64,000 nucleotides of DNA, taken from Arctopsyche grandis. Taxonomy: Eukaryota; Arthropoda; Insecta; Trichoptera; Hydropsychidae. Made by a program: the position numbers and the translations under genes. Positions 1-64,000 of the stretch are shown piece by piece. The notes beneath the pieces are model-generated. The model was not told the origin of the DNA. It did no database searches and saw nothing but the letters and a program-made list of their open reading frames with translations. Every line of letters begins with the position of its first letter. Position 1 is the stretch's first letter. The stretch covers positions 7,006,001-7,070,000 of the forward strand of contig NC_135360.1 in the NCBI RefSeq assembly GCF_051622035.1, read 5' to 3'.

Positions 1-120
1 GCACTTAGCGGCGATAGCGGTACTCGGTCGCATTCCCGTGGAGTTCTTAGAACTAACAGCGGTAGCGTGGGACCGACTTCCGTGGCACATCTAGTACGTG
101 ACCATAACAATAGGTAAACA
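1..120 (+). mobile_element. Possible LINE reverse-transcriptase tail, cut by the window edge
   Basis: The first 110 bases read on the plus strand as LAAIAVLGRIPVEFLEL... then a stop. The pattern of small hydrophobic residues followed by G-x-I/V-P resembles the C-terminal tail of R1/Jockey-type LINE polymerases. The stretch is short and runs off the left edge, so this is only a weak call; it could be chance. The next 280 bases to about position 400 show nothing I can name. Confidence 0.2.
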
Positions 121-406
121 AACCGGACGTTGAAGATGCCTTGAGCGACCGACCCGTTAAAAGGGGGTACTTAGGCGATATCAAGACATTCTGGACGTAG
201 CACTGCCAGTGCGTGTATCTCCTTAATCACCAATAAATGCTGTGACACGACTTTAGCCTTTTACTTGGATCCTCCACCCACCCCTACGCAACAGTACTAT
301 GCAAATATAATCACAAAATACTATGTTCATATGCATGATTTGTTATAACACGGAATCTATCTACTGGGCTATACAGATAAAGACTTTATAACATGTTTAT
401 AATTAC

Positions 407-3400
407 CAAAACGATACTGAAGAATGGTTTCAATCCGGCAGAAATATTCGGTAGATTCCTTTCTGCGAGTATATAATCAATAATTGGTGGAATAATCAAA
501 GAATGTTGAGACAAAGTAACAACAAATTTATACAGTTTCAATACATCAACGCTTTCGTAAAATTCCTCAGAAGATAATCTTCTGAATAACGCCACCATAT
601 TGCACGTTGAATCATTGCTCTCTGAATAATTCAAGCGAGATTTATTCAGCAAGAGCATTGTTCTGTTATTTTTTAGATTATTTTCAAGACTTCTCTGAAT
701 AGATTTGTCATCGTTGCAATTGTAACAGTGGAGACATATCAATGATAAGTGCACCCCGTCTACGGAGGGAAGTTCAAATCCGACACTTTCTTTAAAGTCC
801 CCGTGTTTTGACTTCATTACGGCGTAATGACCGTATAGAATGCACACCATGATCGGCAGAACTGTAATTACAACGTCTAATATATTTTTATCGTTCAAAT
901 ATAAGGCAGAGAATAGGTAGTCCGATATGATTTTTTCTGGCGTTAATATTTCATTTATGATTAACAAAGGTGATAGCCTCAAGATCTGAAAAAAGAAAAT
1001 GTAAATGAAACTTTTTTTGGATTGATATCTTAGCATAGATATAGAATACCATAGATACGCCCTTACGCTCTAAGCCGATCACCCTGTTGGACCATGCACA
1101 CACAAAAAAAAAGTACAGACCATGCACACTCTCTCAGTAGCTAGTTAGCTTCTAAGTAGGAAGGTCGATTGACATTTTTCGAAAATGCCAACGTATTCAG
1201 TGAAATCGTGTTACAGTTACTCAAGAAAACATAAAAAGGCGGATGGCGTCACATATCATATGTAAGAATTAATATATAATGTCTTCAATTATAGTAGTAT
1301 TTTAACATTAATGAAATATCGGCGCGATTCTATGCACTGATGGAACAGCGGTCGACAACCTCTGCCACAGGTATCTTGTTGGCACTGAAGGAAATTCAGA
1401 AATCGACATTAAGTTTAAAACTACAAACAATGAACTAAATATTAAAGTGTCAGCTTTAAAATTGATCCTTGTGGAAGTTACTAATGTTTAAATATTGTAA
1501 TAGTTAATGATGGTTTTATTATAGTAACATACATTTGTAGTTTAATATAGTGTGTATAGCTAAATATTCTTTTCTTAATATGGCTTTATTAGTTTGGTTT
1601 ACTGTCACGCGGAGTGTCCAATAAAATAAAGTTATAAATAAAATAAAACTTCAGTGCATGTACATATGTACATAAACTGGTTGCTGACCACTGCCGACCG
1701 CTGCGTCGACCTTTTTTTTCACCACTTCCCCGCTAGTTAAACCCCCCGCACCCCTCAGTTAGTGGCGACAAGATCTCCAACGAAATTTGTATGTAATGGC
1801 ATATCTAGGTTATTCTACATCTATGTATCTTAGCAATTAGCTAATATTTTACCTTGGCATGTATTTCCGGATTATTCAAATCGAACACTTCCAAACGTTC
1901 TATAGTATTTTTTTTCATTTCTTCATAGTTTAATATACTTTGAACTGAGATTATATTCAACGAGTGCAGGTGTAACATCTCGTGAAATTTAGCAGAAAAT
2001 GACGGTTGATTGAGTGTCAATCGCGTTATTCTCAAAACGCTAAACAAATCATCCACTGAAATTTCAATCGACAGCAACAGCATCATCATGCAAATTTCCA
2101 TACACGTGAATATTTCCGAAATGGGCTCACAATCCTTCTCAAGTATTCGGTTCATAACTTCAGTGATATTTTTAACAATCGTCTTCGTTTTATCTCGAGG
2201 AATGTGCAACAGGCGTACTCTCTCCTCGTACGGTTTCAATTTGGAATGTATCCTATTATGTTTATCTGTGACTTTTGTATTAAAAATAGCGTTGTGGAAT
2301 CCGTGGTATTGTTGATACCTGCTATAGAATTCGATGGCCGAATCGTGAAGGATGCGCAATGAGCTCAGACAATTTTGCAAGTGTTCTCTTATGACGAATA
2401 GATCGATGTTCGGGCAACAAGCGGTCTCCAACGAGAATGTCAATGCCGATAGTAGTTTTTCTGCCGTTGGACTGCTCTTCATCACATCAAGGGATACATC
2501 GTTTGATTCATTCTTATCAATGTAAATATACGTCTTCAACTGTGATGCTATCAACGATGTGTACAACAAAGATGCGTTTTTAATAAAATATCTTGTAACT
2601 GGTACATCGACTGCCGAAATAGATCCACCCGTGCGAAATATCTTTTCGAGTAATTTCACACAACTGTTTTTCAATTCCATATTAAATGTGCAATCTAAAG
2701 ATTCATTATCTACGGCAGGTTCGTCTAAACTTAGCACAAATCTGCATATATTTAATTCTATACAAGTGCGAATTTCTTGTGAACTTGTGTTCAATGATGT
2801 AACGGCTGTTAACGCTTGAGCAATGTGTTTATTGAATTCTGCAATTTGTTTGCTGTGATATAATAATCCATTGTTTGCATACACGGGCATGTGTAAAATA
2901 AGGCTTTCGATTCCTAGCATGAATTTGATTAAAACATCATCGGAATTAGGAGGTACTCCGTGCTCATTCAAAATGTTTGTGAAGAATTTAATAGCGATGA
3001 TTTTTAAATCGAAATCAAAATTTTCCAAAATAAATAGATGTTGAGCGACGATATCGTCCGTAATCTGGTATTCTTCCAATGCAATACTTAACGGCATTAT
3101 ATGATGTAAGATCTTCGATATATGTTTAATAAGACTTCGACACAAATTCTTATCAGATACGTTGATAAATATCGGAGAAAAATTTATATCTGTGTTTGGA
3201 ATGTTGATTAAACGTGGAATGAGCATTCTAAGATGCAAAACTTCTAATTCGCAGTCTTCGTCCTCCACAGAGTTATAGTATTTGATTAGAGCTTTGCCGC
3301 TTTCAATATAATCATTGCATATTTCGTTGTAGAATGTAGCGCCGTTTGCCATCAGTGTTGATAAAATCTTTAACTGAGCTTCAATGCTGATATGGTGAAT

Positions 3401-4458
3401 CCTAAAATAATCTTATAAATAAGCTTATTCAATATATTTATAAATACATACAAAAAGTATAACTTACTTTTTTAATTTTTCCACCGACAATATGTAAAAC
3501 AAACGGCCCAGAAGCCATTTATTAAAAGATGAATAGTATTCTGTGAATTCTAATTTGGATGAAGGCGGTGTTAATATTTCGCAAAACTCTCTGAAAAAAT
3601 GTACAAATAGGTATGTGTTAAAATCTGTACACATGTGTGTAGGTTATGACAAACTACAAAAAGATACTCGGCACATTTTATCATATTATCAAACTACTAG
3701 AATAGTCGGAACTCTAATCATAACTGAACCTCACCAGTTAAGCGACTATTTACCAGTTGAGGGATTGTGTGTACAAACCGCGGCCAAAATCGGAAGATTT
3801 GTTCAATTTTCTCAGTGATTATATGGAGAGTGTTTATCGTTGTTCGCAAAATATGAATGATTATAAAATCCAGATTGACTCTTTCCTGTTTGTTGGATTT
3901 ATTTAACAACAATCGTTGAAACAATTCCATACAAAATTGGGCCCTTCAAATACTCAACCTACCCACCAAGATCATAATCTTTTATTTCCACCCCAAAAGG
4001 CAACGGAAAACCATTGGATATAAAAAAAACCTTTTCCAAGACAAATTTATATTGGCAAAAAGAACAAATGTTTCACAAGATGAAGTTTGTTACGCTCAGA
4101 ATCAAGCATACATTAAAAAAAGCAAGCGGCGAGTATTAAAGCGATTGGCTCCTACTATGTAGAATGAAGAACTATGTGATATAAATATTTTATTATGGAA
4201 TCGTTGTGAGTGTACTGGCGTCAATAGTCATGGCGTTTGGATCATAAATGTTATATAAATGAACCTTTTGGAGTTTATCAAAGACATTATGACAGTATGT
4301 AAACTGTCAGCTGCATTGGCCAAGTTGTCGAATAGTGCGTGTAGAGGTGCGCTTATAAGTCGCCACACGTCTAGGGCTATCGAAATCTCCCCCATGTCTC
4401 GACTGTGTCCTTCAGATTCTGAGGGGGGCGCAGCACCCCCCGCAGCCTCCGTCTCCAT
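407..4458 (-). CDS. Unidentified large helical protein, 5' part of gene (C-terminus beyond left edge)
   Basis: Five exons can be chained in phase: 4458-4265, 3943-3779, 3590-3468, 3401-1853 and 985-407 (or 985-418). Together they give about 870 codons with no stop, starting METEAAGGAAPP. The 1549-bp fourth exon is the firmest; it continues upstream of its first ATG to an acceptor at 3402-3403 and joins exons 3 and 5 in frame. The donors proposed for exons 1 and 2 (GTTCAT, GTTTGT) are weak, so the N-terminus is less certain. The protein is rich in Leu, Ile and amphipathic helices, with no signal peptide, membrane segment or motif I recognise, and would suit an ARM/HEAT-like scaffold. I do not know its function; a DNA-repair scaffold of MMS22L type is one untested idea. 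A MITE of about 0.8 kb occupies most of the intron 986-1852. Stop codon and 3' end lie outside the window. Confidence 0.6.
1034..1828. mobile_element. MITE family A, copy 1 (with extra central sequence)
   Basis: Inverted ends match: CATAGATATAGAATACC on the left and its near reverse complement GTTATTCTACATCTATG on the right. The subterminal parts (TTAGCTTCTAAGTAGG; CCCCGCTAGTTAAACC; CAGTTAGTGGCGACAAG) recur in the copies at 17084-17450 and 20953-21186. This copy is longer, with about 500 bp of central sequence not seen in the others, so it may be nearer to a parent element or hold another insertion. It sits in an intron of the unidentified gene. Confidence 0.6.
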
Positions 4459-4479
4459 CACGGAACCTCAATCGACAGC

Positions 4480-4890
4480 TTGACAACTGACAAGTGCCTT
4501 CAAATCCCGCCGCGCACTCTGCTTACAATTCTGCCAATCGTACCATAACATAACACCATTGATTTTGTGCATTTCCGTCAACAAAGTTAGCTATAATAAA
4601 GATATACAATTTGTTCCAAGTCGCTAAAATAGAGCTAAAATTATCTTAATACTTGATGGTTGTATGGATAAAAAATCTTGCACGACCATTTTACAAATTT
4701 TTAGGTGATTTTCTACTCACTTTTCATTTTGTCTCTTATGCTTGTCTTTGACGTTGACCGAATCGCGATAAATGGTGTACATCTTATTTAAACTATTCCC
4801 ACACATGCATCTTTTTATTAATTTATATATAATTTTAGCTATTAGCTAATTTAAAAAAAAAATCTTATTAACTTGAATCTAAAATTCTGA
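4480..4890. other. Upstream region of the unidentified gene; nothing further recognised
   Basis: This stretch lies between the proposed first exon (minus strand) and the TRIM element. It should hold the promoter of the leftward gene, but I see no clear TATA box or initiator and no conserved reading frame. It ends in an AT-rich tract next to the first LTR copy. Confidence 0.3.
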
Positions 4891-6122
4891 TGTGGCGGCT
4901 CGCTTATACGACATGGTCGAGTTTGGTTGCCTTCCTGCGAGTGGGGACCAACCCGGCTGGGTTCGGAGAGCCGCTACTCACTCTGTCTTCAGCTGTCATA
5001 TAATAAACACGTGCATTAACATGCCAGTCGTCTTGTGGCGGCTCGCTTATACGACATGGTCGAGTTTGGTTGCCTTCCTGCGAGTGGGGACCAACCCGGC
5101 TGGGTTCGGACAGCTGCTACTCACTCTGTCTTCAGCTGTCATATAATAAACACGTGCATTAACATGCCAGTCGTCTCATTCGTTCATCCCCTATACTGGT
5201 GACCCCCGACATCGAGCCACGCAGCCTCGATCAATTTCAACATGCCGCTCATCCCTGCCTCGCCGAGCCAGGCGGGAGAAGCTACCCGCCGCGCCCCCAT
5301 CGCCATCAACACGCGTCGCGGCCCGCGGGTGACAATAAACGAGCAGACACGGCTACCTACCTATCTACCTATCGACTGGAGTCCAGCCACAACGTCGACG
5401 ACAGGTGTTTTTAAAAAATGGGGGAGCGAATGAGACGACGATCTTGACAGCTGGATGTGGAGTCATGCGCGATCCACTACACATAGAACGGTCATCCAGC
5501 ACCACAAGACATACACCACCTCAGCACCATCATCATCATCATCATCAAGGCCCCGTCCGTCCCCACGAGCGTCGTCACGCCGAGACGGGCGGTAGCGCTA
5601 CAACACCTCCACGAGCCACAACGACTCACAGTCCAGCTCGGAGTATCATCAACCACATCGATGCCCCTGCCGCCCCCGCCGCCCCACCAACCGACATCAG
5701 CCTCGGAAGAGCGGCGCCGCCGCAGCATCGCATCCATCGCCGACCATCGGACCAGCCACCGTCCTGCTCGCGACGTCACCGCCCTCGAATGTACCGACCA
5801 TTCAGGGCGGATGAATACCTACACAGCGGATGACCCACGTCAACAATTTTTTTCTCCCCACCCAATAATTTTTTTGCTTTTTGTGTAACAATAACCTTTT
5901 TTCTTTTGTAAAATTTGTTTCTTTGTAATTTTGATATCGCTGATGCTGGGGGGGGAGTGATGTGGCGGCTCGCTTATACGACATGGTCGAGTTTGGTTGC
6001 CTTCCTGCGAGTGGGGACCAACCCGGCTGGGTTCGGACAGCTGCTACTCACTCTGTCTTCAGCTGTCATATAATAAACACGTGCATTAACATGCCAGTCG
6101 TCTCATTCGTTCATCCCCTATA
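4891..6122 (+). mobile_element. TRIM-like short LTR retrotransposon with a third, tandem LTR
   Basis: Two LTRs of 162 bp, at 5034-5195 and 5961-6122, read the same and start TGTGGCGGCTCGC. The first is followed at once by a primer-binding-type sequence CTGGTGACCCCCGAC; the second is preceded by a purine tract of G residues (about 5947-5960). Each LTR carries an AATAAA signal. A further LTR copy, 4891-5033, is joined head to tail upstream, which is the usual product of LTR recombination. The inner part of about 765 bp is too short for gag-pol and is rich in His, Pro and Arg codons, so the element is non-autonomous. The primer site fits Ty3/gypsy or BEL elements. Matching LTRs mean a young insertion. 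Confidence 0.8.
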
Positions 6123-6339
6123 GTCTCATTCGTTCATCCTCCATACTATATTTAACTTATATGTACTATCTCTCACATACATAGGTGTCTCTTCACTCCT
6201 CGCAAGAATGTATCCATGGTCTTAGAAGACCTGATGCACTCAGGGAGGGCGTTATACATTAGCACACCCCTGTGAAAGACACCCCCAGCTGTCTTATTTT
6301 TTCTTACTCTACTTACAACTAGTTTGTCCTTATTTCTAG

Positions 6340-7190
6340 TATAAAACTATGTTTATCTCTGTGGGAATCTCGTCACATTCATCAAAACATTTACTGCAAC
6401 GCAGAATACATTCCCAAAACCAGTCGAAGCACACCTGCAGCCATTTAACTAAACTCAAGCGGAGCACCCCTACCAGCCGAGCGGAACCAAACCAGTCGAA
6501 GCACACCGCAGCCATTAAACTACATCGAGCGTCTAAAAAGTTTACATTTATAAAAGTCTACCCCATCGACAAAAGCACATTCCTCGCTTACGCATCAACA
6601 ACAGCCAGCAACCAGAAACACTATAAAAGGAGGTACAACCCAAACAACGCCAGTCGACCCACAGCAGCAAGCGTCGACACACAGCAGCAGACCAGTCGAC
6701 ATCCAGCTCCTGACCTGCCACCACTACACTACGCGGACTTGGAAGATCAACCAGCCGAACGAGCCAGCAATACACTGCCGTATCCAGAGACCTTCCGAAC
6801 ATAGCCGAACGCCGAGCCAGCAACACACTGCCGCATCCAGAGACCTTCTGAACATAGCCGAACAACGAGCCAGCAACACACTGCCGCATCCAGAGACCTT
6901 CTGAACATAGCCGAACGCCGAGCCAGCAACACACTGCCGCAACCAGAGACCTTCTGAACATAGCCGAACGACGAGCCAGCAACACACTGCCGCATCCAGA
7001 GACCTTCTGAACATAGCTGAATGCCGAGCCAGCGATACTCTACCATATCCAGAGACCGCTGAACGACATACTTTTGCCCAAATATAATACCTTTGTACAA
7101 TAATTAGGCAAACAATAAAACTTTATTAAAACAAGCACAACAGTGTTTCGTTAGGCTGGGATACGGTCAACACATCCTACCCCGCCTACA
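6340..7190 (+). mobile_element. Probable solo LTR or LTR-like block with an internal minisatellite
   Basis: The block has a TATA box (CTATAAAAGG, about 6622), a polyadenylation signal (CAATAAAACTTTATT, about 7110) and a 3' end GTTAGGCTGGGATACGG...CCTACA, closely like the 3' end of the insertion at 26948-27439 (AGGCTGGGAAACGGTCC...CCTACA). That order suits an LTR. No internal coding region lies beside it, so it is either solitary or a relic. The left end is not clear. Confidence 0.45.
6779..7062. repeat. Minisatellite, about 59-bp unit, five copies
   Basis: The unit GAGCCAGCAACACACTGCC + GCATCCAGAGACC + TTCTGAACATAGCCGAAC repeats about five times with few changes; the outer copies have drifted more. 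It lies inside the LTR-like block. Open frames across it on the minus strand are an effect of the repeat, whose unit is not disturbed by stops, and are not genes. Confidence 0.85.
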
Positions 7191-7388
7191 TCTCTATTCC
7201 TTATTATAAAATCACCAAAGTAATTAGGCAATAATTTATGATCTAACTTATAAACAAACGATAGTGTGCTTAGCTTTAAACTATTACTAATACTCAACCA
7301 TCCCAATTCATCTAACATCTTTTTAATCTACCAACATTTAAAATACCTCTCATAGCTTTATTTTTGTACACAGATATTTGTCACGGAG

Positions 7389-7681
7389 TAAGGGCGGTTT
7401 CAGACTAGCGTATTTTTCTGCGCGTATACCGTCGTTTCGGCATACGCGCTTACACGCGCGCTACTTTTCGCGCTTTAAAAAACCGGACGTGCGTACACGG
7501 GCTTATTCCGGCGTTTTCGTTTTCGGTGATTTAGTATCAACATGGATAATACGAGCTTATAAGCGCGTCTACGCTCGTACGAGTTGCGCGTATGGAAAAC
7601 GACGCGCCTATACGCGCCTACATGCACTTCAAAAAACGAGATTATACGCGCGTATAAAACGATAGTCTGAAACCGCCCTTA
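7389..7681. mobile_element. MITE with TAAGGGCGGTTTCAGACTA ends
   Basis: The ends are perfect inverted repeats of about 19 bp (TAAGGGCGGTTTCAGACTA / TAGTCTGAAACCGCCCTTA). The inside is rich in CGCGTA motifs, with no transposase. Ends of this GGGCGGTTTCAGAC type are known from PIF/Harbinger-related and similar DNA transposons in animals; the TAA/TTA at the ends would agree with that, but I cannot prove the superfamily. Confidence 0.75.
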
Positions 7682-7795
7682 GCCTAACTTCAAGATAAAT
7701 CACGAAATTATCTAGTTCATGGAGTTAACTTAGCCTTAACTTCAACCGCTATATATGTAATATCACGTATTAACTTGTCCTAGTCTTTCAATATC

Positions 7796-8034
7796 TTAGC
7801 CCGGCTTTAGACGGGCAGGATGGATTAGACCGGCACCGTGCCTGCGTCGGTAACTAGGTGTTGTGTTGTATGGATGAGTATACAATGTTTCAGGCGGGTC
7901 GGATGAATCTACCGGTTAGGATTCATCCGGTTCATCTGTAATATTGCATACCCATCCATACAACACAGCGCCTAGTAGCCGGCGCAGGCGCGGTGCCGGT
8001 CTAATCCATCCTGATCGTGTAAAGCCAGGGTTAT
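7796..8034. mobile_element. MITE with long inverted ends (AGCCCGGCTTTAGACGGG)
   Basis: The left arm (TTAGCCCGGCTTTAGACGGG, then GATGGATTAGACCGGCACCG) is matched in reverse by the right arm (CGGTGCCGGTCTAATCCATC...AAAGCCAGGGTTA). The arms are over 80 bp and imperfect, and contain a second inverted pair (TTGTATGGATGAGTAT / ATACCCATCCATACAA). There is no coding capacity. It lies downstream of the Hrs 3' end. Confidence 0.75.
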
Positions 8035-8367
8035 ATGAATTATACAACAAGAGTTTTGTTACTGTTTAATTCTCCACAATAAGTTTTCAAAATAGAAATC
8101 AAGAAAATTCCCATTCACTAGTCTCCCTTTCAATTACATTTAGTTGATTTCCATATATTATTTTTGTTGAAATCATTCGGTAAATTGATAATTTTTAGTC
8201 GAACTGAAAAATCCGAACTTTATTATGTTTTACAAGTTTCAAAACAGTATTTTGCCGTTTAATTTTAGGGAGTATTTTGAGTTGTCACTTTTCTCATCAG
8301 ACAACACGTAAACACTGGTGTATCAACCAAATAAATAAAATACATCATCGAAGCTGAGGTATATATA

Positions 8368-8373
8368 TTTATT
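8368..8373 (-). terminator. Possible polyadenylation signal of Hrs
   Basis: AATAAA on the minus strand, about 300 bp past the Hrs stop codon. Other A-rich variants lie nearer the stop, so the actual cleavage site is open. Confidence 0.35.
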
Positions 8374-8673
8374 GCTCAAAGTGATTACATTTTGTAAATA
8401 TTGATTAATATAAAAAAATGTGATATTAAAAATAAAAGTACAATAAATTTCAACACAATTCTGTAACATTTAAAATCTAGACCTAATAATTTTGGTGAAA
8501 CATACTACACGTAACTTCATACTTGTATATTTAATATGCGTTTTAATAACAATAAAAAAAATTATAATAATATTATAATAATATTTTTGTAATTTCAATA
8601 ATAATAATAATATATTAAATATTCTACAATTTAAATTTTTTTATATAATATGTAATGCTTAGCTCTTATTTAA

Positions 8674-11600
8674 TTAATCAAAACTTATCAGTTCTGCAGT
8701 GGAACTCTCTTCCACTGGCGGAACATGCTGTTGTTTAGGCGGAGAGACGGGGTTTTGATTCAACGGAGCCGGAACGGGTGACCCTTGATTGTTCAGACCA
8801 TTCACAGGTCCTGTACCAGTCGGGGACAGATTATTTATCTGACTGTTTACACTTTTCTGATCCATGACCGGTGGAACACCGGCAGGTTGATTATTGTGCG
8901 GCACTTGATTTTGATTCATCCCTTGTGGGATCTGTTGATTGACCATTTGACTAGGCGGCATTTGATTATTGATCATACCCATCTGCTGCGGTTGATGTCC
9001 CGGTGGCATGTTTTGATTCATATTGGACATCTGCGGTGGAATCTGTCCCATGTGGGGCCCTTGGTGGCCCATTTGCATCATCTGTGGCATCTGCCCCATC
9101 TGCTGGTTCATTTGAGGATCCATGTACATTATCGGCATACCTTTAGAATGCATCTGATGTGGCTGTTGACCGACCACCTGCTGGCTCATCTGAGAATTCT
9201 GTTGATTCAGCTGAGGTCCGTTTTGATTAATCTGTGTCTGTTGCTGTCCCATTTGTTGATGTGGAGGCATCGGTTGTCCATGTGGTGGGATTTGCTGCAT
9301 CGGCCCTAGAGCCGGATTGATCTGCGGTCCTTGAGGGCCCATGTGTTGGGGTTGTTGCATAGATTGCGAACCTTGCATCACTTGCGGATTCTGCATGTTC
9401 ATTTGGGGCGGTTTGTTCATTTGAGATTGATGAGGCAATTGAGGACCTTGTGGCGAATTTTGATTTCCGTGTTGATTAGGCATGTTCATGTGAGGCAATT
9501 GGTTCATATTCATTCCGGGTCTGATCATGATGCCTGCAGGAGGCATGCCAGGTGGCATTTGGCTCATTTGAGACATTGGATTGATCTGCGGGCCTTGCTG
9601 CGATTGAGACATAGGAGGCATTTGCATGTTCATAGGAGGAATATGACTCATATGTCCAGGTTGTTGCATCGATAGGTTCTGTTGAGGCAGTTGATTGGGT
9701 TGAGCACCTTGCGGGGTCGGTTGTCTGATCATGTTGTGAGCTTCGGGTACCATTTGAGACGTCTGGTGTAAACCGGGCATCATCGATGGATATCCTTGAT
9801 TGAAGGCTGGTGGCTGTTGCGCCGAATGATACTGATGAACTGGACTACCCTGCATGAAGAAAGGCCCTGTGCCTCCAAGCATGTACTGATGCTTTTGCTG
9901 TTCCTGTCGCATTTGCATTTCACGTTCTTGCTCCTGAAAACAAATATAAAATTAAAATAAACGCTTGAAATTACTCTTATATAAACACATGTATCTATTT
10001 AAAACAACATACTTGAACTCGTTGAAGAGCTAACTGCCGCTGATACTGCAGATATTCTTGTTTCTTTTTACGCATAACGTCTAATTTATGCGCCATTTGC
10101 AATTGACGTTGTAATTCAGCTTGTTCGGCTGCTCGTCGTAATCTTTCAGCATGTTCTTCGCGTAAAACGTCTAAGGCCGCCCTCGAATCTTTCACTTGAG
10201 TCAACTTGTCCTGAAGCTTTTCATAATGCACTCTGTTGTCATCTTGTAGTTGAATGTAACGCAGCAGTCGAGAGTGCATTGTCGTAATGTTCATGAATAG
10301 CGTCTGTACCGAACTATCGTTTGCAATAGAACGTCCCCTGATAAATAAAAACAACACATACATACTTCTAATTACAATCCCTCAGTTTTATATGCATATG
10401 TATTTCAAAAGATAATATTACCTTGAAGAATTACTTTTCATCCTATTTACGAATATTTCAACTTGCGACTTCAACGTTGTGATGAATTCCTCCATTTCAG
10501 GATCGGGCGCACCTCCATTTTCAAATTTCAACGATGCTATCTTATTTATGATAGGATCGCTAATCACAGGATTAGGAGTGGGACCCGGAGAAGGAGTCGG
10601 CGCTGACGGCGGATCCAATTGGAGACCGGAAGGCTGCACACGCTGTTCCCAATAGTTACGGTCAAGATAACGAGAAAGTTCAGCAGGCGGAGCCGAACTC
10701 GGTGGACTTCCTATAAATTAAGGGAATGATAATATGAAAATTAGATGTTAGATGCCTTCAAAATGTGGTGCTGGAGGCAGATGCTGCGTATTCAACAGAC
10801 AGCAAGAACGACTCCATCCTGAAAGAGCTGGCAGTTTCGAAGAGACTCTCTACAACATGTAGGAATATAATTTTTTCCTACTTTGGCCATATTGCCAGGA
10901 AGGATGTGAAGAGTCTAGAGAAGCTGGTAGTCACTGAAACACTTCAGATAACGAGCAAGAGGACAGTTTCCTATACGATGGTCAAATAAAATTAAGAACT
11001 GATAGGATCGTCCCTAAATGCTGCTTTCAATTTGACACAAGACCAGGAGGAGCGTATCCCCGGATCCCAGATGATAGAAATGACCACAACAATCAGCATT
11101 GAGCAAACGAGAAAGAAGACGAATATGAAAAGAGATGAATTTGATTGACAAATTTCAGAATGCTTTTTGTAAATTAAGCAAAATAAGCTTCCCTTCAAGA
11201 ACAAAAAAATTTGAAAGAATCACTCGTGTGACAACCACCATATCCAAAACTAATACAAAGCTCAAGAAATGACCCTGAAATGTGTCATGTAACTTAAAAC
11301 CTAGCATAATATGTATCAATACCGTGAGATTGATGATGTTGAGTCACGGCGGGAACGACGTGTGCCACTGGAGCAACACGTTGTTTTTCCTTCTCCTTTT
11401 GCTCGGCTTCCGATTGACTTAGAGCGAGCGCGAGTTGAATTTCTTCCTCTTCCTGCAGCTCTTCGGCAGTTTTGCGAGGAGGTGCCTACAATTCAAGCGT
11501 ATCAAGACAATGAACAAAAATTAAAATACACAACCAATGAAGGAAAACAACTCGATTTTACTTGGCTTTCTTGGGTATTAGCTACGTAGACGGTAGGCGA

Positions 11601-14600
11601 ATCCGTTTCAGTCTTGACAGCTGCACCAGCACTCGGCGGTTTAGTCACCTGCTCCAAACAAGCATCGCAAACCCTCACCTGAAATGAGCAATCGAGCGCT
11701 TAAATTAAATCACATTGTAAATTATACATTAGAGACGTCGAAGAAAGCACTCACTTCTTTTTCTATGCCGAATTTGGGCAACGTGGCCGTCTTGGCACTG
11801 CACTGTTGACAGAAAACTTGTCCGCATGCACGACAATGATGTTTCCGTTGCACCAAAGAAAACGGCACACGGCACCTATAAAATATATAAATAATGATTT
11901 AACACATAGGATACCACGGGCTATTGCTAAAGAAACAGGCGTGCGGCGGGGAGAATTTGCGCTAATCTTTGCATAAAACAGTAACTGTTTAAAATGTCAT
12001 ATCTCTTTTACCAGTAAACGTATAAAAGTGAAATTTGAAATGCAGTTTCGTATGGACTATCTTAAAATTTCGTAATTGTAAAATCAGTAAAAGTCAAACT
12101 GTGAGTCGCGTACTAATAAAATAAATAATTAAAACGTGTATAAATATGGCAAATATACATATTTTATAAATAAACAAAAAAATTCTAGCAGCAGTGAACT
12201 TTTGTGTAACAAAAACAACAAATGTCGTTATTTGAAACCTATAAATACAATGCAGTCAGATGCAATTCCATATGCGCTTTGAAATTGCGGTCATCAGAAC
12301 AAGGTTAATCCTCTTTCTTCGAAATTGTGTCATAAATGACAATATCAGTGACAGAATTTTAGGACATCGGCAAAATCTAAGAGGAACATAAAACAGATGT
12401 GAGAAAAAAAAGGTCCTCCCAAAATGTGTTTATTACCTAGTGCAGTGGTTAGTAACCAGGAGTCAAGTGTAGGCAATAAATTACCGAAGAAATATAAAAG
12501 GGCACATAGTAAACAATGGTGATATTTTCTTCAGAACATGAATATAAAAAAAATCAAACATATTTATTCAGCTAAAAACACAAAAAAAGCATTCACCCAG
12601 CAAACTGCACCCCTTATGTAGATATTCACATGTGATTGATTGGTAGATATGTACACAATATTTATTTAAAAGTTTCCTTTATATTATAATATATTATCGA
12701 TAAACTCACTTACTTTATGGTTTTTGATAGTATTACATATTTTTATTATTTACACACACACACGTTATTTAAACACAATATGAAATTCGTACACTAATGA
12801 AATTTTCGCTGGTTTCGAACCTCTGAGAAGGTCGATGACGATCTGTTCTATTATTTTTACAAACCTCATCTACGCTTTGGTTAAATAAAATAAAATTTGA
12901 GACATCTTCGGCATAACCAAAGAAATATTTTGTAAATTTAAAGAAATATTTGGTACATTTGCTATAGTACAGTTTCTAACCTTCTGGATTTTTCAATATC
13001 GACTTTTTTTAAATTATTTTAGTTAAATATCACCAGCGACATCTTTTACTAAGCCCCGATATGAATACATTACAAAAAAAACAAGGTTCAACGTGTTTTT
13101 TCTTTATATGAAGTAGGAGTGACGCAACGCACAAATTTATGCACACAGTAGCCAAAGGAAGTTTTTCAAACGCACAAATTTGTGCGCACGGTATCCTGTG
13201 TGTTAATAATACATATTTATTTTTGCAAAATTTTTAATTATAGTAGAAGCATTGCATCACCTGTTACAAACATCACCGTCAGCCCATTCGGGAGCACTAT
13301 CAGCCGAAAACATCGCATCCGATTCCTTCAATTGCGGAAATTTATAACCTTCGGCTTTCAATATATTAACAGCGTCCTGAAAATAAATAATTTCATAAAT
13401 TAAAACACTGCTTAAAACACAGTACGTGTAACTAATAATCAAAGGTTAATATGTACTCTGATAAACGGAGCCGTCATATTGACACGTTTATATGTTAATT
13501 TATATATGTATGTACGAACGATGTATACGCTGAGGGATATGAAAGCTAATTGAATTAACTTGGTTAAATCAGCGGTACGAAGAGAAACCGTATAAGATAT
13601 AAAAAGCGTTATTATACCTGAACTGTTCTGTATTTGGTGATGTTTCTGAAGGCGTATGCCCACGTTTGCATCAGTTCTAATAATTTGGAACGCACGTTTT
13701 CATGTTCGGTGCTTTTGACCAAAGATCGGAACGATTCACAGTTCGATACCGAAGCGACTTCTTCGTGTACGCCCGAGCCTGTAATTTAAAACGTATATTA
13801 ATGTGTTGAAATTTTCGTATCATTTGAAATGGGTCTACGTGACGAGACAGAATGTTAAATTACAGAAAACACAAATATCGGAAGGCAAAGATCGAAAATC
13901 GAAAGATCTTAAGTCGAAAGATCAAAAAAAAAATGGTGCATGGTAAACGGTACATACTCACTTAATTTGCGCGAGCAGGATACAACAGAAACAAGAAGAA
14001 CAAGCTTTTCCTCCCGTATTCTGCGCGCGCACATTAATACGGGAGGAAAAGCCTGTTCCTCTTGTTCCTGTTGTATCCTGCTCGCGCAAATTAAGTGAGT
14101 GTGTACGTGAGTATGTACCGTTTACCATGCACCATTTTTTTTTATCTTTCGACTTAAGATTTTCGATCTTTGCCTTCCGATATTTGCGTTTTCTGTAATT
14201 TAACATTCTGTCTCGTCACGGAGACCGATTTGAAATATATGTGTAAATTAATCATACCACAATTTTTCACTATGCTTTCTAAAACGAGCAGAGCAAACAT
14301 TGCCTGGTGGGGATTTGGAGAAGTGATTTTCTTTTTGATCGCAGTGACGGCATACTTTGGACTGGAAAAAGAAACAGATTGGAGATATATTCAATACAAA
14401 CCTTATATGATACATTTTTTTAGCTGACATTATATTTTTCGTTATAAAATGTTAGATTTTTTATGATTTATAACTTTTTTAAAACTAGGTTGTGGCTATT
14501 TGCAGGTACTAGCTGAAATGCGCATGTGGATCGATATGAGCGCCAAAGAGCTATTCCGAGCCGCTGAAGACCGATGCGGATATCTGCAAATAATCGACGA

Positions 14601-16519
14601 GGTGGTCGCCAACGTCCGGATGCAGACACGGCATTAAGAAGAAGAAGCCAAATCACTTTTTCGTACCCGAAAATTAAGATTTACTGCATTCCGTCAAAAT
14701 ACTTTAACTGTATTATATTGAACCAACGATGTTAACCGTTTGCCCGCGACCGTCTTCTATGGAAGCTTTGGGCGACAAGTCTGTAGCGCGGCTGTCTTCC
14801 ATAGAATTTATGAACTTTGCACGGGATTTTGAGCCTTATATGCGCCTATTTCAACTGTTTTAAGGTTCAAAATTGGTTGAATATATTACTGAGAGTTGAA
14901 TGCCATCTATTAAATTTGCTTAAAATGAATATATACCAGTCAAAATTAGTTTTTTGTGGAACCATACTGAAACCTCGTTTATGTGACGTCACGTCTGTTG
15001 AAAAATGGCTAGTAAGTAAGCTACTTTTGCTCATCAGTACCTAAAGCTGAAAAATGTATACTTTGGGCGACAAGTCTGTAGCGCGGCTGTCTTCCATATA
15101 ATTTCTGAACTTTGCACAGGATTTTGAGGCTTATATGCGCCTATTTCAACTGTTTTAAGGTTCAAAATTGGTTGAATATATTACCGAGAGTTGAATGCCA
15201 TCTATTCAATTTGCTTAAAATGAATATATACCAGTCAAAAATTAGTTTTTTGTGGAACCATACTGAAACCTCGTTTATGTGACGTCACGTCTGTTGAAAA
15301 ATGGCTAGTAAGTAAGCTACTTTTGCTCATCAGTACCTAAAGCTGAAAAATGTATACTTTGGGCGACAAGTCTGTAGCGCGGCTGTCTTCCATATAATTT
15401 CTGAACTTTGCACAGGATTTTTAGGCTTATATGCGCCTATTTCAACTGTTTAAAGGTTCAAAATTGGTTGAATATATTACTGAGAGTTGAATGCCATCCA
15501 TTCAATTTGCTTAAAATGAATATATACCAGTCAAAAATTAGTTTTTTGTGGAACCATACTGAAACCTCATTTATGTGACGTCACATCTTCATACAATTAT
15601 GAAGAATGATTATTTGACAATTAATCCAAAACTACGAGATATATTATGTATTTTATTGTTTAAAATAATACTTTATGTGTTAATTAACATATCTGGTTAC
15701 TTGAGTAAATATTAAAATCTGTATTTAAGGTCGAAAACTCAATTGCTAAATTCGAGAAAAAGGTGCCGCGTACAGGGCTTGTTCGCTATATTTATTGCCG
15801 CGGGCAAAAGGTTAAAAAAAATAAGTAGTGGATATGAAATTGTAAATTTCAAATTCATTCAAGATTATTAGTAGCACTTGAAATATATTATCGAAGACGG
15901 TGCAAGTGGTAATGTAAAAACTATAGTTAATTCGTACAGAAATCAGTTTGGGTAAGACACTGCACAAGTTGCTTCTACTCAAGATATGTTTTTTCAAATA
16001 TATTAAAAATTCAAAGTGTATTTTTGAGTTCTAAAACTTTTTCACAAGAAAAAACCTATAGTTATGTATAATATATTAAAAAAATCGTATTTTCAGAATA
16101 TGCATATGTGGTGTTTAGTCAATATTTTTAAATTTTGTTCAAAAGTGTCAAGGGCGTTATAGTTGACGTTATGGCTGTCTCATCTGTAACATGGCCTGAG
16201 GCCTAAAACGTACTAAACAACCTTGCGGTCAGACGAAAGTTCAGCGAGGTCAACGGTCGCAGACAAAGAACATGAAAATGAACGGAGTGAGAATGAGAGC
16301 CGCTTACTTGCAATCATTTTGACGTATCAAGTCGCATATCTGCAAAATGGAGGGCCAGTCGGGGTCGAGCCGCAGATTGCTGGTCGCCCTGTCTGCAACG
16401 CAAAATAATAATGAAATCAATCACAAATGATCGCAGATCGCGTACCGAACTATCGCAGATCGAATAGAGCAGTTGTAATTACCGAGCAACTTGTCGAAAT
16501 TGTTATTCGTGCGAAACAT
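8674..16519 (-). CDS. Hrs: Hrs, ESCRT-0 subunit (hepatocyte growth factor-regulated tyrosine kinase substrate)
   Basis: Eleven exons join in phase to 925 codons plus stop: 16519-16483, 16392-16308, 14361-14258, 13778-13618, 13376-13261, 11875-11755, 11678-11562, 11485-11323, 10710-10422, 10337-10013, 9933-8674. Start [20 protein letters not shown] is typical of the family. The protein has a VHS domain (about 1-140), a FYVE zinc finger (about 160-225; [20 protein letters not shown]), a ubiquitin-interacting motif (about 260-275, [15 protein letters not shown]), a coiled coil (about 400-505) and a Met/Gln/Pro-rich tail of 400 residues ending in the clathrin-box LISFD, as in human HGS. Hrs binds PI3P and ubiquitinated cargo on early endosomes and recruits ESCRT-I and clathrin. 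All key FYVE residues are present. The tail makes it longer than Drosophila Hrs. Several introns carry transposon relics; none disturbs the frame. Confidence 0.95.
10750..11065 (+). mobile_element. LINE reverse-transcriptase C-terminal fragment
   Basis: The plus strand encodes the familiar tail of RTE/CR1-like LINE polymerases: [11 protein letters not shown], then [14 protein letters not shown], then [17 protein letters not shown], with interruptions. It lies in an Hrs intron (between exons 8 and 9), opposite in sense to Hrs. It is a dead 5'-truncated copy. The rest of that intron, to 11322, shows nothing more. Confidence 0.75.
11876..13260. other. Hrs intron 5; AT-rich, no feature recognised
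   Basis: This 1.4-kb stretch separates the end of the VHS-coding exons from the FYVE exon. I see no coding frame, no repeat with clear ends and no RNA gene. A short CA-rich tract lies near 12750. Confidence 0.4.
13822..14236. mobile_element. Hairpin (foldback) MITE family B with 9-bp target duplication
   Basis: Two arms of nearly 200 bp are close to perfect inverted repeats: GGGTCTACGTGACGAGACAG at 13831 and CTGTCTCGTCACGGAGACC ending about 14226. The element is flanked by the 9-bp direct repeat ATTTGAAAT (13822-13830 and 14228-14236). Long arms and a 9-bp duplication fit Mutator-like (MULE) foldback elements. It lies in an Hrs intron, about 20 bp from the donor of exon 3 (14258-14361). A second, deleted copy is at 16893-17083. 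Confidence 0.9.
14470..14660 (+). mobile_element. Possible LINE 3' tail
   Basis: The plus strand reads [20 protein letters not shown]...TRH followed by a stop and a short AAG run. The A-E-D-R plus hydrophobic pattern before a C-terminal R-x-x-RH is common at the ends of RTE-like LINE polymerases. It is short and lies in Hrs intron 2. Confidence 0.4.
14767..15590. repeat. Tandem repeat, 296-bp unit, about 2.8 copies
   Basis: Units begin with TTTGGGCGACAAGTCTGTAG at 14767, 15062 and 15358. They are nearly identical except for a few substitutions and the truncated last copy. The unit holds no reading frame. The array is in Hrs intron 2 and is too short to call a satellite block. Confidence 0.9.
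15591..16307. other. Remainder of Hrs intron 2; no feature recognised
   Basis: AT-rich intron sequence between the tandem repeat and exon 2 of Hrs. No frame, repeat ends or RNA structure stood out. Confidence 0.4.
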
Positions 16520-16748
16520 TTTGGATCGCTGTGGAAACGATGACAGCCGTCTGGCTCCAGTGTTACCAGACTGCCGAATCACACCCCTGTGACTCACAGT
16601 ACGTTGACATGGCAATGTGACGCAATTATTGATAACAAAAATGAAATAATTCATTTCTAAATTAGGCATATTTCAAATTCTTAAAAATAAAAAAGAATTG
16701 TATTCAAATGCTCTGCTTCTCGTTTCTAAACTCCCAAAATTTTAATAA

Positions 16749-16880
16749 TTAATTTCAGATTGAAAACATCTTTATTGTTTTTATAATAATAATATTATTT
16801 ACTAGTGGTTTTACCTGGCTTCGCTCGGTATTTGTAATATAAACCGCTTAAAGGTCTGTTCATACATATCCAGCACGACC
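16749..16880. repeat. Duplicated segment, first copy (second at 17451-17590)
   Basis: The run starting TTAATTTCAGATTGAAAACA and passing through ACTAGTGGTTTTACC and CTTCGCTCGGTATTTG to CCAGCACGACCC is repeated 702 bp downstream at 17451. Part of it belongs to the dispersed repeat family C (ACCCGGCTTCGCTCGG) also seen at 26461 and 62110. Confidence 0.8.
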
Positions 16881-16892
16881 CTTATCCAGCAG

Positions 16893-17083
16893 GGGTCTAC
16901 GTGACGAGCCAGAATGTTAAATTACGGAAAACGCAAATATCGGAAGGCAAAGATCGAAAATCGAAAGATCTTAAGGCGAAAGATCAAAAAAAAAAAAGGG
17001 TGCATGGTAAACGGTACATACTCACTTAATTTGCGCGAGCAAGATACAACTGTAATTTAACATTCTGTCTCGTCACGGAGACC
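16893..17083. mobile_element. Hairpin MITE family B, second copy, most of right arm lost
   Basis: The left arm GGGTCTACGTGACGAGCCAG and the following 150 bases match the copy at 13831. Only the last 40 bases of the right arm remain (CATTCTGTCTCGTCACGGAG). It has no clear target duplication and is inserted in, or fused to, the MITE sequence CATATCCAGCACGACCC that is whole at 17550. Confidence 0.85.
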
Positions 17084-17450
17084 GATATATAATACACATA
17101 GATGGGCCCTGACGCGTGATTTTGGTCGGAGATCTTGGCGTCACTAACGGGTGCGAGGGGTTTAACTAGCGGGGAAGTTGGTAAAAAAAAGGTTTTTTCC
17201 CTACGACGCAGCGGTCGGTGTTTTTTTCACTTCCCCCGCAATTAAAACCTTTTTAAAACCCCCGCACCCTTCAGTTAGTGACGACTAGATCTCCGTATAT
17301 CTATTGACAAGATCTCCACAATCGACCTTTCCTACTTAGAAGCTAACTACCTACTGAGAGAAAGTGTGCATGCGCCATGTATTTTGCATGCGCCAAAAGG
17401 GAGACCAGTATAAAGTGTGAGGGCAGATCTATGTATTATTGACATCTATG
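17084..17450. mobile_element. MITE family A, copy 2
   Basis: Ends are ATAATACACATAGATGGGCC and AGATCTATGTATTATTGAC. The inside holds CCCCGCACCC, TCAGTTAGTGACGAC and AGGGAGACCAGTATAAAGTG, shared in the opposite direction with the copy at 20953-21186 and in part with 1034-1828. It has no coding capacity. Confidence 0.8.
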
Positions 17451-17549
17451 TTAATTTCAGATTGAAAACATCTTTATTGGTTTTATAATAATAATATTAT
17501 TTACTAGTGGTTTTACCCGGCTTCGCTCGGTATTTGTAATATAAACCGC

Positions 17550-17757
17550 TTAAAGATCTGTTAATACCTATCCAGCACGACCCGTATCCTGCAGATGTCC
17601 TGCAAGTGCGGATAGTATTCTTTGGTACATTATATGGACGTATTCATACTCCATTCACGCATGTGCAATCATGCGCGTCCATATAAAATGTACTAAAGAA
17701 TACTGTCCGTACTTGCAGAATTCGGGTCGTGCTGGATAGGTATGAACAGACCTTAAA
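17550..17757. mobile_element. MITE with CCTATCCAGCACGACCCG ends
   Basis: The left arm (AAGATCTGTTAATACCTATC, CAGCACGACCCGTATC) pairs with the right arm (CGGGTCGTGCTGGATAGGTA, TGAACAGACCTTAA). Inner arms also pair (AGTATTCTTTGGTACATTAT / AAAATGTACTAAAGAATACT). No coding capacity. Confidence 0.8.
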
Positions 17758-17799
17758 CATGACTAATCTAATTCTAAGCCCGCTTTAAATGTCAAGGAA

Positions 17800-17985
17800 T
17801 TTTACCCTTAAAGCCCTCAACATGAGGCCACCATCCCCCCCAACGAATACAGTCTAAGAGACCCTTTCGTCGGAGAACGAGACGGTTGTTCATGAATATC
17901 GCACAAAAACAACCGCACATCACCGTTCTAATAAAAAAAAAACCACACTGTACATAACCAAGGACAAAATAAACAACAACGCATG
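17800..17985. repeat. Dispersed repeat family D, copy 1
   Basis: AAAGCCCTC...GAGGCCACCA, CGGAGAACGAGACGGTTGT and CCGCACATCAC...GTTCTA also occur, in the same order, at 51305-51460. I cannot place the family; no inverted ends are obvious. Confidence 0.65.
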
Positions 17986-17989
17986 AACA

Positions 17990-19190
17990 CATAAAGCGCG
18001 CATGCGTTAGGAAATAATACCTGAAATGTGCCGTGCAAATGCACACACACCTCAAGTAAACTTATTCAGTATCGCTTATTCAAGTATATGAAATGAAAAC
18101 CTACATATGTATGTATGTACAAATGAAAAAAGATTTTCGCACAGTAATGTTTCTTAAATCTGGTATGTACTACCAATTGCCAACTTTTCTTGAATTGAAA
18201 TGCATCTGCATTTCATGAATTCCGTGCAAGTAATAATATTAACCGCAGTTATATGTCAAATATTTAGCTTACTAAATATGATACAATGTGACCACAAAAT
18301 TTTACTGAAAATAATAGTATTCGGAATGATTTTTAACAGAATTATATGAATGTGTGCTCTCAATATGTATTGAAAACAAAGATACTCTTACTGAACCGTG
18401 CATTTGTCGAATTTCATTATTTTTTTTAGAATACATTACATCAACTTTTCCGATGAATTTTCCACGTTAAAATATAAAACGCATCCTTGCAATTTTAAAT
18501 CAATTTAATTCACCACCACAGTACGGGTTCAAAAGTGTTCAATTGAACCCAGTACGGAGAAGTGTCGTGCGATTGACGGAGACATGCGAGTAAATAAACT
18601 GCCAGTCACATTCTAATCGCACCTCATATGGAACGCAATGGTCAAGTGTCGCTCAGACTGTGAGGTTACATTGAGGCTCAATTAAACGGAGTTGTAACCA
18701 CATACATATATCACACCTGTGGCTCGGAACACACACACACATTGGAATAAATATTCATAAGCCAGGTATGCTTGAGGTTCGAAGATGCGTATAAGAAGAA
18801 ACTACCATATAAAGGCGATTGTTTATTTGTTCGAAATGCAAACTTACAGTTTGTAACGCCGGGAAATTTTACCAGTTTTCCACAATGACCCAAATCCTGA
18901 AAATGAATCATAGGCTTCTCACAGACTCGACAAGGTTTCTCACAGACAATCGTTTTACAATAATGAAACAGTATCAAACAAAGAGTAGTAGCACCTCAAA
19001 CCGTCATTTCGGAAGTTATGACGATGACGAAGATCGTGAAACGAACATAAACTGGGTTTCTTATCCGAGAAAACTGATAACTGACATACACAATGTGATC
19101 ATCAGCAAGAAAGTTATAAGTAATGTGACGTCTGATTGACTTAAATTTGATCAATAGCTATTTGTATCCGTTTCGAAGTCAGCCGAATAG
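17990..19190. other. Intergenic region upstream of the carboxypeptidase
   Basis: No gene recognised. A small inverted repeat (GTACGGGTTCAA / TTGAACCCAGTAC) lies at about 18521-18556. A minus-strand frame near 18711-18977 contains a CEKPCRVCEKP stretch that comes from a short direct repeat; I do not accept it as a gene. Confidence 0.4.
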
Positions 19191-19198
19191 TATAAAAG
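19191..19198 (+). promoter_or_regulatory. TATA box of the carboxypeptidase gene
   Basis: TATAAAAG, 44 bp before the start codon. An initiator-like TTCACTT about 30 bp downstream (19221-19227) would leave a 5' leader of about 11 bases, short but usual for gut protease genes in insects. Confidence 0.75.
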
Positions 19199-19234
19199 AC
19201 AACTGTTTTGAGCTCAAACATTCACTTTGCTAAA

Positions 19235-20790
19235 ATGAAGGTATTGGCTTTCTTGTTTGTCGCGTTGTTCGTCTTCGTATACGGTAGCCATGAGTACTTG
19301 GAAGGGTGAGTTCTTTAAAATATCTCTTATAATCTGTGATTGAGTAAAATATAATTATAATGTTTATAATTTTTGCAGGAGCAAGGTCTACGATGTGAAA
19401 CCTATGACCAAGAAGCATCTATTGGTTGCATCAAGTGTGGAACAGATTCCGGGTGTAGATGTATGGCAACGTGCTCATGTTCTCGGAAGAATTGCAAGGG
19501 TACTTGTGCTTAAGGAATCGCTTGACCAGTTTGAATTAGTTCTAAAATCTGCAAATATACCATTTGAAGTGGTGATTGAAGATCCCAAGAGGTACATATA
19601 AAGCTCTCATTACAATTCGTACTTTATATTGGTATGTAAAAATGTATGTTATTGTATTATAGTGTAATTGAAGCTGAGATCAAGCAACAAAAAATGGCTA
19701 GAATGAACAGATTAAACGGAACAATTAGCTTCACTAGTTACAACAGATATGACGAGGTGACGACTTGAACACGCAATTGATTTTATGTATATATTTTTTG
19801 ATTTTAATAAGTTGTTGTTTTCAGATCAATGCATATTTAGACGTATTGGCAGAAAAATATCCGACTAGAGTTACAGTAGAAACTTTGGGCACAACAGAAG
19901 AAGGCAGGGAGATAAAAGTAATTAAGATTTCATCAAATGGAGGCAATAATCCAAACAAACCAATCATCGTATCTGATGCTGGCGTTCACGCTCGGGAATG
20001 GATCGCACCAGCCACTGCCTTGTATATGATCACCAAATTGGTGGAAGATATCACTGAACGTGACGTAGCTGACAACGTAGACTGGTTCATCATACCTTTG
20101 ATCAACCCAGATGGATATGAATACACTCATACAGATGTAAGTCAAATCAAAATGGTTTAAAGTTTTCATATGATCTGCAGTAGTTGATGTTATTTTATTT
20201 CTCAGGATAGAATGTGGAGGAAGACCAGGACCATGGCTACAAGTACCGAATGCCCAGGAGTCGATGCTAATAGAAACTACGATTTTAAGTGGTCGAATAT
20301 TGGAAACTTCAGTAAGCCTTGCTCGATTTTATTCTCCGGTCCAAGCGCCTTCTCGGAAGTTGAAAGTCAAGTCATTAGAAATCTGATCAACGACAACAAG
20401 TCTCGAGTTAAGGCTTATCTAACGATTCACAGTTATGGGAAATACTTTATGTATCCTTATGCCTATGATGGTAGCTCTCCGCCCAATGTAGAAGAGCTCA
20501 TTAGTCTGGGTAATCAAGTCGCTAGTACAATCGACGCTCTGGCTGCTCCTGGCTCTGAAAAATATGTTGTTACAAACAGTGCTGATGCAATGAAGTATAC
20601 TTCCCCCGGGAGCAGCGGTGATTGGGCTATGGGTGCTGGTGGTGTAAACTTGTCATATGTAATTGAGTTACCCCCTAAAAGCGAGGAGCCAGGATTTGAT
20701 CTTCCTCCATCTGATATCGAACAGGTGGTCAAGGAAACCTGGGGTGGCATTTTGGTACTTGCTAGATACGTGATGAACAAATCTATTTAG
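19235..20790 (+). CDS. Secreted zinc metallocarboxypeptidase, M14A family preproenzyme
   Basis: Five exons (19235-19305, 19379-19591, 19663-19756, 19825-20136, 20206-20790) join to 424 codons plus stop. A signal peptide (MKVLAFLFVALFVFVYG) is followed by the activation propeptide (about 18-110, with tryptic sites at R108 and R111) and the catalytic domain. Zinc ligands are H181 and E184 (HAREW) and H305 (IHSYGK); substrate-binding R253 (DANRNYDF), Y361 and general base E384 (VIELP) are all present. Such enzymes remove C-terminal residues from peptides and in insects mostly serve digestion in the midgut lumen. The residue matching position 255 of bovine carboxypeptidase, which sets specificity (Ile in A, Asp in B), is Gly368 in SSGDW, so an A-like preference for neutral residues is likely but not certain. 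An ATTAAA signal follows at about 20853. Confidence 0.95.
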
Positions 20791-20852
20791 GGTGGATTGT
20801 CTGGTTGGGTTTTAATCTATCTATTCTAATTTTAAAAAAACTTGATATTGGA

Positions 20853-20858
20853 ATTAAA
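20853..20858 (+). terminator. Polyadenylation signal of the carboxypeptidase gene
   Basis: ATTAAA 62 bp after the stop codon, followed by a T/G-rich stretch (AATTTGTTTTATT). Confidence 0.6.
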
Positions 20859-20949
20859 TTATTGCAACTAAGAATTTGTTTTATTACGCATGTTTTATAA
20901 GTGTCACTTAAAATGTAATATTAATCGAATTTAATATAGCAACCATTGA

Positions 20950-21188
20950 TGTATAATACACTAGATCCGCCCTCACGTGTTATACTGGTCTCCCTTTTAG
21001 CTCATGCAAAATACATGGCGCATGCACAGTTTCTCTTAGTAGGTAGGTAGGTACCGCTGCGTCGTAGGGAAAAAAAACTCAACTTCCCCGCTAGTTAAAC
21101 CCCCCGCACCCGTCAGTTAGTGAAGATAAGATCTCCGACCAAAATCACTCGTCAGGGCCCATCTATGTGTATTATACATCAATGATAG
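20950..21188. mobile_element. MITE family A, copy 3
   Basis: Inverted ends CATTGATGTATAATACAC / GTGTATTATACATCAATG are perfect over 18 bp. The body is the reverse complement of the copy at 17084-17450 (ATACTGGTCTCCCTTTTAG; CCCCGCTAGTTAAACC; CGTCAGGGCCCATCTATG). It lies just past the carboxypeptidase 3' end. Confidence 0.85.
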
Positions 21189-21269
21189 CATCGAACGAAT
21201 GAGTCTCGGTTGCGCCCCGCAGTGTGCGGGTTAAACGATGATGGATGTCGAATTTGGTCCTCCCGTTCC

Positions 21270-21690
21270 CCACCACCAGTACCGGTTTTAGGGGGAGGGG
21301 GGGGCTAGGTTGGGCGGTGCCCGAGAGCGCCAAATAAGTTAGGGCGCCGCTCGATCCACCAAAAGCGCTTTAAAATTAAAATTAGAGCGCCATAGGTCCT
21401 AAATTTGTACTCGGTAAATTCTATTCAAACAATCGACTGAAAAAAGCCGATCTTCAAATTAAGCTCACCGCGAATTCAAAATCTGATATTATTAGCAATG
21501 AACTTATCAATTTAAAAGCCTTTGTTTCAAATAAAGTTTAAGGTAAAATTAATCCACTCATTGTATTAAATTTTATAAAACAGCACAATTTACAAGAATT
21601 ATATCCAAACATTTGGGTTTCTATGCTTTTGTTGACACTGCCTGAAACTGTAGCAAGGTCCCAAGGCCGGGAAAAAGAAGGATGGTAATC
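21270..21690 (+). mobile_element. hAT transposase fossil (ZMYM1-like), fragment 1
   Basis: The plus strand carries pieces of a hAT transposase of the kind often annotated as zinc finger MYM-type 1-like: DIISNELINLKAF, KINPLIVLNFIKQHNLQELY and LLTLPETVA. A leader beginning CAGTACCGGTTTTAGGGGGA is repeated at 21943. Stops and truncations make it dead. Confidence 0.7.
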
Positions 21691-21942
21691 CAGTTAAGAC
21701 CAGCACTGCCCACCACGGTCCTCCTCCTCATCAACCGTAGACTTCAATCATCCTCTCTTTACAAACAGTCGATATCTTTTCAATTAACCATTTATATAAA
21801 TGACCATTGTGTTCGACGATCGATCAAAATGAAAAATGCATCCAAAGACGAAAACATACCCGCGCGCAATGCTACCCGCGCAAGATAAACATGGCCACAC
21901 CTGTGCTCAACACTATATACCTATTTACATATACATTTATGC

Positions 21943-22860
21943 AGTGCCGGTTTTAAGGGGGGCTGGGTAGGGCGGCGCCAAGTAAGTTAGGGCGCCACTT
22001 GATGCGTTTTAAAATTTAAAATTAGAGCGCCAAAGACCCTACAAAATTTTAGTTTAGAGGCTCAAAGGCACCTCTACTTTCTAAACTGTAAACATGTTTA
22101 CACTATGTTCAGCTTCAATATATCGCTGGAAGATTCTAACTGATTCACGTGCAATTATATTCCTTAAATAATTCCTTATGATGTGACACGATGGGAAGCG
22201 AAAATAGTGTCGAAGTGTCAAAGCAGTTCGTTATCAAATTGTTGACGTTCATGATGCTTTAATTACTTGAAACTGAAAGAAAGGATCCAGGTGTAGCTCA
22301 TGAAGCAACCACATTAGCGGAACAATTAAAAGATTTCAGTTTTCTTGTTTCATTAATTATTTGGTACGATGTTCTTTTTCAATTTAATTAATTTTTAATT
22401 CTTAGATACAACTTTAATGTCAAAGAAAGATGGATTCGAACAGTTGAAGAAATATCCAGAGACGTGGGCGGTTTTGTGTATTTTGTAAACTTTCTACCGG
22501 AAAGAGCCGATCTTCAAATTAAGTTCACTGCGAATTAACAATCTGATATTATTAGTAATGAACCTATTAATTTAAAAGCCTTCACTCATTGTATTACATT
22601 TTATAAAACAGTACGATTTATAAGAATTGTATCCAAACATTTTGGTTGCTATGCAAATTTTGCTGACACTGCCTGAAATGTGGTGAACGTATGTAGTTCT
22701 TCGAAACATAAAACTTATCTCCGGTATACAATGTCACAAAATAGCCTTTCCAGTTTTGAAACTCTATCTACTGAAAATGATATCGCTTGAAATCTTGATT
22801 TTTCAGCTTTAATTACAGATTTTGTTGAAAGAAAGGGTCGGAAAGTTCACTTTTGAATTA
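21943..22860 (+). mobile_element. hAT transposase fossil (ZMYM1-like), fragment 2
   Basis: It starts with a hAT-like end CAGTGCCGGTTTTAAGGG. Pieces follow in the expected order: RWEAKIV, VKAVRYQIVDVHDALI, HEATTLAEQLKDFSFLVSLI, then a diverged repeat of the fragment-1 block (ADLQIKFTAN, DIISNEPINLKA) and the C-terminal LSTENDIA...NLDFSALITDFVERKGRK. Several frameshifts and stops are present. A 600-bp gap separates it from fragment 1; the two share sequence, so they are two insertions, not one. Confidence 0.75.
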
Positions 22861-23200
22861 TCATTTTGTTTATTAATTTTTAACTCTGCCTGGGGTTGGG
22901 AAATCTTGTTAACCACTTTCCTGTCGGTTCCAAGTCCGAAAAAAGAGGATAGTAACTCATTTTTTATTTTTTTTATTTATGGGCGTCTGTTCTTATTGAG
23001 CATGAAAGTTTGGATATCTCGAGAGTGCATTTATCCGACCTGACATTTATAGATAAATAGATTATTTTTACTTAAATGTGATTGAATCTTTATAGATACA
23101 TCTTTGAATTACATCATAGAATCTTTGTATAAAAAGATTCAATCACAGGAATTATATTTTGATGTAAATAAAAAGTATATATACAATTTAAGCAGCTTTA

Positions 23201-23564
23201 TTAACACGTTCAACCCGGCGTGTACCACCGGTGGCCACGCGGATAGTGCTATATCAAACGGAGTGTACCACCGGAAGTCACACTCCCGTATAACCCTCAA
23301 ATTCAAATTAAATACGCCACCACATGGAAGATTATTATGTTAAATATGCCGCCTGATCATTTTTTTTTTTTTTGGTTTCCCAGATGCAGTATAATTTTAC
23401 GGTTCCACTTCATTTAGCATCCCAACACTAAAATTCCTATAAAGCTCTAAAGATTTAGGGACAGCTCATAATATAAAGTGATTAAATGCTGTTAAGCGTA
23501 ATTGGGTGACAGTGCCGTCGCACGGGCAAATGTATGAAATCATGCGCCGGGCTGCATGTGTTAA
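23201..23564. mobile_element. piggyBac-type MITE with TTAA flanks
   Basis: TTAA stands at both ends (23201-23204 and 23561-23564). The inner ends are inverted repeats, CACGTTCAACCCGGCG and, reversed, CACATGCAGCCCGGCG. TTAA targets and CA...TG ends are the mark of piggyBac elements. There is no transposase in the 360 bp. Confidence 0.8.
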
Positions 23565-24240
23565 ATTAAAGCTATGCAAAAAAATAGTACATACCTGCAG
23601 ATGAAAACTTCTTAGTTTTACAATAAAAAGTACACCTAAAGGATACTCTCTCCCCCCAAAATAACAGATCTTTGACTTTTCTATAGATATATTTTCAATC
23701 GAAGTAATAATATTTAGAATATCGATAATTGATTTTTTGCCCTTCTATTTTTAATATATGTAAATGAAAAGTGCTACAATTACAATGAAGAAGGATTAGT
23801 GAAAAAATCTAATAAGGTTTTTGGTGCTTTTTCTTCAACTTCAAAAAAAGCTTTTTCTTTAACTAAAAAGTAGCTTTAGAGTGCATTCTATTGCAGGTAA
23901 TAGTGATAGCCACCTAGTTTTTGAATGGGAGAGTAGATTTTTATATTCAATATATTAGCAAAATCACAGAAATCTAGTCTTTCTGTTCTTACGGTGTCTA
24001 CTCTGCATCTGCGTGCGAGAAAATTATCGATACAAGATAAATTGATTGATGCCTCACACACATTTTTTGTCTCCCTTATACACATAGTTCTCTAAAAAGT
24101 ATAAGATAGAGAAATATAGTTCTTGGTTTAATATTGCTACAGTGTTTACCAGACATCGACTTCTGAAGTAATTTAAAAAGTAGCAAACCGGGACATTTGG
24201 GCGTCCCGTGAGGTTTGTTCGGGACACGAGACTTAAAACT
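23565..24240. other. AT-rich stretch without recognised features
   Basis: No gene or element with clear ends. A GGGACATTTGGGCGTCCCG / CGGGACGCCTGACAACCC motif pair just to the right may mark the end of the neighbouring hAT relic. Confidence 0.35.
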
Positions 24241-24259
24241 TGTGACAATCCCAATTAAT

Positions 24260-24535
24260 CGGGACGCCTGACAACCCTAGCCATAATGGAGTTGATAATT
24301 TTAATCACTAATTCCATTACTTTTTCAATTTTTTTCTGGAAATGCCTGCACATAAAGCGCTTCTTGATGAATGATGCATTTGTAAGCAAGTACCTCGTGA
24401 TTAATTTTTCCTTTCAAAATAGCAACAAACCCTTTTCTTACGCCGGTCATGCTTTTCGCCCCATCTGTTGAAATTGCTACAATTTTAGAGCACTTTGGCC
24501 AAAGAGCCGCGGTTTGCCGACCCCTGGCTTAGGAT
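24260..24535 (-). mobile_element. hAT transposase fossil (GTF2IRD2/ZBED-like)
   Basis: The minus strand reads KIVAISTDGAKSMTGVRKGF, then VAILKGKINHEVLAYKCIIH, then QEALCA. This is the catalytic-region signature (TDGA-x-x-M-x-G ... HCxxHQEALC-like) of hAT transposases often labelled general transcription factor II-I repeat protein 2-like. The flank GGGGTCGGCAAACCGCGGC is like the terminal repeat of Charlie-type hAT elements. Only a fragment remains. Confidence 0.75.
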
Positions 24536-24860
24536 GATGAAGAATGTTTACCAAAATTATCTCAATTTCATCCAATAAATAAAAAGTATAAAATTTAAAA
24601 TAAATAAAACAAGTAAGACAACTAATAGATCTGTGTATTTAATTTTCAATTATAATTTCTCTTAAAATTATTTAAATAAACTGCAATGAGAAGAAATTTC
24701 ATGAGAAGGGGGCACCAGAAACACCATGGCACGAATGCAGCCAAAATGTAAAAATTTTAACAATTTTTTACAAACCTATTTTATATTTATCCCAGTATGC
24801 AATTTTTTATGTATGTCGAGATTTTTTTAGTAAATAAATGGTTTTAGACAAATTTCACAT

Positions 24861-25942
24861 TTATGTAGTTTTATTCCAGAATGCATTTTTTTTATGTACC
24901 TTGAGGTAAGATTTTTTAGAAAATGATTTTGAACAAACGTTACATTTGTGTGGTTTTATCCCAGCATGCAATTTTTTATGTTGCTTGAGGTTAGATTTTT
25001 GAGAAAATGATTTTAGACAAATTTCACACTTGTAAGGCTTTTCACCCGAGTGATTTTTTAAATGTCTGACAAGTGTACTTTTTCGAACAAATGATTTTAA
25101 ACAAATGTCACATTTGTGTAGTATCCCAGCATGCAATGTTTTATGTTTCTCGAGACCAGATTTTTGAGTAAATGGTTTTAGACAAATTTCACACTTGTAA
25201 GGCTTTTCACCCGTGTGAGTTTCTAAATGTATGACAAGTGTAGTTTTTTGAACAAATGATTTTAAACAAATGTCACATTTGTGTGGTTTTATCCCAGCAT
25301 GCAATTTTTTATGTTGCTTGAGGTTAGATTGATCAGAAAATGATTTTAGACAAATTTCACACTTGTAAGGCTTTTCACCCGTGTGAGTTTTTAAATGTCT
25401 GACAAGTGTACTCCTTCGAACAAATGATTTTAAACAAATATCGCATTTGAACAGGTATTCTCCAGTATGTGATCTTTTGTGTAGCACAAGTTCGGATTTA
25501 TTGGGAAATGGCTTTAAACAAATTTCACTATTCTTTCGGTGAATTGTTGGTAGTGAAGGCTCATCGTCCCATATTACATCTTCCAAAAAAACTTCTTCAG
25601 TCTTGATCTTCAAGCAATCATCTAACCTCCGTTGAGACTTTTCGTTGCTTCGAAAACAAGCCTTTCGAAAGCTGATCAATAATTCCAGATTGGTTTTACA
25701 CGAAAGACACACCGTGTCTGGCAACCCATCGCTTCTTTTAACCTGCAGATGAAAAAAAGTAGGATCAAGCGGTGAGAAGAGTTAATCAATTGGGTCCACA
25801 ATAATTGTAACCTGTAACCAGCACTGACCTGAATTTGACAGCAGGTCCGAATGTATTGCTGCAGACGCTCTGGATGAGGATCGCCGAAGATGGAGATGGA
25901 AGATTCGGCCGGAGTTAATCCAAGACAAAGCCTGCACTCCAT
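24861..25942 (-). CDS. ZAD-domain C2H2 zinc-finger protein
   Basis: Two exons, 25942-25829 and 25742-24861, join in phase to 331 codons plus stop. The N-terminal ZAD (MECRLCLGL ... VCLSCKTNL) is split by the intron; it coordinates one zinc ion and dimerises these proteins in insects. Six regular C2H2 fingers follow (about residues 175-320) with TGEKPY and AGIKPH linkers. A first finger has Ser in place of its first Cys (NSEICLKPF), and the last lacks its second His, so both are degenerate. Fingers alternate between two types (KCDICLKSFV and KCEICLKSFS), which shows growth by two-finger duplication. It is probably a sequence-specific nuclear regulator; the target is unknown. No orthologue can be named, as ZAD genes turn over rapidly. 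Confidence 0.9.
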
Positions 25943-26043
25943 CGTCCCTGTATCGAACTATCGAACTCTGACAGCAACCGGACGACATCACCTTGCAAAT
26001 TTTTTTTTGGTCTAAATTTGGTACTAGTTATACCAGAGAAATG

Positions 26044-26235
26044 GGTAAGCGGACTACTAGTCATATGTGAACCGGTCACAGGACAATTGGTCGCTCTAGA
26101 TCGGTCACACGTGATCACCCGTCACACTAAAACTGGTCACACCCTAAAACTGGTCACACCCTAAAATCGGTCACGAGAAAACTGGTTGACCGATTTTAGG
26201 GTGTTACCAGTTTTCTCGTGAACAGTTTTAGCTCG
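26044..26235. mobile_element. Hairpin MITE family E, copy 1 (right arm incomplete)
   Basis: The left arm GGACTACTAGTCATATGTGA, ACCGGTCACAGGACAATTGG, TCGCTCTAGATCGGTCACAC matches the copies at 30125 and 42980. The right arm begins (ACCGATTTTAGGGTG, CCAGTTTTCTCGTG) but breaks off. It sits just upstream of the ZAD gene. Confidence 0.85.
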
Positions 26236-26743
26236 CTGTGACGTTTTTACGTACTATTTTACTTTTGTTTTATAGTATTTTTTTGCTTGTACCTTTTATT
26301 TCTTTTTAATCTATGAATTATTACTATTATTATTATTATGGTTTTTATTTTTCTCTCTTGTTTTCTTATGGAGGCCATTGTGGCGCATTTGGTTCTTCCT
26401 GTAATGTCACAATGGTCCAAACTAACGTTTAAATAAATATTATACTTACTTTATATTCAACTAGTTGTTTTATTACCCGACTTCGTTCAGTATTTGTAAT
26501 ATAAACAGCTTAAACATGGCGACTCTTATGGTAAAATATTCATTTGTTTTTTTTATAAAATTTATTTGAATCGAAAAAAATATATATCGAATCGTCATAG
26601 AAATTTTGTTTTGTTTTCGAAGTTCTCAACGAAAAATACTTACGCTTAATAAAGTGCCGTAAGCGTGGTGTAACCGTGCCGTGTCGGTAAATATGAATAG
26701 AAATGACGTATTTGAAACGGAGTCGTGTAGTGCTGTTATGTAT

Positions 26744-26876
26744 GAACAGACCAGTGGCGTGCGCTGAAATTCTCTTTCTTTTTGTCCTACAGCCTTACTT
26801 AATGTGTACGAACGGGCACATTAAGGCTGTACGACAAAAAGAGAGAGAATTTCAGCGCACGCCACTGGAGCAGACC
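26744..26876. mobile_element. hAT-type MITE with 8-bp target duplication
   Basis: Inverted ends CAGTGGCGTGCGCTGAAATT / AATTTCAGCGCACGCCACTG are perfect. They are flanked by GAACAGAC and GAGCAGAC, an 8-bp duplication with one change, as expected of hAT elements. Confidence 0.85.
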
Positions 26877-26940
26877 TAAAATCGTAATTACGAATATTAT
26901 TATTAAGAGTTTTTTTTCACAGTAATCTTCCCAGACATGC

Positions 26941-27446
26941 ATACAACTGTAGAGATATAGCACGACTTGTGATATCACCTATTTCCCTCATTGAACTTAA
27001 TCTGTACAAATGACATCATCGTGTCTTCTTCTCGTACACGAAAGTTAGCCGTGGCCGAAATACTTCGTCCAGCTTACCCATAAAGGCGATTCGACTCGCT
27101 CCAGATACGCAATCACGAGTACACGGGAAATCCCAAGGAGCTACGCAACTACGCATCAAACATCGAACACAAAGGAAGACCTCGACCCCGTCGGAATCTT
27201 CCAGAACGTGATCTCACCAGCCCAGCTACGCGTTGCTCAAGCAACACCTTTATAAACCAGTGCATCGTCCCCAGATGCCAGTGAGCTTCAGGAACTCGAC
27301 CTAGCTCGTTCCAGTGAATCCTTTACCTACTTCGCTGTACATACAAATAAATCTGTATTAATCGAGTAATAAAGATCCTCTTCAAAATTCAACTGAATTT
27401 CCATAGGCTGGGAAACGGTCCAAAACCTACAACCCCCCTATACAAC
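26941..27446. mobile_element. LTR-like insertion (probable solo LTR) with 7-bp flanking repeat
   Basis: 492 bp between two copies of ATACAAC (26941-26947 and 27440-27446); the uninterrupted site is seen in the family C copy near 56365. It starts TGTAGAGATATAG, has a TATA-like TTTATAAACC (about 27250), AATAAA signals near 27345-27370 and a 3' part AGGCTGGGAAACGGTCC like that of the block ending at 7190. No coding region. This fits a solitary LTR of a Ty3/gypsy or BEL-type element. Age is moderate: the flanking repeat is still perfect. Confidence 0.6.
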
Positions 27447-27540
27447 AAATCTTGAAAGTTCCATCGTAATCGGTTCAGTGGCTTAGGAGCCTATTCGAGA
27501 CAGACAGACAAACATTAATTTTATATATGTATATAGATAC

Positions 27541-28329
27541 AGTTTTATTTTATTTCATTAGGTTTCATGACTACACATCATACGTTCCAATTATAGTGGA
27601 ATTGTCTCTAATTTAGAAATCAGTCTGTCAGTTTTGTTGGACAGTCAGGTAACCTTTTTCCTTAACAATAATTATCACTAGTCTCACGAGGCTGCTCTCA
27701 CTCGTTTCACCAATGACATATTCGTTTGACTCCAATTTATTCGTCTGGTTTGTTTTTCAAGGGATTTTCGACTATAACAATGGCTACGGAAATTTTTGTG
27801 AGCATATACAAACAACAACTCCAACATTTTGCACAATCAGAGAGTCAAATATCACTTGTTTTAGACCAAACATCTTGAGACGTCAGGCGAGTCCTTCTGT
27901 CACTGTCATGACTGGGCTTTAGCGATTGTCCAATAAGTGGATTTTTAAGGTTGAAAAGCAATTAAATCGAGTATAGGTTTATATGTTTCATATCATTTGT
28001 GAAATATGTCCCTTTTAACGAACATCATTCATTCAATATTTATCATCGGCGAGTGATTGCTCTGTTTGTTTGATCAATTCAGGTGATTTAGTCGCAAAAA
28101 ATTTACCTTTTACTATTTTCAAATTGAACGAATAAAATATAAACATGTTGGATATTTAAATCGCATTGATTATTCCTATAGATCATGTGCTGATTTTAAC
28201 TGTGTGCATATTTCTTCCGCTGCCATATTTGAGGATATTGTTTAAGGTTATATTTCCTATTATTTGATTAACTGTATATGTATATTGCCGTAGTTGTTCG
28301 ATTTTTATCTCTCTTTTCCACTTATTAGG
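27541..28329. other. Upstream region of CHMP6
   Basis: No coding sequence accepted. It should hold the promoter and leader of CHMP6, but no TATA or initiator/DPE pair with good spacing was found. A motif ATGGGGGCC at the start codon is preceded by TTAGG, so a non-coding leader exon ending with an acceptor (TTATTAG) just before the ATG is possible. Confidence 0.35.
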
Positions 28330-29025
28330 ATGGGGGCCCTGTTCGGAAAGAGTAAAAAGCATGCAAGCCGAGTCACAGAGCAAGACAAGGCCGTGCTTCA
28401 GCTGAAGCAACAACGCGACAAACTAAAACAGTACCAAAAGAGGATAGAACTAAATTTGGAAAAGGATAGACAGTTAGCTAAAACGTTGTTGACCAACGGC
28501 AAAAGAGAACGAGCCAAATTGTTGTTGAAGAAGAAACATTACCAAGAACAACTTTTAAGCAACACCGACTCTCAATTGGAAAATTTGGAGAAATTGGTTC
28601 ATGATATTGAATTTGCTCAAATTGAAATACAAGTATATATTCCTTTTATTTTCACATTTAATCAAACTACGTATGAAAATTTATTACAAATTTAATTTAT
28701 ATAGGTTTTGGATGGATTGAAAACGGGTAACGCCGCTTTAAAGAAAGTCCATGAAGTGCTCAATATAGACGAGATCGAACAAATCCTCGAAGAGACTAAA
28801 GAAGGTGTTGACAAGCAGCACGAGATAGACGCCATCTTGAGCGGAACGTTGACGGAAGAGGATGAAATGGCCGTCGAAGCTGAATTGGAGGAGATGTTGG
28901 GCATCGGCGAAAAGCTACCAGACGTGCCCGAAGAGTTGGAAGAAGAAAACGCGGAACTGGAACTTCCAGAGGTACCAAAGCCCGTTAGGGAAAAGAAGCG
29001 GGAACGTGTAGCGTTGGAAGCGTAG
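28330..29025 (+). CDS. Vps20: CHMP6 / Vps20, ESCRT-III subunit
   Basis: Two exons (28330-28632 and 28705-29025) join in phase to 207 codons plus stop; human CHMP6 has 201. MGALFGKSKK gives an N-terminal glycine fit for myristoylation. A basic helical hairpin (to about residue 100, KQQRDKLKQYQKRIE ... LLLKKKHYQEQL) is followed by an acidic C-terminal half with the MIM2 motif KLPDVPEEL (about 171-179), which binds the MIT domain of Vps4. CHMP6 is recruited by ESCRT-II (Vps25) to endosomes and nucleates Snf7/CHMP4 polymers for vesicle budding. The family features are complete, and both splice sites are canonical. Confidence 0.95.
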
Positions 29026-29507
29026 TCACTCACCAATTGAATCGAAATTTGATGGCTTCAAGAAATGTACATTTGCTTTAACCTTTTTGTCCCGATTCAA
29101 CTCGGATGAGGTATTTATTGGAATAACAAGACAATCGACTTTTCATTTGATACGTAGTCTGCCTTATGTTCAGTATAATAATGGGTATCTCGATCCTTCA
29201 GAATATGATTTTTTTTCTAGCAATGTGCGAAGTTTTCGTTCAATATTTTCTGCAAAACGATTCATTTGCATGTTTGCTTATAATATATACAAATATTAGT
29301 GTCGAAGGATTTGAGATACTCTTCTCGACACGAGAGGGTTAATAATAGACTTAAGTTGTATTTAAAAATATTTTTCTATAAAATTTATCAATATGCCAAG
29401 AAAATTTATATTAAAAGATTGATTGTATTTTCGAAAAAGTTATGTACATGTGTTGATTTTTTATTTTATTTCTCTGTAACTAAATGTATTTAAATTGTAC
29501 AATTTTA

Positions 29508-29513
29508 AATAAA
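29508..29513 (+). terminator. Possible polyadenylation signal of CHMP6
   Basis: AATAAA about 480 bp past the CHMP6 stop codon, followed after 25 bases by a T/G-rich stretch. Short frames in 29087-29500 are then 3' untranslated sequence. Confidence 0.45.
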
Positions 29514-29779
29514 ATACGCATATATTATATTTAGTCAAGCGTTTTTTATTGTATTTACTTAATTTCTGGAATAATAATAGCAAGAAAAGTCCTTGGTGGC
29601 ATGAAAAGTAATTCATGTTGTCAAACAATGCAAATATGTATGGTAAGAACACATTCAAAAGTGCGGTACAGGACGTGCACATGGACTTCAGCTGTGAGAG
29701 GCGTATCTTCATGTCATTATTAATTCGTAGTTTCTTTTACATTTCTTTAAATATGTGAATCACCATTATCGATTGCTAT

Positions 29780-30960
29780 CAAACTTATGTCAATACAAGT
29801 GAAAACACTCCAGGGGGTTAGTTTTGCGAAGGAACGCGTCGATACAGATTTGGCGTACTGAAGTAGAACAAGCGTTTTTTAATTGTACGTAAAAAACCTA
29901 CTTGGAAGAAAGAGATTATCTCGGCTCTTGAGATATCAGAACATGGTTGAGACAAAAAATTGTATCAGCTTGCCTAAAATAGGAAAGTTTGCGCAGGCTA
30001 TGCCCGTGATAATCGCTTCGAGCCTGGCCACACCGGGTGACTTAATTGCGCGACCAGATTAAATGTAACAGTTGCATGGAGCATGCCACACCAGGCAACT
30101 CACCGGTTGCCCAAGTCGTAAAATGGTAAACGGACTACTAGTCATATGTGAACCAGTCACAGGACAACCGATCACCCGTCACACTAAAACTAGTCACGAA
30201 AAAACTGGTCACACCCAAAAATTCGACCAATTTTTAATTTTTGGGTGGACCAGTTTTTTCGTGACCAATTTTCGGGTGTGACCGATCTAGAGCGACCGGT
30301 TCACATTTGACTAGTAATCACCAAACCCGTAAAATAACCCGACCGAGATCAGTTGCCGGCGTTGGGTCTGGTCACGGTGATTTTATTACATGAGCAACCA
30401 TCGCGATCCCTCAAAATGTATGGCGTTGTATTGTAAAAACTATGAACATGTGTGACGTATTACCAACTCTATGGGCGAAAATACACTGAGTGGTATGGGA
30501 CGTCATGTGTCCTTGGCTTCCCGCTGTGACCATAGACAATGGGTGTTCCCCAAATCGAATTTGAGTGTACTTACACGTGCAGAATGCATGTTTGGGAGGT
30601 CGCACGTGTATGCATATCCATATGCAATCGATACATTTGGGATTCACTGTTATTGATCACTGTCAATATAAAATATCACCGAAAATACTACAGGGGGTGA
30701 TTTTTGGGACTGTGTGTCGTGTATAAGGGCTAGGGGTGCTTCATTTTTCAAAAGTATCCTTACCTTAATAGGTTGAGCAGATTCTTGGTCGCTTCTGGTT
30801 GCCCGAGTTGGGCGACCAAGAGTGACTACGAGCAACTACGCTTGGGCAACAAAATCACTCGAGGACGGCACAAGATTTTAAGGGATTGGCAAAAGGAAGT
30901 ACACAGTAGAAGTCATTCTATTTATCCCCATTCCAAAGAAAAGATGTACGCTTTATTGTG
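29780..30960. repeat. Mosaic of MITE-like ends around a family E insertion
   Basis: The motif AACACTCCAGGGGGTTAGTT (about 29805), its relative AATACTACAGGGGGTGATTT (about 30682) and an inverted relative AAATCAGCCCCTGGAGTGTT (about 48803) share a TGTCAATATAA lead. A GGGCGAAAATACACTGAG motif near 30475 also has a relative near 48700. These are ends of related non-coding elements; I cannot draw exact borders. Confidence 0.45.
30117..30335. mobile_element. Hairpin MITE family E, copy 2, with 8-bp target duplication
   Basis: Element 30125-30327: left arm GGTAAACGGACTACTAGTCA, right arm ACATTTGACTAGTAATCACC, with long inverted inner arms rich in GGTCAC. It is flanked by CGTAAAAT at 30117-30124 and 30328-30335. 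Confidence 0.9.
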
Positions 30961-31552
30961 GATCGCTTTTGCCATCTTTTCCATAGCTTTTATAAATTGA
31001 ATGACCTCTAAGCTTATTCAAAGGTGGAAACATATATTTTTTTTCATATACAAAATCGATTAGTTTGTCACTCTTTTATTCTGTCTATATTTTCTTTAAT
31101 GTTACAAATGAAATTTTTTTTTTTAATAAAATTCACTAATATTCCTGCAATAATAGGTAAAACATCAAATCAAACTCTAACAATATACATACACATTTCT
31201 TTTTACATAGTAAAAATATTAATTTATGAAAAGTCTACTCGTGAGAATTCGGGATCGATCGAAACGTGATGTCGCTAATGCTGATTGTGAATATGTTCAT
31301 TTTACTACAAACAAGTCAGACAAATCGACAAGACTTTCAAATACAGACTAAAACTAATCCGATTTATTCAAAATTGCGACACGGAAATCAAATCGTCAGT
31401 TGATTACCAAAAAAAAATCACCGATCCCAGGTCGGTTGAATGATTAAAATTACATTAGATCGAAAGTATAAAAAATTTTGTTTTTTTTTTATTTATTTCC
31501 AAATTCAATGAATTTTATATATAAAAAATATTTTCAATTAGAATGTTTTAGG

Positions 31553-31633
<81 letters not shown>

Positions 31634-33141
31634 TTAAAATGATACTTTGACGTTATATTTTTCCTTGTAATATACAGTTATACACATTTTTACAAAAATT
31701 GTGAATAAAAAAAAACATGTAAAATACAAAAATGAAAAAAGTTATCGTTTCTTTAGTTTAAAAAAAAATTGATTCAATCATGACAATGATTCCCAAGCGG
31801 TATTAGGCCGCATTAAATGAAAAAATAAAATAAAAAATGAAATTAAAATAAAATTACATATATCGGCCGCACTTGAGAACTGTTTGATTCAAGAGTGAAT
31901 CGTTTATATAAATTTACTCAACCTCCTAACTAAAATATACAAAGTAAAGTGAAGAGAGTCCTCTCAGTAATATATACGATTATAAAAAATATATCTTCGA
32001 AGCTCTCATTTTTTTTATTATTATTTTATAATAAATATAAATGTACAAGTGTCGCATAAATAAATAGAACAATAAATGCATACAACGTATTGAAATTAAT
32101 ATTAACGTCCACTTCCATCAAATTTAAGGTTTTCAGCCTAGGCGCGCATATATTACGTTTTTTGGGAATACAATATGAAAAATAAAAAAATATATTAAAT
32201 TTAATTTTTCTTCAAAGGTGGTGGGGTAATAGCAAAAGGAAAACTTAATAAACAAAATAGTACAAAAAACCTTATTAAAAGAAGAAAAGCAGGTGAAACA
32301 TAAATATATTATATAAAATGTTCACATGTGAAGTACTTATAATTTTCAACTAGTTTATTGCCCTAATAAAATAAGAAAAGTGAGTGACACAAATAAATCG
32401 TATATGTATGTGGAATACAGTGCTATATGATATTTATATGTATACTTAAAAAATCAGTTGGTTAAAAAATGTACATACATTACAAAATTCAACAGAATAA
32501 TAAATAATAGAAATGTATGATACAATAAATATTTGCATACATAATTCCAGCAAGTCTTTTAACCTGGAAATAGCTTCATTTGCTAATTGAAAAAAACCTA
32601 AGCCAATATGCAATATTTTTAACAGGGAGTTATGAGATAAATAAGAAATTCTTTTAATGGTACATAAAAATGTATTATAAACGACTAAAATAAATATGAA
32701 ATTAGTAAAAAATATTAATCCATATAAATATTTGAATAGTGCACAAAATATAGGCATTTTAAGCTATTTATTATTCACTTATTGCAGTTTCACGTTCTCA
32801 AACAGTATTTGGTAGCACATTTCAAAATAATTATTTTTTTTAGAAGTAGGCAAATATTTAATATTATTATTCAATTATTATTATTATACACACTAAAATT
32901 TATAACACTATAACTTTATTATCACCACTGAATTTGTCTACACCATAAAATGGTTTTCTCCTTATTTTAATTATTACATGTCCACGGTGTAGTAATATCA
33001 AGTTTTGTGTTGGATGAAATTATGGAAAAATGCAAAAATATAATGAAAAACCACGAATCAATAATTCTTTGTTAATTAATTAACAATCTATACTATTAAT
33101 CAATTAACAAATAATTAACAGTTTACTTTCAATCTTTAAAA
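30961..33141. other. AT-rich region, probably 3' untranslated sequence of crol
   Basis: No gene recognised. The region is very AT-rich, with several AATAAA-type signals on the minus strand (as TTTATT), and lies directly past the proposed terminal exon of crol. How far the 3' untranslated region reaches cannot be told from sequence alone. Confidence 0.35.
31555..31629. repeat. (TA)n microsatellite
   Basis: About 37 uninterrupted TA units, followed by TTTATTTAAA. Likely to vary in length between individuals. Confidence 0.98.
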
Positions 33142-36100
33142 TTAAATCCTTAACACCGGATGGTGTGGCAATGATTGCTGTTGACCCTGATGATGAAGGA
33201 CACCCAATGTTCTTTGTCCTTGAGCACCTTCAGAAATCACCTGATAGAGAAAATATATATTTAAACGTAGATTTAAACACGCTATTCAAATTTTGCGCCA
33301 ACAAAATATTCAGTCAACACGAATTTTCACTTATTAAAACACGAATGCGAGTTCTTATTTATTGTATTTGTTTTTGTTTTTATTTTAATGTTTATTTTAA
33401 CGAACCTCCTCATATCCTAAGTTGTGGACTCTGTAAACATTCAGAGAAAATCATAAGTAAGAATGACGCTTAAGCGAGAGGGCACACTGAAACATCAGAC
33501 ACACGCTAAATTCTCCACACCCTGTCGGCTAACTTTTTATTTCATGAATTAATGGATGGATATTTTAGCCGACAGGGGTTGAAGCGTCCGTCAATCGTCT
33601 GAACATTCAGTATACATTCTGCTTTACATGTAAAAGCAATCAATCAGTGTTCCCTCTAATTTTACAGAATCACCATTAATCAAACTGCACAAACCAATTA
33701 ATCGAATGAGGAGATATAAAGTTGTACTATAAATAAATTAAATAAATAAAAAAATGACTGAATATCATCAATCAGTAAACAAATAAAATAAACAGAATGG
33801 TTAAAAGGTAAAAAAATGGAAATGTTTTTTTTTTTTTTTTTTTTGGTCAGTATGATTCAAAGCATATCGTAAAAACGAATCAATTTATTTACTTGTCCTG
33901 TCATATGCATCATGGGCATATTTTGCTGGGTAGCATTTGCACCGCTTGGCGCCGTTGGAGTGATCGGAGTCGGTGTCGGAGTTGAATCGCCGTCTTCACC
34001 GATCACACTACCACCTCTGGCTTCCTCAAGTTCGTGTGTTCGCATATGCCTAGACATATTGGCCTTTTCGACAAAGGTCTTTCCACAGTGTTCACACGCA
34101 TGGGGTTTCTCTCCAGTATGTGAACGTCTGTGCGAAGCCAAATGTCCTGTCGAGTAACAAAATCAATAAATATACATACAAACAAAATAAGCATTGAAAA
34201 ATTGAAAACACCACTACTAACCTTTTCCAATAAAATCCTTCGGACAGAGATCGCAACGGTAAGGACGTGCAGCCAGTACACCCTTATTATGTGAGCGCTG
34301 ATGGAATATAAGATTACCTTTGAGAGGGAAAGATTTGCCGCACTCGAGGCATGAAAAAGGACGTTCACCGGTATGAAATCGTCTGAAAGATGAAATAGAA
34401 TCAAATAAACAAAAATGCTATTTTATATACAGATTGTTTGACGCTGTTCAGGCGGGCACTACTTACTGCATATGGTTGATCAGGTGTTCTTTTCTTGTGA
34501 AGGGTTTGTTGCAGACGTTGCATCGGTGAGGTGTCTCGCCCGTGTGCTGCCGCAAGTGGTTCGTCAAGTGTTCCTTCCTGGTGAATGTTTTCTGGCAGAA
34601 CTCGCATCGATGCGGCGATTCACCGGTGTGTATTCTAATTGTGGATAGTATGTAATCTTTTAAAAATGCAGATTATTCTTTCAAACCAAATTGAAAAACT
34701 CAAAATAATAATAAAACTAATTCAAAATAATAATTTTACAACACCGTCCAGTTAGAAATAATTTACAATGTATGTAAATACAACTGTGAACACACATACA
34801 TACACAATCACAATAAACTGAATAGAATTCAAATATAATAAAATCGCATACATATAAATAGTATAAGGAATAATGAAATTATTTTGAACACATTTAATAG
34901 TATGAAGATAGCCTTGATTGTCTCATATACAAATGGCAATTACACTGAACAATAACAAATCATGTTTTTTACTTACTGGAGCGGAGACTAATCAATCTTT
35001 ACGAAGTTTGACCCAATGAATTCGAATATGACAATGGTTTTTGTTGGTGTTCTCTCACTAATGAGATATGAGCGTTTAAAAAATGTACAAATTTTACAGA
35101 TTTTTGGCTTTTGCAGTCTAACTAAAAACCTAACGGTCAGAAGATTTTTCAATTGAATTAAAATACATATAATGAATTATCTAGCGAATTTTAAGTAAAT
35201 TTTTTTTTTCTCAAGCTATCATGCATTTATTGGGCCAGTTTTATATTTCACTATGTTTAGAAGGATTGGTTTTCAATTTCAATATTTTTTCATTTTACCT
35301 AAAAACATACTAATAATTCGAAAATACATGATTTAAAATTACATTATGAAGTGTTTTAGGCGGGGCCTCTCATTACTCGAGAGATCGAATGATGCCCTTT
35401 CCAATCTTTAACTCACTCTTGCATCATGTATACTGTCATCAACAACAGTAATTTTTAACATATAAAATCATTTACCGCTCGAATTAGTATGTTTAGATAA
35501 AAAAAAAACCGATCCTTATTAACGTGGCAAAGTGAAAAATTAGTGAATAAGCTCGTATTATGAAAAAAAGTAGATTATTGACATTTAAAATTTGCAAGAT
35601 AATTAAATATAAATATTTTAAAGCAATTAAAAATCGTAATCAATAGAAAAAAACATTGACTATTGATTCCAATACTCACTTTTAGCACAGCAATGCTAGA
35701 TTGTTAGTTAAAGCTTACAGAAGCCAAAAATCGATAAAATTGCGGTTTTCTTTAAACGCTCATAATTCATAAACGAGAGAAAATCAACAAAAACCACTGT
35801 CATTATTCAGATTTAATGGTTCAAACTGGGTAAAGATTGATTAGTCTCTGCCCAGGTATTTTTTTTGTTGTTGCTCAGTGTTATTAAACAATTAATATAA
35901 ACACACCAAAAACTAACTACATACGTAAAAGTGCTACCAAGATTTATTTGGTAAATTATTCATTACAAAAACCATAATAGTAAATGTGGGTAGGATTCTC
36001 ACCTGACGTGATTGTTTAGATGCTCTTTCCTGGTGAACGCCTTGGAGCAGTAGGTGCAAGTGTATGGGGACTCTCCCGTATGTTTCCTTTATGTTCAAAT

Positions 36101-39100
36101 ACCATTATATTTAACTATGAATTAATTCAATTTAAATGCATGAAATAAACCAATCGAGTGATTCCCTTCGTAATGTTAAACTTTAGAAAAAAATATAATG
36201 CAGATAGATAGCCTTCAAATTGATGAAGTCAATTGATCAATGATAATTATTAGAATAATATCACGTGACAATATTATTTGTTAGCAAAAGTCACCTAAAA
36301 AATGGGAAAGAACATTTGCAACATTTGCAAAGATGACGAGAAATATCATGTGATTATTATTAATATTAGTCAGATGTAATGTCGATGAGGAGAAACAATT
36401 TAGCCACATGATGAATGAAATGTTAAAGAAACTTTGTGTCAGTTAATAATATCACCACCACAAGCACTTCACTTCCCCATTTTTGGTATGACTTCTACTA
36501 GCACGGAATAAAACTGATAATACAAAGGTAAACTATATCACTGGCTAATTACACATTTGTCTCTCACCTGACGTGATTGTTTAAATGTTCCTTTCGGCTG
36601 AAGTACTTCAAGCAGTATGCACAGCTGTACGGCGTCTCGCCCGTATGCTTCCTTTTTAGCAAATATAACCATATAAAGGTTTAAATTAACAAATTCTAGT
36701 TATTAAATTTTTAACACATGTGAAAAAGCTTATTTAAAAAATTTGTAAATTCTACTACGGTATAAAAATATCACTAATCAAACCAAGTAAAAGAAGTGAA
36801 ATGCGTGATGAATTACTCTCACAACTATGAATCAACAGTCTCGCTCTCATTTCAAGCGCAATTTATTCAACTGACACAAATTTTTTCGTTACAGAGTGTC
36901 AATGATGAACTTTTTGGTGAGTGCAGATCGAATGATGCAAATACGTTTCCATTAAATCCTTAAGATTTAAATTTAAAACAAGAACGCACGTTAGAATTAC
37001 GTACGTTTGTGCAATAATAATATAAAAAAAAAACAAAAAAAAAACCAACGTCCAACATGTAATAAACAAGCCAACCAGGCTCTTCATTCAGCTAACGCAA
37101 ATGTCTGCTCACAGTACAAAAGTTTAGTATGTAAAAGATGCTTGAACAATGAACGGTTCAAAGAGTTTTCACACGAACGAAAATAGCGATTATTTATTTC
37201 TAAATGAGGACTGCACAGAAACAAAAATACGAATGCAAAAAAATAAAACCTAATCTAGCGTATTCATTCAATACGGAACTTCTTCATATAAGAATAAGTG
37301 AGTACGGACAAAGAAAATTCACCTGATATGGTTCGTCAAATGTTCCTTTCTGCTGAACGCTTTCGGACAGTAGCTGCACGCGTACGGAGTCTCTCCCGTG
37401 TGTTTCCTTCAGATTGAAACAACAATTTTTAAGCTGCCGACATCAATTCAAACACAAACAACAGACGAAAATCGTACCTGACGTGATTGGTGAGATGCTC
37501 TTTTCTGGTGAAGGACTTTGAGCAGTAGGCACATCGGTGCGGAGACTCCCCGGTGTGTTGACGTACGTGGTTCGTGAGGTGCTCTTTGCGAGTGAACGAC
37601 TTAGAACAATAAGTGCACTTGTGTGGAGACTCCCCCGTGTGTTGTCGCACATGATTCACTATTGAAAAATCAAATCATATAGAATATACGTCCAATTATT
37701 CGGTGACACGACAACTCGTTCACAGATTTTCCGTAAACCGATGATGCGCTCCAGGCATTTCGTATACGGCCATCTCTTTCTCACCCCGTCTGTTCACCAT
37801 GATCTCGTTTAATCTGCCATTACGTATGCAGCCATCTCTTTCACAGACCGTCTGTTATCAGTGAACAGACGGTCTGTGAAAGAGATGGCTGCATACATAA
37901 TGGCAGAGTAAACGAGATCATGGTGAACAGACGGGGTGAGAAAGAGATGGCCGTATACGAAATGCCTGGAGCGCATCATCGGTTTACGGAAAATCTGTGA
38001 ATGAGTTGTCAGGTAACCCAATTATTCATATACGTACATAGAAGTAGAATGCATAGAATCGCTCTCAACCTCCAAAAATGTTGCTACAAAAACTATACAC
38101 GGCAGAGTTTGTTCATTGTTTGCTAAACTTCGTCTCTCTCTCTCTCTTTTGTCTCTCTTCTGACTTTCCGTCTCTCCCTTCGATGGCTCGCTTTTAGACG
38201 ATACTTTTGTTAACAATGACCATTCTATGCATTCTACTTCTACGTGTATATATATATATATGTATATACTAACCCAAATGATCTTTTCTGGTGAAAGCTT
38301 TTGGGCAATAGGTACAGCGGAAAGGTGTCTCTCCCGTGTGTTGCCGTACGTGGTTGACGAGATGCTCCCGCCTGGTGAACGACTTGGAGCAGTACGCGCA
38401 CCGATGGGGCGATTCACCTGTGTGTTGCCGCACATGATTTAATAAGTGCTCTTTACGGGTGAAAGTTTTGGAGCAAAAATCACACCGGTGTGGAGTTTCA
38501 CCTATTATTAAAAACGAAAACTAAAATGATAGTTACGCTGCTTAGAAAGAGAAAAAAAATTAAAATCATAAATAAGTAAGTACTATAGTATGCGATCATT
38601 TCACTACACACAAGTTCTGGCTTATCGTCGCAGTTGATCCTAGAAATTGTGATAGTGGCTTTGAGCGACATTCGTTACAAAGCACCCTGCCTACAAACAC
38701 CGATGATTTACTCATTGAATTATTAAAGGAAGAAAAATCGATCATTCGAATTCTATACAATATAAACCAAATACAAAAAAAAAAAACTATGACGCAATAA
38801 GCTAGAACTTTGTACTTTCACTACGATGTGCAGCGAGAGTACAGTGAGTGGACTTTAAACTGAACTATTTCACTATAAATAATTGAAAATGATATCTATC
38901 TCAATTATCTAGAATGAATCTAGACGTATGCATACGTGAGATATTTTGATTTTATAAATGTAATACGATAAAAATATTACTCGTGACTGAATGTTTCGAT
39001 CAAAATAGCGAGTATGCATACGTCGACGTTATAAAATGCACATAATATATAAGAATTATTTCAACCATCATCACAAAATGTCAGCACAAGCCAGCGATAA

Positions 39101-42100
39101 AATGAGATGTTTGATAATTACAATCAATATATTTTGCATATATTTGCGCCATTCTATGGGTTCAAAAGACTATGGACAGAAAGTAGGCCTTCAAATAAAT
39201 ATACAAAGTAGTACAAATTTACAATTCAATCTCATTGGAGACTATTTCAGTCGGATAGAAATCATAAAAACGTATGGAAAAATAAACGGAAAGTATTTTT
39301 AATGTAATCCTAGAACACCTATGTAAGAATAAAAATATTTATAACAGATTATTATTAATATAATGTTATGGCATACATTTCATATTTGAAGAAAACGTTG
39401 GTGCTTTAACAAAAATAAAAATTAAACTATGTATTTATAATGATAAATAAATACGGTGACATAACAAGTGGAACAAATATATATATAAAAAAAATAAGGC
39501 GAATCGAACCCACAGAAAAGATGCAAAATAATAAAAATATATTATATGTTGTGATTCAGTTAAAAAAACGAAAGAAATAAAAGGACTTTTGATATATAAC
39601 AGTAGCTTCAAGCTACGTATGTATAATAAGAATTGCTGTAGTATTATTTTTTTAACGCTAAAGTGAAACTGTGTCAAATAATCTCAATATCGAAGATCAA
39701 CTTTGGTCGTCAATAGAATAATGATCCACTGGTTTTTTTACCGGTGTGCCACATGATGTGATTGGTGAAGTGCTCTTTTCTTGTAAAAGACTTGGTGCAA
39801 ATCTCACATCGAAATGGTGTATCGTTAGTGTGCGAGCGCATGTGGTTAGCCAGATGCTCTTTACGGGTATATTTCTTTCCGCATATTTCGCAATGATGTG
39901 GAGTTTCGCCTGTGGAGCAATTTCAAAAGAGAATAAATACCTAACAAAACTAACACAATCGGACAAACTGTACAAAGACACCTATACGTATAACGAGGGG
40001 GGAGCTTCATCATTCTTACGCTACGAACTCATCTTTCATTTACTACTATATAATTGTGTTGTGACTTAATCAATGATTGCCAATTATTACATATATATCC
40101 AGTTCGGAAGGTCCTGTAAATTTACACGGTGTACACAATGAAATACTTTTTGTATACATTTGAGTTATTTTTTTAAAATATAAATTTTTATTTCAATTAT
40201 ATTGCATTCCCAGCATACGACAAATCTTTAGAACAATATAAATATTCTTTCTTCATCGAACTGTGGCTTTCAGTATGTAATTTTTTAAATGTATAAAACA
40301 GGTCAATTGTTGTGTGATTTGGAGGTTGATTTTTGCTCCATTTTTGAAATGTACTTATTTGGATAAACATAACCTGAAAATATCTTGAAACAATTAGAGT
40401 ATTCGTTCAGTGTTGTGTATGTATATTGACAAAGTGGCACAAAATTTTGTCTTGTTTTGGATCTATGTATTTGCATTTTCTGATATGAACATTATAAAAT
40501 TGAAATTCTTGAGAGTGGTGAGAACATTTTGACCGATGTTTACGATTCATCGTACAATTCCGACTTTGAAAATATTGCCAAATTTGAATAGCGTTAATGA
40601 TTTTACACATCGTCAGTATACTAGCAGAAAACGTAATGTTTTGAATTTATTATTCAAAGTATTAATAATGCTTTAGGTCACGAAATAGAGACCGTCAAAC
40701 TTCTTCAAAACAAGAATTTTTGATGTAGAGTTTTCTGCCATCATACTGATGATATATCATTTCATCAAATGTAGCGTTTATGTTCCTTTTTTTATTCGTA
40801 TGATTATATTTTAAATTGCAATTTTTATCAAAAGTTCTATAAAATATTATTTTCTCATACATATTTATTGGGGACGCGACAATTGGCGCAAGTCTAAAAG
40901 GTTCAACGACAAAATGTACCCGAAAATTAGTGCACTGACAAAATGTACCCGCGAAAAAAGGTTCACGCGACAAAATGTTCACGGAAATAATGTTCAAGCG
41001 ACAAAATGTTCAAAAATCCTAAATTTTCCTATTTTAATGGAAAAAGTAACTTTTTATTGTATTATATTTATGGATGTATATGGTACTTTTTATCGTATAG
41101 ATCGCGGATGTTATTAAATTAGTATAAATTACAGGTGTTCTCAACCGCACCAACATATTCTTATTTAAATTCAACAATTACATTTTAAGCGAATGTCATT
41201 GTGACTCATTGAATATCATTTTAAGATGTCATTGAATTAGTTTAAATGTTAGGGGTTCTTAGCCGTATCCAATATTTACTTATTTAAATTGAAAAAAAAA
41301 AATTCTAAACGTATGAACTGCAGATTACATTGAATTAGTTTATATGGCAGGGCTTCTCAACCGTCTCCAAAATTTTCTTTATTTCAAATGAATAATTTAC
41401 TTTTTATCGTATACATCGCGGGCGTTATTAAATTAGTGTAAATGACAGGTTTTCTCAACCGTATGCAATATTTACTTATTTAAATTGAAAAATAATAATA
41501 ATTTATAATTAACTTTAAAAATTTAGGATTTTTGAACATTTTGTCGCTTGAACATTATTTCCGTGGACATTTTATCGCGTGATCATTTTGTCTCGGGTAC
41601 ATTTTGTCAGTGCACTAATTTTCGGGTACATTTTGTCGTTGAACCTTTTGGACTTGCACCAATTGTCGTGTAACCATATTTATTGTTAGATCGCGATTAA
41701 TTTTTATTGAAAATAGAATAAAAAAAAAAAGTTCAGACTGCTTTGGTGTATAATATAAATACATATGTATAATTAAATCAAATGAAAACACTATTATAAT
41801 GGCCGAAAATTTTCATATGTGCATTGAAAGTTGGATGCATTATTTTTCAATATGGAGATTTTTATTATATGAAACAAAAGAAAGAAAAAAAAAACAACAA
41901 AGGAATGATGATTCAGTGGAAATATAATAATCGTAAAAAAAAAAACAAATGAAATCGGAATTTTTTTTCATATGGCTATTTAGATCAGCTTGGAGCGTCC
42001 ATCAGCGCGTATTGCGTTCGAAAAAGTATGCGACATTCAACGAATGACGGATGCATAGGAAGTAGAAGTGGAGGATAAAAAAAAGAACGAACGAAAAAAT

Positions 42101-45100
42101 AAATTGAAATAAAATAAAAAAAAAAGCATCGCATCGGAATTGCACAGTCGAGGAGTTGCAGCGTACGTGTAGGTGTAGGTGTAGGTGTGGGTGTGGGTGC
42201 GAGAGTGTATTCGTGTCGTGCGGTTCGCATGTAATGGCGGCGGGGCGAGGGGTGGGGGTCGATACTGACTCTTGATTCGCTGCGTCTCCACCACCAGCAT
42301 GTCCTCGGAGGTGAGGACGTCCACGAAGATGACGGGTTTGATGTCGGGGGGCTCCATGGGCGCGGCCGCGGCGCCCGCCTTCGTGTCCATTTCGCGGCGG
42401 CGGCGGCGGCGGCGGAGGGGAGTGGCCGGCGGGGAGCGGCGGCGGCGGCAGCGGAGGGGGACGCGCGCGGGCAGCTGTCAGCGGTCGGTTCCACTGTTGC
42501 CACCACCACCACTCCACTCCACTCCACTCCACTCGAATTGCACTCCCCGCTCGCTCGCTCGCTCGCACACACACACAAGCACGCACGCGAGCTGCGCGAT
42601 CGATTGGTAGCGCCGACACAGATCGATCGCCGAGACGAGCCGCAGCCGCAGCGACCGCTTCCCCCTCCCTTCCCTTCCCCTCCTAGCGCCACCCCCCCCA
42701 CGCCTCCACCCCTCCCCTTCCTTACTTTGCACTTTCCTTTGTTTTGTTTCGTGCTGAATACGCGCGTTCCATACGCTCAATCTTTTTCCCCTCTCTCTTC
42801 CATATAAAACGCACGTCTTTCACTCGGGAAGCTCCCCTTTCGAACTTTTTCGGAATATTTGTACGTTTGGCCGATACATTTTAATTTTGTTGCACGAGTG
42901 TGCACAGTTTTGCCAAAATAATCTAACCCACATTTTATATTATACAAAAATAAAATAAATCGAATTGCAGTGGGTAAATGGTTAACGAACTACTAGTCAT
43001 ATGTAAATCAGTCACAGGACAACCGGTCGCTCTAGATTGGTCACACGTGATGACCCGTCACACCCTAAAAATGTTCCCTAAAATCGATCAACCAGTTCTC
43101 TCGTGACCGATTTTAGGGTGTGACCAGTTTTAGTGTGACCGATCTAGAGCGACAGGTTGTCCTGTGACCGGTTCACATTTGACTAGTAATCACCGAACTG
43201 GGTAAATATCGTCAGTCCGAAAGTAAACATCAGAAGTTAAAATTTGTCTTTTCTATTCAATAGAAACGATTTAAGTTTGAACATGGTGAACACACTTCCC
43301 TGCAAGTGAAAAACGAAACTATTGCCGTGTGTCAACCGTAACTTGAACTAGACAAATGACATTTTTCTAGCGAAAAGAATGATTTTATTCGGAATGTATG
43401 CAATCGATAACTCAAAGATCGCTTTTTTTTGTGAAGTTTTTCTTCCGGACTGACGATATTATACTATTGTGGCTTCAGTGATTATTGCCTACAAAGCGCT
43501 CGCCCAAAAGTCACTAAAATCTATATAACGGAACATCTGGCAGCCGAAAAGTCAATCATACTAACGAGAACTCGACTGCTAAATATTCCATGTTCGCGAT
43601 TTTCATGACAAAAATTGTCTTTTGGGCGATCGCAATGTGCGTAATAATCCAATTACCACTATTGTGGGTTTGATTTCCTTGCACAACTCCATCATATTTA
43701 GATGAAATTTTATTTACCATTCTTCTAAGATTTTTTACACTAAAAATATTATAAAACATTATGAAACAATCGTTCGGGAATGGTAGAATAGAACTCCACC
43801 ACATATGGCAAAACGCAAAGTAACATAATAAAATAAAGTGACACAATTCCCAAAATTTAATTTAATTTGAACCCATCTCGCTTTATTATCACAGAATAAT
43901 TTAATATTCTTTCCACATGTTTTCCTCAAACTATGGATTTAATCTAAATTTATTTATGGATCATCAGCCTTACAACCATACAAAACCTTATGTACTGACA
44001 ATTTTATTTTAAATTTGAACCATGCAAATCTAATAATATTTATTAGTATAACAAAATTAATTACCCAAAGCAAAAACCATTATTATATAAGAAATAAAAA
44101 CATCACAAATAAAGGATTGAAATCACATCCTATTAAAATAATTCTAGGTAAAATATCAATGTCTTCATAATCAAAAAAAAAAATGTTTTTCTAAAATAAT
44201 TCAACAAACAAATAGTATCAATAATTATTTATACAGGATAAGAAATAAAAATACAAACCTGTATGCCACATAACGTGATTCATAAAATGTTCCTTTCTTG
44301 TAAATGATTTTTTACATATATCACATCTATGGGGCGTTTCTCCTGTATGCTTTCTTACATGATTTACCATATGTTCTTTACGTGTAAACGTTTTAGAACA
44401 ATATTGACATCTGCAATGGAAAATGTAATAAAAAATATATGTGCAATATACAAAAAAAAACAACAAACATTCTTTTTAGGTGAGAAAACACTATAAATTC
44501 CATACCTATACGGAGTTTCGCCTGTATGACTTCGAACGTGAGTATCTAAATGTTCTCTACGAGCAAAGGACTTTTGGCATGTATTACACGAATAAGGTTT
44601 ATCTTGGGAATGGCGTTTCATATGTCTATCTGTTGATGAAAAATAAAAAATAAAATTAGACATTACGTTCATTATCCAATTCTAATTAAATAAATAAAAC
44701 GTCAATTACCAAGACTAGGTGCATTGGCAAATACATGGAAACATATGACACAAGTGAACATAGAACCTCCTAAATGGCATTTTCCATGCCTAGATAAGTC
44801 TTCGGCTGAAGTAAATGCTTGACCACACACTTGACAAGTAAAAGGCTTCTTTTCTGCATGATATCTCCTATAACAAGAAAAAAATGTGTATAGCAACTAT
44901 TTAGTTTTGCATCATCAATACTTTACATTGGACATGACTGAAATACCTATGAACAATTAGTTGATATCGGAATTGAAACATTTTTCCACACAGTTCACAA
45001 GAGTGAGGTCCTGCAGAACCGACAGACGGAGGACTACTATCTGGTTCGGATACATTGCTGGTTCCAGCTTCGGCTTCAGATTCCGACATGACCTACAACC

Positions 45101-48100
45101 ATCAAACTGTCAATTTTGCCTCTAAATAAAAATTGACAAAATCTGCGATGAAAATGTATACCTTCGGTGCACTTGCTTCTGAATTCAGTTTTCCGAATAC
45201 TTCATGATATGCTAGCAATTGGGACAGGTCTTCAGCGCTCACTTTGTACATGCTCTGAATATCCTGATCTCCGAGGGCAGTCGCTATCTTAACGACAGAT
45301 CCATCGGCGGTTTTTACATCCATCATCTGACCGATCTATAGCAGATAGAAAAAAAGCTTCACTTTTTAAATTACGACCATCAGTCAATTCATTAAGTCCT
45401 GTACGAGTACCTTGAGATCGAGTTTTCCTTCTGTTTTGATTTCTGGTATACTGAACTGACCTAAAATTTTAGCTTTATCATCTTTAACAATAGTGGAACC
45501 TTGCGAACTACTCGCAACTATCGACGTAGTGCCATTGGCGTTATGCGTCACTATGATATTAGGAGTTTCTCCGGAAGCTTGTTCAATTCGGACTACACTG
45601 TCTAACATCTAAAAAAAAAAAAAACGGAAAAGAATATAAGCAACATTAATCAAAGAAAATGAATTAAGATCAATTCTCAAACGAACCTGTTGATTGACTA
45701 TTTGTTGCAACTGTTGGACTGTTAAAGCTTGAATTTCCCCACCCGTATGTCCATCTTTGGCCGTAGTCGTGGCGGCAGTACCCAATACTTTCTGGGTAAC
45801 ATGATCCACGACCGTTACAACCCCATCTTCGGTAACTGTTAATTCTAGCTATAAAGACAGTGATATAAAAAATGAATAAAAAATATATTAATACAATATA
45901 AACATACATATATTGAAAATGAATGCACATACTTGTTGATTATTTGAATGATCTTGAGGTCTATTTGAAGAACTCGATATTAGCTGCTGTCCTGCCATTA
46001 TTGTTTGATGTTGACTTGAACTCTATAAAATGTAATTAAAAATGTAAAAAATATGTATGTATTTATCGATAGTAAATCGTACACAGTTGTAAGATTGTTG
46101 AAACCTGTTGAGATTGTTGCTGACTGGAATTACTTTGTTGCAATTGCTCCGATTCCGATTGTTGAGTGTGGTTTCCTAAAGCTGCCGCAACATCTAATAC
46201 AATTTTAAAAATGAAAATAAAGCATGTTCAAATAGTTTGAATGATCTCAAAATAAAAGACAGCGAGTAAGCTCACAATTAGGCAAACTCCATAACAATTT
46301 TTTTTTTAAAGATTTATGCTATTTAAATATTATATATGACTTACAATATCTGAATGAATAGAATAGAAAAATTTTTCTAAATCTTTCAGTACAATAACAC
46401 ATAAATGGTATGATGGAGTTTGACTAAATAGCAAGGATACAATAAATGGCACCACACAAGTTTAGCCAACAGAAGTATAGCGTTAGTACAGTTAGTATGT
46501 ATTATATACATAAGACTAGCGATAAAAATTTGGTTAGTAAACAATATTACTTTCAAATTGTCTAATATATTGTACCTATTGGTATGGCATTTACAGGTAC
46601 GGATATGTTGGCTATACCCTGAGATAAATTTGTGCCGAGAGGAATCTGTTGCAAGAACCCACCGGCTCCCGTTTCCAATGTCGGCAGTCCGTGAATCTGC
46701 CTCAAGACCGACTCAGGGTGCTCTTGCAATAGGAAACCGGAATTGCCGTTCAATATCGTCGAATTGTGCTGGAGCATACCTTCCTGCAAAGTCACATCAA
46801 ATTAAAACGGCTAATTTATAATCTAAATATGTATGCATCGTGAGTGCGAACCTGAACGGGTTTTCCATTTTCTAGTTTATTTGACGAACCGTATACGGAT
46901 CCTGGGAATAAGTTTGTGAATACCAAATATTTCGCAACGTTAGGTAGCGAAGAGTTCACGGTGGGAGAATTGACTCTGAGATCGGTGGCCGACGTGGTCG
47001 GGGTAGCAATTTGGTGTTGGCTTTGTATTGTCCTTTCATTCTAAAACACGAACAAAAATAATGATAATAAGACAGAGTAAACGGTGATTTAGATAAATTT
47101 GTTTAGCGATATATGTATCTTTCAACAATATTTAGCAGAATTGAAAGTGAATCATTCGTTTGCGTTTTGACCAATTTTTGTATATTCAATGAATACATAT
47201 TGCGTTCAATTATATTCAATGAATACATGTTGATGTGTTATCTGGTGAAATATCAATTGTCTGTTCTTTGACCCTGCACATCGTTTAAGAAATCCAAAAT
47301 AAATCGGGACTATAAAATTAAAGTTTTCATACAAATCTCATAAGTCATTATCACATTTTCTACTTAATTTATAATTTCTAAAATAATAATTTTGAATGTT
47401 TTTACTATAATCCTTGTTATAGAAAGAGTAATCCTTGGTATCCATAGTGTTATGATTAGAGTACGGACCCAAAGCGCGCCTCTCATTGTTCAATTGTTCG
47501 GCAAACCTTTAACAATGCATTTACAACATTTGAACAAAGAACGGCGCGCTCTGGGTCCGGGCTTTAGTCATGATTGAGAAGTGGACCAATGACACGAGCG
47601 AATATATTTCTACTCTTTTTTTTTAAAACATGTAAAGTAATCCCCCATTATCCATGGGGATTAGATTTTTGTGCAGATAAAAAAAAATAGAAGGCGATTT
47701 AAAACAAGAAGTCTGTCATTTCTGTAGAATTTGAATAAGTTCAGTTGGCATGATAATGGTCCAAGCGAGGTGAAAAAACTATCGTAAAACCTTTTTTCTT
47801 TTTTTGTGCAATGTAGAAGGTTTAGAATTGAAGTTGCCGAAAGGGCTATAGAGAAAAATGCTGGGCATCTTATTAAAAGACAGAGCCAGAAGATGCACTA
47901 AGGTCAAGGATGTTGTTCAGCACATCCCAATACTGAAATGGGAATGCAGAATGTCGGATGAATTCTGGACGGTATGTGTCACCGGATGACAACTCAAGAG
48001 ACAGGAAAAGAAGTGTGGACCATCAATGAACCAGATAGACCGATGACATAAAACACATAGCAGGTGCACACTGGTAAAGACTGGATCGTGACAGATTAAA

Positions 48101-50647
48101 ATGGTGTGCCCAGGAGGCCCACACGCTGCAGTGGTATATGATGATATGATCTATTGACTCTTTAATATTTACAATACAGTTCACAATGTCATAATATTTC
48201 CAGCTGTGATTAATATTTTTCAATGGATTTTTGAAAGCTGCAGTTACTCCTTGATTTTACAATGGCTGTAGAAGTGAAGTAGTGTTTGGTGAACAATGAA
48301 CAATCGTCATGAAAAGTATGCTGTTGCTATGCAAGATTTTAACGTTAATTTTTTCAGTTTATTTTGGACTATGGATAATCCATACTGTATGTAGATAAAG
48401 ATTTAAAGTACTATATGATTAAGAAAACTACAGTAAAAGTACTACTTCCAGGTGAGGTAAAAATAAAAAAAAAACGCATGTGTACGATTTTTTACTAGGC
48501 TTTTCACAAGCCTCATTTATACCTACTCCATGTAAAAAGTTTCAAACTAATCCTTTAAGCGGTCTGGGAGATAATTGATTCCAAAAAAAAGGAGACCTAT
48601 AAGGGGAGGTACTACTCCCAGTTAACCTAAAAATTTAGAGCGAAATGATAAACATTTCAGTAACTGGTACTAAGCTTCGGTCTGATAGGACTAAGAGCGA
48701 AAACACACTGAGAGGGACTCGAGATGTGTTTTTTTTAAAGATATTTTTGCACATGTAAAAAATCACAAGCACACATAGCCATTCAGGAAGCCTGCAATCC
48801 CAAAAATCAGCCCCTGGAGTGTTTCTGGCGATATTTTATCCTTATATTGACAGTGACTGTGAAGAGATCTAAGAGACACTTGTCGAAATAATAAGGCCCT
48901 ATGAATTAACAATGAACTGGGAATGCCCTTCCTTAGCTGGAAGCCACAAAGATGTGCTACGCTCTTTTCTTCAGTGTGTTTTCGCCGTTATGGTGTTTAA
49001 ATTATATCCAAAATACACATACACATATTTTCTAAACCATGAAAACGTGATCAGTGATTGATTGAGTTCAAATCAGTCAAAATCTTAGTAGAATTTTTAA
49101 CTTAGTCGAAAACTTATCTAGTGTCACTATGTACATAGATAAAGTAAAATTTGAAATACATACATATATAAATTCATTTACGATATTTTCTTAATCGTTC
49201 ATGTTTGGATGAGAATAATTGAAGTGAAGTTTTCAACTGATTGGACAATGTGGTTACAATTTTAGCCAATCATCACAATTACAGTTTATTCAAATCACAT
49301 TATGTTCAAATAAAACAAAGGAAAAAAAAAAAAAACAAGATTGAATTTGAGATTGATATTATAATTTTTCATTTTCAAATCGTCGCAAGTATGATTCAAA
49401 AACACATAAAATCAATAGCTGTTAGATCAGTACTTGCGACACTATTAAGTACTTCACATCTGAAATTTAAAAAAATTAATACTGTTGATATACTGGCAAA
49501 AAATACTTTCACTGCGAATAATATTTGTAGAGAAAGCAAAATACAATATAATACATATATATGTGGGCATTCATTTTTATAGTTTTGATGCATTGCAAAA
49601 GGTCTCGACAAATTGAATTATCAAGGTGTGAAATATGATCTGTGGGGGCATTCATTTTCATAGTTATTATTCAGGCATTCTAAAAGGTCTCGACAAATTG
49701 AATTATCAACATGTGAAATGTCTTCATAGATTTATGCATAGGAATAGAAAAAAAAAGCAATATATTCAAATTCTGCTAAATACGATCTACAAACATTACG
49801 AAAAAAAAAAACAAAAGATGAAATAATTTCAAAAGTACTCAATCGAATAAAAATTAAAAATAAAATAAAAACAAAAGAAAAAATATTACATGAATTTCCG
49901 AACGTTCATCGTAATGTTCTTGCATTATCGAACGTACTTGTAATCAGTATCATTTATTTTCGGCAAGTAACAAATGAACAAACAGCAACAGAATATAAGT
50001 TGACGTTTACATCGATGGGCGGGGAGTGGGTGGGGGTGAGGGTGAGGGTGGGGCGAGGGGTGCGGGGAGCGACAATGCGGTAAGAAGCAGAGCAGACAAT
50101 GGTGGCTGTACGAACGGGCTCCGTCTCGTCACGTCTCGTCTCGTCTCTTCCCGTCTGAAGGCTGAAGCCTGAAGCCTGAAGTGTGAAGAAGTCCGACAAT
50201 TTGTTTACGTCTGCGGAGGCAGGAGAGAGAGCGGAGAGCGAAGAGCGGAGTGCGGAGTGCGGAGTGCGGAGAGTGGAGTGGAGTGAGAGGGGCGCGCAGT
50301 CGGCTCGGCTCGGGGCGGTGGCGATCGATCGGGCGGGGTCGGGGGGCGGGGGCGGGGTGGGGTCGGGGGTGGGGTGGGGCGCGGCGCAACCAACGCGTTT
50401 GACAGCCGACGCACGGCCGCCAACCTCGGCCGCGATACAAACGCACAACAACACACAAGATGGAGGACGGGCGCCGGGTGTGGGGTGGGGTGGGGTGGGG
50501 TGGAGGTGGGGGTGGGAGGGGCAGGCTCACCTCGTCTTCCGCTTCCGCGTCCGGCTCCGACTGGTGGTGCTGGTGCTGATGCGGGTGCGGGTGCTGGTGA
50601 TGGTGCAGATGGTGGTGGTGGTCGTGATGCGCCCCGTGCTCGTTCAT
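33142..50647 (-). CDS. crol: crooked legs (crol) orthologue, 21-finger C2H2 transcription factor
   Basis: Twenty-two exons join in phase to 1105 codons plus stop: 50647-50531, 47040-46852, 46783-46576, 46193-46105, 46022-45933, 45848-45687, 45608-45411, 45335-45162, 45092-44947, 44867-44710, 44629-44506, 44410-44259, 39909-39742, 38501-38274, 37658-37478, 37406-37323, 36651-36568, 36086-36003, 34634-34467, 34382-34222, 34146-33893, 33240-33142. The start [13 protein letters not shown] is the first in-frame ATG. A His-rich, then Gln/Ser/Thr-rich N-terminus (to about 500) precedes 21 C2H2 fingers, most of the form C-x-x-C-x-K-x-F-T-R-K-E-H-L-x-N-H. The C-terminal fingers ([36 protein letters not shown]) match Drosophila Crol closely. 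Crol is a nuclear, ecdysone-responsive regulator of leg development, cell cycle and adhesion. Exons follow finger borders, many with symmetric phase. Confidence 0.9.
33241..33892. other. Last crol intron, or alternative 3' end
   Basis: If the donor at 33892 is not used, reading continues 12 codons into this stretch ([11 protein letters not shown]) and stops at 33857-33859. A short hairpin, CCCTGTCGGCTAA / TTAGCCGACAGGG with a loop of about 30, lies at 33521-33576. A T-run at 33822-33845 marks the opposite strand of an A-rich tract. Confidence 0.5.
34635..36002. other. crol intron 18; no feature recognised
   Basis: AT-rich. A diffuse inverted relation is visible between about 34975-35110 and 35740-35850 (AATCAATCTTTACGAAGTTT / CTGGGTAAAGATTGATTAGT and flanks), so an old MITE of about 880 bp may lie here. 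No coding frame. Confidence 0.45.
37692..38027. mobile_element. Hairpin MITE in crol intron 14, with 10-bp target duplication
   Basis: Element 37702-38017: two arms of about 150 bp pair almost perfectly around the centre near 37858 (CACAGACCGTCTGTTATCAG / CTGATAACAGACGG-like). The flanks CCAATTATTC (37692-37701 and 38018-38027) are a perfect 10-bp direct repeat. Long arms and this duplication length suit a MULE-type foldback. Confidence 0.9.
38036..38247. mobile_element. MITE with GTAGAAGTAGAATGCATAG ends
   Basis: The left end ATAGAAGTAGAATGCATAGA and the right end TCTATGCATTCTACTTCTAC are inverted repeats of about 22 bp. A CT-rich tract (38128-38175) lies inside. It begins only 9 bp after the neighbouring hairpin MITE, in the same crol intron. 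Confidence 0.8.
40861..41685. mobile_element. Long-TIR element with 10-bp target duplication and internal repeats
   Basis: Element 40871-41675, flanked by ATATTTATTG on both sides (40861-40870, 41676-41685). The arms are about 165 bp and made of short direct motifs (CGACAAAATGTACC, CGACAAAATGTTC, AATTAGTGCACTGACAAAAT). Between them three or four diverged units of roughly 120 bp repeat (TTAAATTAGT...CTCAACCG...TATTTAAATT). No coding frame. It is in the 4.3-kb crol intron 12. Confidence 0.85.
42200..42760 (-). promoter_or_regulatory. GC-rich island with simple repeats upstream of the alternative crol exon
   Basis: GC content rises sharply against AT-rich surroundings. It holds CGG repeats (42392-42415), a CCACT repeat (about 42505-42535), CGCT repeats (about 42549-42568) and a short CA run. 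Frames read here on both strands are low-complexity artefacts apart from the exon at 42270-42390. It probably contains the transcription start of the short crol form. Confidence 0.55.
42270..42390 (-). CDS. crol: Alternative first coding exon of crol (internal promoter)
   Basis: ATG at 42390-42388 starts [20 protein letters not shown] followed by [20 protein letters not shown], then a canonical donor (A|GTCAGT at 42269). The exon is 121 bp, so it ends one base into a codon, exactly the phase needed by the next crol exon (39909-39742, which begins with two bases, GC). Joining would give [14 protein letters not shown] and a short protein with fingers 7-21 only. It lies in a CpG-rich island (about 42200-42700) inside crol intron 12. 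A separate gene is less likely, because no other open exons lie downstream on this strand within the window. Expression evidence is absent. Confidence 0.65.
42971..43207. mobile_element. Hairpin MITE family E, copy 3, with 9-bp target duplication
   Basis: Element 42980-43198: ends ACTACTAGTCATATGTAAAT and TTCACATTTGACTAGTAATC; inner arms hold GGTCGCTCTAGATTGGTCAC and its mirror. The flanks TGGGTAAAT at 42971-42979 and 43199-43207 are a perfect 9-bp repeat, as for MULE elements. Confidence 0.9.
43204..43465. mobile_element. MITE with AATATCGTCAGTCCG ends
   Basis: AAATATCGTCAGTCCGAAAG on the left pairs with CTTCCGGACTGACGATATTA on the right. The ends then continue as weaker inverted matches (ACATCAGAAG / TGTGAAGTTTTTC). 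It adjoins family E copy 3; the latter may have inserted at its edge. Confidence 0.65.
47450..47565. mobile_element. Small MITE in crol intron 1
   Basis: GTACGGACCCAAAGCGCGCC with TTGTTCAATTGTT on the left pairs with AACATTTGAACAAAG and CGGCGCGCTCTGGGTCCG on the right. About 115 bp, no coding capacity. Confidence 0.65.
47830..48150 (+). mobile_element. LINE reverse-transcriptase C-terminal fragment
   Basis: The plus strand carries, in broken frames, the familiar tail: [19 protein letters not shown]...MSDEFWT, then RQEKK...PSMNQIDR and [13 protein letters not shown]. This is the WKWAGHVAR...W...RPRWADDI...W region of RTE-like LINE polymerases. It is dead and 5' truncated, inside crol intron 1. 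Confidence 0.7.
48660..48985. mobile_element. MITE-like element, related to sequences at 29.8-30.7 kb
   Basis: GAGCGAAAACACACTGAGAG near 48696 and TCAGTGTGTTTTCGCCGTTA near 48972 are inverted ends. Inside lies AAATCAGCCCCTGGAGTGTT, shared in reverse with the repeats near 29805 and 30682. Confidence 0.6.
48986..50100. other. crol intron 1, proximal part; local duplication only
   Basis: AT-rich. A direct duplication is visible: GTGGGCATTCATTTTTATAG / GGGGGCATTCATTTTCATAG with AAAGGTCTCGACAAATTGAA downstream of each (49562 and 49647, about 90 bp apart). No gene. Confidence 0.5.
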
Positions 50648-50921
50648 CTTGCGGTCGCGGGGCTCCCCTCTTCCCCACCCCGCCCCGCCGTTGCCGCTCC
50701 CCGCGGTTCTCTTTCGCCGCTCCCCTCCACGGTGGCCAACCGACCCGCCGGCGAACAAACGCGACTCCGCCTCGCCCACCACTCGATAGATGGCGTCGGT
50801 GCAGGTCTCTATTTTACCGACGACTCGGCCCGACGCGTCCCATTCAAATATCGCCAAGTCTTTCAAACTATCGTACGAGTTCGATTGATCAGCTTAGAAA
50901 CCACGGTAAACGGTTTGCCAT

Positions 50922-50933
50922 CCCATATATAAA
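50922..50933 (-). promoter_or_regulatory. TATA-like sequence upstream of crol exon 1
   Basis: TTTATATATGGG on the minus strand, about 280 bp before the proposed start codon. No initiator stands at the expected 30-bp distance, so this is weak; it may be chance or the edge of the adjacent MITE. Confidence 0.25.
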
Positions 50934-51275
50934 GGTCTGAACGCACTATGCGTCAGTCGACCGATACGACACGACACGTCAGTACGCGACCAAATATTGT
51001 TTGTATGAAATTGTATGAGACTCACTACGCGTCACGCGACAGATTTGCCTTTTGTATCAACTTTGCCGTGTCGTGACTGGCGCATTTTGTATCAACTTTG
51101 TCGGCCGACTAGTTGCGCGACACGAAAAAATGTATGGAAATGTGTGCGACAAACAAGTTGACGGGTGTGGCATGTCCCATCTACCTGCATGCATTGGTCT
51201 GGTCGCCCTCAACCAAGTCGCTCGCAAGTCGCACGGTGCGGCCCGGCCCATAGTGCGTTCAGATCTCAAGCCCAA
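50933..51275. mobile_element. MITE with AGGTCTGAACGCACTATG ends
   Basis: AAGGTCTGAACGCACTATG on the left pairs with CATAGTGCGTTCAGATCTC on the right. The body is rich in CGCGACA and GTCGTG motifs in both directions. It lies just upstream of the crol first exon and its TATA-like sequence. Confidence 0.8.
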
Positions 51276-51297
51276 TTTAGAGGTCAATTAAGTCAAC

Positions 51298-51460
51298 CAA
51301 TAAAGCCCTCTACACGAGGCCACCACCCCCCAACTGATACAGTCTGAGAGACACCCTTATGTCGGAGAACGAGACGGTTGTCCGGCAATAGCACTAACTA
51401 CCGCACATCACTGTTCTATTAAAAAAAATGAAACACCACAGTATAACTACATAATATATA
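51298..51460. repeat. Dispersed repeat family D, copy 2
   Basis: AAAGCCCTCTACACGAGGCC, TCGGAGAACGAGACGGTTGT and CCGCACATCACTGTTCTATT parallel the copy at 17800-17985 in the same order. Confidence 0.65.
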
Positions 51461-51490
51461 TTATATAAACATACATAAATTTAAAGAAAA

Positions 51491-51760
51491 TTACATCCTA
51501 AATGTGAATCGCTACCAGGACTACCACCGCTACGAAAATCGCCCGCGCGGTTTCCTGTCGCATGAAAATTCGTCGCACAGGGAAATTGCCGTACAGAAAA
51601 CTGCCCAAACATTGCTCAAAAAATACTTTTTTATACGAGATTTGGGCAGTTTTCTGTACGGAAATTTTCCTGTGCGATGAATTTTCATGCTACAGGAAAT
51701 ACGCGCGAGCAATTTTCTTAGCGGTGGTTGTCCTGGTAGCCATTTAAATTTGGGATGTAA
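51491..51760. mobile_element. Hairpin MITE with 125-bp arms
   Basis: Arms from TTACATCCTAAATGTG / CAAATTTGGGATGTAA-type ends inward (GCTACCAGGACTACCACCGC / GCGGTGGTTGTCCTGGTAGC; AATTGCCGTACAGAAAACTG / CAGTTTTCTGTACGGAAATT) pair with few mismatches around a centre near 51625. No coding capacity; no clear target duplication. Confidence 0.85.
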
Positions 51761-51859
51761 TCACCGAAACAGAAACCACGTGTTATACAAACGATATTTA
51801 AGAACCTTTCAGCTTCGGTTAGTTTCATATACAGACAGATTTACCATGGGAGACATCAT

Positions 51860-52600
51860 TCATTGCGGAGCTTGAGACCGTTTTCAGGAACTTGGAATGA
51901 GATACAGTAGGATCAAGCATCATCGGTCGGCTCTTGAGTTACCTTCGGTTCGCTGATGATGTACATATTATTATTAGCTCGCAATTCAGCTGACTTACTT
52001 AACAGACAGCTGGATAGAGAAAGTAGGAAAGTGGGATTTAAAATGAACAAAGATAAGGCCAAACGAAAGTTCAATAGTTATTGCATGCCTGATAGCATTT
52101 CATTAGATGCTAAAATAGTAGAAGTAGGTAGTAACTATTTACATTAAGGGCAATTAGACATGTCCGGTAGAAAAGAAGAAGAAATAAAGAGATATATTAA
52201 ATTACGATGGAATGTATTTGGACGAACGAAAACTGTTTAGATTAAAAAAAAATGCCACTTTGCCTGAAGGAAAAGATCTTCAATCCACTAACAGATCCAG
52301 AAAATGGTAAGGGAGGGGGGGGGGCGCATTCAAATTAATAAATAAAAATACATAAAAAGATCTTGTTGAAAGCCATAGATTTTAAGGACTTATTTTTTGC
52401 ATACATCGCGAAATGCATTAAACTTTCATCAAATGGTACATGAGAGAATGTGAAAGAGTAAAAGGAAGGATACAAGCGAGATGGGTTAATAAGATTTAAG
52501 AAAATTTGTAAGATGAAATGGACGAGAGTAGTCCAAAGCGAAGATGAATGTAAGCGTATTGGAGAGATCTTCATCCAGCAGAGGATGATGAATGGCTGTA
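51860..52600 (+). mobile_element. RTE-like LINE fragment with FADD polymerase motif
   Basis: The plus strand reads, with frame changes, YLRFADDVHIII (the catalytic FADD of reverse transcriptase), then LDRESRKVGFKMNKDKAK, SNYLH...KEEEIKRYIKLRWNVFGRT and, near 52480-52600, RIQARWVNKI and DLHPAEDDEW-type tail pieces. This is the C-terminal third of an RTE-like LINE polymerase, with several frameshifts. Confidence 0.8.
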
Positions 52601-52619
52601 TATGATGAGGATAGTGATT

Positions 52620-54235
52620 ATTTTTAACTAAAGACTTTTAAAGACGATTTAAAGCAAATAGTGTTTTATATCTATCTATCTATGTAATAGGTATAGACAT
52701 CTTGTTGTAATCACCGAGACTCTACTCATGTTTATTAATGATTCTTTCATAGAATCTTTAAGGTTAGTATAAATAAATGATTTTTAATGTTACACGAAAA
52801 TAACATAGATCCGGTTCATAGCAAAATAAGGTACATAGATGAATTGAATCACATAGAAACCTAAATCTAGAAATATCTAATAACTCTATCTACAAAAATC
52901 TGATATGATTTCGTGGAAAAAATTAATACCTACTTGGCCCCGATATTGGATACGAAGATTGAAGTAGAACAATAATTTAATATACATATACATATACATG
53001 TACCTATAGATGTAGCACATATTTCTCATGAACCAAATTTATTTTAAATTACATTTACTTTTATTAATACTATTAATACCAAGCCTTTTCACTTTCAACT
53101 CTTATTTTATTTGGCATTATTTTATTGATTTGTTGACTTTTCATCTACATACTCACTGTTGCCATTAAAAATAAATGAAATTACATAAATATTTATGTAC
53201 GCTGAAAAGGTACTTATAAATCGCACCGCTATTAAAAATTGAGTTATTATACTTCTGGCATATTCGATAAACACACAATTATACTGATAAAATATAAGAA
53301 AAAATAAAGTATTAGTACAAATCTACATATGTATGTACATATAATACGAGTACAATTGATTCACATGCAAGTTCACCATTACATGTCTAATATCTGAATT
53401 AGGGTTGCCACTACATAAGTTTGGCATCATTATGTCAGCGAACATTGTCGATAAATATAGCGCAACAAGGGAGGCGGGGTGGGGCTTTTAAGCTAGAAAT
53501 TTACGACTGGGGAAACGTTAAACCTTTCGTTGATATCTGTCGTTGATGTCGCCCATTACCAATGCCGTAATTTAAACGCCCAAATCGACAGGGACTCGTT
53601 AATATTATCATTCAACCGAATTTATGGTGATTACGATAAAATGTATGCGCTGTGTGCGGATTAGCCGAACGTCTGTTTCGCACTCCTATATTCTATTTCA
53701 ATCGCAATTTATTATGGCTAAACGAAACACTACATTGCATGCTCTTGTGTAATCACACAAGACAATGCTGGAGTGCTTAAGTATGCGGATAAATACTAAG
53801 ACATATTATTACCTACGTACCTCGGAAATTGTGGTATAAATATTTTGAAAGTTTCGGTACCACGACCAGTCTTGTGGATAATGTGTTCTCGATTGTCTGG
53901 AGACGCTCTTCGGTCTATTAATTTTAGCCTTGTCGCATTACTAAAATCAATTTGCCGATTTATTTATGATATTACGTCAGTGCTATGACTGTTTTAGCTT
54001 CTTATACACCGTCCATCATCGGTGTGACCAAATTGATATATGTTATAGTGTAAGTCGTATGTTTATTTATTATACTATTCCAAATAACTGATAATAGTAA
54101 AATATCAGTAATTATTATATTGGCTGCATTTTCAGATGGTCATAATTAAGAGCTCAAACGCTGCTCGTTCTAAACGTCTACTAATATTTGTTACTTCCAA
54201 GTGGTTCAAAATTGGGCTGACCAACTTCTTTAATC
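52620..54235. other. AT-rich intergenic DNA; nothing recognised
   Basis: No gene, RNA or element with clear ends. Tracts of ACATATACATAT type are common, as in much of this window. Confidence 0.4.
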
Positions 54236-54243
54236 ATCACATT

Positions 54244-54690
54244 CATCAGCCAGCAGCATAGCTCGGTCGTTAAGCTTCTGCTTAACACTGAGAGGCGCCG
54301 GGTTCGATCCCATGAGCTGACCTCGATTGAAAAGAATTTTTCTGAGTATATCTGTAGTGCTGCTGGTCAGACTTGGATATTTGTGGCTCCAGGTCGTTCG
54401 TTTCCTATCAGAGTTTGCTAATTTCTCCGATTTCATTGTTGAAACGGTTCCCGATTAAAATTGGCTAAAAATCCTTCCTACCTACTATGTCACCACAATG
54501 TATTTGAGTATGATTAATCTACAATAAAATGTATGTACAATTCATAGATGTCTCGTTAATTTGCGAGTTTTCGGTAAATGCTGCTTTGTTTGTAATTGGC
54601 CAGGAAGGTGCATTGGCGTTACCTATAAGGCCTTCCTGGAATATATGTATATGTAAAAAATAAAATAAAATAAAATAAATAAATAAAAAA
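54244..54690 (+). mobile_element. tRNA-derived SINE
   Basis: A box-like TAGCTCGGTCGTTAAGC and B box GGTTCGATCCC lie 38 bp apart, as in a tRNA-derived Pol III promoter, in the head (54261-54320). An unrelated body follows, and the 3' end is a TAAAATAAAATAAAATAAA tail (54657-54685). The head cannot fold as a proper tRNA, so it is a SINE and not a tRNA gene. Confidence 0.75.
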
Positions 54691-55900
54691 TCTACTTTGA
54701 TGGAGGCAAAAAACTGCAATAAAAAATTCAAAGTTTGGGTAGAGATCAATGGGATCAGGGCAATAGAAAACAAATTGTTTCTACTCTTCAAAGTTTTTAC
54801 TATGATTTTTACATATAATACTTGTCACGGTCTATAATCTAACTTATTTTTAGCTACTTATAGTAGCTTTCACGGAACCGAAAGTCTAAAGGTCATTTAA
54901 CGTGGATGAATATTGGTTTACTTTGGGTTGAGGTCGTTCCATCTACGAAGGCCTACCCCCACCCTTCTCAAAATATGCGTTCGCTAAGACTGGTCGAATA
55001 ATAAGCAATGACTTTCTGCAATCCTTTATTTGGTAACTTTTTTGTTTTGTGGTTGCAAGATCAACTGGCTGAGCGAAGTTATCAGTCGTCCATCTTGGTC
55101 CAACGGAGTATATGAAAAAAAAGGGTCGCGAGGACGCTTTCACTGCCCTTCGCAAGTGAAGTAGAAAATAAACCTAATAAAAAGCCTTGCAATTAGGATC
55201 TATTTCTCTCACTTTAATTAATCGGTCATTGATCTCGGAACCTTGAAACAAATATTTAGAGGTCGCAACATACTCCTCCCTATAAATTCTTGTGGAACTT
55301 ATACTTAACAAAGACCATGATTGGATTGGAAGTGGGTTTCGAAAATGGGACTACTTCCAAACTTTGGTTCACGATGCAGATCTACCACTGAATATTGAAA
55401 GGGAAGTTTACCATAACAACAATAGGTCAGGATAGTGAAGTTTTAAGGGTGCATAAGTTGGCACTGGTTTGGTTGTATGTACTTTTGAAAATTTGATGAA
55501 TGGGGCATTTGCTACATACTATATGCCAAGTTCATAAGCCGCAGTGATGTAACGGTTGTAATGTAAATACAATCCAAAATTAATTGTTGTCTTTAAAAAC
55601 TGTCAAAAGTATGCGTTCGGCTCTAGTAGACCGTTGTCGTGAAGTAGACGAAGAATGGAAGACGTGTTCAGAGTCAAATTAGGAATGAGTGAGTAAGTAT
55701 GCGGCGACAATTTGGTTCGAGTAATTTCGAACAAAACGCATCTAGAATATTAAAGTGTATATGTGACCCGTTCAGAATCCAGTTATGCCAGAAGAACGGT
55801 TCGCCGACCATTGTTTGTGTGTCTTCACCGTTTTGTTGTCAAATGTACGTAACATGTGAAGGTCAGGGTTTGGTGAACAGGAACTGATATTATTTTCCGG
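54691..55900. other. Intergenic; diffuse repeat-like sequence, not identified
   Basis: Some minus-strand frames (for example 54943-55155) look like worn mobile-element protein, but no family motif could be seen. No host gene. Confidence 0.35.
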
Positions 55901-56470
55901 TTTCTATCTTTTGTATAATTTGCCTTGATTCCATGTTTGCATATTACCATGAAGATATGAGTCGTTATATTTGAAAGTGGTGGAATTTCAATTTTTAGTT
56001 CCAAAAACACTCTATCCGGGTTGCTGGTGAAAACGACCTCTTTAATATAAGCTGTGCTGAACTGGTTGAGTGGTTGTGGAGCAACGCCCATGGTTGTTTT
56101 TACTAGTTGAACCCGGCATGTGTTGCAATGCCACAATAACGGATGCATTTCCCATTCCCGTTCCCGTTCCCATTCCCGTTCTCGTTCCCGTTCCCGTTCT
56201 CGTACCCGTTCCCATTTGTCGGAAAAACACAGACAGCGAATACGTTGGTCGCGACGAGAAAACATTTGAAATTATAGCGTTGCAATGACACTCATTCTCG
56301 TTTTTCCCGTTTCCGTTCCCGTTTTTGGGTGATTTTTTTCTCAGTAATCTTCCCGGATATGCATACAACAAATCCTGAAAGTTCCATCGTAATCGGTTCA
56401 GTGGTTTGGGAGCCTATTAGAGACACACAGACAGACATTCATTTTTATAAATATACATATCATGTAGAAG
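55900..56470. repeat. Dispersed repeat family C copy with a hexamer repeat inside
   Basis: The right end (CAGTAATCTTCCCGGATATG, AATCGGTTCAGTGGTTTGGG, ACACAGACAGACATTCATTT) matches the copy at 26920-27540 and shows the uninterrupted site for the insertion there. A CCCGTT hexamer array of about ten units, some CTCGTT, lies at 56154-56216 and gives rise to an artefact frame of Arg/Glu repeats on the minus strand. Confidence 0.7.
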
Positions 56471-59100
56471 ATATGTAGATATATAAATAATATAAAATAT
56501 AACCAGGTAGTAATTATTATGATTAAAGTTATTATTATTATGTGACTACTGAGTATCCTGTAATGTCACTGTGGCTATTATTTTAAAAAATAAAAATAAT
56601 GAAAAACCGCCCAAAGGAGCTAATTTTGACTTTCAAAAACCGTCAACATGAAGTCTTTAACTTTCTTGTGTTTATTTTTTTTTATTAATTTTTTATAATA
56701 AACTCAAAACATGACTATACATATGTATACGTAACTTCAAACGCTTCACCCGAAAGCCAAATTTATACAAGATCAAAAACGTATATTATTATATAATACA
56801 TAGTACTTTTTTGGTGTTTGGTGGAACAAGTTCAGCGGTTTAAATACACATTGATAATTTTTTTATGTAATTAAATGTTTTATCACGCTTGAAAATTTTA
56901 TTTTTTCCAAAAAAGTCATAAAACACGTTTCACAACGATCGTTGTTTGTTTTTATTTAAACTGAAATTTATTTATGAATTTTCATTTGTTTTCAAAATTT
57001 TCTATCCATAACCGTCGAACAATAGACGCAAATCTATTAAATTAAGTTTGTAGGAGTAATTTTCAATAAGTTTATTTATATTTCGCGTTTTGCTGAAGCT
57101 GTGATCTTCGAAGAATTTGGATCTTACGGAAAAATGTTTTTGCATCGTTGCAGAAAAGAAAAGAGGCTGTCGATCGACATTGCGCCATACGAGAGTTCTC
57201 AAGTACTTTATATTTTGTGTGAATTCAGAAAATTATAAATTACAATGTTAATCAATATCTGTGGAGGTATTTAAAGTTCATATAAGATGTATAAAAATAA
57301 ATTTACTTTATATTATTTTTTTTGAAAATTTTATATGCACTAAAATTTGCGTTTGATTGTTTAATGAAACCATTGTTTGATTCAAATTTCAATAATGTTA
57401 ATGATGGTTTAGCAGTTGCATTGTTCGTAATAATTAGTAATATAATAATTAATAACTTTAAATTTCTTAAGGGCTGTCCAAAATTTGGACTTTTTTGAAC
57501 ATCACTTTTGCGTTCTTATATAATAGTATACTTTTCTTTAATCTAATATACTTTCGAAAGAGACTTTATATGTATGTAATTTTGGTTAATGGAATCAAGA
57601 AAAAACTGTATATGTATATATTGTTGGCTATCAATATTTCCTTTTAGAAAATAGTGCCTCGAGCATTTAGCGCCATCTACTGAAAATTAATTAAATTAAT
57701 AAACTAATTTTTCTATTGATGTTTTTATATTGTTTATATGCAGCAAGGTAGTTTTTACTTACAATACACCCGATGAAATTTTAATTGGGTGTATCATCAG
57801 TTTTCATATATAACGGCTTAAATATACAAGTACGTCCGTACCCAATGAACCCAAACTTTTTTTTTGTATTTTTTTGACAACCCTAATGTTATTAAACAAG
57901 CTAATCTTGAATAATTTTGTGTATATATTATTAAATGTACACACATATATTCGCCATTCTTTTCTCAAACATTGGAGTAATGAGTATTTCTTCTAATTCT
58001 TGCCTGTAAATTTCAATGAAATGGGTCTCGACTTTGAGAAAGCTTATTTGGAAAGGGAAATTACTCAATTCAAACTCCATATAAACTATGTAACACACCG
58101 TTACCTAGGCAGCGAACAAAATATGAATCAACCAAATCTAATGTACCTAAATGAAACACTTTACACGTCTATGATCGAAATATGACTAACCAACTATGAC
58201 CAACTGAGATGGATCTAAATTTTTTGATTTCTAAAAGCTTTTTACTGTTCAAATAAAATGTACTTATTTACATATACATACATATATGTATGTATATTTT
58301 AGGCTACATTACAGCTCAAGTCTATTTTAATAGCTACTGATTAATTCAACATTTTACACATTATTTTTCTCGTTTAGTATTTATAATATTTTATTATTTG
58401 AATATTAGTGCTTATGGTATAATAAAAAAAAAGTTGCATTCTGGACAAAAAAACTTTAAATTGCATTTGAACATGCCATTAAACTTTGCTTTAAGCTATT
58501 CTCTTTTTTACATTATATACCTAGATGAAAATTCGTTAAATTTCATTCAAGTTAACATTAATTACTCTTGCTGCAAATTTTATAAGCTTTGCTAGGATTG
58601 TGTTTGTGAATGTGCTGCTAAATCCTCAAAAACCAGCTCGCTTTTTTTGAGAAAAATATACTTTTAATATTTTACCCTCCCCCCCCACGTAAAAATTTAG
58701 AGATCATTGGACAACTGTAATTGTTAAAATGCGCTACAGGTGAAAATTTTGAACGTATGTTAGTATCAATAAAATCACGAAATTTATTAATATCAATTTT
58801 AATTTTAAAACTTGTCTCAACATCATAAGTTTTCCTGTGCTCGAGCTTGTCTACAAACGGGTCATCGAATTTTAAAAATCTCAATATCCAGCTCCAACAC
58901 ACCCCTGCATATATGTAAGTACGTACGCCTCCTTATTATTGCAAGATATTGAAATCGACAAAAAACTCTTATCACTGATAGTAACAATTATCAATATTAA
59001 TGCATGGCCGCAAAAACGCTCACCTTGCGACCCGTTCGAAGTGTTCGACGAGCGACCAATCACATTGAACCGCGCGAATTTTCCAAATTCTCAACCGGTT
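56471..59100. other. Gene-poor AT-rich DNA
   Basis: No coding exon, RNA gene or transposon with clear ends was found. TATGTA-type runs occur at 58263-58300. Confidence 0.4.
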
Positions 59101-59159
59101 TTCCGGCGGCTCGTTCGTTCGTTCTTCTTCTTCTTGTCTGTTTGTTCGTTGGATAAATC

Positions 59160-59346
59160 ACGGCAACGCTCAGTCGGCTCCCCGAGCTCGTCGGGGTAGG
59201 ACGTGTAGTGTGTGTACGCGGGGTACGATTCGCGTCATATATCGCGACGTTTGTTTACGAAAAGTTTTGTGTTCGGATATAAACGCGCCATTTTGGATAA
59301 TTTCTCCCTTGGAATATTTGCTCCCGCCACAATTCTCACGTTTCTG
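59160..59346 (+). promoter_or_regulatory. Inr+DPE core promoter and probable non-coding first exon
   Basis: Initiator TCAGTC at 59170-59175 sets the A at +1 (59172). GGACGTG, a perfect downstream promoter element, starts at 59199, exactly +28. No TATA box is near. The surrounding 59000-59350 is GC- and CpG-rich. A Pho/YY1-like GCGCCATTTTGG lies at 59284. A canonical donor, TTTCTG|GTAAGG, follows at 59347. This looks like the 5' exon of a rightward gene whose coding exons lie beyond the window or in exons I cannot see. Confidence 0.65.
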
Positions 59347-59347
59347 G

Positions 59348-62300
59348 TAAGGCGAGACAGATTTTGCTTAAAATAGTTAACTTTGTGACAAGTTTCGATG
59401 TGTGCACACGTGACTTCGTAGTAATAATGTACACCTATGTAAATACCCTGTTGTTATTTTTTTTGGAAACACATCCGTCTCCATTAATGTCGTGTTTATT
59501 TTGACGGATTTTAATCTGGAACGTGTTGCGTTTTGTAAACACTGCGGCGTTTTGAAGTGTGTCGGAATAATTTTCGCGAAGAAAATTGTCTGTTTTTTTC
59601 GCGTCAATCGCATAGAGTTTATATTCATTCATTCGAATCACATCAATGTTACTATTTACATATTTTCATTGTCTATTTACAATTATTTTAGGGGGGTCAC
59701 GGTTTTTTAAAGGATGGTGTTTGTAAATTGTGCAAATTTCGATTTTAGCGTGTGTTGTATTGAATTTTGCACGTTTGCAATTTTCAATTTTTGCCGTGTC
59801 ATTTGTGTGGAATATCTTGTTGGAATTTTTGTTCAGCAAAAAATCGTATTGACGTCTGTATGTATGAATGCGTGTACTATATGTGTGCATAATAACATTC
59901 GAGATAATTTTTTTTTCGGTACGATAGTAGCTATTCGTTTAATTTTAGTGTTATCTAAAGAGCCCAGTAAGTAAATAGTACACGTTCATAATCACCACAG
60001 TAGTTTGTCAGTGTCTAGAGATAATGTTCATTTCAAATGTTGAAAATGAACGGCTGAAATTTTTAAGATACGAAGGGAGATAGATACATGCATGAAGTTT
60101 GTTTGTTAATACATTAGGTATAAATATAAATTTGAAAAGTAGTTTTAAATACAACGGGTTGTTTTTTTATTGCTTTCTTTTTTAGCTTATTATTATAAAA
60201 TTATAATTGCATTAAATTTACTTCGGTCGATCGAGCGGTTCAATTCCTCGTATGAAAAGCTCGCGAACGGTTCATATCCATTAGCTTCCCGTTAAACATA
60301 CCCATTTGCAATAAAATTATCTATTTATAGAGACATTTGTATTTTAATGCTTCATTCAAAGCGTCGAATTTGAATTTGTCGATTAATGGATCTGTTACGG
60401 ATCCGAGCCACCAAACAGCACGGCTACCTTGAATCGCAAAGATCATCATAGCTTTTTACGAGCTGGAAAGTATACGTTCTAAAAGGTTGAAGAATTATCT
60501 ACATAGAAGTTGCGACCTTTTTTTTGCCTGAGACTGTGCGGTGAACTTATGTACATATGTATTTCAGACGCTACTTTAGTACCAGCGATTGGCCCAAATC
60601 GAAAAAAATATAATGGCAAATTTATTATACGGTTATATCGTGTGATTAAACAATGTCGAACCGTTTCACGGTGTAACGGTTTTGATACACGACTATCTGT
60701 GTAGGGGAAATGTTTTCTTGATTTTTCCGATAATGTTGAATACATTTAAATGTAATGTTCTCTGCGTAATTCCGCAATCAAATTCTTATCCGCCGTTTTT
60801 ATCGCTGAATTGAAATCGTGGATATAAATAAGCGGTTCACAATAAAACCGCAATCATTGTTACATTGTTGTGTGTATATAAAGTTGCATCGATAAAACTT
60901 TACCCGTTGTTATTACACAATAATTTAATAACGCTGTGATGTGCCGCGACGCGACGTGCCAAAACGTATCACACGAAGTCATGTACTGAATTTCAGACGA
61001 TCAAATATTTTATTTAATTAAATTCCGCACACCGACATATCTGTCACGGTGCGGATGTCAAATGTCTTTGCGGTTTCAAATATTAATCAAGGTCAAATCA
61101 CGGGTCAAAATTTGATGTCGGATTCTTAAGTTTGGATAAGTACATAATATGTATTTGAAATAAATAATATACGTAAGTTGTGTATGTATGTATATATTTA
61201 TCACTTGAAAGTTGGCATTCGTAGTTTAGAAAGTATGTGTATTTGACATATGTATGTATGTATGTATGTATATATATGTATGCAATTTAATTCAACTGAA
61301 ATTTGGAAAAAAAAACTGGCCCTTTTGTAACTAATATGTACTTAGTATTATTTATGTATGAAAATGGGGAAAGTAAAAATTCAAAAGCTCACTTAAGTAT
61401 GTATGTATGGGTTAGAAATTATCTAGCGAGTGTTTTTTTTTTTTTTGTCAAATATTTTACTAATACTTTTGTTAAGTGGGCGTATCATACGATGTATGTA
61501 TGTACATACTTCCATACATACGTATACGTAATTGCGTGTATACAATTTAAGTATATATAATGTGTGTGTGTTTGTATTTTATGTACATAATGGGCCAACA
61601 ATTGGACGACATCACAAAATGTCGGAACAGATGCGAAATTCCCATGTCATCCGTTCGATAGAAAGCGAAGTTTTTCACTTTTGTTGAGCGTATTTTTTCG
61701 TAAAAAAAAGAGATCCGATGTTACATTTTAAAACTCGTTCTATAAATTAAAGTTCAAGTATACAATGATTTTTTTGTGCGTATTGTTGGAATACTTACAT
61801 CGTTGATAATGAATTACCGGTTTTATTGGTGTGCAAATTTGATCCCAGACAACGCACGTTACTTAAATGTTATTTTGTGCATTGCTTTCAAATGGAGTAT
61901 AACGAATGCATTATAATTTTACAAATTATATATTAAATTATTTTTGCAATATAAAAACAGCACATTCTCTGTTTGCAAGAATAATCGGAAAATTCCCGGA
62001 AAATCGATTTCTAAATTGTTTCAAACGTGTAAATATTATGAAAAATAGATCTAAATTTTTGCATAAACGTGTGCACGTATGTACAATTTTAATCCACTCA
62101 TTATTTATTCATTTATTAATAGTTGTTTTACCTGGCTCAGTATTTGTAATATAAACAGCTTACTAATGGCGAATCTAATAGTAAATATTCATTTGTTTTT
62201 TTATTAAATTTATTTGAATCGAAAAAAAAATAATATTCAAATAATCGAATCGTCGTCATAGAAACTTTGACTTGTTTTCGATTCGCAATCAAAAATATAT

Positions 62301-64000
62301 ACTTACATGCAAAGTCTCTTTCAAAATTATATTTATTTATTATATGCACATACAATGACCGTGGCCAGATTTTTTTAAGGAGGGGGGGGGGGCTTAAACA
62401 CAGACACTCCCCTAAGCGTTTTTTTTTTAAATTAATTATAAGCTTTTTTTGTTCCTAAAATACGCGAAAAATTAGGATTACTGTACGTATATATGTAAAT
62501 CTTAGCTATGTACATATTATTCGGCACAATTTAAAGAAATATTTATCCAGGGAATTCATACGATAAGAATATCAAGTTGAATAGAATAATCGATTTTACG
62601 TCATTTTTGTGACATTTTCGAACCGAATTAGCAAATTTATTTTTCGGAAAAAATTTGCGTCTGCGCGCTTTAAAATAAATAAAATATGTGTGTTAAATTT
62701 ATAGACCAAATAATTATTTTTTTTAATTTTAGGGGGTTTGGCGCCTCCATATTGTCCCCCCTCCATACATATGTTGTCATTATTTTTCCTCATAAAAATA
62801 AATTTTCAGGAAAAAATCGAATTTGAGGCCTTAATTTTATATCTGATTCCAAAGCCTTGTGTTACAATATCAACGGGCACTATTATTCGAACTTTTATCT
62901 CAACTATTTTTTTTCTTTTTATAATCTTCTATGTAAAATTGTATAATTGTTGGAAAATTATATACTATCACCATTCTATATTTTTTATTTTTCCTCAGCT
63001 ATACCCAAATCTAAATATGTATTATACATACATATATATAGTTATAAGAAATCTCTGTATCACGTTTTTATTTATACGGTATCGTATTTTGTTGTATTGG
63101 AGTTTTGTCTACACGCACTTTTCCACAGTCGATTATATATACATGGAGTAACATGTATGTACGTATAAATATCTATAAATATACATACGTATATTTTCTC
63201 GGTCTATCCTAGCGTCATTTGCATGATACAACGGCGCAGAAAATTAGCTCTTGATTAACAATTCTCTCAATATAATGGCACGCGTATGTGTGTTTGTATC
63301 GACCTGTCTAAAGTGACCGCCACAACCGTTACACCTTTTCAATGAGAACAAGAGTCGACTCGAAAAGAAATTAAAAAAAAGGAAAAAAGCTCGACAACTG
63401 TCCGTGTGCTATACACGCGCATTTATGCAAATCTATCGCTTTTATTTTGCGAAAAAAAAAAATTTCGTCGCGCAAAAAACGCTGAGAGGTCAAATATTCG
63501 CATCCGGCACATCAACCTTTGAAAGAGACATTAGTCTTTATAAAAGTCGTAAAATGTGTTATGGACATACATATGTATGTATGTATGTACATAGGTATTT
63601 GATAATGTGTTATTGTATTTTGGAACGATGACGGCCGGAGACGCGTTATTGAGTCGAACAATGCGATCGATTTCTATATACATACATACCTAGGCATCCG
63701 TTGAATATTTATTGCATTTTAGTTGGGATACTTACTTGGGATATTGTTGCTTTATGGCGGTAATTGCAAATAGGTGGCACGCTATGAAACTTTTGATGGA
63801 TAAAAAATTGCGCCCCGGATGATTGTTTTCAAAATTACAGAGCGTTCCAAATTTGGCAAAAGAATATTTTTTGGAAAAAATCGTCCGTCGCGCAATTTGA
63901 TACGTTTTCCTGTAATTAAATTAAATATAATATGTAAGTTAATGTTTCTATAATACCATAAATAAATACGGTTCTAGGTAAATTGATTTTTGTTAACTTT
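59348..64000. other. Probable first intron of the rightward gene; AT-rich
   Basis: No convincing coding exon. TATG repeats occur at 61245-61285, 61495-61530 and 63565-63595. A family C repeat copy (GTTTTACCTGGCTCAGTATT...) lies at 62110-62290. Long G and T runs at 62380-62430 and 62720-62770 come from an undefined repeat (AGGGGGTTTGGCGCC). Confidence 0.4.
62110..62290. repeat. Dispersed repeat family C, left-end copy
   Basis: AGTTGTTTTACCTGGCTCAG, TATTTGTAATATAAACAGCT and TAAATATTCATTTGTTTTTT follow the order of the copy starting at 26461. The right end is missing. Confidence 0.7.

Follow-up and report, generated by a model that had tools for sequence, protein, structure and literature searches.

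A putative internal first coding exon in the largest intron of crol in Arctopsyche grandis (Trichoptera: Hydropsychidae)

Introduction

Does the crol gene of Arctopsyche grandis have a second, internal start, from which a shorter zinc-finger protein could be made? The question is raised by a GC-rich stretch in an intron of the gene, for which an original prediction, made from the sequence alone, had proposed an internal promoter and a phase-matched alternative first exon. The window, the whole stretch of DNA that was analysed, comprises 64,000 nt (assembly GCF_051622035.1, contig NC_135360.1, positions 7,006,001 to 7,070,000 of the forward strand), and all coordinates given here are positions within it. 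In Drosophila, ecdysone regulates Crol, a poly(G)-binding repressor that has been linked to Polycomb recruitment and to the control of wg (PMC10325914; PMC2647916), and that is described as a wg repressor (PMC2647916). We have examined whether the proposed exon carries a coding signal, where that signal ends, to which exons it could be joined and what kind of protein would result.

Results

The crol gene model

Read from the genome sequence, crol is modelled on the minus strand with 16 exons and 15 introns (the short form named in the lines below is the product predicted from the internal start).

50647-50531, minus strand: E1, presumed usual first coding exon, assigned to crol by strand, phase 0 and position
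47040-44259, minus strand: E2-E10, together the N-terminal part and fingers 1-6
47040-46852, minus strand: E2, N-terminal part, absent from the short form
46783-46576, minus strand: E3, N-terminal part, absent from the short form
45848-45687, minus strand: E4, absent from the short form
45608-45411, minus strand: E5, absent from the short form
45335-45162, minus strand: E6, absent from the short form
45092-44947, minus strand: E7, absent from the short form
44867-44710, minus strand: E8, absent from the short form
44629-44506, minus strand: E9, absent from the short form
44410-44259, minus strand: E10, absent from the short form
39909-39742, minus strand: E11, fingers 7 and 8, acceptor in phase 1, likeliest splice partner for the candidate exon
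38501-38274, minus strand: E12, fingers 9 and 10 with most of finger 11, acceptor in phase 1, an alternative to E11 as partner
37658-37478, minus strand: E13, phase-1 acceptor
34634-34467, minus strand: E14, phase-2 acceptor
34382-34222, minus strand: E15, phase-2 acceptor
34146-33857, minus strand: E16, last part of finger 17, all of finger 18 and the genomic stop, presumably the last exon

E4-E16 read through as a single open frame, which encodes 769 residues and 18 C2H2 fingers, and the single array of 18 fingers expected of a crol orthologue was found, as 18 motifs of the form C-X2-C-X12-H-X3-4-H with the fingers in E7-E16. A stretch of 21 residues presumably resembles Drosophila Crol, with which an orthologue would be expected to share its sequence, including a conserved stretch before finger 1. 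The finger count corrects the original prediction, in which a short Crol kept fingers 7-21; with 18 fingers in the array, the set retained would be 7-18. Nor is the N-terminus Gln-rich, as had been claimed: in the three parts measured among the N-terminal residues of E1-E7, Gln accounts for 7.8%, 8.7% and 7.2%, and at 7-9% Gln the loss of an activation region by the short form is unsupported. The same number of tandem C2H2 fingers, 18, is given for Drosophila melanogaster Crol isoform PA (PMC10325914), although PA is a long form (962 aa), unlike the predicted short form.

The introns of E2-E10 are 68-95 bp long, except for that between E3 and E4, and the candidate exon lies, as originally stated, in the largest of the 15, the E10-E11 intron of 4349 bp. 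As drawn, the frame is broken between E3 and E4 (46576-45848, minus strand), which suggests that a small exon is missing from the model or that the donor is a different one; for E3, a phase-0 GT following 46595 would be a possible choice. The E10-E11 intron also holds an inverted-repeat element (40869-41676) with two 159-nt arms, 93% complementary and 490 nt apart, and with many ACAAAATG/CATTTTGT units; it looks like a small transposon. Genome-wide, C2H2 zinc-finger frames are very numerous and often clustered, with at least 274 matches (150 scored of 6130 first-look candidates).

A coding signal within the intron

The candidate exon and the GC-rich island with which it was compared are as follows.

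42270-42390, minus strand: proposed alternative first coding exon of crol, 40 codons plus 1 nt, phase 1
49951-51000: the other GC-rich island, which holds E1

The frame runs for 121 nt from the ATG at 42390 to 42270 and is followed by GTCAGT, and the predicted open exon with an ATG, a 40-residue peptide and a phase-1 end is thus present. Another ATG follows in frame at 42357, and upstream of the first one the frame is open as far as 42477. The sequence is also non-repetitive, as had been claimed: in the whole genome (475.7 Mb, 189 contigs) the peptide was found once, as itself, and the surrounding island is single copy, with one partial match of 68 bases (80%) elsewhere, which speaks against a repeat or mobile origin. 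Searches for relatives were negative within their scope. The 40-residue peptide gave 69 and 9 pattern matches, none of them relatives, in genome_contigs and viral_contigs, which are prokaryote and virus collections without insects, so that such misses carry no information on conservation; the exon alone had no Pfam match at E <= 1, and the peptide a single chance-level match in the PDB (E 0.39, a G-protein gamma subunit); the exon joined to two fingers gave nothing above the cut-off in NCBIfam; and a text search of the literature with a 12-letter piece of the peptide found no paper.

The open frame in itself is no evidence of coding, because 3000 dinucleotide shuffles of the interval 42760-42200 yielded 2993 that contain an ATG frame of at least 29 codons on either strand. 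Such frames would be expected if the stretch were a GC-rich intronic regulatory element, or a promoter for a non-coding or antisense transcript, with the frame a by-product of composition, and the G-run tracts and simple repeats of the island would suit that reading as well. What argues against it is the bias between codon positions. In the last 29 codons of the candidate exon, GC at positions 1, 2 and 3 is 0.62, 0.24 and 0.93, so that GC3 exceeds GC2 by 0.69. When the letters of the exon were permuted 20000 times, neither this difference nor the heterogeneity among codon positions (G = 44.6) was ever reached, and the difference was likewise never reached when the island (42760-42200, both strands) was put through 3000 dinucleotide shuffles. 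Differences above 0.6 occurred in 3 of the 18 GC-rich stretch-strands (at least 55% GC per 300 bp; two of the 18 without an ATG frame of 29 codons) in 264 kb made up of the window and twenty 10-kb genome pieces; these were the candidate exon and both strands of the E1 island, and the next-highest value was 0.34. The flanks of the exon are without this bias, with values of 0.85/0.90/0.90 upstream and 0.67/0.67/0.54 over the next 24 codons downstream. A bias that goes beyond composition, is confined to one frame and is missing from both flanks makes a purely regulatory element unlikely.

The extent of the signal was examined by a search for the best coding segment in the ATG frame under 192 parameter sets, which were chosen after the exon had been seen. 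The 3' end fell at 42271 in 87 sets and at 42280 in another 83, which together make 170; a further 14 sets placed it at 42262, so that 184 lie inside 42262-42280, and the remaining 8 put it far downstream. The start was divided between the ATG at 42390 (66 sets), the ATG at 42357 (61) and the frame edge at 42477 (65). In 184 of the 192 sets the coding signal thus stops at the proposed donor or no more than about 10 nt from it, while its start is less sharp. The median segment score was 16.8 for this frame against 3.5-6.9 in the other five, one of which scored up to 22.4 under single parameter sets. The frame has both the start codon and the codon-type composition expected of a coding frame, and we consider it likely that this is a real coding exon.

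Donor site, phase and splice partners

The proposed splice donor was compared with those of crol itself.

42264-42272, minus strand: proposed weak donor, AGA/GTCAGT (the slash marks the junction, after 42270), scored with the crol-donor matrix

The matrix was built from the 15 crol donors (that of E3 being doubtful), with one pseudocount per base and with the myosin exons left out. The site had been described as canonical; it is weak, with a score of 1.0 that lies below all 15 crol donors (4.5-10.4, or 2.1-9.5 leave-one-out) and is equalled or exceeded by 46% of the 7123 GTs in the window. Among the crol donors, G stands at -1 in 14 of 15 and C at +3 in none. A stronger site, CAC/GTACGC at 42167, scores 7.3 and lies in the same open frame, in phase 2, about 100 nt past the end of the coding signal; further along the frame, at 42093, is a phase-1 GT with a score of 3.0.

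These scores bear on whether the exon, if a real coding first exon, uses another donor (42167, phase 2) or a partner outside crol, such as a nested or downstream minus-strand gene. The weakness of the 42270 donor and the score of 42167 favour such an arrangement, but the coding signal stops near 42271, after which the codon bias is gone, rather than near 42167. A donor at 42167 would, by its phase, be unfit for the acceptor at 39909. As for a partner outside crol, inspection of the ORF list by eye revealed no other exon on this strand that looks coding from 42270 to where crol ends, and a zinc-finger gene near 24861-25957, the next one noticed on the minus strand, has an ATG of its own. We think either arrangement improbable.

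The phase match that had been proposed with the acceptors at 39909 and 38501 holds, and those at 37658 and 34146 fit equally; phase 1 is compatible with E11, E12, E13 and E16 and incompatible with E14 and E15, and the chance of such a match is one in three. E11 is the simplest partner, since its acceptor is the nearest. Joined to E11-E16, the candidate exon reads open for 438 aa, with a new 40-residue N-terminus and 12 fingers (7-18); joined to E12 onward it would give 382 aa with 10 fingers, and to E13 onward 306 aa with 7 fingers. That it might instead be an internal cassette of the long form, inserted between fingers 6 and 7, or the remnant of an exon now dead, is most unlikely. The frame is open upstream of the ATG, but none of the AGs in 42740-42391 gives the phase-1 acceptor in an open frame that a cassette between E10 and E11 would need, and the stops expected of a dead exon are absent, though 40 codons is a short stretch in which to expect them.

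The GC-rich island

A promoter for the candidate exon would be sought in the sequence preceding its ATG.

42391-42760, minus strand: GC-rich island preceding the ATG, presumed to serve as promoter and 5' untranslated region

GC content is 59% in 42001-42500 and 51% in 42501-43000, against 36% for the window, and the corresponding CpG observed/expected ratios are 1.47 and 1.41, against 1.16. Of the CpG-rich island in the original prediction, the GC richness is borne out; the CpG argument is weak, because CpG is undepleted across the window. On the minus strand there is no ATG from 42757 to 42391, which is matched by 2.75% of letter shuffles; given that the plus strand of the same interval is also free of ATG, and that for a start at 42600 the chance of an ATG-free upstream stretch is 0.23, we dropped this leader as evidence for a promoter. 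In 42200-43000 there is no TCAGTY or TCATTY initiator, only one looser TCAGCA at 42757, and the sole strict TATA is a TATAAA at 42939. The promoter marks of the island are modest.

The codon usage of crol changes across the island, GC3 rising from 45/190 (24%) in E7-E10 to 142/244 (58%) in E11-E14 (Fisher P = 3e-13), a step that holds within the residues C, H, K, E, F, T, N and R; it drops again to 57/148 (39%) in E15-E16. The change is partly regional, since the GC of the adjoining introns also rises, though less (20-32% beside E7-E10, 29-42% beside E11-E14). The step is consistent with a separately transcribed 3' block of crol, short of proof.

G-run tracts

One part of the island was singled out for its runs of G.

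42661-42730, minus strand: G-run-rich tract, candidate Crol-type poly(G) site by analogy with Drosophila (PMC10325914)

When 70-mers on both strands of the 264 kb were ranked by bases in G-runs, this tract took rank 4, in a sample that holds few other GC-rich islands. Ranks 1-3 lie at 49998-50521 (plus strand), in and beside the E1 island. The same 264 kb contain 16 places with runs of eight or more G. A pattern in which three G4 runs are separated by gaps of 1-5 has 32,809 matches genome-wide (16253 + 16556, overlapping ones counted) and 17 in the window, of which 15 are in the first-exon island, one is at 42242 (plus strand) and one at 5685; the tract at 42661-42730 has no match to it.

Discussion

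Of the readings compared, the best is that the candidate exon is the first coding exon of a crol transcript from an internal promoter, and this is probably what it is. It is favoured by a coding signal that runs from or near the ATG to near the donor, by the absence of an in-phase acceptor for a cassette exon in 42740-42391, by crol exons that offer the nearest compatible downstream acceptors, and by the interruption of an otherwise compact gene, just here, by its largest intron. The original prediction of an alternative first exon of crol thus keeps its coding frame and its phase, and loses its donor strength, its finger count and its Gln-rich activation region.

Transcription would start on the minus strand within the GC-rich island, at about 42400-42760, and the new exon would be spliced to the crol acceptor at 39909. 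The predicted product is a Crol of 438 aa in which 40 new residues replace the usual N-terminus and fingers 1-6 while fingers 7-18 are kept, and which should still bind G-rich DNA, either competing with the long form or acting apart from it.

An abstract by D'Avino and Thummel of 1998 on Crol isoforms is said to give isoforms with 12-18 fingers, and in the literature searched we found no description of a Drosophila Crol form that starts at finger 7. The closest parallel is experimental: an MBP-Crol fusion carrying Drosophila fingers 7-16 was found in EMSA to bind both a 20xG fragment and a G-rich site of natural origin, from a Polycomb-response element (PMC10325914). Crol peaks in Drosophila are there reported to be enriched for G-rich motifs, with prediction pointing to fingers 4-15 (PMC10325914). 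Since fingers 7-16 suffice for poly(G) binding in vitro, DNA binding is to be expected of the short form as well, provided that the two arrays are colinear, in which case the fusion has nearly the same finger set; it is, however, an artificial fragment that lacks the 40-residue N-terminus and fingers 17-18 of the predicted protein. The expectation that a short Crol would bind related DNA sites is thus strengthened by the Drosophila data, unlike the idea that it would be without an activation region.

The dense G-run tracts in both crol islands suggest, by the same analogy, that Crol may feed back on both promoters. Against this stand the 16 places with long G-runs in the DNA sampled, the genome-wide frequency of the three-run pattern, its absence from the tract at 42661-42730 and the small number of other GC-rich islands in the sample. 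As these tracts are found in both places and the short form would keep the G-binding fingers 7-18, one can imagine a self-limiting two-promoter switch, in which the short form rivals the long one both at the two promoters and at targets of the Polycomb type and in which the new N-terminus may bring a partner surface of its own. Looking at that N-terminus after the fact, we take VIFV followed by acidic residues to resemble a SUMO-interaction motif, while IKSE, which would arise through the splice, is presumably a SUMO-site-like sequence. We offer this switch as a conjecture with a low probability of being right.

A first exon of this sort is known in kind and new in place. In dystrophin, BAI1/ADGRB1 and p53, an internal promoter likewise provides a first exon that is joined downstream, with N-terminal domains dropped, although these are other genes, related to the crol case in general logic only. 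Among the matches listed in our literature searches, none dealt with an internal crol promoter. If the reading proposed here is correct, an internal promoter would free the DNA-binding fingers of Crol to work with another N-terminus, as a simple built-in antagonist or a retargeted form, and antibodies, knock-outs or RNAi directed against the N-terminal part of Crol would miss the short form.
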